Shown: positions 1 through 60,316 of the stretch, one piece after another
How positions within the stretch are numbered: position 1 is the stretch's first letter
Layout: the number at the start of each line of letters is the position of its first letter
From: Fretibacterium sp. OH1220_COT-178
Lineage (GTDB): Bacteria; Synergistota; Synergistia; Synergistales; Aminobacteriaceae
Direction of reading: 5' to 3'
DNA: 60,316 bases
Assembly: GCF_003860125.1 (NCBI RefSeq)
Contig: NZ_RQYL01000020.1
Location: 1-60,316, forward strand
Made by a program: the position numbers and the translations under genes
The notes under the pieces: generated by a model
What the model was told of the DNA's origin: nothing
Databases searched by the model: none
Seen by the model: the letters and a program-made list of their open reading frames with translations, nothing else

Positions 1-176
1 CGCTCACGCTCCTCCGGGGCCTTGTCGATCATGTCGTACGCCGTGAAATCCGCCCACTTCTGAGTCGAAAGACACTTCGTGATCGCCGCCGTCAGCGATG
101 TCTTGCCGTGGTCGATGTGACCGATCGTTCCGATGTTCAGGTGCGTCTTGCTCCGCTCGAACTTCTCCTTCGCCAT
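1..176 (-). CDS. tuf: Elongation factor Tu, N-terminal fragment (gene runs off the window)
   Basis: GTPase that delivers aminoacyl-tRNA to the ribosome. Only the first 58 residues are present; the gene continues past position 1. The start ATG (174-176) opens [10 protein letters not shown], and the P-loop is visible as GHIDHGKTS at residues 19-27, followed by LTAAIT. The second Thr of the usual GKTT is Ser and the usual GHVDHGK Val is Ile; both are conservative changes. An AGGAGG-like ribosome binding site lies at about 183-189 on the minus strand. It is the last member of a tRNA-tuf transcription unit. Confidence 0.97.
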
Positions 177-370
177 CTCCGATTCCTCCCAAATTGAAAG
201 ATGTTTCGTTCAGGGGGTTCGGTTTCAGAAGCTGCGCTTCGATGACAGCGATGCCCCCAACTGATTGCCTATTTTAACAAAAAAAGGCTCTTTGCGCATT
301 CCGGACAAAAAACTATCGAGAACACAAAAAAGTCCGGAAAGACAGAGCGCTTCCGGACCCGATATCTCGG

Positions 371-446
371 TGGAGCCGACTTCCGGACTCGAACCGGAGA
401 CCCCATCCTTACCATGGATGTGCTCTACCTACTGAGCTAAGTCGGC
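371..446 (-). tRNA. tRNA-Thr (anticodon GGT)
   Basis: 76-base cloverleaf with encoded CCA. The acceptor stem pairs GCCGACT (440-446) with AGTCGGC near 374-380. The anticodon loop reads AT-GGT-AA between CATCC and GGATG, and the T arm contains GGTTCGAGTCC. It lies between tRNA-Tyr and tuf. Confidence 0.97.
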
Positions 447-453
447 ACAAAAA

Positions 454-539
454 TGGTGGTGGAAGTTGGATTTGAACCAACGTAGGCTCTCGCCGACAGA
501 TTTACAGTCTGTTGCCATTGACCACTCGGCCATTCCACC
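454..539 (-). tRNA. tRNA-Tyr (anticodon GTA)
   Basis: 86 bases with encoded CCA and the long variable arm expected for a class II tRNA. Acceptor GGTGGAA pairs with TTCCACC. The anticodon loop is CT-GTA-AA in the stem CAGA/TCTG. It is 7 bases upstream of tRNA-Thr(GGT) and 20 bases downstream of tRNA-Thr(TGT). Confidence 0.96.
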
Positions 540-559
540 ACTTTACGCTGTGTTGCGAC

Positions 560-635
560 TGGAGCCGGCGATCCGACTTGAACGGACGACCTGCTGATTA
601 CAAGTCAGCTGCTCTACCAACTGAGCTACACCGGC
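560..635 (-). tRNA. tRNA-Thr (anticodon TGT)
   Basis: 76-base cloverleaf with encoded CCA. Acceptor GCCGGTG pairs with CGCCGGC (one G-U type pair). The anticodon loop is CT-TGT-AA in the stem GCTGA/TCAGC. It is the first tRNA after the promoter at 672-700. Confidence 0.96.
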
Positions 636-671
636 AAACCGAGCCTCAGCCCCACCACAGTACAGTCAGGC

Positions 672-700
672 ATTCTACAGAGACTCGTGTATTCTGTCAA
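672..700 (-). promoter_or_regulatory. Promoter of the tRNA-Thr/Tyr/Thr-tuf unit
   Basis: On the minus strand TTGACA (695-700), a 17-base spacer and TAGAAT (672-677) form a near-consensus sigma-70 promoter. The predicted start near 664 is about 29 bases before the first tRNA. Confidence 0.8.
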
Positions 701-718
701 GAGGCATCAAGGCCTTTC

Positions 719-835
719 TCACAAAACCTGGGTCATCGCCAGGCAGAAAAATGCGGCGGACAAAACGCTGACGGGCACCGTTACGAAGAGCAGCCCTGAA
801 AAGATACGTTCCCGCTCTGCCTCGTATAGACTCAT
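719..835 (-). CDS. Possible 38-residue single-pass membrane peptide
   Basis: A short open frame starting MSLYEAERERIF and followed by about 25 hydrophobic residues to the stop, which would form one membrane segment. It begins 18 bases after the GntR stop, on the same strand. There is no clear ribosome binding site before its ATG, and I recognise no family. It could be chance coding in the spacer between the GntR gene and the tRNA promoter. Confidence 0.2.
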   Translation of the reverse strand: MSLYEAERERIFSGLLFVTVPVSVLSAAFFCLAMTQVL

Positions 836-852
836 ATAGAGATGGAACGGCT

Positions 853-1527
853 TCAGAAAAGGGAGGACGCCGCCATGAGCGCTTTCAGGGATGCTTCGAT
901 GTGCTCGCGGACCAGCCGCTCGGCCCCATCGGGATCGCCGCCGATCATCGCATCCAGCAGAGCGATATGCTCTTCGAAGGCCCTTTCCTCCCGCCCCTTG
1001 CGCAGGTAGGACAGGACGTGAAATTGATCGATATAGTCCTCCAGCTGCCCCAGGAATCGCTTGAGCCAACGGTGCTCCACCAAGCCCAGCAGGCTCAGAT
1101 GAAAATTGAACGACACATCGTCACCCGAGCACCGTTTGTTCCGAACCTCGTACTCCGAGATCGTCCTTCGACGAAGCGCCTCGAGACCGACGCGGTCCCC
1201 CTCCGCAACGATTCTGCGGACCAGGAAGCATTCCAGCACTTCCCGCAGCTCGTACATCTCCCGGATATCCCGGACACTCAGCCCCACAACGACGCATCCC
1301 TTGTTGGGGTAATGAGCGAGCAGCCTCTCGCTCTCCAGCTGCCGTATGGCCTCGCGTATGGGAGAGCGGCTGATCCCCAACAGCTCCACCAGCTCCCGTT
1401 CGACGATATGCTGGCCCTTTTTGAGGTACCCCGCCATGATTGCCTTTCTCAGAAACGAAAAGCATTTTTTTGTCGGGGGAAGGTCGCTTTTGATCAAATG
1501 CAACAGGTTCTCGGGCAAATCGCTCAA
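853..1527 (-). CDS. GntR-family transcriptional regulator, FCD (FadR-type) subfamily
   Basis: DNA-binding repressor of 224 residues that senses a small organic acid. An N-terminal winged helix is visible at about residues 25-85 (ELLGISRSPIREAIRQLES). The rest is the all-helical FCD effector domain with YELREVLECFLVRRIV and FHLSLLGLVEHRWL. The start is TTG at 1527 because GGAGGAG precedes it by 8 bases, whereas the nearby ATG is followed at once by a stop. It is the last gene of the citrate-type operon, 73 bases after the hydratase. It probably autoregulates through the palindrome at 5385-5408, and the inducer is likely the operon's substrate (inference). Confidence 0.9.
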   Translation of the reverse strand: MSDLPENLLHLIKSDLPPTKKCFSFLRKAIMAGYLKKGQHIVERELVELLGISRSPIREAIRQLESERLLAHYPNKGCVVVGLSVRDIREMYELREVLECFLVRRIVAEGDRVGLEALRRRTISEYEVRNKRCSGDDVSFNFHLSLLGLVEHRWLKRFLGQLEDYIDQFHVLSYLRKGREERAFEEHIALLDAMIGGDPDGAERLVREHIEASLKALMAASSLF

Positions 1528-1600
1528 ATCATAAACTCCTCCGGATCAATACGTCGGGCGCGGCGACCAGCGTACCGCACGGCTTCAAACTCCCGCCGGA

Positions 1601-3922
1601 TCACACCGCAGCATAGCGGTTCATAAGGCATCCCGCCAGCAGTATTTCGCGCTCCTCCGCGTCCAGGCCGGGCAGCTTCAATTTGACGTCGATCCTGTTC
1701 AGCTTCCCCGTCTCATCCGGACGCAGGAGAAACGCGGCGATATCCTCCCTGCCCTCGCGGACCGCCGTTCGTATCCCGTGGAGGCAAAGCCAGTCCCCCA
1801 CCCGAAACACATCTTCCGTTCCGGCCCCCGCGATAAGGGGGAGCATTCCCCAATTGACGAGATTGCTCCGGTACCTCTTGGTCGCGTAATCCAGCGCGAC
1901 GTTGGCCTCGCCGCCCAGCATCTTCTGCGAGGAGGCGGCCTGTTCTCGGGCCGAACCGTCTCCCGGCTTGACGGCAAAAATCACGCTCCCCACCCCCGTT
2001 GCGTCCGCGTCGCATCCGGAGGCCCCCAAAAGATCGGAGAGTACGGGAGAAGGCATACCGCTTCGGCGCCCATGCTCGAGGGCCTGAGCCTCCTTGGCGC
2101 GCCCCACGTAGCGCGGATCCTTACGGGAGAGCGCGTACTCCGCCAGCCTCAAGGGATTCGAGCGCAGGGAGGACGTCTCTCCCGAGGGAATGAGTTCGTC
2201 CGTCGTCGTGACCGGATCCGTGATGACCGAGGCCACGAGCAGCAGACGATTCTCCGGCATCGGCGGAATTGCCGGCCAGGGCTTGATGTTGGGGCCATAA
2301 ACCAACGGCTCCTCGGGCAGAGGACGACCGAAGCCGCGATAGACACGTGCGTCGTAAGGCGATCCGTCGAAGCGATAGGGCACCTCGCACAGCCGGTCCG
2401 CCATCTCCGTTGCCGGGGTGAGCACCCCTCCGTTCGCCGCTGTCGCGGCGATCGAGCGCGCGTCCATCAGGGCGACGAAGGAGATCTGCCCCTCGCCCGG
2501 CTTGGATCCCTCCCGGTTCGGAAAGTTGCGGGTCGTATGCCGGATGCTGAGCCCGTCATTGGCGGGGGTGTCTCCCGCTCCGAAACAGGGGCCGCAGAAG
2601 GCGGTCCGTACCGTCGCTCCCGCGAGCATCAGCTTTTCAATACTCCCGTTCCGCACCAGCTCCAGCCCCACCGGCTGGCTCGCCGGGTAGACGGAGAGCG
2701 CGAACTCTCCATTCCCGACGTTTTTCCCCTCCAGAATCTGTGCTGCGGCGACGACGTTTTCGAACGTCCCCCCCGAGCAGCCGGCGATGACCCCCTGATC
2801 CACCCGAAGGCGTCCGCCCTCGGCCTTTTTTCCGAGCGGGCTCGAAACGGGAAAGCCGAGCAGTTGCACGGCGTCCCGCTCCACCCTGTGCAGGATCTCC
2901 TCCGCATTGGCGTTCAGCTCCGCCACGGTGTAAACGTTGCTGGGGTGGAACGGCATCGCGATCATGGGCTCCACCTTGTCCAGCGCCACCGTTACGATCC
3001 TGTCGTACCAGGTCACCGGCTCGGGGTCCAACTGCCGGTACGCCTCGCCCCTTCCATGCCGCTCCAGGTAGCTCCGAACCCTGTCGTCCGTGCGCCATAC
3101 CGAACTCCAGCATGCGGTCTCCGTAGTCATGACATCGATTCCCATGCGAAAATCCACGGAGAGCTCCGCCACGCCGGGCCCCACGAACTCCATGACGGCA
3201 TTCTTGACGAACCCCTCGGAGAAGACCGCGCCGATGATCGCCAAGGCAACATCCTGAGGCCCGACTCCGGGCCTCGGCCTCCCGGTCAGGAAGATGCCCA
3301 CCACATCCGGGGCGGGCATGTCGTAGGTCCTTCCCAGAATCTGCTTCACCAGCTCCGGACCGCCCTCCCCCACCGCCAGGGTCCCGAGCGCCCCGTAGCG
3401 GGTGTGGCTGTCCGATCCCAGGATCATCCGCCCGCACCCGGCGTACATCTCGCGCATGTACTGATGGATCACGGCCATGTGGGCGGGCACGAACTCCCCG
3501 CCGAACCTCCGCGCCGCCGAGAGCCCAAAGGCATGATCGTCCTCGTTGATCGTCCCGCCAACCGCACAAAGACTGTTGTGGCAATTGGTGAGCACGTAGG
3601 GAACCGGAAACTCCCCGAGACCGCTCGCCAATGCCGTCTGGATGATGCCGACGTAGGTGATGTCGTGGGAGGTCAGCGCATCGAACCTCAGGCGCAGATT
3701 GCGCGCATCCCCGTCCTTGTTGTGGTCGGCGATGATCCGCCTCGCAATCCCTCCGTTCCGGGCCTTCGCTTTATCCCCGAGGTTCGTGGAATCCCTGCCC
3801 AGGGCGGGCAACCCCAGCGAAGCCAGCCGCCCGTCGACCGATTTCGCGTTGCAGGCCTCCGCCGCATCGAGCAATAGCTCCCCCCGAACCAAAAAGCCGC
3901 CGTCCTTATGCAATCCGATCAT
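1601..3922 (-). CDS. Aconitase-superfamily hydratase, YbhJ-like
   Basis: [4Fe-4S] hydro-lyase related to aconitase; 773 residues. Cluster ligands can be seen in three places: NCHNSLC (about residue 110), AGCSGG (about 385) and FCGPCFGAG (about 445). The GSDSHTRYGALGTLAVGEGG stretch is the aconitase substrate-binding motif, and a C-terminal swivelling domain follows. ATG 3922 is chosen because AGGGGGG lies 5 bases upstream; the frame is open to a TTG at 3943. Transporter, hydratase and regulator share a strand with 27- and 73-base gaps. The family has no firm substrate; a citrate or tricarboxylate analogue is inferred from the CitMHS transporter. Confidence is high for the family and low for the substrate. 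Confidence 0.88.
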   Translation of the reverse strand: MIGLHKDGGFLVRGELLLDAAEACNAKSVDGRLASLGLPALGRDSTNLGDKAKARNGGIARRIIADHNKDGDARNLRLRFDALTSHDITYVGIIQTALASGLGEFPVPYVLTNCHNSLCAVGGTINEDDHAFGLSAARRFGGEFVPAHMAVIHQYMREMYAGCGRMILGSDSHTRYGALGTLAVGEGGPELVKQILGRTYDMPAPDVVGIFLTGRPRPGVGPQDVALAIIGAVFSEGFVKNAVMEFVGPGVAELSVDFRMGIDVMTTETACWSSVWRTDDRVRSYLERHGRGEAYRQLDPEPVTWYDRIVTVALDKVEPMIAMPFHPSNVYTVAELNANAEEILHRVERDAVQLLGFPVSSPLGKKAEGGRLRVDQGVIAGCSGGTFENVVAAAQILEGKNVGNGEFALSVYPASQPVGLELVRNGSIEKLMLAGATVRTAFCGPCFGAGDTPANDGLSIRHTTRNFPNREGSKPGEGQISFVALMDARSIAATAANGGVLTPATEMADRLCEVPYRFDGSPYDARVYRGFGRPLPEEPLVYGPNIKPWPAIPPMPENRLLLVASVITDPVTTTDELIPSGETSSLRSNPLRLAEYALSRKDPRYVGRAKEAQALEHGRRSGMPSPVLSDLLGASGCDADATGVGSVIFAVKPGDGSAREQAASSQKMLGGEANVALDYATKRYRSNLVNWGMLPLIAGAGTEDVFRVGDWLCLHGIRTAVREGREDIAAFLLRPDETGKLNRIDVKLKLPGLDAEEREILLAGCLMNRYAAV

Positions 3923-3949
3923 AGGAGCCCCCCTGTCCTGCAAACGGCA

Positions 3950-5266
3950 TCAGAGCCGAATGATCCCCAAAAGCACCCCGGCACACAGCATCAGGAGGGA
4001 GATGGAGATGAGCCACTTGAAGCTGAATCGAATGTGCTCCTTCAGCTCCACATCCACAAGCCCGATGGCAAGATACGTCGCCGGGACCAGGGGGCTGATC
4101 ATCAGGCCGACGTTCTTTCCGATGATCATCGTCAACCCGGTGTTGAGGGGCGTCACGCCGTACTGGGCGGCAACCTCCGCGACCAGCGGAAAAATGCCGT
4201 AAAAATAGGCGTCGGTGCCGATCATCATCCCGAGGGGAAGCGCAAACACCCCGAAGATCATGTGGATGTATCCGCCGAGAGCGGGAGGAATGATTCCCAA
4301 AAGGGTCCGAGCCATGGCCTCCATCATGCCGGTCTCGTTGAGTATGCCGACCATGGCCCCGGCGGAGATCATCGTCGCACCTATCACAAAGGCCGAGGGG
4401 GCATGCGCCTTGATGCGCCCGTCCTGCTCCTTGAGGGTCCGGTAATTGAGCATCAGAGCCACGCAGAGCCCCAGAAGGAAGACCACGTAGGCCGTCATCA
4501 GATTGGCGACGAGCACTCCGATCACCAGAAGCGTAAGCCCCACATTCCAGAGAAGCAGCCCGGGCCTTCGCAGCTCGAGCCCCTCTTTTTTCTCCAACGG
4601 GTCCTCGCCGGGCTCCCGCGCCTCGAGCAGCGACGGCGCACCGACGGCCGCCAGCCGCCTTTTCTCGATCACTCCCAGCACGGCCCCGAGGGTGACGGTC
4701 AGGACCGCCCCCACGATCTGAATCGGGATCAGCATATGCCAGATCGCGGTCGCATCCATTTTGAGGACCGTAGCCACCCTGGCCGTCGGTCCGCCCCACG
4801 GGACGAGGTTCATGACCCCCATGCCCGCCGCGGTGATGCAGAGCAGAACGACCGGACGGATCCCAAGCCGCCTGAATATCGGATACATCGCAGGAATGGT
4901 GATCAACACCGTGGTTGCCGTGGCTCCGTCCAGATGGGCGATGATGGCCACGATGGCCGTCACGGTCGTAATGGCAACGACGTTCATCCCGGCCTTTTTG
5001 ACCAGAAAGTCCACGACGATGTCGAAGACCCCGACATCCGACATGACCCCGAAGAAGATGACGGAGAAGAAGAGCAGAATTGCCGTATTCATCGTTGTCG
5101 AGACACCCTTTTTGATGAAGCCGGCAATCTCCACGGGGTTGTATCCCAGGAGCAGGGCCGCCAGGAACGGGACGACGACGAGTACGACAATGGGCGTCAT
5201 CTTTCCCTTCAGCAGCAAGGCGACGATGACGAAGATCATGAGATAACCCACCAACGGCAACAGCAT
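3950..5266 (-). CDS. CitMHS-family metal-citrate:proton symporter
   Basis: Inner-membrane secondary transporter of 438 residues with about 11-12 hydrophobic segments. The hallmark stretches are HLDGATATTVLITIPA (about residues 115-130) and NLVPWGGPTARVATVLK (about 165-181). A second half-repeat carries GMMIGTDAYFYGIFPL. The family moves citrate complexed to Mg2+ or Ca2+ with protons. GGAAGGG lies 6 bases before the ATG. It is the first gene of the operon, 119 bases downstream of the promoter-operator at 5385-5428, and is followed by the aconitase-like hydratase. A related di- or tricarboxylate could be the true substrate. Confidence 0.9.
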   Translation of the reverse strand: MLLPLVGYLMIFVIVALLLKGKMTPIVVLVVVPFLAALLLGYNPVEIAGFIKKGVSTTMNTAILLFFSVIFFGVMSDVGVFDIVVDFLVKKAGMNVVAITTVTAIVAIIAHLDGATATTVLITIPAMYPIFRRLGIRPVVLLCITAAGMGVMNLVPWGGPTARVATVLKMDATAIWHMLIPIQIVGAVLTVTLGAVLGVIEKRRLAAVGAPSLLEAREPGEDPLEKKEGLELRRPGLLLWNVGLTLLVIGVLVANLMTAYVVFLLGLCVALMLNYRTLKEQDGRIKAHAPSAFVIGATMISAGAMVGILNETGMMEAMARTLLGIIPPALGGYIHMIFGVFALPLGMMIGTDAYFYGIFPLVAEVAAQYGVTPLNTGLTMIIGKNVGLMISPLVPATYLAIGLVDVELKEHIRFSFKWLISISLLMLCAGVLLGIIRL

Positions 5267-5384
5267 GGCATTCCCTTCCTTTCAATTCGTTTGGAATAGC
5301 CCCTCACGGGGGTTGAAACTCAAGAGAGCGCAAAAGCACGAAACGACCGGGCATTCAGCAAAAACACGGCAGGAATTTTTGTAG

Positions 5385-5428
5385 GATTATATTGCATACA
5401 ATATAATCAGCGATATTACTTATGTCAA
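5385..5428 (-). promoter_or_regulatory. Promoter overlapped by GntR-type operator
   Basis: On the minus strand TTGACA (5423-5428), 17 bases and TATATT (5400-5405) form a promoter facing the citrate-type operon. A perfect inverted repeat with arms GATTATATTG (5385-5394) and CAATATAATC (5399-5408), spaced by 4 bases, covers the -10 element. Its core TTGTATGCAA resembles FCD-GntR sites. Repressor bound here would block open-complex formation. Confidence 0.72.
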
Positions 5429-5595
5429 GGCTGATCGTCTAATTTGTCGTTGTTCAGTGATAGTTGTGGCTAAGATATAAGCGAGAAAGCGAATTTTCGA
5501 TTTGCGTCTTCGAGCTCAGGGGCTTCATCAAACCTTCGGTCCACCCCTATAAGAGTCAGTGAAAAGCTCCTCCCCCCCCCGCATGATAGGTCTTT

Positions 5596-6094
5596 TTGGA
5601 TAATATCGGTATGGAGCAGGAGCGAGTGACATTGTCACAAAAAGAAAGCAAACGCATAAAGGTTATGGAGCTGTTGGTCAATGGAAAAAATGACACAACA
5701 GGCCTCGCCGTCGACGCCGGGTTCACGAAGAACGAGAGCACCGCAGGCTACGTCTCCGCTCTGGATATGGGGCTGAACCGGTATGGCCCGCCCATGGAGA
5801 TTTATAGTGGCAGACATAGCATGCCCCGCTTCTTGGACACACGATCTTTCCCACATCCGAGGAGGAGAGAAAGGAGGGCGAAGAACGCTCCTTGAGCAAC
5901 TTCGGACAGGGATTGAAGGACCTTTGCACAGGCCAGATCTTTGCCCTGACCCCGGAGGCGCGTCCCCGCCACCCCTGGAAGCGCTCCTTCAGGAAAAACG
6001 CTCACCTTATAGGGAACCGAAGGTGACATTTTCCCTGAACCCAAAACCACAGGTTGTGGTGCGCTTATCGAGAACGGAGTATGTTATTGCATAG
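5596..6094 (+). pseudogene. Degraded ISNCY-like transposase remnant
   Basis: Pieces of a DDE transposase are spread over different frames. The first frame gives VTLSQKESKRIKVMELLVNG, like the N-terminal helix-turn-helix start of ISNCY transposases. Then, after an apparent internal deletion, comes RYGPPMEIYSGRHSM, like the catalytic-core motif of that family. A second frame (about 5850-6010) gives SNFGQGLKDL and HPWKRSFRKN, like the later core and the C-terminus. At least two frameshifts and one large deletion are needed to join them. No intact terminal repeats were found. Confidence 0.5.
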
Positions 6095-6198
6095 TTTAAG
6101 CGAACTTTAGTTTTGCACCCGTCGGGTGCGGCAAAAAGCTATTGACATCCTCAATACTTAGACACGGAACAGGCAAGCTCCGCAAACTTGTACTCCTC

Positions 6199-6963
6199 CT
6201 AACTTCGGCATATCGACTTTTCAGTAAGCCGAAAAGGAGGCATCTCCTCTGCAAGCCAACCATCCAGTATGCCCAGAATCTTGAGCCAGTCCTCCAAAGC
6301 CAGCACCTCCGAGGAACAATGCTCGTTATAGTACCCAACGCTCAGGTTCACCCCGCAAGCTTCGGTACAGAGGCAACGGATGTCGGTACTGTAAGACCGA
6401 TCCGGCTCATCGAAGCCCGTTTTGCGTTTGACGTAATCCCGAAAATCATCGCCAACAGGCAGGTCGTAGTACTTGCAGTCCGAATTTCCGTGCCGATCCA
6501 ACTGGATCATAAAGCGGGATGCATTGAGCTCCGCAGCAATATCGGGATATTCCCTCATCAAATAGTGGGCCCCTACTGAGTCGTCCTCCTCCCCATCGCA
6601 GATCAGGAGGCTGTGCCCACTGTCGCGAAGCAGCCAGAGCAGCGCACAACCCGCACGATCATCTGCACCGATACCAGCGCTCCTATTTTCTCCGTAAAAG
6701 GCCCTTTCCTCCTCGTCAAAAACAGGTGTTTGCCACAGTCCCTCTTGCCCATACCAAACGGTATCGGCATGGGCAACCAGAACGACGCGATCCTCGCGCC
6801 CGCCAGGGACGTAGACGAATCTCTCCTGGTCACCATTTCCTCGGTACAACCCAGCTCCCTTGAGTGCTAAAAATTTTTCAAAAACATTCTCCGCGGAGTA
6901 GAGCGGCATAGCCAAGAATTCCTTTAAAACTGCGAGAGCTTCATCCCGTCTCTTTTGTTCCAC
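6199..6963 (-). CDS. M20/M28-type zinc metallopeptidase
   Basis: Predicted cytoplasmic exopeptidase of 254 residues. Candidate metal ligands follow the clan MH pattern: His65 in LVAHADTV, Asp101/102 in GIGADDRAG, Glu125/126 in CDGEEDDSVGAH, Asp156 in MIQLDRHGNSD and His215 in YYNEHCSSEVL. The start is GTG at 6963 with AGGGAGA 6 bases upstream. The enzyme is shorter than typical M20 peptidases and lacks an obvious dimerisation (lid) domain, which fits an M28-like single-domain fold. It stands alone between IS debris and an empty spacer, so its substrate cannot be read from context. Confidence 0.75.
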   Translation of the reverse strand: MEQKRRDEALAVLKEFLAMPLYSAENVFEKFLALKGAGLYRGNGDQERFVYVPGGREDRVVLVAHADTVWYGQEGLWQTPVFDEEERAFYGENRSAGIGADDRAGCALLWLLRDSGHSLLICDGEEDDSVGAHYLMREYPDIAAELNASRFMIQLDRHGNSDCKYYDLPVGDDFRDYVKRKTGFDEPDRSYSTDIRCLCTEACGVNLSVGYYNEHCSSEVLALEDWLKILGILDGWLAEEMPPFRLTEKSICRS

Positions 6964-7266
6964 ACCTCAACTCTCCCTTCTCGTTTTTCTCACTCCCAAA
7001 CCTTCGCTTTCCAGATCGATGCGTCGAAAGGCTTCATACACAATCTCCATACGCCTTTAGGATATGGAAATTTATGGGGCGAAACTGCCCTGCCCAACGA
7101 AGCCCGGATGCAATAATGCCCCCGAAGCACTACCGCACATTTCAAGAAGCATCGCTCGGCGGAGCCGCTGCTCCAATCATCAACGGGCTTCCGGGCTTCT
7201 TCGTTTCCCAAACTAGAATGCTTTTGATATTCTTATAAAATTTTTAATTCATAATTTTCAGTGTAA
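6964..7266. other. Intergenic spacer without a recognisable gene
   Basis: 303 bases of mixed composition. The 60 bases next to 7266 are AT-rich. A short inverted repeat built on GGCTTCC/GGGCTTC lies near 7186-7200. The only open frame (73 codons on the minus strand) has no ribosome binding site or family resemblance. Confidence 0.5.
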
Positions 7267-8082
7267 TTAGTTATTAGAGAGCACCGACCGCAGGGTCTCC
7301 AGATCTCCGCCGCGGCGGACCGCTATGATCTCCGCCAGGATGGAGACCGCGATCTCCTCCGGCGTCTCGGCCCGGATCGGCAGGCCGATGGGCTGGTGGA
7401 TGCGGTCGATCTGATCGGGCGCCACCCCATCCTGGATCAGCCGCTCGCGCACGAAGGCGATCTTGCGCCGCGAACCGATCATGCCGATATAGGCGCACTG
7501 CCTCCCCTCCAGCAGCTTCACCACATCGGCATCCAGCGTGTGCCCCCGCGTAACGATCACGACGTAGCTGGCCGAGTGCAGGACCAGTCCCCGGGAGAAG
7601 ACCTCCTCCAGCGGACAGGCCAGGGTCCTGCCCCAGGGGATGCTCTCCTCGTTGGCAAAATCCGCGCGCTCGTCCCAGGTGAGAACCGGCATCCCCGTGT
7701 CGTGCGCCAAGCGCGCCAAGGCCCGCCCCACGTGCCCCGCTCCGAAGATCACCACCTCCGGCGACCGTCCGTAGCGCTCCAGAAATATCGCGACATCCCC
7801 CCCGCAGGCAGCCCCCTCCAGCGCGGCCTCCGTGACCGAAAGGCTCTCACGGTAGAGTTCCGCAGCCAGCCCCTCGCGCATCATCGCAAGGGCCCGTTCG
7901 ATCACGTGGTGCTCGGTGACGCCGCCCCCTATCGTCCCCTCCGTGCTCCCGTCCGGAAGCACCAGCATCGCCGCACCGCGTCCACGGGGCGTGGAGCCCT
8001 GTTCGTCCACCACGGTGCAGAGCACCGCCTCCCCTCCCGCCTCCACCAATTCCGTCAGACGCCGAAGCATCGGATAGTCCAT
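7267..8082 (-). CDS. XdhC/CoxI-family molybdenum-hydroxylase maturation protein
   Basis: Family members bind molybdenum cofactor and help sulfurate and insert it into xanthine dehydrogenase-type enzymes. The 271-residue protein has the N-terminal XdhC/CoxI domain ([15 protein letters not shown], then GGGVTEHHVIERAL). A C-terminal Rossmann domain follows with VVIFGAGHVGRALARLA and YIGMIGSRRK. ATG 8082 is chosen because GGAGGGG lies just upstream; a TTG at 8100 is the upstream limit. No molybdenum hydroxylase subunit is nearby, so the partner must be elsewhere. It could act in a selenium-dependent hydroxylase pathway, but nothing here decides that. Confidence 0.85.
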   Translation of the reverse strand: MDYPMLRRLTELVEAGGEAVLCTVVDEQGSTPRGRGAAMLVLPDGSTEGTIGGGVTEHHVIERALAMMREGLAAELYRESLSVTEAALEGAACGGDVAIFLERYGRSPEVVIFGAGHVGRALARLAHDTGMPVLTWDERADFANEESIPWGRTLACPLEEVFSRGLVLHSASYVVIVTRGHTLDADVVKLLEGRQCAYIGMIGSRRKIAFVRERLIQDGVAPDQIDRIHQPIGLPIRAETPEEIAVSILAEIIAVRRGGDLETLRSVLSNN

Positions 8083-8280
8083 TTTCAGGCACCCCTCCAA
8101 TTATTTGCACAAGCCGTCCCAATATTCTTGGAAGCTCCCGAAAAGTATAACAAAGGAGCGGCCGGATGTCCTCAACGACAGCCGGCCGCAGGCATCCGTA
8201 CGATTTGCGAAAGGAACCGCTTCGCGACGGAACAACGCGCAAGACAACGCAAGACAAGTCAATACACGGAGAAATTGAGA

Positions 8281-9327
8281 TCAGACGATCACGCCAGAGG
8301 CCGCCAGGACCTCCCCCCTGTAAAGCGCCAGGCGCTGCCCCGGCGCCGGGGCGAACTGCGGCTGCTCGAACGAGACCGAGAGCTCCGCACCGCCCAGGCT
8401 CAGGATCCGGCAGGGAGCAAGGGGCGAGCGGGAGCGCGTCTTCCCCGCGAGTCCGTCCCGCTCCTCGAGAAGCTCCGGGGCCAGCAGGTTGGGCCTCGCC
8501 GCATGCACGACCGTCCGAAACGCGGCCTCCCTCGGCCCCACGACGAGGGCGTTATGGGGAACGTCTAGCCTCAGGACGTAAAGCGGGTGCGGCGCGGCGA
8601 TGCCCAAACCCTGCCTCTGCCCCGGCGTATACCGGGACAGCCCCGAGTGGCGCCCCAGCAGCCGCCCCTCTTCGTCCCGAATCGGCCCCGGCCCGGCGTC
8701 CCCGACCCACTCCCGGTAGTCCGCCCCCGCAAGAAAGCAGACTTCCATGCTGTCGGGCCGCTCGGCAACGGGCAGCCCCGCCCCGCGCGCGATCTCCCGG
8801 ACCTGGGGCTTCGTCAGCTCCCCCAGAGGAAAACGGACGCGCTTCAGGCGCGCCCGGTCGATATCGCAGAGGAAATAGCTCTGGTCCCGCTCCCGGTCCG
8901 CGGCCCGCGCCAGAAGCGGTCCGGACGCGGACGCCAGGATGCGGGCGTAGTGCCCGGTGGCGACGGGAACGGAGTCGTCCTCCGCCCACCTGGAGGCGGC
9001 GTCCATCAGCAGGCCGAACTTGATGGAACGGTTGCAGTCCGCACAGGGATTGGGCGTCCGCCCCTCCCGATAGGCGCGAAGAAAGGGATCGACGACCTCC
9101 CGGCGAAAGGAGTCCCCGGCCTCCACGATGCGATGCGGAATGCCCAGCGCCTCGGCAATGCGGGCCGCGGACTCCCCCGTCTCGACCGGCTGGCCGCGCC
9201 CCGGAATGCGAAGGGTCAGCCCCCAGACCGTCCAGCCCTCCCGACGGAGCAGGAGGGCCGCGACGGTGCTGTCCACGCCGCCGCTCATCAGCAGGACGAT
9301 CGTTCGGCCCCCAGCCATGTCGCCCAT
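8281..9327 (-). CDS. mnmA: tRNA-specific 2-thiouridylase MnmA
   Basis: ATP-dependent enzyme that puts sulfur on U34 of tRNAs for Lys, Glu and Gln. 348 residues, close to the usual length. The PP-loop is LLMSGGVDST at about residues 12-21. The two catalytic cysteines are in PNPCADCNRS (about 95-104) and DSMEVCFLAG (about 190-199). The tail is the beta-barrel domain typical of MnmA. It lies 15 bases downstream of proC on the same strand. Confidence 0.96.
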   Translation of the reverse strand: MGDMAGGRTIVLLMSGGVDSTVAALLLRREGWTVWGLTLRIPGRGQPVETGESAARIAEALGIPHRIVEAGDSFRREVVDPFLRAYREGRTPNPCADCNRSIKFGLLMDAASRWAEDDSVPVATGHYARILASASGPLLARAADRERDQSYFLCDIDRARLKRVRFPLGELTKPQVREIARGAGLPVAERPDSMEVCFLAGADYREWVGDAGPGPIRDEEGRLLGRHSGLSRYTPGQRQGLGIAAPHPLYVLRLDVPHNALVVGPREAAFRTVVHAARPNLLAPELLEERDGLAGKTRSRSPLAPCRILSLGGAELSVSFEQPQFAPAPGQRLALYRGEVLAASGVIV

Positions 9328-9342
9328 CGAAGGAGGCCGCTC

Positions 9343-10158
9343 CTACTTCAGACTCTGCACGACCTTCTCGGTCAGAACCCGCCCCTTCTCGGCGGTGGAA
9401 AGGACGGCCCGCATCATCGTGCCGCGCGCGCCGGACCGCTCGAGCTCGGCGATCCCCTCGATGGTCATGCCGCCCGGGGTGCAGACGTCGTCCCGCAGGG
9501 CCGCCGGCGCCTTCCCGGAGTCCATCGCCAGGCGGGCCGCCCCCAGGACCGCGGCGGCCGACGCCTTGTAGGCCAGGTCCTTGGGAAGCCCCGCCTGAAT
9601 GCCCCCCATCGCCGCCGCCTCCAGCAACGAGAGGAAGAACGCCGGGCCCGCCCCCGTGAGGGCCGTGAGCGCGTCCAGACTCCTCTCCTCGGCGAAATCG
9701 GCCGGCCCCACGAGGGAGAAGGTCTCCAGGAGCAGCGCCCTGTCCGACTCCGTGGCGGAGTCCGAGGGGGCGATGCCCGTAAAGGCGACGTTCATCGCCG
9801 CGCAGATGCTCGTCATCGCACGGGCCCAGCGGGCCTCCGGGGCGGCTTGAGCCAGGAGCTCCAGGGGAACGGCCGCGGCCAGCGATACGCAGAGCTTTCC
9901 CTTCAGAAGGGACGCCAGCTCCCGCACCACCCCCAGGGTCAGGTGGGGCTTCAGGGCGAACATCACCATCCCGCACTCCGAGGCGACCCGCACGTTGTCC
10001 GAGATCAGGTCGACCCCGTCCGCCCGGACATGGGCCAGACGCTCGGGATAGGGATCGGCGGCCATGACGCGGCAACCGGCCTTGGCCAGCCCGCGGGCGA
10101 CCGCCCCTCCCAGGGCCCCGGCCCCGACGATACCCATACGCAAATCCTTTAAGGCCAT
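9343..10158 (-). CDS. proC: Pyrroline-5-carboxylate reductase
   Basis: Last step of proline synthesis: NAD(P)H reduction of 1-pyrroline-5-carboxylate. 271 residues. The N-terminal dinucleotide site is MGIVGAGALGGAVARGL. The family signature appears as ALTGAGPAFFLSLLEAAA (about 165-182) and continues to CTPGGMTIEGIAELE. ATG 10158 has AAGGAGGAG 7 bases upstream; the open frame extends to a poorer GTG at 10185. It lies between rlmB and mnmA in a loose minus-strand housekeeping cluster. Confidence 0.95.
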   Translation of the reverse strand: MALKDLRMGIVGAGALGGAVARGLAKAGCRVMAADPYPERLAHVRADGVDLISDNVRVASECGMVMFALKPHLTLGVVRELASLLKGKLCVSLAAAVPLELLAQAAPEARWARAMTSICAAMNVAFTGIAPSDSATESDRALLLETFSLVGPADFAEERSLDALTALTGAGPAFFLSLLEAAAMGGIQAGLPKDLAYKASAAAVLGAARLAMDSGKAPAALRDDVCTPGGMTIEGIAELERSGARGTMMRAVLSTAEKGRVLTEKVVQSLK

Positions 10159-10219
10159 GACGCAAACTCCTCCTTCTTTTCCCACCGCTCCGGCGGAGCG
10201 GACATGAGACTCCGCAGCG

Positions 10220-11110
10220 CTATCGGGACGGAGAACGCCGTTTTCTGCACCACTCGAACATCCCCAGGGCCGCGGCCACGCTCGCGTTCAGGGAGCCCAC
10301 GCCGCCCTGGATGGGGATGCGCAGCAGCTGGTCGCACTTCTCGGCCACGAGACGGGAGAGCCCCTCGCCCTCCGCGCCGACGACCAGAGCCATGCGGGCG
10401 GGAAGCTCGTCGTCCCAGAGGGTCTGCCGTGCCGATCCCTCCAGTCCGACGACCCAGAAATCGGACGCCTGAAGCTGCTCCAGGGTCCGGGCGATGTTGA
10501 CCACCGGAATCATCGGCAGGCGAAGCGCCGCCCCCGCACTGGTCTTCACCACCGTCCCGCCGGGCAGGGCCGAACGCCGCCGGGCGTAGACCACCGCGGC
10601 CGCCCCGGCCGCCTCCGCGGACCGCACGACGGCCCCCAGGTTGTGCGGGTCCTCGACGTGGTCCAGGACGACGATCAGGCCCGGGCTGTCCTTCGGCAAT
10701 CCCTTCAGAAAGGGGACGAGCTCCACGGGCGCCGTCTCGGTCACCCGACAGGCCACGCCCTGATGGCGCACGTCCGGACAGAGCTTGTCCAACGCCTCGG
10801 GAGCGACCATCTGATACACCACCCGCCCGGCCCGCGCCGCGTCCACGAGCTCGTCCAGAAACGGGGGGCGCACGTTGTTCGCGATCAGCAGTCGGGTACA
10901 GCGGGAGGGGTTCCCCCTGACCAGATCCAGGACCGGCTGGCGGCCCCAGCAGACGTCGTCCGGCGGCACCGGACGCTCCGCTGGCTCCTTCCTCCAGGGC
11001 TTCGTCCCCGCAGGGCGAGCGGATCGCGGCATGCCGGCACCGGCACCGCCTCGGCCGCCGAAGTCCCGCCTTCTGCCCCCGCCCGTTTTTCCATCGAATT
11101 TACCCGGCAT
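10220..11110 (-). CDS. rlmB: 23S rRNA 2'-O-ribose methyltransferase, RlmB/TrmH (SPOUT) family
   Basis: SAM-dependent methyltransferase of 296 residues. A basic, Gly/Arg-rich tail of about 45 residues precedes the substrate-binding domain (CWGRQPVLDLVRGN). The SPOUT knot motifs are DHVEDPHNLGAVVRSAEA (motif 1), LVVGAEGEGLSRLV (motif 2) and GSLNASVAAALGMFE (motif 3). The start overlaps the end of uvrA by 11 bases, suggesting coupled translation. The exact modified nucleotide (Gm2251 in RlmB) is assumed from the family. Confidence 0.92.
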   Translation of the reverse strand: MPGKFDGKTGGGRRRDFGGRGGAGAGMPRSARPAGTKPWRKEPAERPVPPDDVCWGRQPVLDLVRGNPSRCTRLLIANNVRPPFLDELVDAARAGRVVYQMVAPEALDKLCPDVRHQGVACRVTETAPVELVPFLKGLPKDSPGLIVVLDHVEDPHNLGAVVRSAEAAGAAAVVYARRRSALPGGTVVKTSAGAALRLPMIPVVNIARTLEQLQASDFWVVGLEGSARQTLWDDELPARMALVVGAEGEGLSRLVAEKCDQLLRIPIQGGVGSLNASVAAALGMFEWCRKRRSPSR

Positions 11111-13970
11111 GCCTCAACTCTCCTTTGCTCTTGTTGGACTCGATCTCGTCCATGTACTCCCGAAGGAACCGGGCGGTATAGCCCCCGTCCTGGGCCGCCA
11201 CCTTCTCCGGCGTGCCCTGGGCCACCACGCGCCCGCCGCCGTCGCCCCCCTCCGGGCCGAGGTCGACGATGTAGTCTGCCGAAAGCAGGACGTCGAGGTT
11301 GTGCTCGATGAACACGACCGTGCTGCCCTGGTCGACGATGCGATGGACGATCTCCAGCAGCTTGCGGACGTCGGTGTAGAAGAGCCCCGTCGTCGGCTCG
11401 TCCAGAAGGTAGAGCGTGCGGCCGCCGAAGCGCTTCGCCAGCTCCTTGGAGAGCTTGACCCTCTGGGCCTCGCCCCCCGAAAGGGTCAGGGCCGACTGCC
11501 CCAGACGGATGTAGCCCAGCCCCGCGTCCTGGATCAGCCGCAACTTGCCCGCGATCCGCGGGATGTCCGCGAAGAACGCCACGGCCTCGTTCACCGTCAT
11601 GGCCAGCACGTCGGCGATGGACTTCCCCTTGAAGCGGACCTCCAGCGTCTCGCGGTTGTAGCGCGACCCGCCGCAGACCTCGCAGTCCACGTAGATGTCC
11701 GGCAGAAAGAGCATGGAGACCTTTACGGACCCCGCTCCGCCGCACGCCTCGCAGCGCCCGCCCTTGACGTTGAAGCTGAAGCGCCCCGGTTTGTAGCCGC
11801 GGATGTTCGCCTCCGGCAGCCCCGCGAAGAACTCCCGGATGAGGGAGAACACGCCCGTGTAGGTGGCGGGGTTGGAGCGCGGCGTGCGCCCGATGGGGCT
11901 CTGGTCGACCAGGACGATGTTGTCGAACGCGTCCGCCCCCACGATGGACTTGAACTTGCCGGGCCGCTCCCGGAAGTCCCGGTCCAACTGCCGGCGCATT
12001 CCCTTGTAAAGGACGTCGTAGAGGAAACTGCTCTTGCCGGAGCCGGAGACGCCGCTGAGGCAGGTGAAGACCCCCTTGGGAATCTTGACGTCGATGCCCT
12101 TGAGGTTGTGGTGCTCGGCCCCCTTGACGGTCAGCCAGCCCGAGGGCTTTCTGCGCGTCCGCGCCCCGGGCCGGACGATGCCGGTCGCCTCGCCCCGGAG
12201 GTAGGGGCCGGTCAGCCCCCCGCTCTCCAGCACCTCGGCATAGCTGCCGCAGTGGACGATCTCCCCCCCCAGCTCGCCCGCGGCCGGCCCCATCTCGATG
12301 AGGGCGTCCGCGGCCTTCATGGTCTCCCGGTCGTGCTCGACCACCACCACCGTGTTGCCGAGCCCGCGGATGGAGTCGAGCGTGCGGACGAGGCGCTCCG
12401 TGTCCCGCGAGTGCAGGCCGATCGTCGGCTCGTCCAACACGTAGAGCACCCCGCTGAGCTTCGACCCGATCTGGGTCGCCAGGCGGATGCGCTGGCTCTC
12501 GCCCCCCGAGAGCGTGTCCGCGCGCCTCAGGAGCGACAGGTAGCCCACCCCCACGTCCACCAGAAAGTCCAGCCGTTTGTTGATCTCCAGCATCACCTGC
12601 TCGACGATGTGGGTGTCCGCCCCCCCCAGCTCGAGCGACTTGACCACCCCGGCCAGCCGGTCGACCGGCATGACCAGCAGTTCGCCGATCCCGTAGCCGC
12701 CCACCTTGACGTGCAGGGCCTCCGGCCTGAGCCGCAGGCCGTTGCAGCTCTTGCAGACGTCCTCCACCCGATAGACCGCCAGCTCCTCCTGCACCGCCTC
12801 GGACTCCGTGTCCCGCCAGCGCGTCTCCAGCCAGTCCAGAAGCCCCTCGTACCGCCCCATGTAGGTGCGCTCCACGCCCTTCTCCTCGAAGACCATCGGC
12901 ACCCGGTCGTCGTTGCCGTGAAGGATGAAGTCCCGCACCGCACGGGGCAGATCCCCATACTTCGGGGTCAGATCCCAGCCGTACTTCTTGGCGAAGAGCG
13001 CGATCTTGCTCAGGAAGTACGGCTTCGTCTTCCAGGGCAGGAGGGCCCCCTCCGCCAAGGAACGGTCCGGGTCCACCGCCAGCTCCTCGGAAAAATGCTC
13101 GTGGCTCCCCAGCCCCGCACAGTCGGGACAGGCGCCGAACGGACTGTTGAAGGAGAAGAGGCGCGGCTCGATCTCCGGCATGGCGACGTCGCAGTCCGCA
13201 CAGGCGTAGTTCTCCGTCAGCATGTACTCCTTCCTGCCCTCCGGGACGATCAGGACGTACCCTCCCGAGAGCTTCAGGGAGGCCTCGACGGACTCCGCGA
13301 TGCGCGAACGACGGTCCTCCGTCACCTTGAGGCGGTCGACGACGACCTCGATGTCGTGCCGCTTCTTTTTGTCGAGCTCGATGTCCTCCTCCAGCCACAG
13401 GACGGAACCGTCCACGCGGACGCGGGTGTAGCCCTTCTCGCGCGTCTGGCTGAACAGATTGCGGAACTCGCCCTTCTTGCCGCGGACGAGCGGCGCCAGG
13501 ATCTCCACGCGGGAGTCCGTGTCGTTCTGAAAGATCAGCGCCAGGATCTCGTCGATGGAGTAGCGGATGACCGGCTTGCCGCACTGCGGGCAGTACGGGA
13601 CCCCGACGCGGCCGTAGAGCAGGCGCAGATAGTCGTAGATCTCCGTTACGGTCCCCACGATGGAGCGCGGGTTGTGCCCCGTCCCCTTCTGCTCGATGGA
13701 TATGGCCGGGGACAGGCCGGAGATGTCGTCCACATCCGGCTTCTTCTGCACCCCCAGGAACTGCCGCGCGTAGGCCGAGAGGGACTCCACGTAGCGCCTC
13801 TGCCCCTCGGCGTAGAGCGTGTCGAACGCCAGCGACGACTTGCCGGATCCCGACGGCCCGGTGATCACCACCAGCTTGCCGCGCGGGATGTCGACGCTCA
13901 CGTCCTTGAGGTTGTGCTCCCGCGCCCCTTTGATGCGGATATAATCGTCCAATGAAAGATCTCCTCGCAT
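11100..13970 (-). CDS. uvrA: Excinuclease ABC subunit A
   Basis: DNA damage-recognition ATPase of nucleotide excision repair, 956 residues, full length. Two ABC ATPase halves are visible: Walker [13 protein letters not shown] (about 38-49) and [12 protein letters not shown] in the second half, and signatures [12 protein letters not shown] and [12 protein letters not shown]. Zinc-binding pairs are CADC...CPDC in the first insertion and CEAC...CEVC in the second. An extra CPQC is present near residue 125. The ATG at 13970 is followed by [19 protein letters not shown] strong hairpin lies 50-80 bases upstream. Confidence 0.98.
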
Positions 13971-14019
13971 GAAATTCAGGAATGAAACGGACCCCGGTCC
14001 GATTTTTCAAGCAAAACAG

Positions 14020-14052
14020 CAACGAGCGCGCCTCTCGCCGGCGCGCTCGTTG
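14020..14052. other. Strong GC-rich hairpin between uvrA and the MscS gene
   Basis: A perfect inverted repeat with 13-base arms CAACGAGCGCGCC (14020-14032) and its complement (14040-14052) around a 7-base loop. On the minus strand a T-rich run (TGTTTTGCTT) follows, so it could end or attenuate transcription entering uvrA. It may also insulate the two divergent genes. Confidence 0.6.
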
Positions 14053-14239
14053 CATTCTATCACGAGACGGTCCCGTCGTCCTCCCGAGGCCGGCGGGCTC
14101 CGCACAAGGAACGGAGAGACCCGGATTTTTTCATCCTCCCGAATTCCGAGGATGGCGCTCCCCTCGAGCAAGCGCTAAAATTGAGAGGCCCCATCGAACC
14201 CCGACGGGAGACCGCCAGCAAGAGCGAGGACGGAAAAGC

Positions 14240-16723
14240 ATGCATATTCCCAGCGCCCCCCACGGCAAAAGCCCTTCTCAGACGAAACACGGTTCCCCCG
14301 GCGGAGCCGCCCCCGTTTTCCCGAGGACACGAACGCGGCCGTTTGCGGAACGCATCCCGGCCGGTTGGCTGCTTGCGTTCGTATGCCTTCTTCTGTGCCT
14401 CGTGCCGATCGTCCCCTCGTCCCACTCCGCGTTTGCCCTCGAGGGGAGCGCCGCGGGAAACTCCACGAACGGCATCACCTTCCTTCAGCGGCGGATCAGC
14501 GAGGACATCGCCGCCCCCCGAGGGGCCGTCGAGGCCGCACTGAAGGATTTTCCCCTGGGCAGCGCCGACGTGGAGCTTCGTCTCGGGCAGCTCTCGGCCC
14601 TGACGGCCTCGGCCTCGGAGGACGTGGCGCAGTGGGGCTATCTGGAGGAGGAGCGGGAGCACTATTTCTACCTGCTCTCCGATCTGACCGCGTTCTACAC
14701 CACATACAACACGAACCTCAAGGCCCTTTCGGCCCGCCAGCAATCGGGGATCGCGACCGTGACGGTCTCCGGGGACACCGAGCCGCAGAACCTCGCCTCC
14801 GCAGACATCAACGCTTACGACGCCCTGAAGCAAAGCGTCCATAAGCTGAAGCAGGACCTGGACGTGCAGGTGTTCTACCTCCGCTCCACCCTCAACAAGC
14901 TGGACATCGCGCTGGCCAACCTGGACCGCCTCAAAAAGGATGCGGCCCCGCAGAGCGAGGGCACCAACGGGGGCGACGACGCCCGAAAGCCGCGCATCAA
15001 GGCTCTGGAGCTCGAGAGCGCAAGGCTGAAGATCGCCTCGGCGTGGCTTCAGGCCCGAGAGGCGAAAATGCGCTGCGACGAGATCATCGACAGGATCCTT
15101 CAGGGCCAGACCAGGATGGAAAGGATCCAGGCCTCCCTGACCTTCTCCGAGCAGACCCTGAACCAGAACGTGGAGGCCCTGCAAAAGCGGATAGACGAGC
15201 TGAAGCAGCAGCTGAACGCAGCCAAGGAAAAATTCGACGAGGCCTCGGCCTCCCTCAACCAGGCGCGGGCGGCCATCACCTCCGACAGCGTCGACCTCGC
15301 CACCCTGACCCCCTCGAGCTCCCGTTATATGGAGCGCTTGGCGAACCTGAATTACTGGGAGTTCTACACCAGCCTGCTCCAGGACGAGATCGAGCTTCTC
15401 ATCAACGCACAAAAAATCTGGAGGGCCCGCTATCAGCTCTTCAACAACAAGGCGTCGGGTGAGGAGATATGGCAATACAGAAACGACGCCCAGGACAGGA
15501 TCACGGGGCTCCAGACCCACCTCGAGAGCATCCGGGCCCTGCAGAACGATTTCTACCAGCGCATCGCGACGACCCGTGCCCAGGCGAGCGAGGCGACGGG
15601 GAAGACGAAGCAGAACCTGAACCAGATGCTCCAGGCCCAGCAGAACACGATCACGAACGTTCTCAATCGCTACACCTTCCTTCTGCCCAACCAGATTCTG
15701 CTGGAGCGCACCCTTTACGAGGAGGCCGGCGCCCGGATCGACACGCTGCGCCTGGCCGAGAAGGTCGGGGACTTCAGCAAGAAGACGTTCCTGAGCTTCT
15801 GGCACACGGAGCTGTGGAAGGGCGAGGACTACTCCGTCACGGTCAGCAAGCTGGTCACGGCCCTTCTGGTGTTCATATCCAGCTTTTTCCTGAGCGCATG
15901 GGGCAGCCGCTGGATCCAGCGCCGGATGATCCGGCGCTTCTCGTCGAGCGTCACGGCGGCCAACGCCACGCAGCGCATCATCTTCTACATCCTGTGGTTC
16001 TCGTTCGTCCTGATCGCGCTCCAGATCGTCGGCATCCCCCTGACGGCCTTCGCCTTCCTGGGCGGTGCCCTGGTCCTGGCCATCGGTTTCGGCGCCCAGA
16101 CCCTGTTCAACAACCTGATCAGCGGCTTCATCATCATGTTCAGCCGCCCGTTCCAGATCGCGGACACCATCGAGGTCGACGGGATCGCGGGAACCGTCGA
16201 GGAGATCGGGTCCCGCTCCACACGGGTCAAGACCTGGGAGAACGTCGACGTGATCCTGCCCAACCGCTACCTGCTGGAGAACCGGGTGATGAACTGGACG
16301 GGCTCGGACAAGAAGAAGCGCGACACCCTGAAGGTCAGCGTGTCCTACGGCTCCGACTCCCGCCGCGTGGAGGAGCTGCTTCTGAAGGTCCTGAAGGACC
16401 ACTCCAAGGTGCTGAAGGACCCCGCGCCCTTCGTCCTGTTCAAGGAGTTCGGCGAGAGCGGCCTGGACTTCATGCTCTATTTCTGGGTGGACCTCGGCGT
16501 TGCCTCCTCCCCGAAGGTCGCCAGCGACATGCGCCATCACATCCATTCCCTGTTCCGCAGCGAGGGCATCAGCATACCCTACCCCCACCTGGACGTCCGC
16601 CTCTGCCCCGAGCCGGAAGCGCACGAGGAAAGCCCTTTGCCCGGAAGGGAGAAGGCGGCCCCGCAGGATAAAAATGCCGCTTCCCCCAAAAATACGGGCG
16701 TTTCGCGGCAGGGCACGACATGA
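14240..16723 (+). CDS. Large MscS-family mechanosensitive channel
   Basis: Osmotic-release channel of 827 residues. After a short basic tail, a hydrophobic stretch near residues 36-56 looks like a signal or first membrane segment. A long periplasmic region rich in coiled-coil (about 90-500) follows. Then come the C-terminal membrane helices and the MscS pore and beta domain: FLGGALVLAIGFGAQTLFNNLISGF, FQIADTIEVDG, VILPNRYLLENRVMNW. The architecture resembles MscK/YbiO rather than small MscS. ATG 14240 is chosen because the upstream frame lacks membrane or family features. Its stop overlaps the next start (ATGA). Confidence 0.9.
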   Translation: MHIPSAPHGKSPSQTKHGSPGGAAPVFPRTRTRPFAERIPAGWLLAFVCLLLCLVPIVPSSHSAFALEGSAAGNSTNGITFLQRRISEDIAAPRGAVEAALKDFPLGSADVELRLGQLSALTASASEDVAQWGYLEEEREHYFYLLSDLTAFYTTYNTNLKALSARQQSGIATVTVSGDTEPQNLASADINAYDALKQSVHKLKQDLDVQVFYLRSTLNKLDIALANLDRLKKDAAPQSEGTNGGDDARKPRIKALELESARLKIASAWLQAREAKMRCDEIIDRILQGQTRMERIQASLTFSEQTLNQNVEALQKRIDELKQQLNAAKEKFDEASASLNQARAAITSDSVDLATLTPSSSRYMERLANLNYWEFYTSLLQDEIELLINAQKIWRARYQLFNNKASGEEIWQYRNDAQDRITGLQTHLESIRALQNDFYQRIATTRAQASEATGKTKQNLNQMLQAQQNTITNVLNRYTFLLPNQILLERTLYEEAGARIDTLRLAEKVGDFSKKTFLSFWHTELWKGEDYSVTVSKLVTALLVFISSFFLSAWGSRWIQRRMIRRFSSSVTAANATQRIIFYILWFSFVLIALQIVGIPLTAFAFLGGALVLAIGFGAQTLFNNLISGFIIMFSRPFQIADTIEVDGIAGTVEEIGSRSTRVKTWENVDVILPNRYLLENRVMNWTGSDKKKRDTLKVSVSYGSDSRRVEELLLKVLKDHSKVLKDPAPFVLFKEFGESGLDFMLYFWVDLGVASSPKVASDMRHHIHSLFRSEGISIPYPHLDVRLCPEPEAHEESPLPGREKAAPQDKNAASPKNTGVSRQGTT

Positions 16724-17145
16724 GCGGGAAGGAAGGCCGGGAAAAGATCGTCCGGCTGTGGTTCGACATGTGGCTGAAAAAAAGCGACCTGGGGATCCCC
16801 GATATCTTTGCCGACGACGCCGTCTACATCGAAAGCTGGGGGCCCGAATACCGGGGCGCGGCCAGGATCCGGCAGTGGTTTGAGGAGTGGAACACCCGCG
16901 GGAGCGTCCTTCGGTGGGACATCCGGCAGTTCTTTCACAAAGGGGACCAAACCATCGTCGAGTGGTATTTCAAAAATGCCATGAACGACGGACAGATTCA
17001 GGCATTCGACGGCATGTCGCTGATCGAATGGCGGGACGGCAAAATCCGGCTTCTGAAAGAATTCGGCTGCAACGAAAACCGCTACGATCCCTACCGGAAC
17101 GGAGCGGAGCCGCATTTCAGGGACGAAAGGACGCTGTGGTTTTGA
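16720..17145 (+). CDS. NTF2/SnoaL-like domain protein
   Basis: Small soluble protein of 141 residues with the cone-shaped NTF2-like fold pattern: LWFDMWLKKSDLGIPDIFADDAVYIESWGPEYRGAARIRQWFEEW, then repeated strands ending in SLIEWRDGKIRLLKEFG. Such proteins are enzymes or ligand binders of varied function. It is translationally coupled to the MscS channel by a 4-base ATGA overlap. No catalytic set is diagnostic. Confidence 0.75.
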   Translation: MSGKEGREKIVRLWFDMWLKKSDLGIPDIFADDAVYIESWGPEYRGAARIRQWFEEWNTRGSVLRWDIRQFFHKGDQTIVEWYFKNAMNDGQIQAFDGMSLIEWRDGKIRLLKEFGCNENRYDPYRNGAEPHFRDERTLWF

Positions 17146-17297
17146 CGCCCGGCTGTGCCCGGAACGGAGCCCTTCCCTTGCCCGTCGCCCAGTCCCTGCA
17201 AACGAGGCCGCCCCACGACGGGAATGGGACAGCTTGAAGGCATCTCTTATGCCGTTGTCGACCACAACGTAAATCGCGGCTCCCCGTCTGTCCTCAT

Positions 17298-17340
17298 GCC
17301 GTCGACGTTCCCCGGAAAGGCCGGGGGGGCGTTGACGGCA
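17298..17340. repeat. Array hairpin 1 (after the last array gene)
   Basis: GC-rich hairpin with core CCCCGG AAAGG CCGGGG at 17310-17326. The outer arms are TGCCGTCGACG and CGTTGACGGCA with one mismatch. A second hairpin (TGACGGC...GCCGTCA) overlaps the stop codon of the gene ending at 17348. It belongs to the four-copy set in this array. Confidence 0.8.
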
Positions 17341-17347
17341 TGGGCCG

Positions 17348-17989
17348 TCATCCGACCAGCCGCCCGCCTTTCGACCCTTTCGAGGGGGCGTTCAGACGCC
17401 ACCCCGCCTCTCGGTCGTACCGGACGTAGCCGCTGTTCCACGCCCAGCCCAGGATCGCACGGCGCAGCTCCCCCATACGCGCCCGGTCGGAAAGGTCCGG
17501 GTCCAATCCCTCACGCAGCGCACGGGACAGTGCTCGACATTGGGGCATCCATTCGCCATAAATCTCGAGCGACAGCATGAGGAGCGGGATGCCCAGGAGA
17601 ACAACGAGAACGATGGACACGTAAAAAAACGGTCCCAGGCTATCCGCCACGGAAGCGCGTTCGAGATCGTCCACAAAACTGCCCAGACTCCAATTGCCGA
17701 GGAACAGGGCCATGGACGCGACAGCCAAGATCCCCCATACCGCTTTGCAGTAATAGGCAAAGACACGCAGGTAAGGATTGTCGGAAGCCCAGATACGCAA
17801 AAATTCCCTGGGGGTGGATGTATTATGGGCGGGACAGAAGAACCATCGCCCCTCACCACGAAATTTCCGGACATAGACTTTATTCAGCCCGCCATACCAC
17901 AGGGACAGCATAACCTCCTCGGTCAGCGCCGCCTTGGCCTCCTCGTCACATGACCCCAGACTTCCTCGTCGAGTCCCTGTTCTCATCAT
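17348..17989 (-). CDS. Tandem-array membrane protein, C module alone (paralog H)
   Basis: Unrecognised family; 213 residues. It starts with SLGSCDEEAKAALTEEVM, then the array motif LSLWYGGLN (about residues 29-37). Next come the WASDNPYLRVFAYYCK motif, two membrane segments (about 78-98 and 118-140) and a charged cytoplasmic tail with GLDPDLSDRARM, ELRRAILGW and GYVRYDRE. The last 45 residues are nearly identical to those of the gene at 21253-22266. It begins 6 bases after its N-module partner (17996-18331), so the pair looks like a split version of that fused gene. No catalytic residues are evident. Confidence 0.7.
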   Translation of the reverse strand: MMRTGTRRGSLGSCDEEAKAALTEEVMLSLWYGGLNKVYVRKFRGEGRWFFCPAHNTSTPREFLRIWASDNPYLRVFAYYCKAVWGILAVASMALFLGNWSLGSFVDDLERASVADSLGPFFYVSIVLVVLLGIPLLMLSLEIYGEWMPQCRALSRALREGLDPDLSDRARMGELRRAILGWAWNSGYVRYDREAGWRLNAPSKGSKGGRLVG

Positions 17990-17995
17990 TTTTCC

Positions 17996-18331
17996 TCATG
18001 CTTTTTTACCTTCGCGGCAATTTTTCGACATGTAAAATCGTATGGTATTTATTATGCTCGATGCCGCTATCACAATAATGTACATTGCTATCATCGACAA
18101 CGAATATGATTCCATTCTGCTCCCCCAGATAAAAAACAATCCCAGCAGAATCCCGCCGCAGTTCTGCTGTATCTGGAAGACGACATCCCACCGGGCATAT
18201 TCGTCAACGGAGGATCTTTTCCGTTCCCCAATACGCCCCAGCCGCCGCAAGCGCACCCAGGGAACGAAGAACAACCAACCGGACACCGCCACCAACCACA
18301 GAAGCCCCAGTACGAACCGCAGCGTCGTCAT
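17996..18331 (-). CDS. Tandem-array membrane protein, N module alone (paralog G)
   Basis: Unrecognised protein of 111 residues with the array's N module: TLRFVLGLLWLVAVSGWLFFVPWVRL as the first membrane segment, DEYARWD in a loop, then one or two further hydrophobic segments ending in a basic tail. Its ATG overlaps the stop of the long paralog upstream by 4 bases (18328-18331). The C module follows as a separate gene 6 bases later. Product and function are unknown. Confidence 0.6.
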   Translation of the reverse strand: MTTLRFVLGLLWLVAVSGWLFFVPWVRLRRLGRIGERKRSSVDEYARWDVVFQIQQNCGGILLGLFFIWGSRMESYSLSMIAMYIIVIAASSIINTIRFYMSKNCREGKKA

Positions 18332-19218
18332 TCGGGACTCACCGCTCCCTCATTCGGCTTCCAGCATCGTTCCTCACGGTCATAGCGAACGTAACCCTTC
18401 TCCTGTCCCCAGCCCAGAATGGTCCGGCGCATCTCCGCCAGCCGTGCACGGTCGGACAGGTCCGGGTCTCTGCCTTCTCTCAAAGCGCAAACCAGCTCCC
18501 GGTAGTGCGCCATCCACTCCCGGCGGATGGGCCAGGCAAAGGTGAAAAAAACAATGCCGACGAAAATCGTCATAGGGATGTGCACATACAGATTGGGCAC
18601 GGCTGCCTCTTGAAAGGGGACATCGAGTTCGCGAGTTCCGTCAAGACGTCCGAGCATGTTGCCGACAACCCCCATCATCAACAACATCCCCAGGAACATG
18701 ACGTTCTGTCCTTTGATGTAATAGGCGAAAGCGCGCAGGCGAGGGGAATCCCAGGCCCAAGCCCGTGTACGGGGAAAGAGAACCTCCAGCCTCCCTCTGC
18801 TGAAAAAATTCGAATGGTACAGATCCTCGAGATGCCGTATATATTTCGTGTTCAATCCTCCGTACCACAAGGAGAGCATTTCCTCATTATCCAGAACTTC
18901 ATCGTCATCCGCATCGTAAAGGCCGTCTATGGGGGCCTCGAAACGGACCAGCCACAACCCCAGAAGAAAGAGCGTCAAGGCCAATCCCGTACAGCGGGGC
19001 GCGAACTCCCGCCAAACTCCGCCCAGCCCCACGGCGATGGTTGCTCCGCCCCAGCACAGCGCCCTCAAATCGCACAGGACGGCAAACCTGCCGAAGTGAG
19101 CCCCGGCACGTCTGGGCAGGTAATTCCGTGCTTGCCACAGATAGCCTACAGGATACAGAAATATCCCCAAACCTATCGTCAGCCATAAGCTCCCCAGAGA
19201 GAAACGCAGCGGCGTCAT
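18328..19218 (-). CDS. Tandem-array membrane protein, long form with N and C modules (paralog F)
   Basis: 296 residues, family not recognised. The N module (about 1-110, starting TPLRFSLGSLWLTIGLG) has two or three membrane helices. The linker FEAPIDGLYDADDDEVLDNEEM leads into LSLWYGGLN. The C module follows with RTRAWAWDSPRLRAFAYYIK, two membrane helices, IRREWMAHYRELV, EGRDPDLSDRARLAEMRRTILGW and YVRYDRE. GGAGGACG precedes the ATG. It is preceded by a repeated leader and hairpin (19201-19321) and overlaps the next gene by 4 bases. Confidence 0.72.
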   Translation of the reverse strand: MTPLRFSLGSLWLTIGLGIFLYPVGYLWQARNYLPRRAGAHFGRFAVLCDLRALCWGGATIAVGLGGVWREFAPRCTGLALTLFLLGLWLVRFEAPIDGLYDADDDEVLDNEEMLSLWYGGLNTKYIRHLEDLYHSNFFSRGRLEVLFPRTRAWAWDSPRLRAFAYYIKGQNVMFLGMLLMMGVVGNMLGRLDGTRELDVPFQEAAVPNLYVHIPMTIFVGIVFFTFAWPIRREWMAHYRELVCALREGRDPDLSDRARLAEMRRTILGWGQEKGYVRYDREERCWKPNEGAVSPE

Positions 19219-19321
19219 CCCAACGTCCTCCTGCCTGCAATTGCTGCCGTTCGATCCCCCACACGCGCTTCCATCGGCACCTCCCCTCCCCGATGCGCGA
19301 ATCCCCCGGAAAGGCCGGGGG
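19201..19321. repeat. 121-base direct repeat, copy 1 (gene start, leader and hairpin)
   Basis: Matches 23154-23274 without gaps at 116 of 121 positions. It holds the first codons and ribosome binding site of a long paralog, a conserved leader and hairpin 2 (CCCCCGG AAAGG CCGGGGG, 19303-19321). The offset between copies is 3953 bases. Confidence 0.88.
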
Positions 19322-19341
19322 GCGTTGACGGCTACGGGCCT

Positions 19342-19662
19342 TTATGAGGCTCTGCGCCGCCGCTCGTCGAAATCCTTATAAAAACCTGAACCGCAGACAA
19401 GAAATAAAAGATGCATAACGAGCGTCACCACTATGAACCGGAGGTAATAGTCCCACCAGATAACCCCTATCCCCAGCGATAGACCGCTACAGATAAACAC
19501 AAAGCATTTGATGATCAGCCATCGGGCATAATATTCACAAAACCGCGGACCTTGCCACGGACTTCGGAAGGCACGCCACAGCCATGCGCAGGGAACGGGA
19601 AACATCCAGACCAACGTAACGATGACCCACAGCAGGCTCAGCACCAAACATCGGCTCGTCAT
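19342..19662 (-). CDS. Tandem-array membrane protein, N module alone (paralog E)
   Basis: 106 residues, unrecognised. It opens TSRCLVLSLLWVIVTLVWMFPVPCAWLWRA, contains the EYYARW loop shared with other N modules, then two more hydrophobic segments and a basic tail DFDERRRRAS. ATG 19662 is chosen because it overlaps the upstream stop by 4 bases (19659-19662), as elsewhere in the array. No C module follows; hairpin 2 comes next, so this unit has lost its C module or never had one. Confidence 0.58.
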   Translation of the reverse strand: MTSRCLVLSLLWVIVTLVWMFPVPCAWLWRAFRSPWQGPRFCEYYARWLIIKCFVFICSGLSLGIGVIWWDYYLRFIVVTLVMHLLFLVCGSGFYKDFDERRRRAS

Positions 19663-20579
19663 CCTATCATCCGCCCCTTCTGCGCGTTCAGCCGCCAGAC
19701 GCCCCACTCCCGGTCGTAACGAACATAGCCGCTGCTCACTCCCCATCCCAGGACCGCCCGTCGCATCTCGGCCAACCGCACACGATCGGACAGGTCCGGG
19801 TCACGCCCCTCTTTCAGCGCGCAAGCCAATGCACGGTAGTGTGGCATCCACTCCCTGCGGATGGCATTGGCAAAGAGAAAGAACACGAAACCGATCAGAA
19901 TCGTCATGGGGATACGGACGCAGAGAAAGGAAAGGACCGCTGCATCCTGAGCGAGGGCACACGAGGGACCTCGTATCGCCTGGACCTTTTGATACGTGAA
20001 CCCCACTACCTGAAGCAGCAGGAACGACATTGCATAGAGGGTGCTCTGCCCCTTGAAATAATAGGCCACAACACGCAGGCAGGGATTGTCCCAGGCCCAG
20101 GCCCATGTGTGTGAAAAATTGATTCCCGACGCCTTCTCCGAGACAGCCCTGCGGTGTTGCGACCGGTACGATTCCATTTTCTTCAAGAAATACTTTTCGT
20201 TCAGGCCGCCGTACCACAGAGCAAGCATCTCCTCGTCGCTCATCACCTCCTCGTCGTCCGCATCGAACAGGCCGCGGATGGGGGCTTCGAAGTAGAGCAT
20301 CAGAGCCCACAGCAAAAGAAAAATGCCGGCCACATTCAGGCAGAGTTCCGCATACTGCGGGCGAGCTTCGGCATGGAACCCGATCGGCCCCAACGCAATG
20401 ACGAAGCCCATCAGACAAAACGTCTTCAGCACTCCCCAAATGGCAAAAGCCCCCTCCTGCATGCCCGCACGAGGAGGGATGAAGCCGAAGGAACGCCACA
20501 GATGAACGCATGGAATGAAAAATGCAAAAAAAATCGCGATAATGAGCCATAGGACTCCCCAAGCCAAACTCAAGGTCAT
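19659..20579 (-). CDS. Tandem-array membrane protein, long form with N and C modules (paralog D)
   Basis: 306 residues, family not recognised. The N module starts TLSLAWGVLWLIIAIFFAFF. The linker FEAPIRGLFDADDEEVMSDEEM precedes LALWYGGLN. A longer variable insert (to about 160) comes before TWAWAWDNPCLRVVAYYFK. The tail has IRREWMPHYRALACALKEG, DPDLSDRVRLAEMRRAVLGW and GYVRYDRE. ATG 20579 overlaps the stop of the preceding gene (ATGA, 20576-20579). The open frame extends well upstream but only through antisense-like sequence of the neighbour. Confidence 0.72.
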   Translation of the reverse strand: MTLSLAWGVLWLIIAIFFAFFIPCVHLWRSFGFIPPRAGMQEGAFAIWGVLKTFCLMGFVIALGPIGFHAEARPQYAELCLNVAGIFLLLWALMLYFEAPIRGLFDADDEEVMSDEEMLALWYGGLNEKYFLKKMESYRSQHRRAVSEKASGINFSHTWAWAWDNPCLRVVAYYFKGQSTLYAMSFLLLQVVGFTYQKVQAIRGPSCALAQDAAVLSFLCVRIPMTILIGFVFFLFANAIRREWMPHYRALACALKEGRDPDLSDRVRLAEMRRAVLGWGVSSGYVRYDREWGVWRLNAQKGRMIG

Positions 20580-21187
20580 CTCGCTCCTCGCCCTCCCCGG
20601 ATCTTCAGTCGCCATCGATCGGCATACCGAACGTAGCCGCTGTTCCATGCCCAGCCCAGGACCGTCCGGCGCATCTCCTCCATACGCACACGATCGGCAA
20701 GATCGGCGTCTCTCCCCCCTTTCAGGGCGGCGGCTAAAACGCGGTAATGGGATATCCATACCCTGTATCTCCTCTTATGCGACAACACCAAAAGCGGGAT
20801 GACGATGAGCCCCCAGGAGATGGCAAGGCTACGAAGCAGCAGCCCCAGATTCTCCAACATGGAGGTATGCTTCATACGGTCCAGAAAACTTCCGATGCAA
20901 GAACAGCCGAAAATAATGCCCATGGACGCCGTTGCAAGCAGGCCGAATACGGCTTTGCAATAATAGGCGGAGGCACGCATGTGGGGGTTGTCCCAAGTCC
21001 AGGCCCTGAAACATTCCCTTGGGATATCAGGTATAAATTCGAAAACCCATCGTCCCTCTTCACGGAATTTCTGCACGTAAATCCTGTTCAGTCCGCCGTA
21101 CCACAGCGACAGCATCTCCTCGTCGGTCAGAGCCGCCTCGGCCTCCTCACTGCACGGCCCCAGGCTTTTGACCTCGACATTATCCAT
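20576..21187 (-). CDS. Tandem-array membrane protein, C module alone (paralog C)
   Basis: 203 residues, unrecognised. It begins DNVEVKSLGPCSEEAEAALTDEEM, then LSLWYGGLN, RAWTWDNPHMRASAYYCK, two membrane segments, and the tail DADLADRVRMEEMRRTVLGWAWNSGYVRY. ATG 21187 is chosen because it gives the same N-terminal cap as paralogs B and H. It follows hairpin 3 directly and overlaps the next gene by 4 bases. No N module precedes it within the same unit. Confidence 0.68.
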   Translation of the reverse strand: MDNVEVKSLGPCSEEAEAALTDEEMLSLWYGGLNRIYVQKFREEGRWVFEFIPDIPRECFRAWTWDNPHMRASAYYCKAVFGLLATASMGIIFGCSCIGSFLDRMKHTSMLENLGLLLRSLAISWGLIVIPLLVLSHKRRYRVWISHYRVLAAALKGGRDADLADRVRMEEMRRTVLGWAWNSGYVRYADRWRLKIRGGRGAR

Positions 21188-21214
21188 CGGCACCCCCCTC
21201 CCCGATGCGCGGAT

Positions 21215-21233
21215 CCCCCGGAAAGGCCGGGGG
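21215..21233. repeat. Array hairpin 3
   Basis: CCCCCGG AAAGG CCGGGGG perfect hairpin between paralogs B and C, flanked on the left by about 30 bases matching the leader of the 121-base repeats. On the right lies a TGACGGC...GCCGTCA hairpin that overlaps the stop region of paralog B. Confidence 0.8.
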
Positions 21234-21252
21234 ACGTTGACGGCATGGGCCG

Positions 21253-22266
21253 TCATCCGACCAGTCGCCCGCCCTTCGACCCTTTCGAGGGAGCGTTCAG
21301 ACGCCAACCCACCTCTCGGTCGTACCGGACGTAGCCGCTGTTCCACGCCCAGCCCAGGATCGTACGGCGCAGCTCCTCCATACGCGCCCGGTCGGAAAGG
21401 TCCGGATCCCGACCCTCCTTAAGAGCTCGCGACAGAGTTCGATAGTGTTTCCTCCACTCCCTGCCGGGGAAGCAGAAACAATAAAGAAAAAAAGGCCCCA
21501 TAACGGCAAGACATGACACAAAACGCCAAACCAAGTCACTCCAATCATAACCCGTAATGTTTTCTTCCCAAAAATCAGCAAAAACCATAATGTCACTGCT
21601 TGTAAAGAGAAGAAACACGACTATTATGGACAGCAGGCAAAGTACAGCCTTGATATAGTAGGCGAGCGCCCGCAGGTAGGGATTGTCCGAGGCCCAGGCC
21701 CGCAGGTATTCCGGAGGCGTATGGTTCAAAGGCGTTCCAATCCACCGACCCGCTCCGCGGAACTTCCGCGCATAGACCCCGTTCAATCCGCCGTACCACA
21801 GCGACAGCATCACCTCGTCGGTCAAAGCACCCTCGGCCTCCTCACTGCACGGCCCAACGCTTGCAGCTACCCCATCCCGGGGAAACACACGCTCTCGCTC
21901 CGGCTCCGGGGAGCTCTCGCTGCTTCCACGACCGACCAAGGACGGCCCTCTCAATCGTTCGAATATGTCCCGGAACAAAGGAAGGACAACCGCAACAATG
22001 CCCACTCCAGCAAAAACAAACACGAAATAATTCTTCCAAACAGGTGTCAACCCCAAAAAGACCAAGACAAAAAGAAGCGATATGCGGCAGAGTACTCCCT
22101 CTCGGGCATATCCATCGAGGGGCGATTCGCCGCGCTGCCTCCAAAACTGCCCCGAGCGCCACAGGTGCGGACAAAGAGGCAGAAGCAGCCAGACGAAAGA
22201 CACGACGAGCCACAGGGAACCCAGCCATAAGGGAAAGATGGAAGAATAGGAATCATCGGGGGTCAT
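21253..22266 (-). CDS. Tandem-array membrane protein, fused N+C of the short types (paralog B)
   Basis: 337 residues, unrecognised. Residues about 1-105 are an N module (FPLWLGSLWLVVSFVWLLLP, DGYAREGV). A linker rich in Ser, Pro and charged residues (about 106-140) joins it to a C module whose cap SVGPCSEEAEGALTDEVM matches stand-alone paralogs C and H. Then come LSLWYGGLN, WASDNPYLRALAYYIK, two membrane segments and the tail shared almost exactly with H. Start ATG 22266 overlaps the upstream stop (ATGA). It is the fused counterpart of the split pair G and H. Confidence 0.72.
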   Translation of the reverse strand: MTPDDSYSSIFPLWLGSLWLVVSFVWLLLPLCPHLWRSGQFWRQRGESPLDGYAREGVLCRISLLFVLVFLGLTPVWKNYFVFVFAGVGIVAVVLPLFRDIFERLRGPSLVGRGSSESSPEPERERVFPRDGVAASVGPCSEEAEGALTDEVMLSLWYGGLNGVYARKFRGAGRWIGTPLNHTPPEYLRAWASDNPYLRALAYYIKAVLCLLSIIVVFLLFTSSDIMVFADFWEENITGYDWSDLVWRFVSCLAVMGPFFLYCFCFPGREWRKHYRTLSRALKEGRDPDLSDRARMEELRRTILGWAWNSGYVRYDREVGWRLNAPSKGSKGGRLVG

Positions 22267-23171
22267 CCGATCAGGCGCCCCCCTTCCGATTGTGCCCCAG
22301 AGCCCAGCCTCCATGCGCCGGCATTTCGGTCGTAATGGACGAGACTTTTCTCCCGAGCCCAGCCCAGAACCGCCCGGCGCATCTCGGCCATGCGTGCCCG
22401 GTCGGAAAGGTCCGGGTCCCTGCCCTCTCTCAGGGCGCGAACCAGCTCCCGGTAACGCGCCATCCACTCCCGGCGGATGGCCCAGGCAAAGGGGAGAAAT
22501 ACGACGCAGGTAAAGAGCGCCATGGGAATCCGGACCCATAAACCGGGCATATTTCTCAATACGTATTCGTCAGACAGTATCTTGTAATTACCTGGCAAAT
22601 AAATCATCTTAAGTTCTCTGGTGCCGGAAATTCTCCCCGCCGCCATCAGCAGCAGCAACGTCGCCAACAGAAAAGCGGCAAACTGGGCCTTGAAGTAATA
22701 ACCTGCGGCCCGAAGCTCGGGGTCGTCCCAAAACCAGGCACGCGTCCGGGAAAAGCTGTAATCCACACCCCATCGGCTTCGGGCCCGAGCGTAAATTGCG
22801 TTCAAGCCGCCGTACCACAGCGACAGCATCTCCTCATTGCTCAGAACCTCCTCGTCGTCCGCATCGAACAGGCCGTCTATGGGCGCCTCGAAAAAGATCA
22901 GCCACACACCCAGAAGCAAAAGGGTCAAGGCCGTCTCGAGGCAGAGATACAGGTGCTCCCACCAGAACGCCGACAGCCCCGCAACAATGCCCGACACGAT
23001 GAAGCAAAGCTGCCTCACCGCCCCCACCGCGGCAAAGGTGCCGTTCCGGGCTCCGACCCGAACGCTCCGGTACCCCCACGCCCGCCAAAGGTGCACGCAG
23101 GGCAGGGGCAGCATCCAGGCCGACGACCCAGCCAGCCAGAGGAGCCCGAGCACGAAACGCAGCGGCGTCAT
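22263..23171 (-). CDS. Tandem-array membrane protein, long form with N and C modules (paralog A)
   Basis: 302 residues, first gene of the array proper. N module TPLRFVLGLLWLAGSSAWMLPLP; linker FEAPIDGLFDADDEEVLSNEEM; LSLWYGGLN; RTRAWFWDDPELRAAGYYFK; two membrane segments; IRREWMARYRELVRALREG; DPDLSDRARMAEMRRAVLGW. ATG 23171 is preferred to the GTG at 23177 because GGAGG is 8 bases upstream of the ATG. Its first codons and leader are part of the 121-base repeat also found before paralog F. Confidence 0.72.
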   Translation of the reverse strand: MTPLRFVLGLLWLAGSSAWMLPLPCVHLWRAWGYRSVRVGARNGTFAAVGAVRQLCFIVSGIVAGLSAFWWEHLYLCLETALTLLLLGVWLIFFEAPIDGLFDADDEEVLSNEEMLSLWYGGLNAIYARARSRWGVDYSFSRTRAWFWDDPELRAAGYYFKAQFAAFLLATLLLLMAAGRISGTRELKMIYLPGNYKILSDEYVLRNMPGLWVRIPMALFTCVVFLPFAWAIRREWMARYRELVRALREGRDPDLSDRARMAEMRRAVLGWAREKSLVHYDRNAGAWRLGSGAQSEGGRLIG

Positions 23172-23274
23172 CCCCACGTCCTCCTGCCCTCAATCGCTGC
23201 CGTTCGATCCCCCACACGCGCTTCCATCGGCACCTCGCCTCCCCGATGCGCGAATCCCCCGGAAAGGCCGGGGG
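23154..23274. repeat. 121-base direct repeat, copy 2 (gene start, leader and hairpin)
   Basis: Counterpart of 19201-19321, five mismatches and no gaps. It includes hairpin 4 (23256-23274), which sits just after the TIG-like gene and before paralog A, where it could act as a partial terminator. Confidence 0.88.
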
Positions 23275-23291
23275 ATCCGCAACACCCTGCG

Positions 23292-24134
23292 CTACTCGAA
23301 ATAAAGCACCTTAGAAACGTCGGGCTCCAAGACCGTGCCCAGAACGCCCCGTTTGGCGCTTGACTCCCCTTTGACGTTAAAACGATAGAACTTCCTCACT
23401 CCCGGCGTAAGGTCGATCCCATCATCCTTCACGGGGGCATCGACATCACCCGTGATGCGGATGCTATACGTCCCTACGCCATCGGGCGCATTGACCCCCA
23501 GCAACATTGCCGTATGCGGCCCCGGCGTCAGCAGAAGGCCGTCCCACGTTTTAACGTACGAGCCCGGCGAGGCGTACAGGGTCCCCTTGTCCACCCCATC
23601 CAGAAAGAGGCGGAAGGCGTCGTCCTTCCAGTTGCCGCTGTCCCACACCATGACCTTGACCGCCCCTCCCAGCTTCTTGGTCACCGTGTACCAGACCGGG
23701 TCGTCGGTCCAGCTCGTCCAGGTCCTGCCGTCGTCGCCGCTGACCCGTACCTGCACCAGATGCTTGCCCTCCTCCAACTGCGGGGGAAGCTGAGCCCAGA
23801 GGGATCGAGGGTTAGACGGCAGGAAAACCTCAGCCTCGATTCCGCCAATACGCACCTGATTGTTTTCCGGCCTCGAGTGGAAACCCATTCCACGGATGTG
23901 CAAAACAGCCCGGTTTGTCCCTTCCTCAGGCGCTATGGACTGAACATGGACATTCTCCGAAAAGGAGACGGCCTTGGGCAGGGTCTGCAGGGCAGTGCCC
24001 GTGAGATCCCGCGAGGTATACTGAAAATCGAGGTAGTTGCCCGTCTGCTCCCCCACGCGGAAGCCGAGGCCAAAATGATGAGTTGCTCTAGCCTCAATTT
24101 TAGCGATAATTGCTCTATGGGTCAAACTGTTCAA
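23292..24134 (-). CDS. Probable exported-type protein with a TIG-like domain, 5' end uncertain or truncated
   Basis: Open frame of up to 280 residues. About residues 55-135 look like an IPT/TIG immunoglobulin-like domain (VLHIRGMGFHSRPENNQVRIGG, LVQVRVSGDDGRTWTSW). Two beta-rich segments follow, with ATGs absent at the N-terminus. There is no signal peptide. The first usable codon is TTG 24134, but the only good promoter (24097-24125) lies inside that stretch, which leaves GTG 24056 as a downstream start without a ribosome binding site. The protein therefore looks like the surviving end of a larger gene. It precedes the tandem array on the same strand. Function is unknown. Confidence 0.5.
   Translation of the reverse strand: MNSLTHRAIIAKIEARATHHFGLGFRVGEQTGNYLDFQYTSRDLTGTALQTLPKAVSFSENVHVQSIAPEEGTNRAVLHIRGMGFHSRPENNQVRIGGIEAEVFLPSNPRSLWAQLPPQLEEGKHLVQVRVSGDDGRTWTSWTDDPVWYTVTKKLGGAVKVMVWDSGNWKDDAFRLFLDGVDKGTLYASPGSYVKTWDGLLLTPGPHTAMLLGVNAPDGVGTYSIRITGDVDAPVKDDGIDLTPGVRKFYRFNVKGESSAKRGVLGTVLEPDVSKVLYFE
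24097..24125 (-). promoter_or_regulatory. Candidate promoter for the TIG-like gene and tandem array
   Basis: TTGACC (24120-24125), 17 bases, TAAAAT (24097-24102) on the minus strand. It faces the array and is divergent from the WYL regulator. Confidence 0.5.
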
Positions 24135-24231
24135 GAAAATCCGTTCCCGAAACGGCGGGAAGAGGGATAATATCGGGGAGGCAGAAATCGGCGCCGGAAA
24201 ATCTTACCCATACCGGATCGGAGGCGAGACC

Positions 24232-25152
24232 ATGAAAACGGACCGCCTGCTCGGCATCATCATCCATCTGCTGAATCACGACAACGTCTCCGCCTCCCGT
24301 CTGGCGGAGCGGTTCCACGTCTCGGTCAGGACCATCCAGAGGGACATGATCGGCATATCCGCAGCAGGAATTCCAGTATATTCCGTCAACGGCAGGTTCG
24401 GGGGCTATTCCATCCTGCCGGAGTTCAAGATGAAGAACATCGACATCCGGAGCGGCGAACAGCAGATGATCGTGCGGGCGCTGGAAAGCCTCGCAACCTC
24501 CTACTCCAACGATACCCTCAATTCCCTGATCGAGAAATACAACGCCATCATCGAAAGGGAGGGGGGCCGGAAGGTCTTCTGGGATTTCAGCGTCACGAAA
24601 GAAAACCAAAGGGTCCAGGGCCTGAACGCCGCGCTGGAGTCGGCCATCTCCGACAGGCGTTGCATTGCGTTCGACTACCGGAACGCAGCCGGCAGGGAAT
24701 CCCGCCCCCACGTCGAGCCGCTGGCCATCCACTACAAGTGGTACGCGTGGTACCTGTTCGCCTGGTCCGAGGAATGCGGGGAATACCGGACGTTCAAGGT
24801 GGCGAGGATACGCAATCTCGAGGTTTCGGAACGAAGATCGCGGATCGATCACGGGGATGTCGAGCAGCGCATGAAGGAGTCGGAGCAGGCGTACTACAGG
24901 ACCTGCATCGACATAGAGGTCCGGTTTCCGGCGGGGGACGCGCCCCTGATGGAGGAGTACTTCCCCGACTGCCCGATGGAGAGGCTGACGGAGGATACGG
25001 GCAGGATATTCATCCGGGTTCCCGCAAAAGAACGGCTGTGGAAAGCGCTGCTGCTCAGCTTCGGGGACAGGGTGACGGTCGTCGGCCCGGAGGCGTATCG
25101 GGAGGAGCTGAAGGAAACGGCACGCAAGTTCCTGTCCAACTACGACATATAG
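24232..25152 (+). CDS. WYL-domain transcriptional regulator with DeoR-type helix-turn-helix
   Basis: 306 residues. The N-terminal HTH_11 domain (DRLLGIIIHLLNHDNVSASRLAERFHVSVRTIQRDM) is followed by a wing GIPVYSVNGRFGGYSI. The WYL sensor domain is at about residues 130-215 (HYKWYAWYLFAW, RTFKVARIRNLE), and a WCX-type C-terminal extension follows. GGAGG lies upstream of the ATG. It stands 77 bases before the ABC transporter operon on the same strand and probably controls it (inference). Confidence 0.9.
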   Translation: MKTDRLLGIIIHLLNHDNVSASRLAERFHVSVRTIQRDMIGISAAGIPVYSVNGRFGGYSILPEFKMKNIDIRSGEQQMIVRALESLATSYSNDTLNSLIEKYNAIIEREGGRKVFWDFSVTKENQRVQGLNAALESAISDRRCIAFDYRNAAGRESRPHVEPLAIHYKWYAWYLFAWSEECGEYRTFKVARIRNLEVSERRSRIDHGDVEQRMKESEQAYYRTCIDIEVRFPAGDAPLMEEYFPDCPMERLTEDTGRIFIRVPAKERLWKALLLSFGDRVTVVGPEAYREELKETARKFLSNYDI

Positions 25153-25228
25153 CTGTCGCACCCAAATGATAAGCTGTCCGCGAGGTCGGAACGGCGACCC
25201 ATATTTTTTCGGAGGAGGAAGCGGCCCC

Positions 25229-26017
25229 ATGAAAAAATATCGCTCGGTCATGAAGGCTTATCTGAAGGGCTCCCTGATGAACCTGATGGAGTACAAATTC
25301 AACTTCGTCACCGGCGGAACGTTCGAACTCGTATGGACGGCCATGTACGTCATCTTCATCAACGTCGTGTTTGCACACACGAAGGAGATCAACGGCTGGA
25401 ACAAGGTCCAGATGCTGATGCTCACGTTCCAGGGGGGGCTGATGGACTCCACGTTCACCTTCCTGATCGTCCCGGGCCTGCGCAGGCTGCCCGACATGGT
25501 CAACACGGGCGCCCTGGATTTCGTCCTGCTGAAGCCCATCAACAAGCGGTTCAACATTTCGTGCAGCGAATTCGACATTCCGCAGATCAAAAACATCGCC
25601 CTCAACGCGGGAGGAATAGCCTGGTGCCTCTCGAGGCTTGAAATATCCCCGACCCCTGCCGGGGCGGCGACGTACCTTCTGCTCTCGCTCAACGGTTTTC
25701 TGTCCATCTATTCCATCATGTTCCTGCTGATGTCCCTCTCCTTCTGGTTCGTGAGGATGGATATCGTCATGGGCATCGGCTCCGAGCTGATTACCGTCGG
25801 GAACAAGCCCATGACGATATACCCCCAGGCCGTGCAGAAAATCCTCATCTTCGTGATCCCTCTGCTGGTGTGCTTCAATTTTCCGATCCTGTTCGTCATA
25901 AGAGGACTGAGCCCGTACTGCGTGCTCTATTCCTTCCTATCGACTTTCATCGTCTTTCGTCTATCGGGTTTTGTATTCGACAGGGGGCTCAGAAGATATG
26001 TCGGTGCGGGCAGCTAG
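25229..26017 (+). CDS. ABC-2-type permease (pfam ABC2_membrane_2-like), first subunit
   Basis: Integral membrane protein of 262 residues with about six hydrophobic segments. It starts MKKYRSVMKAYLKGSLMNLMEYKFNF, typical of the DUF990/ABC-2 export permeases that pair with a second permease and one ATPase. GGAGGAGG is 10 bases before the ATG. Its end overlaps the ATPase gene by 20 bases. The exported substrate is unknown. Confidence 0.85.
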   Translation: MKKYRSVMKAYLKGSLMNLMEYKFNFVTGGTFELVWTAMYVIFINVVFAHTKEINGWNKVQMLMLTFQGGLMDSTFTFLIVPGLRRLPDMVNTGALDFVLLKPINKRFNISCSEFDIPQIKNIALNAGGIAWCLSRLEISPTPAGAATYLLLSLNGFLSIYSIMFLLMSLSFWFVRMDIVMGIGSELITVGNKPMTIYPQAVQKILIFVIPLLVCFNFPILFVIRGLSPYCVLYSFLSTFIVFRLSGFVFDRGLRRYVGAGS

Positions 26018-27014
26018 CGAAAAGGCCGTCATCACGGCACGGGACCTCTGCAAGGACTATGCCTACTACAAAAAGGACGCGGGGTTGAGGGGGAGCATAA
26101 AAAACCTGTTTCACCGCGAGACGCTGTACAGGAGCGCGGTGAAAAATCTCTCCTTCCGGATCGCCAAGGGGACGATAACCGGCCTGATCGGCCTGAATGG
26201 GGCGGGCAAAACCACCACCCTCAAGATGCTCGCCGGCCTGATCATGCCCACGAGAGGGCAGATCGAGGTGCTGGGCTACCGTCCCTTCGACAAGAAGAGG
26301 GATTATCTGCGTCGCATCTCCATGGTCATGGGGAATAGAAGCCAGCTGTGGTGGGACTTGCCGGCCCTGGATTCCTTCGAGCTGAACCGGACGATCTACG
26401 AGGTGAAGGACCAGGACTACAGGAATACCCTGGACGCGATGGCGGAGACACTGGGCGTGGAAGGGCAGCTCGGCGTGCAGGTCAGGCGCCTGTCGCTCGG
26501 AGAGAGAATGAAGATGGAGCTGATAGCCGCACTGATCCACAACCCCGACGTGATCTTCCTCGACGAACCCACCATAGGGCTGGACGTCATCACGCAGTAC
26601 GGTATACGGGAGTTTCTCAAGAGCCATTGCAGGAAATACGGGTCCACCGTCATCCTGACCAGCCACAATTTCAACGACATCGTATCCCTCTGCGACTCTC
26701 TGATCCTGATCGACCACGGGGAGAAGATCTATGCCGACACCTTCGAGAACTTCAAAAGGGATTTTTTGAGCAGAAAGTATTTCATCCTGAAATTGAGGGC
26801 TCCCAATGCGGACGAGCTGATCGAAGCCCTCGGGCGGATGGGGAACTTTCAGGCCGAAAAAATGGAGGACAACGCCATCAGGATTTCCGCGGACTCCGGG
26901 ACCAGCCTGGATATCCTGAAGGGCATCTCCGGCCACTTCATCGAGGAGCTGAACGACATCAACATCGAGAATGTCGGCATGGACGACGTCATCAGGGAGC
27001 TGTACCGGAAATGA
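25998..27014 (+). CDS. ABC-2-type transporter ATP-binding protein
   Basis: 338 residues. Walker A is GLNGAGKTTT (about 71-80), the Q-loop region is MGNRSQLWWDLP, the signature is LSLGERMKME, and Walker B is [12 protein letters not shown], followed by the switch His in LTSHNF. A C-terminal extension of about 80 residues matches those of NatA/CcmA-like ABC-2 ATPases. ATG 25998 lies within the upstream permease gene, and the 3' end overlaps the next permease by 4 bases, showing a tightly coupled operon. Confidence 0.95.
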   Translation: MSVRAASEKAVITARDLCKDYAYYKKDAGLRGSIKNLFHRETLYRSAVKNLSFRIAKGTITGLIGLNGAGKTTTLKMLAGLIMPTRGQIEVLGYRPFDKKRDYLRRISMVMGNRSQLWWDLPALDSFELNRTIYEVKDQDYRNTLDAMAETLGVEGQLGVQVRRLSLGERMKMELIAALIHNPDVIFLDEPTIGLDVITQYGIREFLKSHCRKYGSTVILTSHNFNDIVSLCDSLILIDHGEKIYADTFENFKRDFLSRKYFILKLRAPNADELIEALGRMGNFQAEKMEDNAIRISADSGTSLDILKGISGHFIEELNDINIENVGMDDVIRELYRK

Positions 27015-27820
27015 GCGGAGGGGCCGCCGTGCGGACGTACTGCAGAATATTCAGGACAAGCCTGGCCAGCCAGCTGGAATACCGGGTCAACTTCATATCC
27101 TCCTTCCTGTTCTCCCTGGTGCCGTTCGGGGTCAATACGCTGCTGTGGATCGCCGCGGCGCAGGGCAGCGAGGACATGCCGCTGGGGACGGAGGACATCG
27201 TCACCTATTACTTCGTGACGCTGATCGTGAGCAACGTCACCACGACGGTGTCGGTATTCAGGATCTCGGACGACATACGGCTGGGAGACCTGAACCGCCA
27301 TCTTCTGAAACCATGCAGCTACGCTCTTTACCAGCTGATGCTCGACCTGCCTCAGCGCGTGGTCTTCATCGTCCTGAACGCGGTCCCCCTGACGATCCTC
27401 TACGTTCTCCTGCAAAAACATATCGCGCTGCATCCAACCGGCTCCAACGTCATCGTATTCGCCGCACTTTCGGCGGCAGGCTATCTGATCAACTTTCTGA
27501 TCGATTTCCTGATCGGCCTCTACAGCTTTTATTTCTCCAGGGTCTCCTCCCTCTACACCTCGATAAGGGTCCTCCGGAACATATCGGCAGGGACAATATT
27601 TCCGCTGCTGCTGCTGCCCGACTCGTTTTTCAATCTCCTGAATCTGCTGCCGTTCATACACACGAGCTACATTCCGACGATGTTCCTCTTGGGGCATATC
27701 CCCGCGGAGGCGGCATGCGCAGGCATATTCAAGGCGATCGGATGGGTGTTCCTTCTGTCCGCGGCCTGTGCTCTGCTCTGGAAGAGGGGGATGCGGAGGT
27801 ATTCCGCCTACGGCGGATGA
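27011..27820 (+). CDS. ABC-2-type permease, second subunit
   Basis: 269 residues with about six membrane segments, starting TYCRIFRTSLASQLEYRVNFISSFLF. It shares the paired-permease pattern of the first subunit (short cytoplasmic N-terminus, LKPCSYALYQLMLDLPQR between helices 2 and 3). The start overlaps the ATPase stop (ATGA). With 25229-26017 it should form a heterodimeric channel in the inner membrane. Confidence 0.86.
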   Translation: MSGGAAVRTYCRIFRTSLASQLEYRVNFISSFLFSLVPFGVNTLLWIAAAQGSEDMPLGTEDIVTYYFVTLIVSNVTTTVSVFRISDDIRLGDLNRHLLKPCSYALYQLMLDLPQRVVFIVLNAVPLTILYVLLQKHIALHPTGSNVIVFAALSAAGYLINFLIDFLIGLYSFYFSRVSSLYTSIRVLRNISAGTIFPLLLLPDSFFNLLNLLPFIHTSYIPTMFLLGHIPAEAACAGIFKAIGWVFLLSAACALLWKRGMRRYSAYGG

Positions 27821-27912
27821 ACATGAAATTCCGCCTCAGAAGGCGGATCCCGACAGGAGAGCCGCCCTCCACTCCCCTCATACGGGCCGGCACGCACCCC
27901 ATGAAAAAACGT

Positions 27913-27942
27913 TTGCCATAAGGTCCGCGAATACGGTATACT
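27913..27942 (+). promoter_or_regulatory. Promoter of the YerC/TrpR-like gene
   Basis: TTGCCA (27913-27918), 18 bases, TATACT (27937-27942). The expected start near 27949 leaves a leader of about 50 bases. Confidence 0.6.
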
Positions 27943-27997
27943 GTTGGAAAATTATCATGATATCTTCCAAAACGGACACGCGGAAGGGGTGCACGCC

Positions 27998-28288
27998 ATG
28001 GCGGAAAACTGGAAGGATGCCCTTACGGATAAGCTCTGCGACGCCTTTATGAAGCTCGAGACTCGCCAGGAGGTCTACAACTTTCTGGAGGATGTCGCGA
28101 CGATCGGGGAGATCAAGGCCCTGTCCCAGCGGCTGGAGGTCGCCCGCCTGCTGAGCGAGGCCAGGACCTACCCGCAGATAGCCCAGCAGACCGGGGCGAG
28201 CACGGCGACCATAAGCCGGGTCAAGAAATTTCTGGACTACGGGGCGGGCGGCTACAAGACCGTGCTGGACCGCACCAAAGAGAACTAG
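27998..28288 (+). CDS. YerC/YecD family TrpR-like regulator
   Basis: Small DNA-binding protein of 96 residues. The TrpR-like helix-turn-helix is visible as LEVARLLSEARTYPQIAQQTGASTATISRVKKFL (about 47-80), after LCDAFMKLETRQEVYNFLEDV. ATG 27998 is chosen over an upstream TTG (27944) because GGAAGGGG is at the right distance and the family starts here. The cellular target is not established. A terminator follows directly. Confidence 0.88.
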   Translation: MAENWKDALTDKLCDAFMKLETRQEVYNFLEDVATIGEIKALSQRLEVARLLSEARTYPQIAQQTGASTATISRVKKFLDYGAGGYKTVLDRTKEN

Positions 28289-28303
28289 CGTCTCCCAAGA
28301 ACG

Positions 28304-28345
28304 GCGCGGCAGGGCTCGAAAGCCCCGCCGCGCTCGTTTTTGTTT
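28304..28345 (+). terminator. Rho-independent terminator after the YerC-like gene
   Basis: GC-rich arms of 13 bases (28304-28316 and 28321-28333) with one mismatch around a CGAA tetraloop, then TCGTTTTTGTTT. Confidence 0.88.
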
Positions 28346-28412
28346 CGTTCCGTTCCGCCCCGGCTGGCGGAACACGATCCCGTCCCGTTCCGTTAGACTT
28401 ATCCAAACATGT

Positions 28413-28570
28413 CTATACATGTTCAATGCTAACTTCCTGTTTCATAGAGGCCGGTTTCACCAAAAGCTTGCGCCCTTGGTCAGAGTCTTCCTCTCCACAG
28501 GCCGACACCGTGGAACTCACGGCGTATTCCTGTGGAAACGCGGATACCCACCGTCTACTCCACATTAAGC
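28413..28570 (-). pseudogene. C-terminal remnant of an IS607/IS605-type TnpB
   Basis: A minus-strand frame ends with VSACGEEDSDQG...KLLVKPASMKQEVSIEHV then TAG at 28413-28415. This resembles the extreme C-terminus of TnpB/OrfB proteins, which often end in a VKQE-type tail. All catalytic RuvC and zinc-finger parts are missing. A small palindrome (AACATG...CATGTT) next to the stop may mark the old element end. Confidence 0.5.
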
Positions 28571-28579
28571 TCCTCTTGA

Positions 28580-28789
28580 CTATCCAAGAGCGGCCGCCTT
28601 TCTTTTCATTGGCTTCACCGGTTTGAGATCACTTGTACGTATACCAAATTCCTGATATAAAGGCTCAACTTGTGCCTTTAGATAAGCAATCTCTTCCTCA
28701 GGCGTCATATCTTTGACTTCCTCATAGAGGCGTAAGCGTATCGCATCCAGCTCGTCCTCAAATGTCTCAAACATCTTCTTGCTCATCAT
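28580..28789 (-). CDS. Putative antitoxin partner of the PIN-domain toxin
   Basis: 69 residues, acidic first half (FETFEDELDAIRLRLYEEVKDMTPEEEIAYLK) and a basic tail KPVKPMKRKAAALG. It overlaps the PIN gene by 23 bases and has its own AAGGAGG 6 bases before the ATG. The position downstream of the toxin is the reverse of the usual antitoxin-first order but is common for this PIN subfamily. No DNA-binding fold is obvious, so it may act by direct binding only. Confidence 0.65.
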   Translation of the reverse strand: MMSKKMFETFEDELDAIRLRLYEEVKDMTPEEEIAYLKAQVEPLYQEFGIRTSDLKPVKPMKRKAAALG

Positions 28790-29258
28790 CCAGCACCTCC
28801 TTAGCTGTACAAATTACGACACTATTATACCCTTCTTCATGGTTGACTGCGGCAGTTAAAATCTTAGTTTTGGCACGATTGATGTGCTTGAAATTATAGG
28901 AAACCACGCAATCAAGCCTGTAAATTGATGCGGCTGCGATATGCACCCCATCGAAGCGATAAGCGTTGGGGATAATCCCGTTCTTTATGTAACGCTCTGC
29001 CAAGTGCACAGCATCAAGACCGGGAGCTATAACTCTTATGCCGTATTTCTCGACAAGAGTCAGCATATCACTCCGTTGAGGCTCTGGCGCCCTTTTCAAC
29101 TCCGCCATCACATACTCTGAAGCATACCCCTCATGCAGTCCCGTTCCAATAGCTTCAAACAACTTTACCGTGTCGCAATGTCCTTCTCTGTCGACATCAA
29201 AGTAATAATTGAACACCGTCGTCTCCAAGTACAAGCGTAGCTTCCTGATACCAATCAT
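28767..29258 (-). CDS. PIN-domain toxin (VapC-like ribonuclease)
   Basis: 163 residues with PIN-fold landmarks: LYLETTVFNYYFD at the start, acidic YASEYVMAELKRAPEPQRSDML, then AERYIKNGIIPNAYRFDGVHIAAASIYRLDCVVSYNFKHI, where the FDGVHIAAA and VVSYNFKH motifs carry the conserved Asp and His/Asn. Such proteins cut RNA and are inhibited by a partner protein. Base composition is markedly richer in AT than the flanks. It lies between tnpA and tnpB remnants, which suggests it came as cargo of an IS607-type element. Confidence 0.85.
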   Translation of the reverse strand: MIGIRKLRLYLETTVFNYYFDVDREGHCDTVKLFEAIGTGLHEGYASEYVMAELKRAPEPQRSDMLTLVEKYGIRVIAPGLDAVHLAERYIKNGIIPNAYRFDGVHIAAASIYRLDCVVSYNFKHINRAKTKILTAAVNHEEGYNSVVICTAKEVLDDEQEDV

Positions 29259-29275
29259 CTCCCATATAAAGGGAC

Positions 29276-29600
29276 TTAACCGCTGTTCAGGATAACGACC
29301 TCGACGTTTCTCGCTTCGCAGATGGCAAACACAAGCTCCGCTCCGAAGCGCAAAAGACGATCTTTGTGGGTCACAACCAAGCGCGCGACGCAGCCATCAA
29401 GAACTTCGTTCAGAAGGCGCTTCAGACCTTTTTGTGGTGGTTCGTGCCGCTGCCGAGGTCTGAGATGACCTCAAACATCCAGCCTTGATGTGCGCAATAC
29501 AGTTCCAGGACCTGTTTTTGACGTTCCAAGTCCTCTTTTTGATCGTGGCTGGAAACACGAGCATACGCCAAGGGTTTGCGACAGTCCGTTTTTTGCCGAA
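29276..29600 (-). pseudogene. Truncated, frameshifted IS607-type serine recombinase TnpA
   Basis: Minus-strand translation gives RKPLAYARVSSHDQKEDLER (start of the serine recombinase catalytic domain; the nucleophile Ser is in RVSS), then ELYCAHQGWMFEVISDLGSG. One base appears lost in an A run near 29430, after which the other frame continues GLKRLLNEVLDGCVARLVV, THKDRLLRFGAELVFAICEA and stops at 29276. The MerR-like DNA-binding N-terminus and the C-terminal third are missing. It cannot be functional as it stands. Confidence 0.8.
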
Positions 29601-29613
29601 CCCCCTCGTCCGA

Positions 29614-30537
29614 TCAGTCCCTGAAAAACCGGACGCTCCCTCCCCCGGCATCGACGCGGCAGCGCATCCCCAGAGGAAGCGTCGCCATGGGAAAACCGTG
29701 CCCGGTGCGGATCCCCGCCAGCACGGGCTTGCCGATTCCGGCAAAAAAGTCGCGCATCAGGGCGTTGACGCCATAGTCCGGTTCCGCCGCATTGGTGCAG
29801 TCCGTGAAGTCCCCGATCAGGACGCCCGCGGCGTCCTCGAACTTTCCGGCGAGCCGCAGATGATGGAGCATCCGGGCCACGCGGGGCACGGTCTCGCCCA
29901 CGTCCTCGATCAAGAGGATCCTCCCCCGGGTGTCCGCCGCGTAGGGCGTGCCCAGAAGCGAGGTCAGCAGGGCCAGGTTGCCCCCGACGAGGAGCCCCTC
30001 CGCCGCCCCCCCGCAGAGGGGCTCCGTGGCGCTTCCCTCGGGGTTTCGGAACTCCAGAACCCCGCCGGGCTCCATCGACAGCGCCGCGTCCAGGCTCGTA
30101 CGGGAGAACGCGTCGAAGCCGCGGATCATGTTCGACTTCACCATGGGGCCGTGGAAGGTGATCAGCTCCGCCCTCTGGTTGAACAGCACATGGAAAGGCG
30201 TGATGTCGCTGTACCCCACGAAGATCTTGGGGTTGGCGCGGACCGCCTCCAGGTCGACCCGCTCCAGGACGCGGCACGCGGAGTTTCCGCCCCTGACGCA
30301 GAAGATCGCCCGCACCTCGGGGTCCGAGAAGGCCGCGTTGAGCTCGCGCGCGCGGTCCTCAGGGGCTCCCGCCTCATAACCGTGGAGCGGCGTCGAGACG
30401 AGGCCGCTCATGCGAACCCTGTATCCGCGATCTTCGAAGTGGCGCCGGCACGCCTCGGCGTCCTCCGGGGATATCGGCGAGGAGGGCGCGAGGAGGGCGA
30501 CGGTGTCGCCCTCCCGCAGTCTTTCGGGATAGTTCAT
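29614..30537 (-). CDS. S66-family LD-carboxypeptidase (muramoyltetrapeptide carboxypeptidase)
   Basis: Recycles or trims peptidoglycan tetrapeptides by cutting an L,D bond. 307 residues. It starts with the family's EGDTVALLAPSSPI. The nucleophile is Ser110 in VGYSDIT, the acidic residue is in LLIEDVGE and the histidine in TGHGFPMATLP. The usual RGGYG turn is RGGNSACR here. It is 9 bases downstream of spmB on the same strand. Confidence 0.92.
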   Translation of the reverse strand: MNYPERLREGDTVALLAPSSPISPEDAEACRRHFEDRGYRVRMSGLVSTPLHGYEAGAPEDRARELNAAFSDPEVRAIFCVRGGNSACRVLERVDLEAVRANPKIFVGYSDITPFHVLFNQRAELITFHGPMVKSNMIRGFDAFSRTSLDAALSMEPGGVLEFRNPEGSATEPLCGGAAEGLLVGGNLALLTSLLGTPYAADTRGRILLIEDVGETVPRVARMLHHLRLAGKFEDAAGVLIGDFTDCTNAAEPDYGVNALMRDFFAGIGKPVLAGIRTGHGFPMATLPLGMRCRVDAGGGSVRFFRD

Positions 30538-30546
30538 GCCTTCGAC

Positions 30547-31080
30547 TCAGAAGATCAGATTGGTGATGAAGACGGCGGCCAACATCCCGGCGAGGTCGGC
30601 CAGAAGGCCGCAGGGCAGAGCGTGGCGCGTCCTTCGGATGCTGACGGCCCCGAAGTAGACGGCCAGGACATAGAAGGTCGTGTCCGTCGCGCCCGACATG
30701 ACCGAGGCCATGCGTCCGATCAGGGAGTCCGGACCGTGAACTTTGAACAGCTCGTTCATGATGCCGCTGGCGCCGCCGCCCGACAGCGGGCGCATGATGG
30801 CCATGGGAAGGACCTCCGCCGGCATCCCGATCAGCTCGGTAAGAGGGGCGAGCATCTGAGCGAGGTAGCCCATGGCGCCGGAGGCGCGAAACACGCCGAT
30901 CGCGACGAGCATCGCCACGAGGAAGGGGATGATGCGGACCCCCGTGTAGAACCCCTCCTTGGCCCCCTCGGTGAAGACCTCGTAGACCTTCACTTTCTTC
31001 AAAACTCCATAAGTGCAGATCACCAGGATCATCACCGGAATGGCGTACAGCGAAATCGCATTGATGGAATCGACGAACAT
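30547..31080 (-). CDS. spmB: SpmB-like nucleoside-recognition domain membrane protein
   Basis: 177 residues with about five membrane segments. Family motifs are GAKEGFYTGVRIIPFLVAMLVAIGVFRASGAM and LPMAIMRPLSGGGASGIM, then GATDTTFYVLAVYFGAVSIRRTRHA. In Bacillus the pair SpmA/SpmB affects spore-core dehydration, but the family is widespread in non-spore-formers and is probably a transporter. It lies 15 bases after spmA. Confidence 0.93.
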   Translation of the reverse strand: MFVDSINAISLYAIPVMILVICTYGVLKKVKVYEVFTEGAKEGFYTGVRIIPFLVAMLVAIGVFRASGAMGYLAQMLAPLTELIGMPAEVLPMAIMRPLSGGGASGIMNELFKVHGPDSLIGRMASVMSGATDTTFYVLAVYFGAVSIRRTRHALPCGLLADLAGMLAAVFITNLIF

Positions 31081-31095
31081 GCTCTCTCCCCCTCC

Positions 31096-31737
31096 CTATT
31101 CCGCCGCGGCCCCGGGTCCGAAGGCTTCGGCAAAGGCCTTGTCCGGCTTCGTCGAACGGTAGCGGCGCATGCGGCACATGATCTTGGTGGAGATCACGGC
31201 CACCGTCGTCGAGACGAAGGTCGCGAAGATGGCGGGGCCGATGATCTCGACGGCGTTGGTGGAGCCGGCAGCCACCCGGTAGGCGATGGTCGTCGCGGGT
31301 ATCAGCGTCACCGAAGAGGTGTTGATCGCGAGGAACATGCACATGGAGTCCGTCGCCGTGTCCTCCGTGGTGTTGAGGGTCTGGAGGTCCTGCATCGCCT
31401 TGATGCCCAGAGGCGTTGCGGCATTGCCCAGGCCGAAGACGTTTGCGGCCAGATTCATGAGGATGGAGCCCATGGCGGGGTGATCGGCGGGGACGTCCGG
31501 GAAGAGCCGGACCATCAACGGCTTCAGCGCAAGGGCCAGCTTGCGGACCAGGCCCGAGGCCTCCGCAACCTTCATCATGCCGAGCCACAGGGCCATGACG
31601 CCGATCAACCCCATGGACAGCTCCACCGCCGTTTTGGAGCTCTTGATCGCCGCATCGGTGACGGCCTGGACGTTGCCTGTGGCCATTCCCACCACAATGC
31701 CGATGAACAACAATCCGAACCAGATGATATTGATCAC
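31096..31737 (-). CDS. spmA: SpmA-like nucleoside-recognition domain membrane protein
   Basis: 213 residues with about five membrane segments. GLIGVMALWLGMMKVAEASGLV, GSILMNLAANVFGLGNAATPLGIKAM and INTSSVTLIPATTIAYR are SpmA hallmarks. First gene of spmA-spmB-LD-carboxypeptidase, divergent from the catabolic operon that starts at 32167. The link with a wall carboxypeptidase suggests an envelope role (inference). Confidence 0.93.
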   Translation of the reverse strand: MINIIWFGLLFIGIVVGMATGNVQAVTDAAIKSSKTAVELSMGLIGVMALWLGMMKVAEASGLVRKLALALKPLMVRLFPDVPADHPAMGSILMNLAANVFGLGNAATPLGIKAMQDLQTLNTTEDTATDSMCMFLAINTSSVTLIPATTIAYRVAAGSTNAVEIIGPAIFATFVSTTVAVISTKIMCRMRRYRSTKPDKAFAEAFGPGAAAE

Positions 31738-31903
31738 TCTGCCTGCCTCCTTAAAGGTGATGAATCCTCCCTACGGGATTCCGGAAAATTCTCCCGCTAT
31801 TCTATCATCGACTTGGACGATAGCCCACAATTTCTCCGACCTCCGGACAAAACTCCGCAGGCGATCCGGACAGACAGATGCACAAAAATTCTGTATTCAA
31901 AGC

Positions 31904-31932
31904 TTGACAAACGCATGCGCATGCGATATAAA
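31904..31932 (+). promoter_or_regulatory. Promoter of the large catabolic operon
   Basis: TTGACA (31904-31909), 17 bases, TATAAA (31927-31932). The spacer contains the palindrome GCATGCGCATGC (31914-31925), a second possible regulatory site. The leader to the first gene is about 227 bases; I see no known riboswitch in it. Confidence 0.75.
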
Positions 31933-31970
31933 TCCCATTAAACAATATATCATTCTGTTATTGTTATTTT

Positions 31971-31989
31971 AATTCCGCTAAGTGGAATT
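31971..31989. promoter_or_regulatory. Candidate IclR-type operator
   Basis: Inverted repeat AATTCC (31971-31976) and GGAATT (31984-31989) around 7 bases, with an inner TTCCGC/GTGGAA similarity, about 30 bases after the predicted transcription start. IclR-family sites often have TTCCG/CGGAA arms, and an IclR gene ends the operon. Confidence 0.45.
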
Positions 31990-32166
31990 TTGAGGCCGTC
32001 AGTTCCCGGACAAAAACGTTTCGAGGACCTTGGCAGTTTTCTTTTTGCGACGGATTAGAAAAATACGACGAACGGCCTCGGTCCCCTCCGGCGCGGAAGA
32101 TCGCTTTCAGGATGTCGTCGTCCGCAAAGGGGCCCGACTGCAACCCAATCGCTCGGGAGGTATGAG

Positions 32167-33942
32167 ATGAAGACGGATTTGGTCGCTTTTCAGTTGGTTC
32201 GCTTTCTGGAGACCCGCGGGGTGGAAAAGGTGTTCGGGCTCTGTGGGCACACGGTGATCGCATTGCTCGACGCCTTCAAGGACAGTTCACGCATCGAATA
32301 CATCTCCGTGCGGCATGAGCAGATCGCCGCCCACGCCGCGGACGGCTACGCGCGGGGCAAGGGAAATGGAGTTCCGGGCGTCCTCATGACCCATCTGGGC
32401 CCCGGACTCACCAACGCCACGACCGGAGTCGCGGAGGCGGGCCTGAACTCCATCCCGATGGTCGTCATCGCAGGCGACGTCCCGAGCAGCTATTACGGCC
32501 GTCACCCGCACCAGGAGGTCAACCTCCACGCGGACGCGTCGCAGTTCGAGATCTACCGTCCCTTCGTGAAACGCGCCTGGCGCGTCGATCGGCCCGAACT
32601 GCTCCCCGACATCCTGGACAAGGCCTTCCGCCTTGCCGTCACGGGGCGACCCGGCCCCGTCCTCGTATCCATCCCCATGGACATCCTTTCGATGGAGCTC
32701 GACGTGAAGTTCTTCGAGCGCCGCTACGACAACATTCCCGAACTTCCCAGGCCCGGCATGGATCCGGCAACGGCGGAGCGGATCGCCCGCATGTTGGGCG
32801 ATGCAAGGGCTCCCGTTCTCTACCCCGGAGGAGGCGTCATATCGGCCGGAGCCTCGGCAGCCCTGAAGGCGCTGGCGGAACACCTCGACATCCCCGTCCT
32901 CTACACGCTCATGGGCAAGGGCGCCATCCCCGACGACCATCCGCTGGCCGTGGGCATGACGGGATTCTGGGGAACGGAATTCAACAACGCCATGGCAAGA
33001 AACGCCGACGTCCTGTGCGCGGTCGGCACACGTCTCTCCGAGGCCGACTGCAGCTCCTGGTATCGGGGCGAGACCTTCGACATTCCCCCCACGAAGCTGA
33101 TCCATATCGACATCAATCAGGAGGAGATCGGCCGCAACTTCAAAACCGAAACGGGGGCGGTCTGCGACGCCAAAAAGGCTCTGGAGGCCATTCTGGAGGC
33201 GGCCAGAGGGCTTTATCCCCAGGGAGTCCGGCGCCCCGAGACCGTCAAAAGCATCGCCGAGGCCAAGCGGAACTACCGCGCGACGCTGACCGGGCCGCAA
33301 ACCTCCGGGCAGTTTCCCATGCGTCCCGAACGCATCCTGGCGGACCTCAGGGCGGCGTTGCCCCGGGACGGGTACGTCGTGGCGGACGTGGGGTGGAACA
33401 AGAACGGCGTCGGCCAGCAATTTCCCATCTACGAGCCGGGAACCTTCGTCGCACCCGGAGGGCTCTGCACGATGGGCTACGGCCCCTCGGCAGCCCTCGG
33501 GGTCAAGGTGGCCCGCCCGGACAAAAAGGTCGTGGCGCTGATCGGCGACGGAGGCATGGGTGCCAACGTCTCCCCCCTGGCGACGGCGGCGGAAAAAGAC
33601 ATCGCGGTCGTCTGGGTCGTCATGAACAACTGCGCCTTCGGCACCATCGCCGGCCTGGAGTACCAGCACTACGAACACCACTTCGGAACTCTTTTTACAC
33701 GCGACGGGGAGCCCTATTCCCCCGACTTCGCGGCGATAGCCCGAGCTTACGGCATCGAGGGCATCACCGTGGAGAGCGCCGAAGCCTTCAGGCCCGCCCT
33801 GGAGAAAGCCCTGGCCTCGAACAAGCCCTGCGTCATCGACGTTCGGATGGAGAACGCCCCCGTAATCACGGCGGGTTGCTGGAACATCAACGATATCTAC
33901 GTCAAGCGCGGAGAGTCCAAACCGGGGAGGGTCTGGGAATGA
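32167..33942 (+). CDS. Thiamine-diphosphate-dependent enzyme, acetolactate synthase/CDH-like superfamily
   Basis: 591 residues with the full PYR, central and PP domains. The cofactor-activating Glu51 is in SVRHEQIAAHAADGYAR. The Mg-ThDP motif runs from GDGGMGAN (about 460-467) to MNN (about 486-488). An early GLCGHT replaces the GxPG of true acetolactate synthases, which recalls cyclohexane-1,2-dione hydrolase (recalled similarity, not computed). ThDP enzymes of this fold make or break C-C bonds next to a keto group, including ring opening of cyclic diones. The gene opens an operon with shikimate-type enzymes and overlaps aroD by 4 bases. Confidence 0.85.
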   Translation: MKTDLVAFQLVRFLETRGVEKVFGLCGHTVIALLDAFKDSSRIEYISVRHEQIAAHAADGYARGKGNGVPGVLMTHLGPGLTNATTGVAEAGLNSIPMVVIAGDVPSSYYGRHPHQEVNLHADASQFEIYRPFVKRAWRVDRPELLPDILDKAFRLAVTGRPGPVLVSIPMDILSMELDVKFFERRYDNIPELPRPGMDPATAERIARMLGDARAPVLYPGGGVISAGASAALKALAEHLDIPVLYTLMGKGAIPDDHPLAVGMTGFWGTEFNNAMARNADVLCAVGTRLSEADCSSWYRGETFDIPPTKLIHIDINQEEIGRNFKTETGAVCDAKKALEAILEAARGLYPQGVRRPETVKSIAEAKRNYRATLTGPQTSGQFPMRPERILADLRAALPRDGYVVADVGWNKNGVGQQFPIYEPGTFVAPGGLCTMGYGPSAALGVKVARPDKKVVALIGDGGMGANVSPLATAAEKDIAVVWVVMNNCAFGTIAGLEYQHYEHHFGTLFTRDGEPYSPDFAAIARAYGIEGITVESAEAFRPALEKALASNKPCVIDVRMENAPVITAGCWNINDIYVKRGESKPGRVWE

Positions 33943-34712
33943 CCCGCCCGCTGCCGGCGAAACCCATCGTCGCCCGGGGCAGAACCCTGGGGGGCCCGGT
34001 CCCCCTGATCTGCGTCCCCCTCGTGGGAAAGGACCGACCCGGGATTCTGGCCGAGGTGGAGAACCTCAACCGCGTCGCTCCGGATATCATCGAACTTCGC
34101 GTGGACGCATGGGACACGATCGATGATACGGACTCCTCCCTGGATCTGCTGGCCGAGATACGCGGACTCGTGGGGGACCTGCCCGTCATCCTCACCTGCC
34201 GCGGACACTGGGAGGGCGGCATCAAGGCCGTCTCCGAGGGGGCAAAGGACGCGCTCTACGAAGGGGCGATCGAGAAACGGCTGGTGGATTTCGTGGACAA
34301 GGAGCTCAGCTACGGCCCCGAGAAACTGGCCCGGCTGAAGGCCCTGTCGGCCCCCAACGGGGTCTCCCTCATCGTCTCCTGTCACGATTTTCAAAAGACG
34401 CCCTCGATGCCCTTCATCTATGCCCAGCTCGCACGCCAGATCGCCTGCGGGGCGGACGTGGCGAAGATCGCCCTGATGCCGCAGTCGGAGGAGGACGTGC
34501 TGAAGGTCTTCGAGGCCACTCTGGCCGTCCGCAGGGATTTTCCGGACATCCCGCTGATCACCATGTCCATGGGAGAGCTCGGACAAGTCAGCCGCATTGC
34601 GGGCGGGCTCTACGGGGCCGACCTCACCTTCGCCGTGGGAAGCGCGGCATCGGCACCGGGGCAGATTCCGGTCCTGCAGATGCGCAGTTCGTTCGACCTG
34701 CTCTACCGTTAG
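33939..34712 (+). CDS. aroD: Type I 3-dehydroquinate dehydratase
   Basis: Schiff-base lyase converting 3-dehydroquinate to 3-dehydroshikimate; 257 residues. Family landmarks: PLICVPLVGKD, DIIELRVDAWD, VILTCRGHWEGG, catalytic His in LIVSCHDFQKTP and Schiff-base Lys in GADVAKIALMPQ, then MSMGELGQVSRI. The start overlaps the ThDP gene (ATGA). Placement with a transporter and AroE in an IclR-controlled unit points to catabolic use rather than aromatic amino acid synthesis (inference). Confidence 0.95.
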   Translation: MTRPLPAKPIVARGRTLGGPVPLICVPLVGKDRPGILAEVENLNRVAPDIIELRVDAWDTIDDTDSSLDLLAEIRGLVGDLPVILTCRGHWEGGIKAVSEGAKDALYEGAIEKRLVDFVDKELSYGPEKLARLKALSAPNGVSLIVSCHDFQKTPSMPFIYAQLARQIACGADVAKIALMPQSEEDVLKVFEATLAVRRDFPDIPLITMSMGELGQVSRIAGGLYGADLTFAVGSAASAPGQIPVLQMRSSFDLLYR

Positions 34713-34743
34713 ACACAAAACCGATTCCACGAGGAGGAGAAAG

Positions 34744-35565
34744 ATGTCCAGAAAATATTCGCTGGCCCAACTGACGGTCCTTGCCTGGTCGCCCCCGGAA
34801 ATGATCTACAACGCCCGCACGCTGGGCTACGACTGCGTGGGCATCCGCACCATCAGCATGGGGGTCAAGGGGGAGAACGACTTCGACCTGGCAAAGAACA
34901 AGAGGCTCTTCGATCTCACCCGGGAGGCGCTCGACGAGACCGGCCTCTTCATCAACGACATCGAGCTGGCAAAGATCGGGGACGGCATCGACGTCAGGAA
35001 TTACGAGAGCGCTTTCGAGGCCTCCGCCAAATTGGGCGTCAGGAACGTCATCAGCAGCATCTGGACGGACAGAAAGGATTTCTACACGGAGCAGTTCGCC
35101 GCGCTGTGCGACCTCGCCGGCCAGTACGGCCTTACCGTGAACCTCGAGTTCGTCACCTGGGCCAGCGTCAGCACGCTTAAAGGCGTGCGCGAGGTTCTGG
35201 ACGCGGTCAAGCGCCCCAACGCCGGAATCATGGTGGACACGCTGCACCTCCACCGTTCCCGGGTCCGGCCCGAGGAGCTGGACGACTGCCCCCGCGAACT
35301 GTTCCACATGGCCCACATCTGTGACGGCCCTCCGGAGATCCCCGCGGACAAGGAAGGCTTGATCCATACGGGACGGGATGCCCGTTACTACGTCGGGGAA
35401 GGGGCGATCGACGTCGCGGACATCATCCGCAGGCTTCCGGAGCACGTCGTCCTCTCCATCGAGCTGCCGCACCTGGCGCGGGTCGCGGACTGGGGAGCGA
35501 CGGAACACGCGCGCCGCTGTCTGAAAACGGCGAAAGAGTACATGGCCAAACACGGCATCGTCTGA
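34744..35565 (+). CDS. Sugar-phosphate isomerase/epimerase-like TIM barrel (xylose isomerase/AP endonuclease 2 family)
   Basis: 273 residues. Metal-site features of the family include VNLEFVTWASV (Glu ligand), MVDTLHLHRSRV (Asp and His ligands), HICDGPPE and LSIELPHLAR (Glu ligand). GAGGAGG precedes the ATG. The fold includes isomerases, epimerases and 3-dehydroshikimate dehydratases (AsbF/QuiC type). Sitting right after aroD, dehydration or isomerisation of 3-dehydroshikimate is an attractive but unproven role. Confidence 0.78.
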   Translation: MSRKYSLAQLTVLAWSPPEMIYNARTLGYDCVGIRTISMGVKGENDFDLAKNKRLFDLTREALDETGLFINDIELAKIGDGIDVRNYESAFEASAKLGVRNVISSIWTDRKDFYTEQFAALCDLAGQYGLTVNLEFVTWASVSTLKGVREVLDAVKRPNAGIMVDTLHLHRSRVRPEELDDCPRELFHMAHICDGPPEIPADKEGLIHTGRDARYYVGEGAIDVADIIRRLPEHVVLSIELPHLARVADWGATEHARRCLKTAKEYMAKHGIV

Positions 35566-35711
35566 TTCAAAATAGCCCGCAAACGCCGTTGCCGTTTGCC
35601 GCCGCCCGACGTGCCCGCCCGGGGGACTTCGGAAGGCGGGACGACGGATTCCGGAGCCGTCCCGGATTCCACCGCCAATTTCGTTTACGGGCAGTTTAAG
35701 GAGTGATGTTC

Positions 35712-37133
35712 ATGGCAACCAAGGAGATAACAGCCGAACAGCTTCAGATGCTGGAGGAGCTCGTGGCCCGGGCCCGCCGGGTCCAGAGCGTCATCGAGGG
35801 GTATTCGCAGGAGAGGGTGGACCGTATGTGCCGGGCCGTGGCCTGGGCTGCGGGCAACCCCGAGGATTTTCAGCGCCTGTGCTGGATGGGGGTGGACGAA
35901 AGCGGGGCGGGCGACAGAAACGGCCGCTACGGCAAGCGGCACAAGATCCTCGGCGTGCTGCGCGATGCCCTGCGCCAGAGGAGCGTCGGGATCGTCGAGA
36001 TGAACCCCGAAAAGGGGCTGGTACGCTACGCCAAGCCCGCGGGGCTGATCGCCTCCTTGATCCCCATGACCAATCCCGAGCTGACCCCGATCGTCACGGC
36101 AATCTACGCGCTCAAAGCCCGCGACGTCGTCATATTCTCCCCTCACCCACGGACGAAAAAGACGACGTTCGAGGCCGTGCGCCTGATGCGGGATGCGCTC
36201 AGGGCCCTTGGGGAGCCGGAGGACTTCCTTCAGTGCATCGAGGACCCGAACATGGCCGTAGTGGAGCAGATCATGAAGATGGGCGACCTGATCATGGCCA
36301 CAGGGGGTCCGGCCATGACCAAGGCCGCGCACAGCTCGGGAAAACCCGCCTACTGCTCGGGGGCCGGCAACGCGACGATGATCTTCGACGAGACGGCGGA
36401 CGTCGAGATCGCCGCCCGCAACACCCGCATCAGCAAGACCTCGGATTTCGGCTCGGGATGTTCCGCGGACGGCAATCTGATCATTCACGGCAAAATCTAC
36501 GACCGGATGGTGAAGGCGCTCCAGGACGAGGGCGGTTACCTGGCCAACGACGAGGAACGCGAAAAACTCAAGCGCGCCATGTGGGACGAGGAGGGACACC
36601 GGATCGTCGCCACCGTCGCGGTCTCGCCCCAGAAACTGGCCCAGGCCGCCGGGTTCGAGATCCCCGAGGATCGCCGATTCATCATGGTCACGGGCGACGG
36701 CATCGGCAAGGAGCACAAGTTCTCCGGCGAGAAACTGACCACGCTGCTGGCCCTCTACCGCTACGAGGGGGAGTTCGAGAACGCGCTCGCCATGATGGAT
36801 CGGATCTATCGTGTGGGCGGACGCGGCCACTCCTGCGGGATCTACAGCCACGACGACGAACACATTCACCGTCTGGCCCTCCGGGCTCCGGTCACCCGCA
36901 TCATGGTCCGGCAGCCTCAGTCCAAGGCCAACGCGGGCAGCGCGGAGAACGGAATGCCCATGACCTCCAGCATGGGATGCGGCATCTGGGGCGGCAACAT
37001 GGTCTCCGAGAACATCGCCCTGAAGCATTACATGCAGAGCACCTGGGTCGCCCGTCCCATCCTCAGGGATCAGCCGGACGAGGCCGTTCTCTTCGGGGAG
37101 TTCTTCGACCCCTCGCGGACCCGGCCCTCCTGA
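35712..37133 (+). CDS. CoA-acylating aldehyde dehydrogenase (SauS/EutE-like)
   Basis: NAD(P)-dependent oxidation of an aldehyde to its acyl-CoA; 473 residues. Likely nucleophile Cys250 in KTSDFGSGCSADGN, matching the KTxxxxxSCSxEN pattern of sulfoacetaldehyde-type acylating dehydrogenases. The early block YAKPAGLIASLIPMTNPELTP is the cofactor entry region, and GGPAMTKAAHSSGKPAYCSGAGN follows. ATG 35712 is chosen because AAGGAG is 8 bases upstream. The C-terminus SMGCGIWGGN...WVARPI is intact. It probably captures an aldehyde released by the ThDP enzyme as a CoA ester (inference). Confidence 0.85.
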   Translation: MATKEITAEQLQMLEELVARARRVQSVIEGYSQERVDRMCRAVAWAAGNPEDFQRLCWMGVDESGAGDRNGRYGKRHKILGVLRDALRQRSVGIVEMNPEKGLVRYAKPAGLIASLIPMTNPELTPIVTAIYALKARDVVIFSPHPRTKKTTFEAVRLMRDALRALGEPEDFLQCIEDPNMAVVEQIMKMGDLIMATGGPAMTKAAHSSGKPAYCSGAGNATMIFDETADVEIAARNTRISKTSDFGSGCSADGNLIIHGKIYDRMVKALQDEGGYLANDEEREKLKRAMWDEEGHRIVATVAVSPQKLAQAAGFEIPEDRRFIMVTGDGIGKEHKFSGEKLTTLLALYRYEGEFENALAMMDRIYRVGGRGHSCGIYSHDDEHIHRLALRAPVTRIMVRQPQSKANAGSAENGMPMTSSMGCGIWGGNMVSENIALKHYMQSTWVARPILRDQPDEAVLFGEFFDPSRTRPS

Positions 37134-37207
37134 CGGCGGAAATACGGGACGAGATCCCGATAAATGCGCACACGATGCGCAAAATCAGAGAAACGGAGGA
37201 GAGTTCG

Positions 37208-38215
37208 ATGAAACGATCGCTCGCAACGGCAGCGGCCATTCTGTTCCTGATGCTGCAGCAGGTTCTTCCTGCCTCAGCGGCCTATCCGGACAAGAACATC
37301 AACGGCTACATCGCCTGGGGGGCCGGAGGCGGAACGGACAACGCCTCCCGAGCCCTCACCCCGCTGGTCGAAAAGCTTCTGGGCGCCAAGATCATTCTGC
37401 AGAACAAGCCCGGCGCCGCAGGCTCTCTGGCCACGACGCTCGTCTCCAATATGCCCGCCGACGGCTACTCCATTCTCTACAACGCCGAAGGGCCGGCCCT
37501 CTACAAAATCCTGGGGCTCGGCAAGTTCGACTACAACGATTTCGAGACGCTCTGCCTGATGGTCTTCGGAGTCGACGTCATCTGCGTCCATCCCGACACC
37601 CCCTACAAGACCCTGGATGAGCTGGTCAAGGCCGCGCAGGCCAGTCCCAGGACGATCAAGCTGGCCTCCACCGGTACCGGAGGAATCCCCTTCGTCATCG
37701 CCTCGATCCTGAAGGCCATGCACAACGTCGAGTTCAACCTGGTCGGGTTCGACGGGGACGGCTCCGGAATCGCCGCCCTTTTGGGCGGACACGTCGACGG
37801 CATGCCCATCAGCATGATGGGAGCGGGCACCGTGGATCTGATCAAGACGGGCAAGCTGCGCGCCCTGGCCGTCATCTACGACAAAAGGGTAGAACAGCTG
37901 CCCGACGTCCCGGCGATCACCGAGATCTATCCCGAGTTCGCCCAATACCTGCCCATCGGGCACTTCTACGGCGCGTTCGTCAAGAAGGGGACGCCGGAGG
38001 ACATCGTGACGAAACTGCGGGACGCCTACATGACGGCCGTAAAGGACCCCAGCTTCATGGACTTCATCCAGCGCCTGAACGGCATCCCCCTCGCCCTCTC
38101 GGGGGAGGAGGCCGGGGAGTTCCTTCGCAAGAACCAGTCGAACGTCGCCTGGCTCCTTCAGGATGCCGGGGTGACAAAGGCATCCCCCGAGGAGTTCGGA
38201 ATCCCCAAGCCCTAG
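37208..38215 (+). CDS. Tripartite tricarboxylate transporter solute-binding protein (TctC family), copy 1
   Basis: Periplasmic receptor of 335 residues with a signal peptide (KRSLATAAAILFLMLQQVLPASA, cleavage before AYP). Family blocks are GYIAWGAGGGTDNASRAL, IILQNKPGAAGSLATT, MPADGYSILY and FGAFVKKGTPEDIVTKL-like FYGAFVKKGTPEDIV. It binds a carboxylic acid and presents it to TctAB. It is about 50% similar by eye to the next gene. Confidence 0.93.
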   Translation: MKRSLATAAAILFLMLQQVLPASAAYPDKNINGYIAWGAGGGTDNASRALTPLVEKLLGAKIILQNKPGAAGSLATTLVSNMPADGYSILYNAEGPALYKILGLGKFDYNDFETLCLMVFGVDVICVHPDTPYKTLDELVKAAQASPRTIKLASTGTGGIPFVIASILKAMHNVEFNLVGFDGDGSGIAALLGGHVDGMPISMMGAGTVDLIKTGKLRALAVIYDKRVEQLPDVPAITEIYPEFAQYLPIGHFYGAFVKKGTPEDIVTKLRDAYMTAVKDPSFMDFIQRLNGIPLALSGEEAGEFLRKNQSNVAWLLQDAGVTKASPEEFGIPKP

Positions 38216-38275
38216 CTTCCGCATCTTCTAAGAAGGTTCGAGAATACACTCCACAAAAAAGGACGGGATTCTCCA

Positions 38276-39277
38276 ATGCTGAAAAAACTCACCTCTCTGC
38301 TGCTCGTTTCCCTGACGCTCGCTGCCGCTTCCGCCTCGTTCGCCGGGGAGTATCCGGAGAGAAACATCAACGGCTACATCGTCTGGGGCGCCGGGGGCGT
38401 CACGGACAACGTCTCCCGCGCCCTGGCCTCGCTGGCGGAAAAGGAGCTGGGCGCTTCCATCGTCATGCAGAACAAGACCGGCGCCTCGGGGGCGATCGCC
38501 ACGACCTACGTCCACAACGCACCCGCCGACGGATACAGCCTTTTGTTCGGAGCCGAGAATCAGGGACTTTACAAGGTGATGAACCTCTCGCAGATCGACT
38601 ACGACGAGTTCATCCCCCTGCTGATCGCCATGGGCAACACCGGCGTGGTCTGCGTATCCCCCTCCTCCCCCCACGCCACCTACAAGGATTTCATCGACGC
38701 TGCCCAGGGCGAGAAGAAGTTCTCCATGGGCAGCACGGGGCCCGGAGGGTTCCCCTACGTCGCAAGCTGCATGATGACCGACATCCATAAAGGCGTCCGC
38801 TTCAACTTCGTCCAGTTCGACGGGGAGGCCGGAGCGCTGACGGCCCTGATGGGCGGCCATATCGATGCGGTCCCGGTAGGGCTTCTGTCGGCCGCGGAGC
38901 TCATAAAAGGGAACAAAATCCGCGCATTGGCCGTTTTGGCGGACAAACGCCTTCCTCAGTTTCCCGACCTCCCCGCCATCACGGAGTTCTTTCCCGAATA
39001 TGAGCGCTATCTCCCGTGGGAGGCCTTCTACGGCGTCTTCATCAAAAAGGGAACCCCGGACGATATCGTGAACAAGCTCAAGGACGCCTTCATCGAGGCC
39101 TCCCGGAATCCGGTTTTCGACAAGTTCGCCGAAAACCTCGGGGGCACCAAGCTCGCATTGACCGGGCAGGACGCCCGTGCATACGTCGACAAGAATCGCT
39201 CGGTCGCCGCGTGGCTGATGCAGCGGGCCGGGGCCGCCAAAAGGTCCCCCGCCGAGTTCGGAATTCCCGAACCCTAG
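38276..39277 (+). CDS. Tripartite tricarboxylate transporter solute-binding protein (TctC family), copy 2
   Basis: 333 residues; signal peptide KKLTSLLLVSLTLAAASASFA. Shares NINGYIVWGAGGVTDNVSRAL, NKTGASGAIATTYVHNAPADGYSLLFG and FIKKGTPDDIVNKLKDAF with copy 1, so the two are a tandem duplication. Divergence in the middle may give a second ligand range for the same permease. A strong terminator-like hairpin follows before tctB. Confidence 0.93.
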   Translation: MLKKLTSLLLVSLTLAAASASFAGEYPERNINGYIVWGAGGVTDNVSRALASLAEKELGASIVMQNKTGASGAIATTYVHNAPADGYSLLFGAENQGLYKVMNLSQIDYDEFIPLLIAMGNTGVVCVSPSSPHATYKDFIDAAQGEKKFSMGSTGPGGFPYVASCMMTDIHKGVRFNFVQFDGEAGALTALMGGHIDAVPVGLLSAAELIKGNKIRALAVLADKRLPQFPDLPAITEFFPEYERYLPWEAFYGVFIKKGTPDDIVNKLKDAFIEASRNPVFDKFAENLGGTKLALTGQDARAYVDKNRSVAAWLMQRAGAAKRSPAEFGIPEP

Positions 39278-39288
39278 GCCGCAAGTAC

Positions 39289-39322
39289 GGCCCCCGCCGC
39301 GCCCTGGGCGGGGGCCTGTTTT
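39289..39322 (+). terminator. Intra-operon terminator/attenuator between tctC and tctB
   Basis: Ten-base arms GGCCCCCGCC (39289-39298) and GGCGGGGGCC (39307-39316), loop of 8, then TGTTTTTC. It would reduce read-through into tctB and tctA, leaving more binding protein than permease. Confidence 0.85.
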
Positions 39323-39393
39323 TCGACGGCCGAAGCCTTCACCCCCCTCCCCGAAACGGAGAAAGCCGCCATCCCGCGAAAGGAGATCCGACC

Positions 39394-39858
39394 ATGCAGG
39401 ATCATTCGGAAACGAACTCCAGAAAACCCGGAGAACTCGCCTTTGCCCTTCTGTGCGTCCTATTCGGCGCGTTGGGCTACTACTTCGCCATGGACATCAC
39501 GAGCGGAGAGCTCTCCTCCCCCTCCGTGGCTCCCAAACTCGCATCGGCCGTCATCGTCCTCATGGGTCTGGCCGAGCTGCGGCGCTGCCTGAAGAAGGGA
39601 AAGCCGCTCCCGGGCCCCGGCCCCCTGTTGCGCTATCTCTTCACCTGGGACGTCGTGTTCATCCTTGCGATGCTGGGGGCCTATTCGATCCTTCTTCCCA
39701 TCCTCCACTTTCCTCTGGCCTCGTTTTTGTTTCTGCTCTGCTCCCTCTTCTACTTGCAAAGGGGCAAGCGCTTCTTCCTGTGCCTCGCCGTATCGGTATC
39801 GTCCATCGCCGTTTTGGTGGGGATATTCAAATACATCTTCAAGGTTATGCTGCCCTGA
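39394..39858 (+). CDS. Tripartite tricarboxylate transporter small membrane subunit TctB
   Basis: 154 residues with four membrane segments (about 13-33, 45-65, 88-110, 125-150), the TctB pattern. AGGAG lies 8 bases before the ATG. The open frame upstream runs through the tctC gene in another frame and is not coding. It pairs with TctA 46 bases downstream. Confidence 0.9.
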   Translation: MQDHSETNSRKPGELAFALLCVLFGALGYYFAMDITSGELSSPSVAPKLASAVIVLMGLAELRRCLKKGKPLPGPGPLLRYLFTWDVVFILAMLGAYSILLPILHFPLASFLFLLCSLFYLQRGKRFFLCLAVSVSSIAVLVGIFKYIFKVMLP

Positions 39859-39904
39859 TTCGACAAGGCGGCAGGTCCCCTCGACAGAGTAAGGAGACAA
39901 ACAC

Positions 39905-41416
39905 ATGGAACAAATGCACGGCTTCCTCGCACCGTTTTTCAACATTCAGATGGTGGCCCTCGTCTGGCTGGGCGTCCTGGCCGGCGTCTGGGTCGGGGCC
40001 ATTCCGGGCCTATCCGTCACCATGGCCGCTTCCCTGCTGATCTCCTTCACGTTCTCCTGGAGCCTCGACAACGCCCTCGCCCTGATCTGCGGGGTTTTCG
40101 TCGGCGGCGTCTACGGAGGCGCGATCACGGCAATCCTGCTCAACATCCCGGGAGCGCCCGCAGCCATCGCCACGGGGTTCGACGGCTATCCCCTGGCCAG
40201 GAGAGGCGAGGCCGGACGCACCATCGGCCTGGTGACGACGGTCTCCATCTTCGGCGGCCTGCTGGGAATCGCCATCCTGGCGGTCGCGGCCCCCGTAGTC
40301 GCTAATTTTGCGCTCAAGTTCGCCCCGCGGGACTACTTCCTGCTGGCCCTGATGGGACTGCTCCTGATCGGCAGCATCGGGGGCGGGGACCCGATCAAGG
40401 GCATACTGGCCGGGGCCGTCGGCGTGCTTCTCAGCATGGTGGGGATGGATCCCTCCACGGGAGAGCTCCGCTACACGTTCGGCAACATCTACCTCATGGC
40501 GGGGATCAGTTTCGTCACCGCCATGATCGGCCTTTTCGGCGTTTCCGAGGTGCTCTTTCAGCTCAGGGACAGCACGCAGGCCGCAGCCAAACAAAAACTG
40601 GACAAGATCGTTCCGGACCTCAAGACCTTTTTCAGCCATCTTCCCCTGGCCCTGAGATCGGGGCTTCTGGGCGTCTGGATCGGCGCTCTGCCGGGAACCG
40701 GGGGGGACGTCGCCGCCCTCCTGGCCTACGATCAGGCGAAGCGATCGGTCAAAAATCCGGAGTACCCCTTCGGCGAGGGGGCCATCGAGGGAGTGATCGC
40801 TCCGGAATCCGCGAACAAGGGAGCCGTAGGGGGAGCCTTCATTCCGATGCTGACCCTGGGCATACCGGGCGACGCCGTGACGGCCATCATCATCGGAGCG
40901 CTGTTCATCCACGGGCTCAAGCCCGGCCCCATGCTCATGGTGGAGAACCCGGACATCTTCTGGACGATCATATCCCTGCTCCTCATCGGCAACATCGCCC
41001 TCCTGGTCATCGGACTGCTGAGCGTGAAAATGTTCAGCAAGATCATCGAGGTCCCGAAACTCATCGTCATGCCGGTGGTGATCATCCTCTCCATCATCGG
41101 GACCTACTCCATCCAGAACAGTTTGACCGACGTATTCTGGATGATCGGCTTCGGAGTGCTCGGCTACTTCATGCGGGCCTACGGATACAGCACGGCGCCC
41201 ATGGTCCTGGGAATCATTCTCGGCCCCCTCCTGGACTCCAATTATCGTCGCGCCATGCAGAGTGCGGGGGACGAAATCCTCCCCTTCCTGACGAGCTTCG
41301 TCGCCCACCCCCTGACGCTCTTCCTGACGTGCTGCATCGCCTATCTCATCGTATCGCAAACCCCCTGGTGGCGGGGCAAGCGCAAAAGGACATCCGCGAC
41401 GGTCGAGATATCCTGA
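39905..41416 (+). CDS. Tripartite tricarboxylate transporter large membrane subunit TctA
   Basis: 503 residues, about 12 membrane segments. TctA hallmarks: GAIPGLSVTMAASLLI, GGVYGGAITAILLNIPGAPAAIATGFDGYP and the second repeat GALPGTGGDVAALLAYDQAKR and GAVGGAFIPMLTLGIPGDAVTA. Secondary, ion-driven uptake with TctB and a TctC receptor. Confidence 0.96.
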   Translation: MEQMHGFLAPFFNIQMVALVWLGVLAGVWVGAIPGLSVTMAASLLISFTFSWSLDNALALICGVFVGGVYGGAITAILLNIPGAPAAIATGFDGYPLARRGEAGRTIGLVTTVSIFGGLLGIAILAVAAPVVANFALKFAPRDYFLLALMGLLLIGSIGGGDPIKGILAGAVGVLLSMVGMDPSTGELRYTFGNIYLMAGISFVTAMIGLFGVSEVLFQLRDSTQAAAKQKLDKIVPDLKTFFSHLPLALRSGLLGVWIGALPGTGGDVAALLAYDQAKRSVKNPEYPFGEGAIEGVIAPESANKGAVGGAFIPMLTLGIPGDAVTAIIIGALFIHGLKPGPMLMVENPDIFWTIISLLLIGNIALLVIGLLSVKMFSKIIEVPKLIVMPVVIILSIIGTYSIQNSLTDVFWMIGFGVLGYFMRAYGYSTAPMVLGIILGPLLDSNYRRAMQSAGDEILPFLTSFVAHPLTLFLTCCIAYLIVSQTPWWRGKRKRTSATVEIS

Positions 41417-41484
41417 TCCCGGCCGTTCGCCCCACTTCCGGCCCCGCAATGAATGCGGGCGCAAACTCAAAGGAGGACTCCGTC

Positions 41485-42381
41485 GTGTTGAAGGAAAAGA
41501 CTTTCTGGGCGGACACGGAATTTTTTGGTCTTTTGGGGACCCCTGTTAGGAAATCCCTTTCTCCCGCCATGCACAACGCCAACTTCCGGGCGCTGGGCAT
41601 GAACGCTCTGTACAGCCCCTACGAAGTCGACGAGGAGAGCCTGCCGAAAGTGCTCCCCTCGCTGGGAGCCCTGCGATTCAAGGGGCTCAACATAACCATG
41701 CCCCTGAAGCAAAAAATCATCCCCTACCTCGACGAACTCGACGAACTCGCCGAGCTGTGCAATGCCGTCAATACCGTTTACTGGAAGAACGGCAGGCTCT
41801 GCGGTTCGAACACGGACGGGATCGGCTTCGTACACGGATTGAAGGAACAGGGGCGCTACGACCCGACCGGAAAGCACTGCCTGATCTTCGGAGCCGGCGG
41901 AGCCGCCCGCGGCGTCGCCTTCGCCCTATGCGCCTCGGGAATCAGCACCATCACCCTTTGGGGAAGGGCTTCAGGACACGAAAGGATCGGAAAGCTGGCC
42001 AGCGACCTCAACGCCTACCGCTCCGGAGTGTGCAGGATCCAGTCCACGGAGCCGGGCGACCTGCCCAAATTGTTCGGGGAGTCCGAGCTCGTCATCAATT
42101 CGACGTCGGTGGGCATGACCCCCGAAACGGATGCCACGCCTTTCGACACCGCACTTCTGGAGCCCCGCCACATGGTCTGCGATCTCGTCTACGTGCCCCA
42201 CGACACCAAGATGCTGCGAGAGGCCGAGGCGCGGGGCAGCCGAACCCTGGCGGGCTACTGGATGACGATCTGGCAGGGCGTGGAGGCATTCCGACGCTGG
42301 ACGAACCGGGAGCCCAACGTCGAGGTCATGACCAGGACCATCCTGGAGCACCTGACGCGTCGGGAGGGAACATCCCGATGA
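41485..42381 (+). CDS. aroE: Shikimate/quinate dehydrogenase, AroE family
   Basis: 298 residues. Substrate domain: FGLLGTPVRKSLSPAMHNANF, catalytic Lys in GLNITMPLKQK, Asp in CGSNTDGIGF. NAD(P) domain: IFGAGGAARGVAFAL, then INSTSVGMTPE. GTG 41485 is chosen since AAGGAGG is 8 bases upstream; ATG 41449 and TTG 41488 are alternatives. Being in a catabolic operon it may oxidise quinate or shikimate (YdiB/QuiB-like) rather than reduce 3-dehydroshikimate. Its stop overlaps the next start. Confidence 0.9.
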   Translation: MLKEKTFWADTEFFGLLGTPVRKSLSPAMHNANFRALGMNALYSPYEVDEESLPKVLPSLGALRFKGLNITMPLKQKIIPYLDELDELAELCNAVNTVYWKNGRLCGSNTDGIGFVHGLKEQGRYDPTGKHCLIFGAGGAARGVAFALCASGISTITLWGRASGHERIGKLASDLNAYRSGVCRIQSTEPGDLPKLFGESELVINSTSVGMTPETDATPFDTALLEPRHMVCDLVYVPHDTKMLREAEARGSRTLAGYWMTIWQGVEAFRRWTNREPNVEVMTRTILEHLTRREGTSR

Positions 42382-43301
42382 ACTTCGCTTCCGGCGCCCT
42401 CCCCTCCCGCATCGCGATCTGCGAGGTCGGTCCCCGGGACGGGCTGCAAAACGAAAAAACGCTGCTTTCGATCGAACGGAAGGTGGAATTGATCGAGGCC
42501 GCCGTGGAGGCGGGGGCACGAAGCGTGGAGATCGGATCCTTCGTCCATCCCAAGGCCGTTCCGGCAATGGCGGAGACCGACGAGGTCGCGCGGCGGCTCG
42601 CTCGAAAGGAAGGGGTGGAATACCGAGCCCTCGCCATGAACCTGAAAGGCGTCGAACGCGCCCATGCGGCCGGACTGAGCAAGGTGAAGGTCACGGTTTC
42701 CGCGAGCGACGAGCACTCCCGGAAAAACAGCAACGCCTCTCCGGAGGAGGTCATCCAAAGCTTCGCCTCATGCGCGGCCTTCTGTGCGGAACGCGGCATG
42801 GCGCTGAGCGGGGCCATCTCCACCGCATTCGGATACTCCGACATCGGCGTCATGCCCCTGGAGAGGATATTCCCCATCGTCGAGGCGTATCTGGCCCTCG
42901 GCGTGCGCGAGATCTCCATGTCCGACACCACGGGCGTGGCCAACCCCGCCCAGGTGTACGAAAACATGACCCGTCTCCGGGAGCGTTACGGCGAGGTCAC
43001 ATGGACGCTCCACACCCACAATACCCGAGGCATGGCCCTGGCCAACATCTATGCCGCGTTGACGGCTGGAGTGTCGCATTTCGACGCCTCCTTCGCCGGC
43101 CTTGGGGGGTGTCCGTTCGCCCCGGGGGCCTCCGGCAACATCGCCACGGAGGACGTGGTGCACATGGCCCATGCGATGGGGATCGAGACGGGCTACGACC
43201 TGGCCGGAAGCGTCGCCCTGGCCCGCAGGGTGGAGTCGTACGTGGGGCACCCCGGGGACAGCAGCATGTTGCGCTTGTCCGGGACGGAGTTTTGCCGCTG
43301 A
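42378..43301 (+). CDS. HMG-CoA lyase-family acyl-CoA aldolase
   Basis: DRE-TIM metallolyase of 307 residues. N-terminal EVGPRDGLQNE with metal and base residues, SVEIGSFVHPKAVPAMA, metal-binding HTHNTRGMALAN and the lid Cys in GLGGCPFAPGASGN. Members cleave 3-hydroxy-3-methylglutaryl-CoA or similar branched acyl-CoAs into acetyl-CoA and a keto acid. The ATGA overlap with aroE ties it to the pathway. The substrate here could be an acyl-CoA made by the acylating dehydrogenase (inference). Confidence 0.9.
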   Translation: MNFASGALPSRIAICEVGPRDGLQNEKTLLSIERKVELIEAAVEAGARSVEIGSFVHPKAVPAMAETDEVARRLARKEGVEYRALAMNLKGVERAHAAGLSKVKVTVSASDEHSRKNSNASPEEVIQSFASCAAFCAERGMALSGAISTAFGYSDIGVMPLERIFPIVEAYLALGVREISMSDTTGVANPAQVYENMTRLRERYGEVTWTLHTHNTRGMALANIYAALTAGVSHFDASFAGLGGCPFAPGASGNIATEDVVHMAHAMGIETGYDLAGSVALARRVESYVGHPGDSSMLRLSGTEFCR

Positions 43302-43403
43302 CCCCTTCCTCTGGCAATCCGGCCGCGTGTGCTATACTTCGCTCTGATGCCGGAGGGCCGACCTTCCGGACATGACTCTCTCGACGAAAGGCAATGATCG
43401 CAG

Positions 43404-44153
43404 GTGAAAGAGGAGACGGTGCGCTCGGTCGAACGCGCCTTCGCAGTGCTGAACGTCTTTACCCTGGACGAGCCGCAATTGACGCTGAACCGGATCGCCG
43501 AGAAGATCGGTTTGCCCATGAGCACGACCCTCCGCTTTCTGAACACCCTGGTCGGGGTGGGGGCCCTGAGCCGTACCGGCCAACGGACCTACTCCCTCGG
43601 CAGCAGAATCTATCTTCTGGGCGCCGTGGCTCGGGGGCACTACAAGCCGTACCAGGTGATCCATCCCTACATGGAGCGGATGCGGGACAAGACCAAGGAG
43701 GCCGTCTCCCTCTACGGCATCGAGGAGGAATGCCGGATCTGCTACGAGCACGTTCCGAGCCTTCTGACCATGCGGTGCGTCGTCCGGGTGGGCGACCGTT
43801 TTCCGCTGTGGGCCGGAGCGTCGGGCAAGGTGCTGTTGGCCTACGCCTCCGAGGACGTCGTCCGAAGAGAATTGGCGAAACTGACCCCCATCACCCGGGG
43901 GACGATTACCGACGAGGGCGCCTTCCGCAGGGACCTCGAGCTCATACGCAACCGGGAATACGCGATCAGTCGCGGAGAACGGGAGGACGGCATCCTCTCC
44001 ATCGCCGTCCCCATCTTCGACTGGCAGGGAAATGCCGTCTACGCCTTTTCTCTTGCCGGCCCGGCCCTGAGATTCACCGAAAAAAAGGCGGTCGGCCTCG
44101 TCCCGGAGATTCAGCAGCTCTGCGTCGAGATCTCCCGGAAACTTTTCGCCTGA
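43404..44153 (+). CDS. IclR-family transcriptional regulator
   Basis: 249 residues. HTH at about 1-65 (SVERAFAVLNVFTLDEPQLTLNRIAEKIGLPMSTTLRFLNTLV). IclR effector domain at about 80-245 (GASGKVLLAY, ITDEGAFRRDLELIRNREYAISRGEREDGILSIAVPIFD). The start is GTG 43404. It ends the catabolic gene run and probably senses its substrate; an inverted repeat with TTCC/GGAA arms lies near the operon promoter. The 102-base gap after the lyase gene holds an imperfect CCGGAGG/CCTTCCGG repeat. Confidence 0.93.
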   Translation: MKEETVRSVERAFAVLNVFTLDEPQLTLNRIAEKIGLPMSTTLRFLNTLVGVGALSRTGQRTYSLGSRIYLLGAVARGHYKPYQVIHPYMERMRDKTKEAVSLYGIEEECRICYEHVPSLLTMRCVVRVGDRFPLWAGASGKVLLAYASEDVVRRELAKLTPITRGTITDEGAFRRDLELIRNREYAISRGEREDGILSIAVPIFDWQGNAVYAFSLAGPALRFTEKKAVGLVPEIQQLCVEISRKLFA

Positions 44154-44530
44154 TCGGCCCCCTCGTTTCAAACAAAAACCGACGCCCGCCGCCCCAGTCC
44201 GCACTATCGGACCGGGGCCGCATTTTAGCCGTTCTTCCCCCTCGGAACGGTCCCCGCAGAAACGGCTTTTTGCAGAAGAGAGGTATGCGTGCTAAAATTT
44301 TGGAGATGAGAGTCGACCGAACCCCAACCTCTTTCCGAGCCATTCGCCAACGCCGAACAACGAACCAGTACGGAGATCGTCGCCCAAGCCCGCTCTCATC
44401 GCTTCAGTGAGCACACAAAGGAACCGCCCCAGATCGAAAGTTCGAGAAACAGGCGGGCGAGCGAAGAAAAGGACGAGGTATGCGAGCGACCTGAAATTGG
44501 AACAACAATCGAGACAGAGGTGATCGCATC
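44154..44530. other. Intergenic region with hairpin and promoter
   Basis: 377 bases. GTCCG...CGGAC inverted repeat near 44199-44214 followed by a T-containing stretch may end the IclR transcript. The gntP promoter is at 44270-44298 and leaves a leader of about 225 bases in which I recognise no gene or riboswitch. Confidence 0.55.
44270..44298 (+). promoter_or_regulatory. Promoter of the GntP-family permease gene
   Basis: TTGCAG (44270-44275), 17 bases, TAAAAT (44293-44298) preceded by TGC, giving an extended -10. Confidence 0.65.
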
Positions 44531-45892
44531 ATGGTATCGGGCTCTATGCTTCTTGTCATTCTTGTCGTATCGATCGTCATCATGGTCTTCATGATCTCCA
44601 AGTTTCGGATTCATCCGTTCGTATCGCTCTTCACCGTAGCGCTGCTCATGGGTCTGGCCTCCGGCATGCCCCTTCTGGAGGTGACCAACACCATATCCAC
44701 CGGTTTTGGAAACACGTGCCGCTCCATCGGCATCGTCATTCTGTTCGGCACGATCATCGGGGCGATGCTGGAGGGGAGCGGGGCCGCGATCACGATGGCG
44801 GACACCGTCCTGAAACGCGTGGGAGAAAAACGCCCCGCCCTGGCCATGAGCATCATCGGGTGGATCGTCTCCATCCCGGTCTTCTGCGACTCGGGCTTCG
44901 TCATCCTCTCCTCCCTCAACCGCTCCCTGGCCAAGCGCAGTGGAACCAGGATGGCGACCATGGCCATCGCGCTCTCCACAGGGCTTTACGCCACGCACAC
45001 CCTGGTTCCTCCGACCCCCGGCCCCATCGCCGCCGCAGGAAATCTGGGAGCGGATCTCGGGCTCGTCATCCTCTGGGGCGCCGCCGTATCGATCCCCGCC
45101 ATGTTGGCCGGCTATCTCTACGCCGTCACCGTGGGGAGCCGTATCGAGGTGAGGGCGTCGGACGACGACGACTGGGAAGCGCTGCTCCACCGTCACCTCA
45201 AACTTCCCTCCCCCACACAGGCGTTCGCCCCCATCGTCGTCCCGCTGCTCCTGATCGCCCTGAGTTCGGCAGTGAACTATCCCACCATCCTCGCCCTGGT
45301 CGGCAAGGGCTCGGCGCTTCACTCGGCGGCCTCCTTCATAGGCAGCCCCATGATCGCCCTCTTCGTCGGTCTGCTTCTCTGCATCCCGCTCGTCCCCTCC
45401 CACAGAGACAGAGGAGACGAGGACTGGAGCAACTGGCTCACCAAGGGCGTCAAGGACGGAGCCTCGATCATCATGATCACGGCCGCAGGGGGCAGCCTGG
45501 GAGCCATCATCGCCGCGACGAAGGTCGGTGCGTACATCGGCGAGCAGCTGGCGCAGTTCCGGCTCGGGGTCTTCCTTCCCTTCATCATCTCCGCAGCCCT
45601 GAAGACCGCTCAGGGCTCCTCCACCGTAGCGCTCATCACGACCTCCGGCATCGTCGCGCCGCTTCTTTCCTCTCTTGGCCTGGGAGCGCCCATGGGCGCG
45701 GTGCTCGCGACCCTTTCCATCGGATGCGGCGCCATGGTGGTCTCGCACGCAAACGACTCCTACTTCTGGGTCGTGACTCAGTTCTCGGATATGGAGGTCG
45801 GCGACGCCTACAAGGCCCAGACCGTCGCCACGTTCATCGAGGGGGTCGTAGGGGTGATCGGTGTTTGGATCGTCTCGCTGTTCCTGCTCTGA
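44531..45892 (+). CDS. GntP-family gluconate/glycerate-type permease
   Basis: Inner-membrane proton symporter, 453 residues, about 12 segments. GTIIGAMLEGSGAAITMADTVL, PVFCDSGFVILSSLNRSLAKRSG, THTLVPPTPGPIAAAGNLGADLG and LKTAQGSSTVALITTSGIVAPLL are GntP signatures. GAGGTG lies upstream of the ATG. It carries a sugar acid or hydroxy acid; the location after a shikimate/quinate-like locus suggests a related hydroxy acid. It has its own promoter. Confidence 0.92.
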   Translation: MVSGSMLLVILVVSIVIMVFMISKFRIHPFVSLFTVALLMGLASGMPLLEVTNTISTGFGNTCRSIGIVILFGTIIGAMLEGSGAAITMADTVLKRVGEKRPALAMSIIGWIVSIPVFCDSGFVILSSLNRSLAKRSGTRMATMAIALSTGLYATHTLVPPTPGPIAAAGNLGADLGLVILWGAAVSIPAMLAGYLYAVTVGSRIEVRASDDDDWEALLHRHLKLPSPTQAFAPIVVPLLLIALSSAVNYPTILALVGKGSALHSAASFIGSPMIALFVGLLLCIPLVPSHRDRGDEDWSNWLTKGVKDGASIIMITAAGGSLGAIIAATKVGAYIGEQLAQFRLGVFLPFIISAALKTAQGSSTVALITTSGIVAPLLSSLGLGAPMGAVLATLSIGCGAMVVSHANDSYFWVVTQFSDMEVGDAYKAQTVATFIEGVVGVIGVWIVSLFLL

Positions 45893-45981
45893 CCGCAGAC
45901 ACGGACCTGCGAACGGAGGCCCTCCGGCGAAACGGGCACGAAAATCATCGTCGGGAATGGAATGAGGATTGGAAGCACAAG

Positions 45982-46013
45982 ACAAAAGGGACGGGCCCGA
46001 AGGCTCGTCCCTT
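45982..46013. terminator. Bidirectional terminator between gntP and rpsI
   Basis: Twelve-base arms (45986-45997 and 46002-46013) with one G-U pair around CGAA. On the minus strand TTTTGTC follows (ending rplM-rpsI); on the plus strand TGTTTG follows, weaker. Confidence 0.83.
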
Positions 46014-46063
46014 GTTTGCCGCTTGCCGTGTGGTACGAATACCGCTCTTTTCCGCCGATCCGA

Positions 46064-46459
46064 TCAGCGCTTGGAGAACTGCCTCTTGCCCCGGGCGCCC
46101 TTCTGACCGAACTTCTTGCGCTCGACCATGCGGGGGTCCCGAGTCAGAAGCCCCTCCTTCTTCAAAGCGGGGCGCAGATCGGGGTTCATCCGAATAAGCG
46201 CGCGGGCGATCCCCATCTTGATTGCGCCCGCCTGTCCCGTCAACCCGCCTCCCGAGGCATTGACGAAGACGTCGACCTTCCCCTCCAGGTTCGCCACCTT
46301 CAGGGACTGCAAAACCTGCGCCTGCCAAACCAGGCGCGGGAAGTACTCCTCGACCGTCCGGTCGTTGATCTTGAGCTCTCCGTTGCCCGGGCAAAGCCTC
46401 ACGCGGGCCAGGGCGTTCTTGCGGCGGCCCGTTCCCCAGCAATAGCTATTTTCCTGCAT
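46064..46459 (-). CDS. rpsI: 30S ribosomal protein S9
   Basis: 131 residues. GTGRRKNALARVRL near the start, GGGLTGQAGAIKMGIARAL in the middle and the conserved basic end RDPRMVERKKFGQKGARGKRQFSKR. It lies 24 bases after rplM in the conserved L13-S9 operon. Confidence 0.98.
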   Translation of the reverse strand: MQENSYCWGTGRRKNALARVRLCPGNGELKINDRTVEEYFPRLVWQAQVLQSLKVANLEGKVDVFVNASGGGLTGQAGAIKMGIARALIRMNPDLRPALKKEGLLTRDPRMVERKKFGQKGARGKRQFSKR

Positions 46460-46483
46460 CTGCCTGTCCTCCTGCCTCGAAAC

Positions 46484-46915
46484 TTATATGTCAAGCGCTT
46501 CCGGCGCCTGAGCGACGTGGGGATGGTTGGGGCCCGTGTACACCTTGAGCTTGCTCGCATACTTCAGACGGGTCTTGGGAAGCATACCCTTCACGACGTG
46601 CTCGAACAGAAACTCCGGACGCTTCTCGAGCATCCTCTCCCAAGGGATGGAACGGTACCCGCCGGGATGGCCCGTATGGTAATGATAGTGGGACTGAGCG
46701 CCCTTGCGGCCCGTCAGCCTGACCTTGTCCGCGTTCACGACGATGACGTAATCCCCCGTATCCACGTGGGGCGTGAAGGTCGGCTTATGCTTGCCCGTCA
46801 GAACCCGCGCGATACGCGCCGCCAGACGACCGATGGGCCTGTCCGTCGCATCGACGATGAACCACTTTCTCTCCACCTGGCCGGGCTTGGCCAGATAGGA
46901 ACTGCTGCCTGCCAT
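46484..46915 (-). CDS. rplM: 50S ribosomal protein L13
   Basis: 143 residues, full length. WFIVDATDRPIGRLAARIARVLTGK, FTPHVDTGDYVIVVNA, HTGHPGGYRSIPWERML and VYTGPNHPHVAQAPE. GAGGAGG lies just upstream. First gene of the rplM-rpsI operon; the 210 bases before it hold its leader and GC-rich inverted repeats. Confidence 0.98.
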   Translation of the reverse strand: MAGSSSYLAKPGQVERKWFIVDATDRPIGRLAARIARVLTGKHKPTFTPHVDTGDYVIVVNADKVRLTGRKGAQSHYHYHTGHPGGYRSIPWERMLEKRPEFLFEHVVKGMLPKTRLKYASKLKVYTGPNHPHVAQAPEALDI

Positions 46916-47125
46916 CTTGTTTCCTCCTCAAACTCGAACCGGCCCCGCCTTCCAGGACGGCGTCCGTCGTTTTTTCATCTATATTTACAGCAGAACAACG
47001 CCTTTCTATCGTCAGGCCGACAAAACAAAGCCCTTTATCCACCTCGGATTTGTGGCAGGGGGCCATCCGGGAAGATCCGGCCTTCCAGCCGGCCGCTCGA
47101 TTCAAGCGTTGCGCCTTACAGACCT

Positions 47126-48154
47126 TTATTGTATACGAACCAGACGATCGTTCGCAAGTACCCCGGGCAACCTTCCGCGTTTCGCCACGGACCGGCCGTC
47201 GATCTCCTTCAGATCCATCGTCATGTCCATGGGAACCGCATGGGCGATGTAGCTCCCGACCCCGAACACATCCGCGCCGACCTCCGCGAGGTCGGCGATG
47301 CGCTTCGGGTTGAGTCCCCCGGAGACCACGATCTTCACACGGCCGAATCCCGCCTGATCCAGACGAAAACGCACTTCGCGCACCAGATCCAGGGTAACGC
47401 CGCCCCGCTCTCCGGGCGTGTCCAGACGTATGGCATCCAATCTGTCGCCCAACGCCTCGGCAAGCCTCAGGGACTCCTCGCACTCGTCCTTGAAGGTGTC
47501 CACCAGGAAAACCCGCCCCAGTCCGGCCGGAAGGGCCGCATCGTAAGCGCGGGCCAGCTGCAGGGTATCCCCCACGATCAGAACCGCCGCATGGGGTACG
47601 GTCCCCGAGGGCTCGAGGCCGCAGAGCTTCGCGCCCAGAACCGAGCTCGCCCCCGCACAGCCCCCGACCTGAACCGCGACCGCATCCATGACGGAGGCCA
47701 CGGCGGGATGAACGTGACGCGCGCCAAAGGAGAGCACGGGCTTGCCTCCCGCCGCGTCGACGCACTCGCGCGCCGCCGTCGCCCAGGCCGTGGAGCTCGA
47801 GAGAAAACCCAGAAGGGTCGTCTCGTAGACGCCAAACGCTCCATAGGGACCTCGAATGCGGACCAACGTCTCCTTCGGGGCAAAACGCTCCCCCTCCGGC
47901 AGCGCCTCGACCTCCACCGGAAGCCCCTTCAGGAGCTCCATCAGCTCGGCGAGCCCCGCAAACAAACCGGAGGAACGCGTAAAGATCTCCGCCGTGACGG
48001 GAACATCCAACCGGCCCGTGGAGGCCAGCACGTCCCGGGTGTTGACGAAGTAGACATCCGTCGTCGCCCCCGAGCGTATTTCCTCGTGCGTGGCGCTCAA
48101 AAGACGACGTTTCTCGGTCTTGAAATCCGTTACATCCCTCAGGGAATTCAGCAT
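47126..48154 (-). CDS. Nicotinate phosphoribosyltransferase
   Basis: Makes nicotinate mononucleotide from nicotinate and PRPP in NAD salvage. 342 residues, the shorter form of the family. RRLLSATHEEIRSGATTDVYFVNTRDVL at the start, FGARHVHPAVASVMDAVAVQVGGCAGASSV, VDTFKDECEESLRLAEAL, LDTPGERGG, and the phosphate site KIVVSGGLNPKRI. ATG 48154 is chosen because upstream codons lie in secG. secG ends 24 bases before it. Confidence 0.9.
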   Translation of the reverse strand: MLNSLRDVTDFKTEKRRLLSATHEEIRSGATTDVYFVNTRDVLASTGRLDVPVTAEIFTRSSGLFAGLAELMELLKGLPVEVEALPEGERFAPKETLVRIRGPYGAFGVYETTLLGFLSSSTAWATAARECVDAAGGKPVLSFGARHVHPAVASVMDAVAVQVGGCAGASSVLGAKLCGLEPSGTVPHAAVLIVGDTLQLARAYDAALPAGLGRVFLVDTFKDECEESLRLAEALGDRLDAIRLDTPGERGGVTLDLVREVRFRLDQAGFGRVKIVVSGGLNPKRIADLAEVGADVFGVGSYIAHAVPMDMTMDLKEIDGRSVAKRGRLPGVLANDRLVRIQ

Positions 48155-48177
48155 CGCATCAACGCGTCCGGCCTCCG

Positions 48178-48399
48178 TCAGGGCAACAGGGCAAGGACGA
48201 GGGAGGTCAGCATGAACACGGAGGCGAGGACGACCGTAACCTTCGTCAGCCCCGTGAAACGCTGCCACTGCCCCGTATCCGCCTGAGTTCCGCCCCCGAA
48301 GACGCCCGAGAAGCCCCCCTGTTTGCGATGCTGCGCCAGCACCACAATCATCAGCAGCACGGCAATCACAATATGCACCAAAGAAAGCAAAGTCCGCAC
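48178..48399 (-). CDS. secG: Preprotein translocase subunit SecG
   Basis: 73 residues: two membrane helices (LLSLVHIVIAVLLMIVVLAQ and KVTVVLASVFMLTSLVLALL) flanking QGGFSGVFGGG. The start is GTG 48399 because GGAGGAG lies 7 bases upstream. Part of SecYEG. Confidence 0.9.
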   Translation of the reverse strand: MRTLLSLVHIVIAVLLMIVVLAQHRKQGGFSGVFGGGTQADTGQWQRFTGLTKVTVVLASVFMLTSLVLALLP

Positions 48400-48478
48400 C
48401 TGAAAACTCCTCCTCCGGAAAAAATCGGAGCGCTCTCGAAGGATCGAACGCCCGATCATTTGTCAAGCATTCATTTTA

Positions 48479-49099
48479 TCATACATCCACCGCATGCGGG
48501 GAATCCCCCGAACTTCCTTCACAGGACAGAAGCTCCTGCAAAACCCGGAGGGCGGCGGCACGGTGCGATATGGCGTTCTTCACGGCAGCCGGCAGAGCGG
48601 CGAACGAGACGTCGAAACCGTCCGGCAAAAAGAGCGGATCGTAGCCGAAGCCCCCCTCTCCCGACGGATGCTCCGCGAGCCGGCCCGGGCAGTCCCCCTC
48701 GCAGACCAGGGTCCATGCCCCGGGGATCGACAGGGCCAGGGCTGCGACGAAGCGGGCCCTGCGATCCTTCCGCCCCGCCATCCCGCCCAAAAGCCAGCGA
48801 TTTCGATCCTCGTCCGTCCCCTCCACGATGCGGGCGGAGCGGACGCCCGGCCCCCATTCCAGTGCCGCAACCTCGAGGCCGCTGTCGTCCGCCAGGCTCG
48901 GCAGACCCGACGCCCGAGCCCAGGCCCGAGCCTTCAGCATGGCATTGACCGCGTAGGTGTCCCCCGTCTCGTCCACGACGAGGGCACCGACCTCCGGAGC
49001 GAACAAAAGACGCCCGACGAAGGAATCCGGCAGCATCGCCCGGAACTCCTCGTACTTGCCCCGGTTCCCCGTGGCCAGGAGCAGCGTTTCAAAAAACAA
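48479..49099 (-). CDS. rdgB: XTP/dITP diphosphatase (RdgB/HAM1)
   Basis: Removes non-canonical purine triphosphates. 206 residues: LLLATGNRGKYEEF, SLADDSGLEVAAL, GPGVRSARI, GEGGFGYDPLFLP, and the final KNAISHRAAALR. Its start overlaps rph by 11 bases. Confidence 0.95.
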   Translation of the reverse strand: MFFETLLLATGNRGKYEEFRAMLPDSFVGRLLFAPEVGALVVDETGDTYAVNAMLKARAWARASGLPSLADDSGLEVAALEWGPGVRSARIVEGTDEDRNRWLLGGMAGRKDRRARFVAALALSIPGAWTLVCEGDCPGRLAEHPSGEGGFGYDPLFLPDGFDVSFAALPAAVKNAISHRAAALRVLQELLSCEGSSGDSPHAVDV

Positions 49100-49847
49100 G
49101 GGGGGCCCGCTCCTCCTCCGAGAGCGCCAGGGCCGAGAGCTGGCGCTCTCGGATCTCGCGGCACCCTTTCAGACAGAGGTCGAAGATGCGGTCGGCCTCG
49201 GACCGAGAAAAAGGGGCCTCCTCCCCGGTCCCCTGGATTTCGACGAAACGATCGGCGTGATCGGCAACGACGTTGACGTCGGCGCTCGCCGCCCGATCCT
49301 CCGCGCTGTCGAGGTCGAGGCAGGCAACGCCCCCGACGATCCCCGCACTGATGGCGGAGACGCACGACACAAGCGGCAGCGCGCCGAATGCCCCCCCGTC
49401 CCGAAGGGTCCTCAGGGCGTCCACCAGGGCGACGTACCCGCCGTTCACGGACGCCACGCGCGTCCCTCCGTCGGCCTGGAGGACATCGCAGTCTATGGTG
49501 ACGGTACGCGGCCCCAGACGATGCAGATCCACGGAGATCCGAAGAGCCCGGCCGATCAGGCGCTGGATCTCCGCGCTGCGCCCGCTGATCCCGGACCGGG
49601 AGGCGCGCTGAGTCCGGCGATCCGTGGAACGGGGCAACATCGCGTACTCCGCGGTAATCCAGCCCTGATCCGTGCCGCGCAGGAAGAGGGGCACCCTGTC
49701 CTCGACGGTGGCAGTGCAGAGGACCCGGGTCTCGCCGAGTACGGCCAGCACGGAGCCCTCCGCATAACGCGTGTAATGCCGCTCGAAGGACACGGGGCGC
49801 AACGCATCGTACGGCCGTGTTCTCCGCTCCGGAACCGTGCCGTCCAT
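49089..49847 (-). CDS. rph: Ribonuclease PH
   Basis: Phosphorolytic 3'-5' exoribonuclease that finishes tRNA 3' ends; 252 residues. YAEGSVLAVLGETRVLCTATVE, GWITAEYAMLPRSTDRRTQRASRSGISGRSAEIQRLIGR, RTVTIDCDVLQADGGTRVASVNGG, DLDSAEDRAASADVNVV. Full length. It is one base from the GerMN gene upstream. Confidence 0.97.
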   Translation of the reverse strand: MDGTVPERRTRPYDALRPVSFERHYTRYAEGSVLAVLGETRVLCTATVEDRVPLFLRGTDQGWITAEYAMLPRSTDRRTQRASRSGISGRSAEIQRLIGRALRISVDLHRLGPRTVTIDCDVLQADGGTRVASVNGGYVALVDALRTLRDGGAFGALPLVSCVSAISAGIVGGVACLDLDSAEDRAASADVNVVADHADRFVEIQGTGEEAPFSRSEADRIFDLCLKGCREIRERQLSALALSEEERAPLVF

Positions 49848-49848
49848 C

Positions 49849-50562
49849 CTACGAGCGCGGCAGCTGCCAGGGCACGGTCAGGTCGACAGGCGCCCCGGCC
49901 GAGGCGACCGCGCCATCGATCAAAAAGCGAACTTTCACGATGGGCGGAAAATTGTCCTGCATCGTCCGTACGATGCCCGTGATCAAAAACTGGCTGTTCC
50001 GCTGCCCGAGCTTGGCCAGAGCCTGTGCGAAGGCCCCGGACAGGTCCAGAAAAACCGTGTCCGCCCCTCGGAACACGTGCAGCACGCGCACGCCGGTCTC
50101 GGCCGTCTCGATGCCGCTCAGAACCAGGACGGCATGGACGGCGTCCCTGATGTTGTCCTCCTGGGCGTGCGAGACGAATCGGCGGGTCTCCTCGGCCAGC
50201 CCCCCATTCTTCAGGTGATAGAGCTTCAGGGAGAGCTGCTGGACATCCAGCTTCTGCCCGGAGGAAACCGGCACCGGCCTGGACCTTTCCTTTTCCGTGA
50301 AAGCCTCGAGCTCCTGCCTGTTCTCGACCCTGTTGTCCTTCTGCAGGAAACGCGTGTTCAGAAAACCCATCATCCAGGATGTCCCTAGATATCCGGCGAC
50401 GAAGCAGAACAGGATCACCCCAAGCCAGGACAAGAGGCGCAACATCAGAGGAGCGCGTTTTTTTTCCGCTTTGCGGGCCTCCCGCCCGCGACGGCGCGAC
50501 CTCCAGTCGAAGTCCTCTTCATCCCTGTAACGGCCGGCAGGATTATCCTCTCGACGCACCAT
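49849..50562 (-). CDS. GerMN-domain envelope protein
   Basis: 237 residues. A highly charged cytoplasmic N-terminus (about 1-40) leads to one membrane helix (LLSWLGVILFCFVAGYLGTSWMMGF). The outer part ends with the GerMN fold (LVLSGIETAETGVRVLHVFRGADTVFLDLSGAF, then FLITGIVRTMQDNFPPIVKVRFLIDG). ATG 50562 has AGGGGGA 7 bases upstream; ATG 50568 abuts the same motif. GerMN proteins bind wall or cell-division partners; here it sits directly beside a cell-wall amidase, which supports that role. Confidence 0.85.
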   Translation of the reverse strand: MVRREDNPAGRYRDEEDFDWRSRRRGREARKAEKKRAPLMLRLLSWLGVILFCFVAGYLGTSWMMGFLNTRFLQKDNRVENRQELEAFTEKERSRPVPVSSGQKLDVQQLSLKLYHLKNGGLAEETRRFVSHAQEDNIRDAVHAVLVLSGIETAETGVRVLHVFRGADTVFLDLSGAFAQALAKLGQRNSQFLITGIVRTMQDNFPPIVKVRFLIDGAVASAGAPVDLTVPWQLPRS

Positions 50563-50601
50563 GGTCATTCCCCCTACACCCTGCGCACTTGCGCGGCAAT
50601 A

Positions 50602-52293
50602 TCATTTCAGGTAGTCGACGATCCCCGCAGCCATGGCCTCGGCGATCCTCCTTTGGTACCCCGGATGAGCCAACAGCTTCGCCTCCTTGGCGTTCGTCAC
50701 GAAACCGGTCTCCAAAAGCACCGCCGGCATCGCGGCTCCCCTCAGCACGAAGAAGGGCGCCTGGGCGACCCGCCTCATGGGAATCCCCTGCCGTTTTCCG
50801 GCCCCGAACAGGGACTCCGCCAGCTCCGTGCTCTCGCTGATCTTGTTGTTCTGCTGCATGTCGCCCAGGATACGGAGCAGGAGCTCCGTCTTGCGGTCCA
50901 CCGCCGCAGCACCGCCGGACTTCTCCTCAACGTACTCGCGGTTCTCGATCTTCGCCAGCGCAAGCGCGTCCTTGTCCGTCGGCAGAGCCATGATATAGAT
51001 CTCGAAACCTGCGGTGTTCCGCAAGGACGGCAGGGAATTGGCATGGATGCTGACGAAGACATCCGCGTCGGCCCGATTGGCGATCTCCGTCCGCTCCTGG
51101 AGCTTCAGGTAGACGTCGGTCCTGCGGGTCATGACCACCTCGAACCCCTTGGCCCTCAGGACGCCCTCCAGGGCCAGCCCGATCCCCAGGTTGATGTCCT
51201 TCTCGCGCACGCCGTTGGCCACAGCCCCCGGGTCCTTTCCTCCATGCCCGGGATCCAGGACGGCCAGGCGCTTCCCCTTCCTCCCCGCCGGAGCGCGCGT
51301 TACCTTCCTTTCGGGAACCGGCGGCGGCACCGGAGAGGGCTCGGGGACCGGGGCCGGCAGGACGCGAATATCGGCCGGCGATTCGAAGAAAAAGTCCAGG
51401 ACGATGCGGCGGGGCGCATCCAGGGCCAAACGTTCCACCCGAACGCTCTTGGAATCGAAAACCAGCGAGACCCCCGAAGGCCCCCTCACCAGCTCGGCCG
51501 TGACGTTGCCATAAGGGGACGGCAACCCCTCGGGGGCCTCCACGGCGCCCGAGAACAGCACCCGAACCCTGCCGCCCTCGATCCTCATCTCCGGTTCCGC
51601 CCCATCGTTGCAGTCGATCACGGCCCGAACGCGCTCCCGCGAGGTGCTCCACCGCAGGGCCCGAATCTCTCCCTTGTTTTTCTCCGGCTGCGGCGTCCCC
51701 GCCTTCGGCAGAGGACGAGCCGCTTCCGCAACCCGAGGCTGCTCCCGGGGCCTTTCCCTTACGGGCTCCGGCGCTGCCTCCTCCTCCCCGGATCGGGCGG
51801 GCGGGGCCTCTGCGGCCGCAGGCGGCTCCTGAGGGGAGGGAGGCGTGTTCGCGGAGGGCGCATCCAGGTCAACCTCGAAGCGCAGCCGATTCCCCGCGCC
51901 CGAGCCGGATACCCTCTGAAACAGGGTCAGGGCGGACGGAATGTCCAGCCACCATCGACCGTCGCGCTCGAAGGCCGCCGCATAAAGCGGAACGAGGTTA
52001 AGATCCTTCCATGCAGCCACGGCGTTCAGGACGACTCGGATCCGCACGTCGTCCCGCACGAGGTGAAGCTCCTCCCCCGCCGCCGAGGCCTGAAACCCCA
52101 AAAGCGCTCCCGTATCCGCCAGGGAGACCCAGGGTTCCGACCCCGACCCGCTCGTCGTCGGGACGGACCCCAGGGCGTTTCCGCCCCGATAAAGGGTGGC
52201 ACTCCCCCACGCCGGGCCCGCGGCCAGCACGGAAAGCAGCAGGAAGAGGCCGAAAATCAGCACGGGACATCTGGGACAGTTCAGGGGACGCAT
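50602..52293 (-). CDS. N-acetylmuramoyl-L-alanine amidase with AMIN domain
   Basis: Cuts the bond between MurNAc and the stem peptide in the periplasm. 563 residues: signal peptide (about 1-30), a copper-amine-oxidase-N-like repeat region (about 30-145), a Pro/Glu/Arg-rich linker, an AMIN domain (about 215-310), a Pro-rich linker, and an Amidase_3 domain (about 345-560). Zinc residues are in LDPGHGGKDPGA, the following Glu region REKDIN, and VSIHANS; the catalytic Glu is in LLETGFVTN. The stop of threonine aldolase abuts its ATG with no gap. Confidence 0.94.
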   Translation of the reverse strand: MRPLNCPRCPVLIFGLFLLLSVLAAGPAWGSATLYRGGNALGSVPTTSGSGSEPWVSLADTGALLGFQASAAGEELHLVRDDVRIRVVLNAVAAWKDLNLVPLYAAAFERDGRWWLDIPSALTLFQRVSGSGAGNRLRFEVDLDAPSANTPPSPQEPPAAAEAPPARSGEEEAAPEPVRERPREQPRVAEAARPLPKAGTPQPEKNKGEIRALRWSTSRERVRAVIDCNDGAEPEMRIEGGRVRVLFSGAVEAPEGLPSPYGNVTAELVRGPSGVSLVFDSKSVRVERLALDAPRRIVLDFFFESPADIRVLPAPVPEPSPVPPPVPERKVTRAPAGRKGKRLAVLDPGHGGKDPGAVANGVREKDINLGIGLALEGVLRAKGFEVVMTRRTDVYLKLQERTEIANRADADVFVSIHANSLPSLRNTAGFEIYIMALPTDKDALALAKIENREYVEEKSGGAAAVDRKTELLLRILGDMQQNNKISESTELAESLFGAGKRQGIPMRRVAQAPFFVLRGAAMPAVLLETGFVTNAKEAKLLAHPGYQRRIAEAMAAGIVDYLK

Positions 52294-53334
52294 CTAGCTT
52301 CGGGACACCCCCACGATGAGCGAAGCCGCCTCTCGGGCCGCCTCGGCGCTCACGTCCAGGTGGGTGACCAGACGGAAGGTGTCCGGCGCGGATTTGTTGA
52401 AAAGGACCCCCTTCGACCGGCATGCCTCCAGAATCCTGTCGGCGGAGGAAACATCCTTGGCCTTGAAATAGACCATATTGGTGGGGCGTTTCGCCGCCGA
52501 GACCTCCAGGCCCCCCTCGGCCAGAATCTCCCCGATCCGGCGGGCGTTCTCGTGATCCTCCGCCAGGCGGTCGATATTGTTCCTCAGGGCGTACAGCCCC
52601 GCAGCGGCCACGACCCCAACCTGACGCAGCCCGCCGCCCAGCCGCTTGCGCCAGAAGCGCGCGCGTGCGACGAAATCGCGCGACGCACAGAGCAGGCTGC
52701 CCATCGGGGCCCCCAAGCCCTTGGAAAGACAGATCTGGACGCTGTCGGCGTCGCGAACCAGGTCGGCGGCCCGGACCCCGAGCGCCACCGCCGCGTTGAA
52801 GAGCCGGGCCCCGTCGATATGGACGCTCAAACCCCGGCTGTGGGCCCAGGACGCGCGCTCCGAGATCTCCTGAGGCGTGGAGGCGTGCCCCCCGCGCCGG
52901 TTGTTCGTGTTCTCGAAACAGACGAGCCGGGCCCGGACAAAGTGGACGTTATCCGCGGGCCTCAGTACCGCCTCCATCTCGGGGATGCCGGGCAGCCCCG
53001 AGGGATCGTCGGCCGCAAGGGGCACGACCCCGCCAAGACAGGCCATTCCTCCCCCCTCGAAGTTCAGGATGTGGGTCTCCCGGCCCAGGACAACCCCCTC
53101 CCCGCGGCCGCAGTGCGTCAGGATGGCCGTCAAATTGCCCTGGGTGCCCGAAGTGACGTAGAGGGCGGCCTCCTTGCCCAAAAGGCCGGCGGCCTCCTCC
53201 TCGAGGCGCAGAACCGTGGGGTCGTCGCCGTAGACGTCGTCCCCGACCTCCGCCTCCGCCATCGCCCTTCTCATCGCCGCGCAGGGCTTCGTCACCGTAT
53301 CGCTTCGCAGATCTATGGGAAACAACAAACGCAC
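52294..53334 (-). CDS. Low-specificity L-threonine aldolase (GLY1 family)
   Basis: PLP enzyme cleaving threonine or allo-threonine to glycine and acetaldehyde. About 346 residues. IDLRSDTVTKPCAAMRRAM at the start, GDDVYGDDPTVLRLEE, YVTSGTQGNLTAIL, VHIDGARLFNAAVALG, PLP-Lys in QICLSKGLGAPMGSLL. GTG 53334 is chosen because it starts close to the family N-terminus; ATG 53361 and GTG 53370 are alternatives without better binding sites. Confidence 0.92.
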   Translation of the reverse strand: MRLLFPIDLRSDTVTKPCAAMRRAMAEAEVGDDVYGDDPTVLRLEEEAAGLLGKEAALYVTSGTQGNLTAILTHCGRGEGVVLGRETHILNFEGGGMACLGGVVPLAADDPSGLPGIPEMEAVLRPADNVHFVRARLVCFENTNNRRGGHASTPQEISERASWAHSRGLSVHIDGARLFNAAVALGVRAADLVRDADSVQICLSKGLGAPMGSLLCASRDFVARARFWRKRLGGGLRQVGVVAAAGLYALRNNIDRLAEDHENARRIGEILAEGGLEVSAAKRPTNMVYFKAKDVSSADRILEACRSKGVLFNKSAPDTFRLVTHLDVSAEAAREAASLIVGVSRS

Positions 53335-53489
53335 CTCCAGCTCCGAATCACGAGACCTCATCCCCGCCACGAAGGCGCCCAGCCGTAACGAAAGGGCATC
53401 CCGGACGGCCTTCCGATCAAAAAACGCCGCTTCATCATCGAATCCGGTTCATCAAGCGAACCACCACGGAGGGTTTTCCTTCCGTCCGC

Positions 53490-54323
53490 TCAGAGCCCGC
53501 CGCAAAAGCGCGCCCACGGCAGGAGATCGTCCTCGACCAGACAGCCCGCTATCCTGGCCGGATGCCCCGGTCGCCCATGAAAGTCGCTCCCCCCGGTCGC
53601 GTAAAGACCGCGTCTTCCGGACTGGGTCAGACAACGCAAAACCTGGGCGGTGTCGGCGCCCTGGAACCAGCACTCCACCCCCCAGAGCCCCATCCCCTTC
53701 AAGCGATCCAGCACGGGCTCGAAACGGTCGGGATCCGGCAGGGAGACCAAGGGATGCGCCCAGACGGGAAGCCCCCCCGCGGCCCGAACGACCCGGATGC
53801 ACTCCTCCACGGGCGAAAGGGACCGCGGGACATAGGCTGCGGCACCGCGCCCGAGGTAACGCACGAAAGCCTCGCGGACGGAGGCGACATGCCCCCTCTC
53901 CCGGAGGACCTGGGCAATGTGAGGACGCCCCACAACCCTGCCCCCCGCCACGGCCTCGATCTCCTCCATCACAATGGGAATACCGAGACCGTTCAGGAGC
54001 TCGCAGATCGCCAGATTCCGCTCTCGCCTCGCGACACGCGAGCGCTCCATGAGGGCGCTCAATTCGGGGGACGAAAGGTCGAAACGGTACCCCAGGATAT
54101 GCAGCTCTCCCTCCGGGGAGTCGGACGAGAGCTCGACCCCCGCCACCCCCCGTATGCCCTGGCGACGGCACCCCGCCAGGAACGGAACGACCCCCTCCGC
54201 GGTGTCGTGATCGGTCAGGGAGGCGACGGCGACCTTGTGCCTACGCAATAAACGCACCAATTCCAACGGGCCGAACGCTCCATCGGAACAGGTGCTGTGG
54301 ATGTGCAGATTGATCCGAATCAA
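53490..54323 (-). CDS. PHP-domain phosphoesterase (TrpH/RnaM-like)
   Basis: 277 residues. Metal-binding motifs HIHSTCSDG (about 7-15), LTDHDTAEG (about 36-44), GVELSSD, RPHIAQVL, WAHPL and GSDFHGRP near the end match TrpH-type PHP phosphatases, which cut 3',5'-bisphosphonucleosides or short RNA. Three bases separate it from the CheW gene. Confidence 0.9.
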   Translation of the reverse strand: MIRINLHIHSTCSDGAFGPLELVRLLRRHKVAVASLTDHDTAEGVVPFLAGCRRQGIRGVAGVELSSDSPEGELHILGYRFDLSSPELSALMERSRVARRERNLAICELLNGLGIPIVMEEIEAVAGGRVVGRPHIAQVLRERGHVASVREAFVRYLGRGAAAYVPRSLSPVEECIRVVRAAGGLPVWAHPLVSLPDPDRFEPVLDRLKGMGLWGVECWFQGADTAQVLRCLTQSGRRGLYATGGSDFHGRPGHPARIAGCLVEDDLLPWARFCGGL

Positions 54324-54326
54324 CGG

Positions 54327-54869
54327 CTATTCCTTCTCGGACTCCTCCTGGAGCATCAGGTCGAGCTCGAAAAGGGACGACACGTCCAGCAACAGGATCA
54401 ATCGTCCATCGGCGGGCTTGGCCACCCACAGGACATAGCGCTTATCCATTGCGGACGAGAGCTTGGAGGCCGTCTCCAATTGGGAGTCATAAATCGTGCG
54501 AACCTCGCGGACCGAATTGACGACGATCCCGAACATGACGTCGCTGACGGACAGCACGACAATACGGGCCTCTTCGGTCAGAGGCGTGGTGGGCATTCCG
54601 ATCTTGAGCTGCATGTCGAAGACCGGGACGATCGTACCCCGCAGGTTGATGACGCCGCGAATGTAGCCCGGCGCGTTGGGAACGCGGGTGATGAACGGCG
54701 GCACCCGCACGATCTCGCGGACGATGTTGACGTCGACCCCAAAATCCTCGTTTCCAAGCGCAAAGACGAGGTTGATATGCTCCTGTCCCAGGGATTCGAC
54801 GTTGATGTCCTTCCCGATATCCTTCTGCAGCGCGCCCACGGCACCCGCATCCTTCACCTGTCCAGCCAA
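54327..54869 (-). CDS. cheW: CheW-family chemotaxis coupling protein
   Basis: 180 residues; links receptors to the CheA kinase. CheW barrel features: LVFALGNEDFGVDVNIVREIVRV, PGYIRGVINLRGTIVPVFDM, EEARIVVLSV, GIVVNSVREV, and a C-terminal LILLLDVSSLFE. The start is TTG 54869 (GGAGG 10 bases upstream); a GTG at 54857 is possible. No other chemotaxis gene is nearby. The N-terminal extension of about 30 residues is slightly longer than usual. Confidence 0.92.
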   Translation of the reverse strand: MAGQVKDAGAVGALQKDIGKDINVESLGQEHINLVFALGNEDFGVDVNIVREIVRVPPFITRVPNAPGYIRGVINLRGTIVPVFDMQLKIGMPTTPLTEEARIVVLSVSDVMFGIVVNSVREVRTIYDSQLETASKLSSAMDKRYVLWVAKPADGRLILLLDVSSLFELDLMLQEESEKE

Positions 54870-54948
54870 GTTCCGATCGCCTCCTTACGGGCCGCCTCAG
54901 CGATCCGTCTTCTCCCGGCCTCCTCGGGGGAGACCCCTGTCGGCTCCA

Positions 54949-56331
54949 TTATAGCCTATTCCCCGGGGCACGTCGCGAACGAAGGGCCAAGAGGTGCCGG
55001 CCGTTCCACCAGAAATACGAAAAGGCCAGGGAGAACGAGATCGTGTCCGTGATGGGAAAAGCGCACCAGGCCCCCTTCAGGCCGAAGAGGCGGGACAGCC
55101 CCCAGACCAGGGGAATGATCAGGACAAACTGGCGCAGGACCGAGAAGCAGAGCGAGGGGATGCCCCGCCCTATCCCCTGGTAAAATCCGGAGCAGAGGAT
55201 TTGAAAGCCCGCAAAAACGATTCCGAAGGCGATGAAGCGCGCTCCCGTCACCCCTCGGAAAATCAGCTCCGGATCGTCCGAGAATATTTCGAATACGCGG
55301 TCCGGGAAGAAGAACAGGATGCCGGCACCAAGGCAGCAGACCCCTGTGGCGGTCAGGGCCGACAGCTTGAGGGCCTGCCAGACCCTTCCCAGCTCGCCGG
55401 CCCCCCAATTGTATCCGACGACCGGGACCATCCCCTGATTCAGCCCGAAGATCGGCATCACGATCAGGGAGTTCGTGCGTTGAATGATGCCGTATGCGGC
55501 CATTCCCGCATCCCCCCCGTATCGGGCGAAGGTGTTGTTCAAAAAGCCGATCGTCAGGGCCACCCCGATCTGGTTCATGAAGGCGGACAACCCGACCCGG
55601 ACGACCTCCGCCAGGACATGCCGGTCCGGCCTCAGCGAGGGCATGCCGGGGGTGAGGGCGCTTCTCCCTCCCGCGTAATAGCGGGTGAGCCACAGCGCCC
55701 CCATGATCTGGCTGGCCGCAGTGGCCCAGGCGGCTCCCGCCACTCCCATCCCCAGGCCAAAGATGAAGAGGGCGTCCAGAAAGACGTTCAACAGGCCTGA
55801 GAGCAGCATCGTGACCATGGCGACCCGGGCGTTCCCCTCCCCCCTCGCGGCATTGTGGCATACGATGGAATAGGAGAAGAGAGGGCTCGAAAGCGCCACG
55901 ATGCGGACATACCTCACCGAGTCCGGTGCGATGGCCTCCGAGGCTCCGAGAAACCGCACGAGGTGCTCCGCCAGGACGATGTTGAGGACGGCCGCGGCCA
56001 GACCGAGCGCCAGGGAGGCCGACATGATGGTGCCCAATGCGCGCCGGGCACGATCGACGTCGTTCGCCCCCAGGCTCCTCGAGATCACGGAGACGCCGCC
56101 CGAGCCCAGCAGCATGGCGAAGGCCATGACGGCAATCTGGAGCGGAAAGGCCACGAACACCGCGGCGATGCCGTGGGGCCCGACGCCGCGTCCCACAAAA
56201 AAAGCGTCCACTACGTTATACAGGGACTGCACCATCATCCCCACTACGGAGGGCGCAGACAGGCGCAACAGGAGCTTTCCCATCGGCTCTCGTCCAAGCG
56301 CTTCTATATCCCGCATCGCATCACCCCGCAT
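54949..56331 (-). CDS. MATE-family multidrug/cation antiporter
   Basis: 460 residues with 12 membrane segments in two repeats. PMGKLLLRLSAPSVVGMMVQSLYNVVDAFFVGRGVG opens the first half; YGIIQRTNSLIVMPIFGLNQGMVPVVGYNWGAGEL is the second-half signature. ATG 56331 or 56316 can serve; both have G-rich upstream stretches. Efflux of organic cations or drugs with Na+ or H+ is expected; substrate unknown. Confidence 0.92.
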   Translation of the reverse strand: MRGDAMRDIEALGREPMGKLLLRLSAPSVVGMMVQSLYNVVDAFFVGRGVGPHGIAAVFVAFPLQIAVMAFAMLLGSGGVSVISRSLGANDVDRARRALGTIMSASLALGLAAAVLNIVLAEHLVRFLGASEAIAPDSVRYVRIVALSSPLFSYSIVCHNAARGEGNARVAMVTMLLSGLLNVFLDALFIFGLGMGVAGAAWATAASQIMGALWLTRYYAGGRSALTPGMPSLRPDRHVLAEVVRVGLSAFMNQIGVALTIGFLNNTFARYGGDAGMAAYGIIQRTNSLIVMPIFGLNQGMVPVVGYNWGAGELGRVWQALKLSALTATGVCCLGAGILFFFPDRVFEIFSDDPELIFRGVTGARFIAFGIVFAGFQILCSGFYQGIGRGIPSLCFSVLRQFVLIIPLVWGLSRLFGLKGAWCAFPITDTISFSLAFSYFWWNGRHLLALRSRRAPGNRL

Positions 56332-56588
56332 CCCCGTCGTTCGGCCCTCCCCTCCGCACCGCTCCGCGGCCCTCATGGACGGACGCGCCGTTCCTGCCCC
56401 CAAATACCGAACAGCAACGAGTTCTTCTCGGAGGGACCTCCATCATTTTACGCCATCCCCGCCGCTTGTCCGACAAAAAACGGCCCCGGACCTCCGCCCC
56501 CAGGCAAAAATCCAAGGCCGCAGCCTCCAACAAGCGCATTTCATCCTCGAAGAGCTCTGCCTGCACGCCCCAAGCTCTCCGGAGCGGG

Positions 56589-58637
56589 TCACGCAGCCGG
56601 GTATTCCGTCCCCCCTCCGGCCCGGGCCGCATTCAGAACGGCCAGCAGCGCCACTCCCACGTCGGCGAAGATCGCCTCCCAAAGGCCGATGGCCCCCAGG
56701 ACCCCCAGCACCAGGAAAAGGAGCTTCATCCCCAGAGAGACCGCGATGTTCTCCCGCACGATCCGGCGCGTCCGGTGCGCGATCCCCACCAGCTCCGCCA
56801 CCCGCGAGGGCGCATCGTTCAAGATGACGGCATCCGCGGCCTCGATGGCAACGTCGGACCCCAGGGCCCCCATGGCGATGCCCACCCGGGCCGAGGCCAG
56901 CAGAGGGGCGTCGTTCACCCCATCGCCCACGAAGGCCGCCCGCTCGTCCCCGACCAGCTCGCGGAGGGCCGTCACCTTCATCTCGGGCAGAAGTTCGGCT
57001 CGATAACCGTCCATCTTCAGCTCCCCGGCCACATGCTCCGCCGTCGTCCGGCGGTCGCCGGTCAGCATGTAGCAGCGGATGCCCCGGTCGCGCAGCGCCG
57101 CGACGGCACGCGCCGAATCCGCCCGCACGACGTCGGAGACCGCGATCGTGCCGAGGAAACGCCGCCCCCTCCCTACGTACACCACGGTCGCCGGAGAGCG
57201 CGTCGCCTTTTCGCAGACGCCCTCGACCCCGTTCTCCCGGAGCCAGGAGGCCCTGCCCGCAAGGAATCTTTCCCCATTCCAAAGGGCGCTCACGCCCTTG
57301 CCCGCGGCCTCCGAGGCCTCTATCCCCTTGGGATTGGCCGTGCCGAACGCCTCCCGGATGGAGCGGGCCAATGGGTGACCGGACAGGGCCTCGGCCACCC
57401 GGGCCGCCTCGCGGAGCTCCTCTTTGTCCACGCCCTCGGCGGGCTCCACGCCCGTGACCTGGAACACGCCCTCCGTCAAGGTCCCCGTCTTGTCGAACGC
57501 CACCGCCGAGACCTCGCTCACCGCGTCCAGGACCCCCCCTCCCTTGACCAGGATGCCGCGCTTCGATGCCGCCCCAATCCCCCCGAAATATCCCAGAGGC
57601 ACGGAGATGACCAGGGCGCAGGGGCAGGAGACCATGAGGAGCACGAGCGCGCGATAGAACCATTCGCGCCATCCTCCTCCCATAACGAGCGGCGGGATCA
57701 CAAAGGTGAGCAGGGCCGCCCCGAAGACGGCGGGCGTGTACCAAGCCGCGAAGCGCGTGACAAACCGCTCCACGGGCGACTTGTTCTCGGCGGCACGTTC
57801 CACCATGTTCAGGACGCGCGCGATCTCGGAGTCCTCGAAGGGGCCGGATGCCTCTACGACCAGAGACCCGTCCAGGCAAACCGTTCCGCCGTAAACTCCG
57901 GAGCCGGGCACAGCGCGCACGGGGACCGGCTCCCCCGTGATGGAGGCCGTATCCACCCTGGCCTCCCCCGAGACGATTTTTCCGTCCACGGGAATTTTCC
58001 CCCCCGGCCGCACCAGCACCCTCATCCCCGCGCGCACGGCTTCGGGGGCGATTTCCCTGACATCGTCCCCCTCGAGGACGTGCGCCACGGTGGGCTTCTC
58101 GGCGAGGAGCGACCGGATGGAGCGGCGCGAGCGCCCCACAGCCCGCTCCTGAAACCACTCCCCGAGCTGATAGAAGATCATGACGGCCAGGGCCTCGGGC
58201 AGTTCCCCCAGCCCGACCGCCGCAAAGGACGCACCTCCCATGAGGGTGAATTCATTGAAGAAGCGCCCGCTGCGGACGCTTCGCCACCCCTCGGCGAGGA
58301 CCGGCGCCCCGCAGAGCAGGAAGGGGACCCCATAGAACAGACGGCGCTGCCAAACGGTGAAACCGCCCCCGATGACAAGCCCCACGACCAGGACCAGAGC
58401 CCCCATCACCAAAACGCACAGGTCCAGAAGATCCGAACGCTCCTCCGGCTCGTCCTTAAAAGGATTGACGTGCGAGCAGGCACATCCCTCGTGCCCACCA
58501 CCCTCGGCAGCCGCATGCCCCCCATGGACATGGCCTCCGCAACACGCTTCTTCCGCGTGGACACCACAGCCACAATGCCCTTCGTGACCTACGCAGCAGG
58601 CTCCGACCGTCTCTTTTTCAAACTCCGTCTCCCGCAT
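56589..58637 (-). CDS. P1B-type heavy-metal ATPase, zinc/cadmium-like
   Basis: 682 residues. The N-terminal 70 residues are Cys/His-rich (CCVGHEGHCGCG, CCGGHVHGGH) and replace a standard heavy-metal-associated domain. Pump features: TGEP, membrane CPC motif in MVSCPCALVI, phosphorylation site DKTGTLTEG, SGHPLA, and GDGVNDAPLL. The last membrane helix has FADVGVALLAVLN with the Asp of zinc/cadmium ATPases, not the MSxSS of copper pumps. ATG 58637 has CAGGGGG 8 bases upstream. It follows its csoR-type repressor by 34 bases. Confidence 0.93.
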   Translation of the reverse strand: MRETEFEKETVGACCVGHEGHCGCGVHAEEACCGGHVHGGHAAAEGGGHEGCACSHVNPFKDEPEERSDLLDLCVLVMGALVLVVGLVIGGGFTVWQRRLFYGVPFLLCGAPVLAEGWRSVRSGRFFNEFTLMGGASFAAVGLGELPEALAVMIFYQLGEWFQERAVGRSRRSIRSLLAEKPTVAHVLEGDDVREIAPEAVRAGMRVLVRPGGKIPVDGKIVSGEARVDTASITGEPVPVRAVPGSGVYGGTVCLDGSLVVEASGPFEDSEIARVLNMVERAAENKSPVERFVTRFAAWYTPAVFGAALLTFVIPPLVMGGGWREWFYRALVLLMVSCPCALVISVPLGYFGGIGAASKRGILVKGGGVLDAVSEVSAVAFDKTGTLTEGVFQVTGVEPAEGVDKEELREAARVAEALSGHPLARSIREAFGTANPKGIEASEAAGKGVSALWNGERFLAGRASWLRENGVEGVCEKATRSPATVVYVGRGRRFLGTIAVSDVVRADSARAVAALRDRGIRCYMLTGDRRTTAEHVAGELKMDGYRAELLPEMKVTALRELVGDERAAFVGDGVNDAPLLASARVGIAMGALGSDVAIEAADAVILNDAPSRVAELVGIAHRTRRIVRENIAVSLGMKLLFLVLGVLGAIGLWEAIFADVGVALLAVLNAARAGGGTEYPAA

Positions 58638-58671
58638 AGCCGTAACCCCCTGACTCGAAAAAACGAAAGAA

Positions 58672-58947
58672 TCAAACCAGACGAGAAAACTGCTCCAGAG
58701 CGCCGGAAAGGCGATCCAGAATCTCGTCGCCATTACCCTGCTGGATCCCCTCCAGGACGCAGTGGTGCAGATGTCCCTCGAGGACGAACTGCCCCACCTT
58801 GTGCAGGGCCGCCTTGATCGAGCCGATCTGGATCAGAATGTCCTCGCAGGGCTTGTCCTCCTCCACCATGCGGACGATCCCCCTGACCTGCCCCTCGATA
58901 CGCCTGAGACGCCGGATGATGTCCTTTTCGTCAATGCAGCGCAACAC
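58672..58947 (-). CDS. CsoR/FrmR-family metal-sensing repressor
   Basis: 91 residues from GTG 58947 (GGAGGG 7 bases upstream; an ATG at 58962 overlaps that site). Ligands Cys34, His59 and Cys63 keep the 25- and 4-residue spacing of copper sensor CsoR. Position 2, where nickel sensors such as InrS or RcnR have His, is Leu. RRLRRIEGQVRGIVRMVEEDKPCEDIL is the family start. Homotetramer that releases its operator on metal binding. First gene of the repressor-ATPase operon, just downstream of a matching double operator. Confidence 0.92.
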   Translation of the reverse strand: MLRCIDEKDIIRRLRRIEGQVRGIVRMVEEDKPCEDILIQIGSIKAALHKVGQFVLEGHLHHCVLEGIQQGNGDEILDRLSGALEQFSRLV

Positions 58948-58976
58948 GAAAAATCCCTCCATTTTCGAAGAAGGAT

Positions 58977-59035
58977 ATACCCTATGGGGGTATCCAGATA
59001 CCCCTATAGGGTATTCCTTTCCTGAAAAAAGTCAA
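58977..59035 (-). promoter_or_regulatory. CsoR-type double operator with -35 element
   Basis: A 38-base imperfect palindrome: 58977-58993 and 58998-59014 are inverted copies with one mismatch, and each copy is itself a CCC/GGG dyad of the CsoR kind. TTGACT on the minus strand (59030-59035) is a likely -35, placing the operator over the -10 region. Confidence 0.78.
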
Positions 59036-59171
59036 GCCGCCAACCTGCGATTCGCTCCTTTTCGATCCTCCCGGCGGACAACGTAAGGAGAGGAAAGCCG
59101 GAGTTTTTTCCGGCCAAGCCGGGACGAATGCTTTTCTTTTAAAAAGGCATCTCCACATCCTCTTCCAGATT

Positions 59172-59179
59172 GCTATAAT
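59172..59179 (+). promoter_or_regulatory. Extended -10 promoter of the patatin gene
   Basis: TG at 59171-59172, one base, then TATAAT (59174-59179); no good -35 at 17 bases. The start of transcription near 59186 would leave almost no leader for TTG 59192. Confidence 0.5.
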
Positions 59180-59191
59180 CTTGGACGGGGA

Positions 59192-60184
59192 TTGTTCCGT
59201 ACCCAACGCTCGGGACAGAGCCGATACCTTGTCCTTCTGGGGGTGCCGATCATCAGTAAAAACGCAGGGCCTTTCTACATTCTCTCAATCGACGGCGGCG
59301 GGATTCGCGGCCTCTTTCCCGCCCGGCTTCTCAAGTGCATCGAGACGGAGCTGAAGGTGCCGCTCTCGAAGCACTTCGGCATGTTCGCGGGGACGAGCAC
59401 GGGATCCATCGTGGCGTCCTCTTTGGCCCATGCCGTCCCCATAGACCAGGTCATCGGGCTTTACCGCAACAGCGGCCCCGACATCTTCAGCCGTCAGCGA
59501 TTTTGGGGGCCGAGAATCTTCGAACCCGCGGTCCGCAGCCGCTACCGCAAGCAGAAGCTCCTGGGCGCCCTGGCTCCCATGCTCGGCGGCGTCAGCCTGG
59601 GCTCGATCACCGTCCCTCTCGTCCTTCCGGCCACCGATATCGTCAACGGCAAGGCCCACCTTTTCCGCACAAACTACGTGAAGGACAAAAAACGGGACCT
59701 GGAGGTTCCGCTGCTGGACGCCGTCGTCGCCTCCTGCTCGGCGCCCACCTATTTCGATCCGACCCGGGTGGGAAATGTCCTGCTTGCGGACGGCGGTCTT
59801 TGGGCCAACAGCCCCTCCCTCGCCGCCGTAATCGAGGCACGGCAGAATCTGGAGATCGAGCTGGAGGACATCCGGGTGCTTTCCATCGGCACCGGGTACT
59901 CGCCAACGACCTACGGCCGCGAGGAGCGCAAGCGCTGGGGATTCATCAACGGCTGGAAGGGGACGGAGTTCGTCGATTTTCTGATGTTCCTCCAGGCCCG
60001 GTCGACGCATAACTATCTGGAAATGCTGTTCGACAAAAAGCAGTTTCTCCGCCTCAACTTCGAGTCGGAGGAACCGCTGCATTTGGACGACTGCTCCATC
60101 ATGGACCGCCTGGAGGAAAAGGCACAGGAGGTCTTTCGGAACGACAGGGAGAGCATCCGGCGCTTCATGGAGGGCAACCTATGA
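59192..60184 (+). CDS. Patatin-like phospholipase
   Basis: Ser-Asp dyad acyl hydrolase, up to 330 residues. Oxyanion hole DGGGIRGLFPARLLKCIE, nucleophile Ser in FAGTSTGSIVASS, and catalytic Asp in LLADGGLWANSP; all complete. No signal peptide. The start is TTG 59192 or GTG 59243, neither with a strong binding site; the catalytic domain begins at ILSIDGGG. Stand-alone cytosolic patatins of this length include the membrane-degrading effectors of CBASS defence (CapV), but no cyclase gene is visible here. Confidence 0.87.
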   Translation: MFRTQRSGQSRYLVLLGVPIISKNAGPFYILSIDGGGIRGLFPARLLKCIETELKVPLSKHFGMFAGTSTGSIVASSLAHAVPIDQVIGLYRNSGPDIFSRQRFWGPRIFEPAVRSRYRKQKLLGALAPMLGGVSLGSITVPLVLPATDIVNGKAHLFRTNYVKDKKRDLEVPLLDAVVASCSAPTYFDPTRVGNVLLADGGLWANSPSLAAVIEARQNLEIELEDIRVLSIGTGYSPTTYGREERKRWGFINGWKGTEFVDFLMFLQARSTHNYLEMLFDKKQFLRLNFESEEPLHLDDCSIMDRLEEKAQEVFRNDRESIRRFMEGNL

Positions 60185-60287
60185 CTTCGGGCCACGGACA
60201 GGAAAAAATCCATAAAAAAGGTTCCTCGTTATTCTGTGTGGGTAAGGATGAGTTCGAAATTGTCAGAAGTGGTATAGTAGAGACATT

Positions 60288-60316
60288 ATGAAAGACATTC
60301 AAGTGTTTGAAATCGC
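60288..60316 (+). CDS. 5' end of an unidentified gene
   Basis: ATG 60288 opens MKDIQVFEI before the window ends. A TATAGT hexamer (about 60273) lies shortly upstream. The opening resembles BRO/antirepressor-type proteins, which often start KxIQVFxN, but nine codons cannot prove it. Confidence 0.3.

Follow-up and report, generated by a model that had tools for sequence, protein, structure and literature searches.

The closest described systems are immunity arrays of non-identical paralogues. TsaI proteins, which protect against the membrane-depolarising toxin TspA, are predicted to be five-transmembrane (five-TM) proteins in Nout-Cin orientation and are encoded in runs of non-identical copies (PMC7456083); tsaI clusters are located immediately downstream of tspA and recombine little (PMC9484751). 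The T7SS-linked EsaG and TipC arrays, which counter the nuclease toxin EsaD and the lipid II phosphatase toxin TelC, recombine via conserved blocks of high DNA similarity (PMC9484751). The array at 17348-23171 (minus strand) of the window, meaning the whole stretch of 60,316 nucleotides that was analysed, resembles TsaI in its type of protein and EsaG in its mosaic evolution. Its closest working analogue is the TsaI (DUF443) immunity array of Staphylococcus aureus, although membership of that family is unsupported by sequence: none of the eight array proteins has a DUF443 match in Pfam at E <= 1, and a PF04276 search of the genome itself returned no match, as did its controls.

The eight genes are tightly packed, in the 5' to 3' order g8, g7, g6, g5, g4, g3, g2, g1, and fall into three units of about 2 kb, each with a single A gene (3+2 TM), B part (three TM) and C part (two TM). 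In the first unit, U1, the type A gene g8 (22263-23171, minus strand like all the others; 302 aa, with three TM, a cytosolic loop carrying LSLWYGGLN and WDDP, two further TM and a charged tail) is followed by g7 (21253-22266; 337 aa, five TM), in which B and C modules are fused and whose start lies within an ATGA overlap at the g8 stop. In U2, B and C are permuted: g6 (20576-21187; 203 aa, two TM), a C module alone, preceded by GGGGAGG and with an in-frame alternative start at 21256, comes before the type A gene g5 (19659-20579; 306 aa) and g4 (19342-19662; 106 aa, three TM), a B part, that is, an N module alone, without LSLWYGGLN or tail. In U3 the B and C parts are adjacent: after the type A gene g3 (18328-19218; 296 aa) come g2 (17996-18331; 111 aa, three TM), again B, or N module alone, and, 6 nt past it, g1 (17348-17989; 213 aa, two TM), a C module alone. 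Further ATGA overlaps join g6/g5, g5/g4 and g3/g2, and translation is presumably coupled across all four. The array is single in the genome, a genome-wide search giving no further copy of the C module.

The first-pass annotation had described eight genes that share a set of motifs, paired membrane helices and a soluble tail. The genes and the motifs are present, together with hydrophobic segments in pairs and a tail that is charged, but the motif module (LSLWYGGLN, W-x-D-x-P and the charged tail) belongs to six of the eight (g1, g3, g5, g6, g7 and g8, with LALWYGGLN in g5), while g2 and g4 consist of the N-terminal three-TM module only; the two-module architecture described there likewise applies to g3, g5, g7 and g8 and not to the C-only g1 and g6. 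Across the six genes the C-module alignment has 41 invariant columns, with the motifs E-x-M-L-[SA]-L-W-Y-G-G-L-N and W-x-x-D-x-P-x-x-R-x-x-x-Y-Y-x-K and, in the tail, D-x-D-L-x-D-R...L-G-W...V-x-Y-D-R. This likeness is not a matter of chance, because protein identity among the six C modules is 37-60% and the other five copies are returned at genome-wide E-values of 1e-80 to 4e-29; profile A2 recovers all six at E <= 2e-80.

From hydropathy and charge, g3, g7 and g8 are predicted to have five TM in Nout-Cin orientation. Type A and g7 are predicted to start with the N-terminus outside; an R-rich loop on the inner side links TM1 to TM2, and TM3 is followed by an acidic loop of about 70-100 residues in the cytosol, which bears the motifs LWYGGLN and W-D-N-P. 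In this prediction TM4 and TM5 are joined by a short outer loop of variable sequence, and the chain ends inside in a K/R-rich tail. The TM4 region of g5 lies under the hydropathy threshold, so that four segments are above it; B alone is predicted from hydropathy to have three TM and C alone two. AlphaFold helices match the predicted TM segments at low confidence, and the tail is modelled as a helix-helix-beta hairpin in weak structure models (pLDDT 63 and 62), for which Foldseek gave no match under E 1; the best VIA score, Z 6.2, was to a coiled-coil from p85, whose helix arrangement is a common one, and is uninformative. In trees, A and BC sequences form separate clades, with support of 0.999 for the C module and 0.909 for the N module. 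Since g7 unites in one gene what g2 and g1 encode apart, B and C probably assemble into a single five-TM protein made of two pieces, which may partner A. The DNA past g1 and g4 resembles the 3' flank of g7, and pieces have therefore probably been lost and moved.

That the proteins belong to no known family, as had been supposed, is borne out by searches of Pfam, NCBIfam, PHROGs, PADLOC and PDB sequences, which gave nothing significant. Relatives were also absent from 50,697 phage records and 72,556 plasmids, from IMG/VR viral contigs (three scans) and from an 85k-genome collection (two scans), the collection scans using a few peptide patterns by which distant relatives can be missed. Profile searches of 188 genomes of the same phylum with the C and N modules gave no accepted relative: of two marginal matches, at E-values of 8e-4 and 1e-3, the first runs across other genes, identified from sequence as a chemotaxis-receptor frame and a CobO-like one, and the second (L020) reaches 20 bits in a frame of different length. 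Across genomes, phages, plasmids and viral contigs, the family thus appears, as far as such searches reach, to be found in this genome only. The C-only proteins (about 200 aa, with a two-TM hairpin and flanking cytosolic helices) are taken here to resemble SLATT or two-TM effector domains; SLATT gave no Pfam match at E <= 1 and none in PADLOC, and no conflict-system partner gene was recognised.

Pairwise pS among the C modules is 0.55-0.74; synonymous sites are near saturation and the cytosolic motifs are nonetheless kept, a pattern to be expected of genuine coding sequences, so the copies are old genes under selection. The first-pass annotation had pictured conserved cytosolic tails and variable outer segments, and the substitution pattern agrees, with pN of 0.11-0.28 in the tail versus 0.35-0.69 in TM4-loop-TM5 and pS high almost throughout; given the near-saturated synonymous sites, diversifying and relaxed divergence of the TM segments cannot be told apart. 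Superimposed on this are blocks of much higher similarity: g1 and g7 are 65% identical overall and 96% over a 120-nt 3' block, and g3 and g8 are 67% identical overall and 96% in a 5' block (0 of 2000 permutations in each case). The simplest reading is that the copies are mosaics produced by recent exchange of parts, because the g3/g8 5' block extends into non-coding DNA and because pS in the g1/g7 tail drops to 0.27, against 0.79-0.87 in the rest of that pair. The conserved blocks through which the copies have recombined lie at the junctions and gene ends.

Tandem non-identical paralogues with exchange between copies are a generic feature of polymorphic-toxin immunity arrays, and this feature is present here. 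Another such feature is copy number that varies between strains; the genome searches returned no genome of the same genus. With TsaI the array shares more: a run of non-identical paralogues, the predicted five-TM Nout-Cin topology, a repertoire held at one locus, and one conserved part with the rest variable. The conserved part, however, is here the cytosolic loop and tail, whereas in TsaI it is TM1-2; split and fused B-C forms, A+BC units, junction hairpins and mosaic copies also set this array apart, as do the different organism group and the absence of a recognised adjacent toxin. As in the EsaG and TipC arrays, its tandem paralogues share stretches of closely similar DNA as exchange sites, but its products are predicted to be membrane proteins, and no toxin has been matched to them.

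The reading tentatively preferred is that the array is an orphan membrane immunity repertoire, working like TsaI against TspA. Its proteins would be seated Nout-Cin in the inner membrane; the conserved loop (LWYGGLN, W-D-N-P-x-L-R-x-x-A-Y-Y) and tail (DPDLSDR...GYVRYDR) would together make up a shared interface in the cytosol, and different incoming membrane-acting toxins would be recognised by the diverged TM4-loop-TM5 segments. It is on this putative combination of a common interface with segment-specific recognition that immunity would be the likeliest role. The reading is favoured by the TsaI-like topology, the split between conserved and variable parts, exchange as in esaG and tipC, the separate A and BC clades with g7 as the fused form, the lower GC3 of the array than of its neighbours (see below), and the Rhs and PT-HINT toxins encoded in the same genome. 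The resemblance to immunity arrays proposed in the first-pass annotation is thus strengthened, by the parallel with TsaI topology and architecture (PMC7456083, PMC9484751) as well as by inter-copy exchange and the toxins elsewhere in the genome, and the array proteins may have the membrane-anchored immunity or signalling role suggested there.

Those toxin genes are away from the array, PT-HINT and RHS matches occurring only on contigs C49 and C19. On C19 (2-3556, minus strand) a secreted Rhs-repeat protein of at least 1185 aa has its C-terminus cut by the contig end; C49 (4169 bases) carries a PT-HINT pretoxin tip whose end is DUF4160-like; after it come a protein with ankyrin repeats, as a candidate for immunity, then an ISL3 transposase and a displaced RHS tip. 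Against immunity, no toxin gene was recognised among the scanned neighbours of the array, unlike tsaI next to tspA; the mosaic copies sit poorly with an analogy to tsaI clusters, in which there is little recombination; and there is no match to a Pfam or PADLOC family.

Another possibility, plausible but short of likely, is a membrane complex specific to the lineage, a hetero-oligomer of A and split BC with a function other than immunity, such as envelope-stress sensing or transport, in which the loop and tail relay a signal or dock a partner in the cytosol, with the copies as paralogous subunits. That A, B and C parts each occur once in every unit is what such a complex would lead one to expect, as is the predicted cytosolic location of the best-conserved parts, with the tail modelled as described above; the ATGA overlaps and the leader ORFs with Shine-Dalgarno-like sequences (see below) suggest coordinated stoichiometry. 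The copies are strongly divergent, however, and so not dosage copies, nothing within the array can be recognised as a receiver, regulator or transporter partner, and the lack of a relative in the other phylum genomes searched argues against a core function.

The surroundings bear on a third explanation, an improbable one, in which the array is a defence or exclusion cassette that stems from a phage or plasmid and whose membrane proteins block entry of DNA or toxin brought by a mobile element. To the left of the array are genes for UvrA, a channel-like protein that from its sequence appears to be MscS-type, and SnoaL; genome G006 retains uvrA beside mscS with no array after them. To the right are an ORF at 23292-24110, a WYL regulator and an ABC transporter, and the scanned neighbours also include a SpoU methylase and metabolic genes. 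The 23292-24110 ORF (minus strand), directly upstream of the array, is an open frame without a good start that matches, at 43%, the C-terminal part (TIG domain) of a protein of about 1600 aa in genomes G049 and G057, and looks like the remnant of a large secreted protein. The WYL-domain regulator (24232-25152, plus strand) lacks a close counterpart (E <= 1e-40) among 82 further genomes of the family, and both it and the array may lie within a variable region. GC3 is 0.61-0.75 in the array versus 0.78-0.94 in seven neighbours, which suggests foreign origin or unusual selection. Low GC3, the adjoining regulator and remnant, and sparse distribution would all suit a mobile cassette, but the phage, plasmid and IMG/VR searches gave no match, the PHROGs and PADLOC libraries gave no significant one, and no integrase was seen among the scanned neighbours. 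Least probable is a tandem family in decay and of no functional importance, with copies kept by recombination: split and permuted modules and the apparent loss of pieces past g1 and g4 would fit, but each of the eight frames is open, and the residues of the motifs have been retained against near-saturated synonymous change.

Orphan families with several selected copies are often a sign of conflict between organisms. If the array does function in immunity, it would bring to light a family of membrane immunity proteins in a little-studied lineage with Rhs and PT-HINT toxins, and its split and fused layout could let specificity be swapped module by module. A fuller version of the immunity reading, rather unlikely as a whole, is that this is a new polymorphic membrane immunity (or sensing) family of intact and split five-TM pairs, with the approximately 2-kb units reshuffled at hairpins and TM4-TM5 swaps giving new specificities. 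If it does not function in immunity, it would represent a new membrane complex, for which the natural fusion g7 shows which parts belong together.

The units, the mosaic copies and the ATGA overlaps had not been noticed in the first-pass annotation, nor had the four junction hairpins and the leader ORFs. The 19-nt hairpin (CCCCCGG-loop-CCGGGGG) is found at a spacing of about 2 kb: upstream of U1 (23256-23274), at the U1/U2 boundary (21215-21233), at the U2/U3 boundary (19303-19321) and, with one mismatch, downstream of U3 (17309-17327); shuffles of the window give an expectation of 0.14 matches, and a 24-nt pattern built on the hairpin occurs genome-wide only at three of the four places. A terminator was considered and rejected, there being no T-run after the hairpin; the 131-nt leader folds no better than its shuffles (z +1.9), and an Rfam search gave no match. 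Candidate roles are a recombination site, an mRNA stabiliser or translational control. Two 19-codon leader ORFs lie behind GGGGAGG on the minus strand, MEARVGDRTAAIEGRRTWG at 23168-23227 and MEARVGDRTAAIAGRRTLG at 19215-19274, and their stop codons overlap the ATG of g8 and of g3, respectively, as ATGA. Near the junction hairpins there are also inverted repeats, GACGGC/GCCGTC and CATCGG/CCGATG, the latter spanning the GGGGAGG site.
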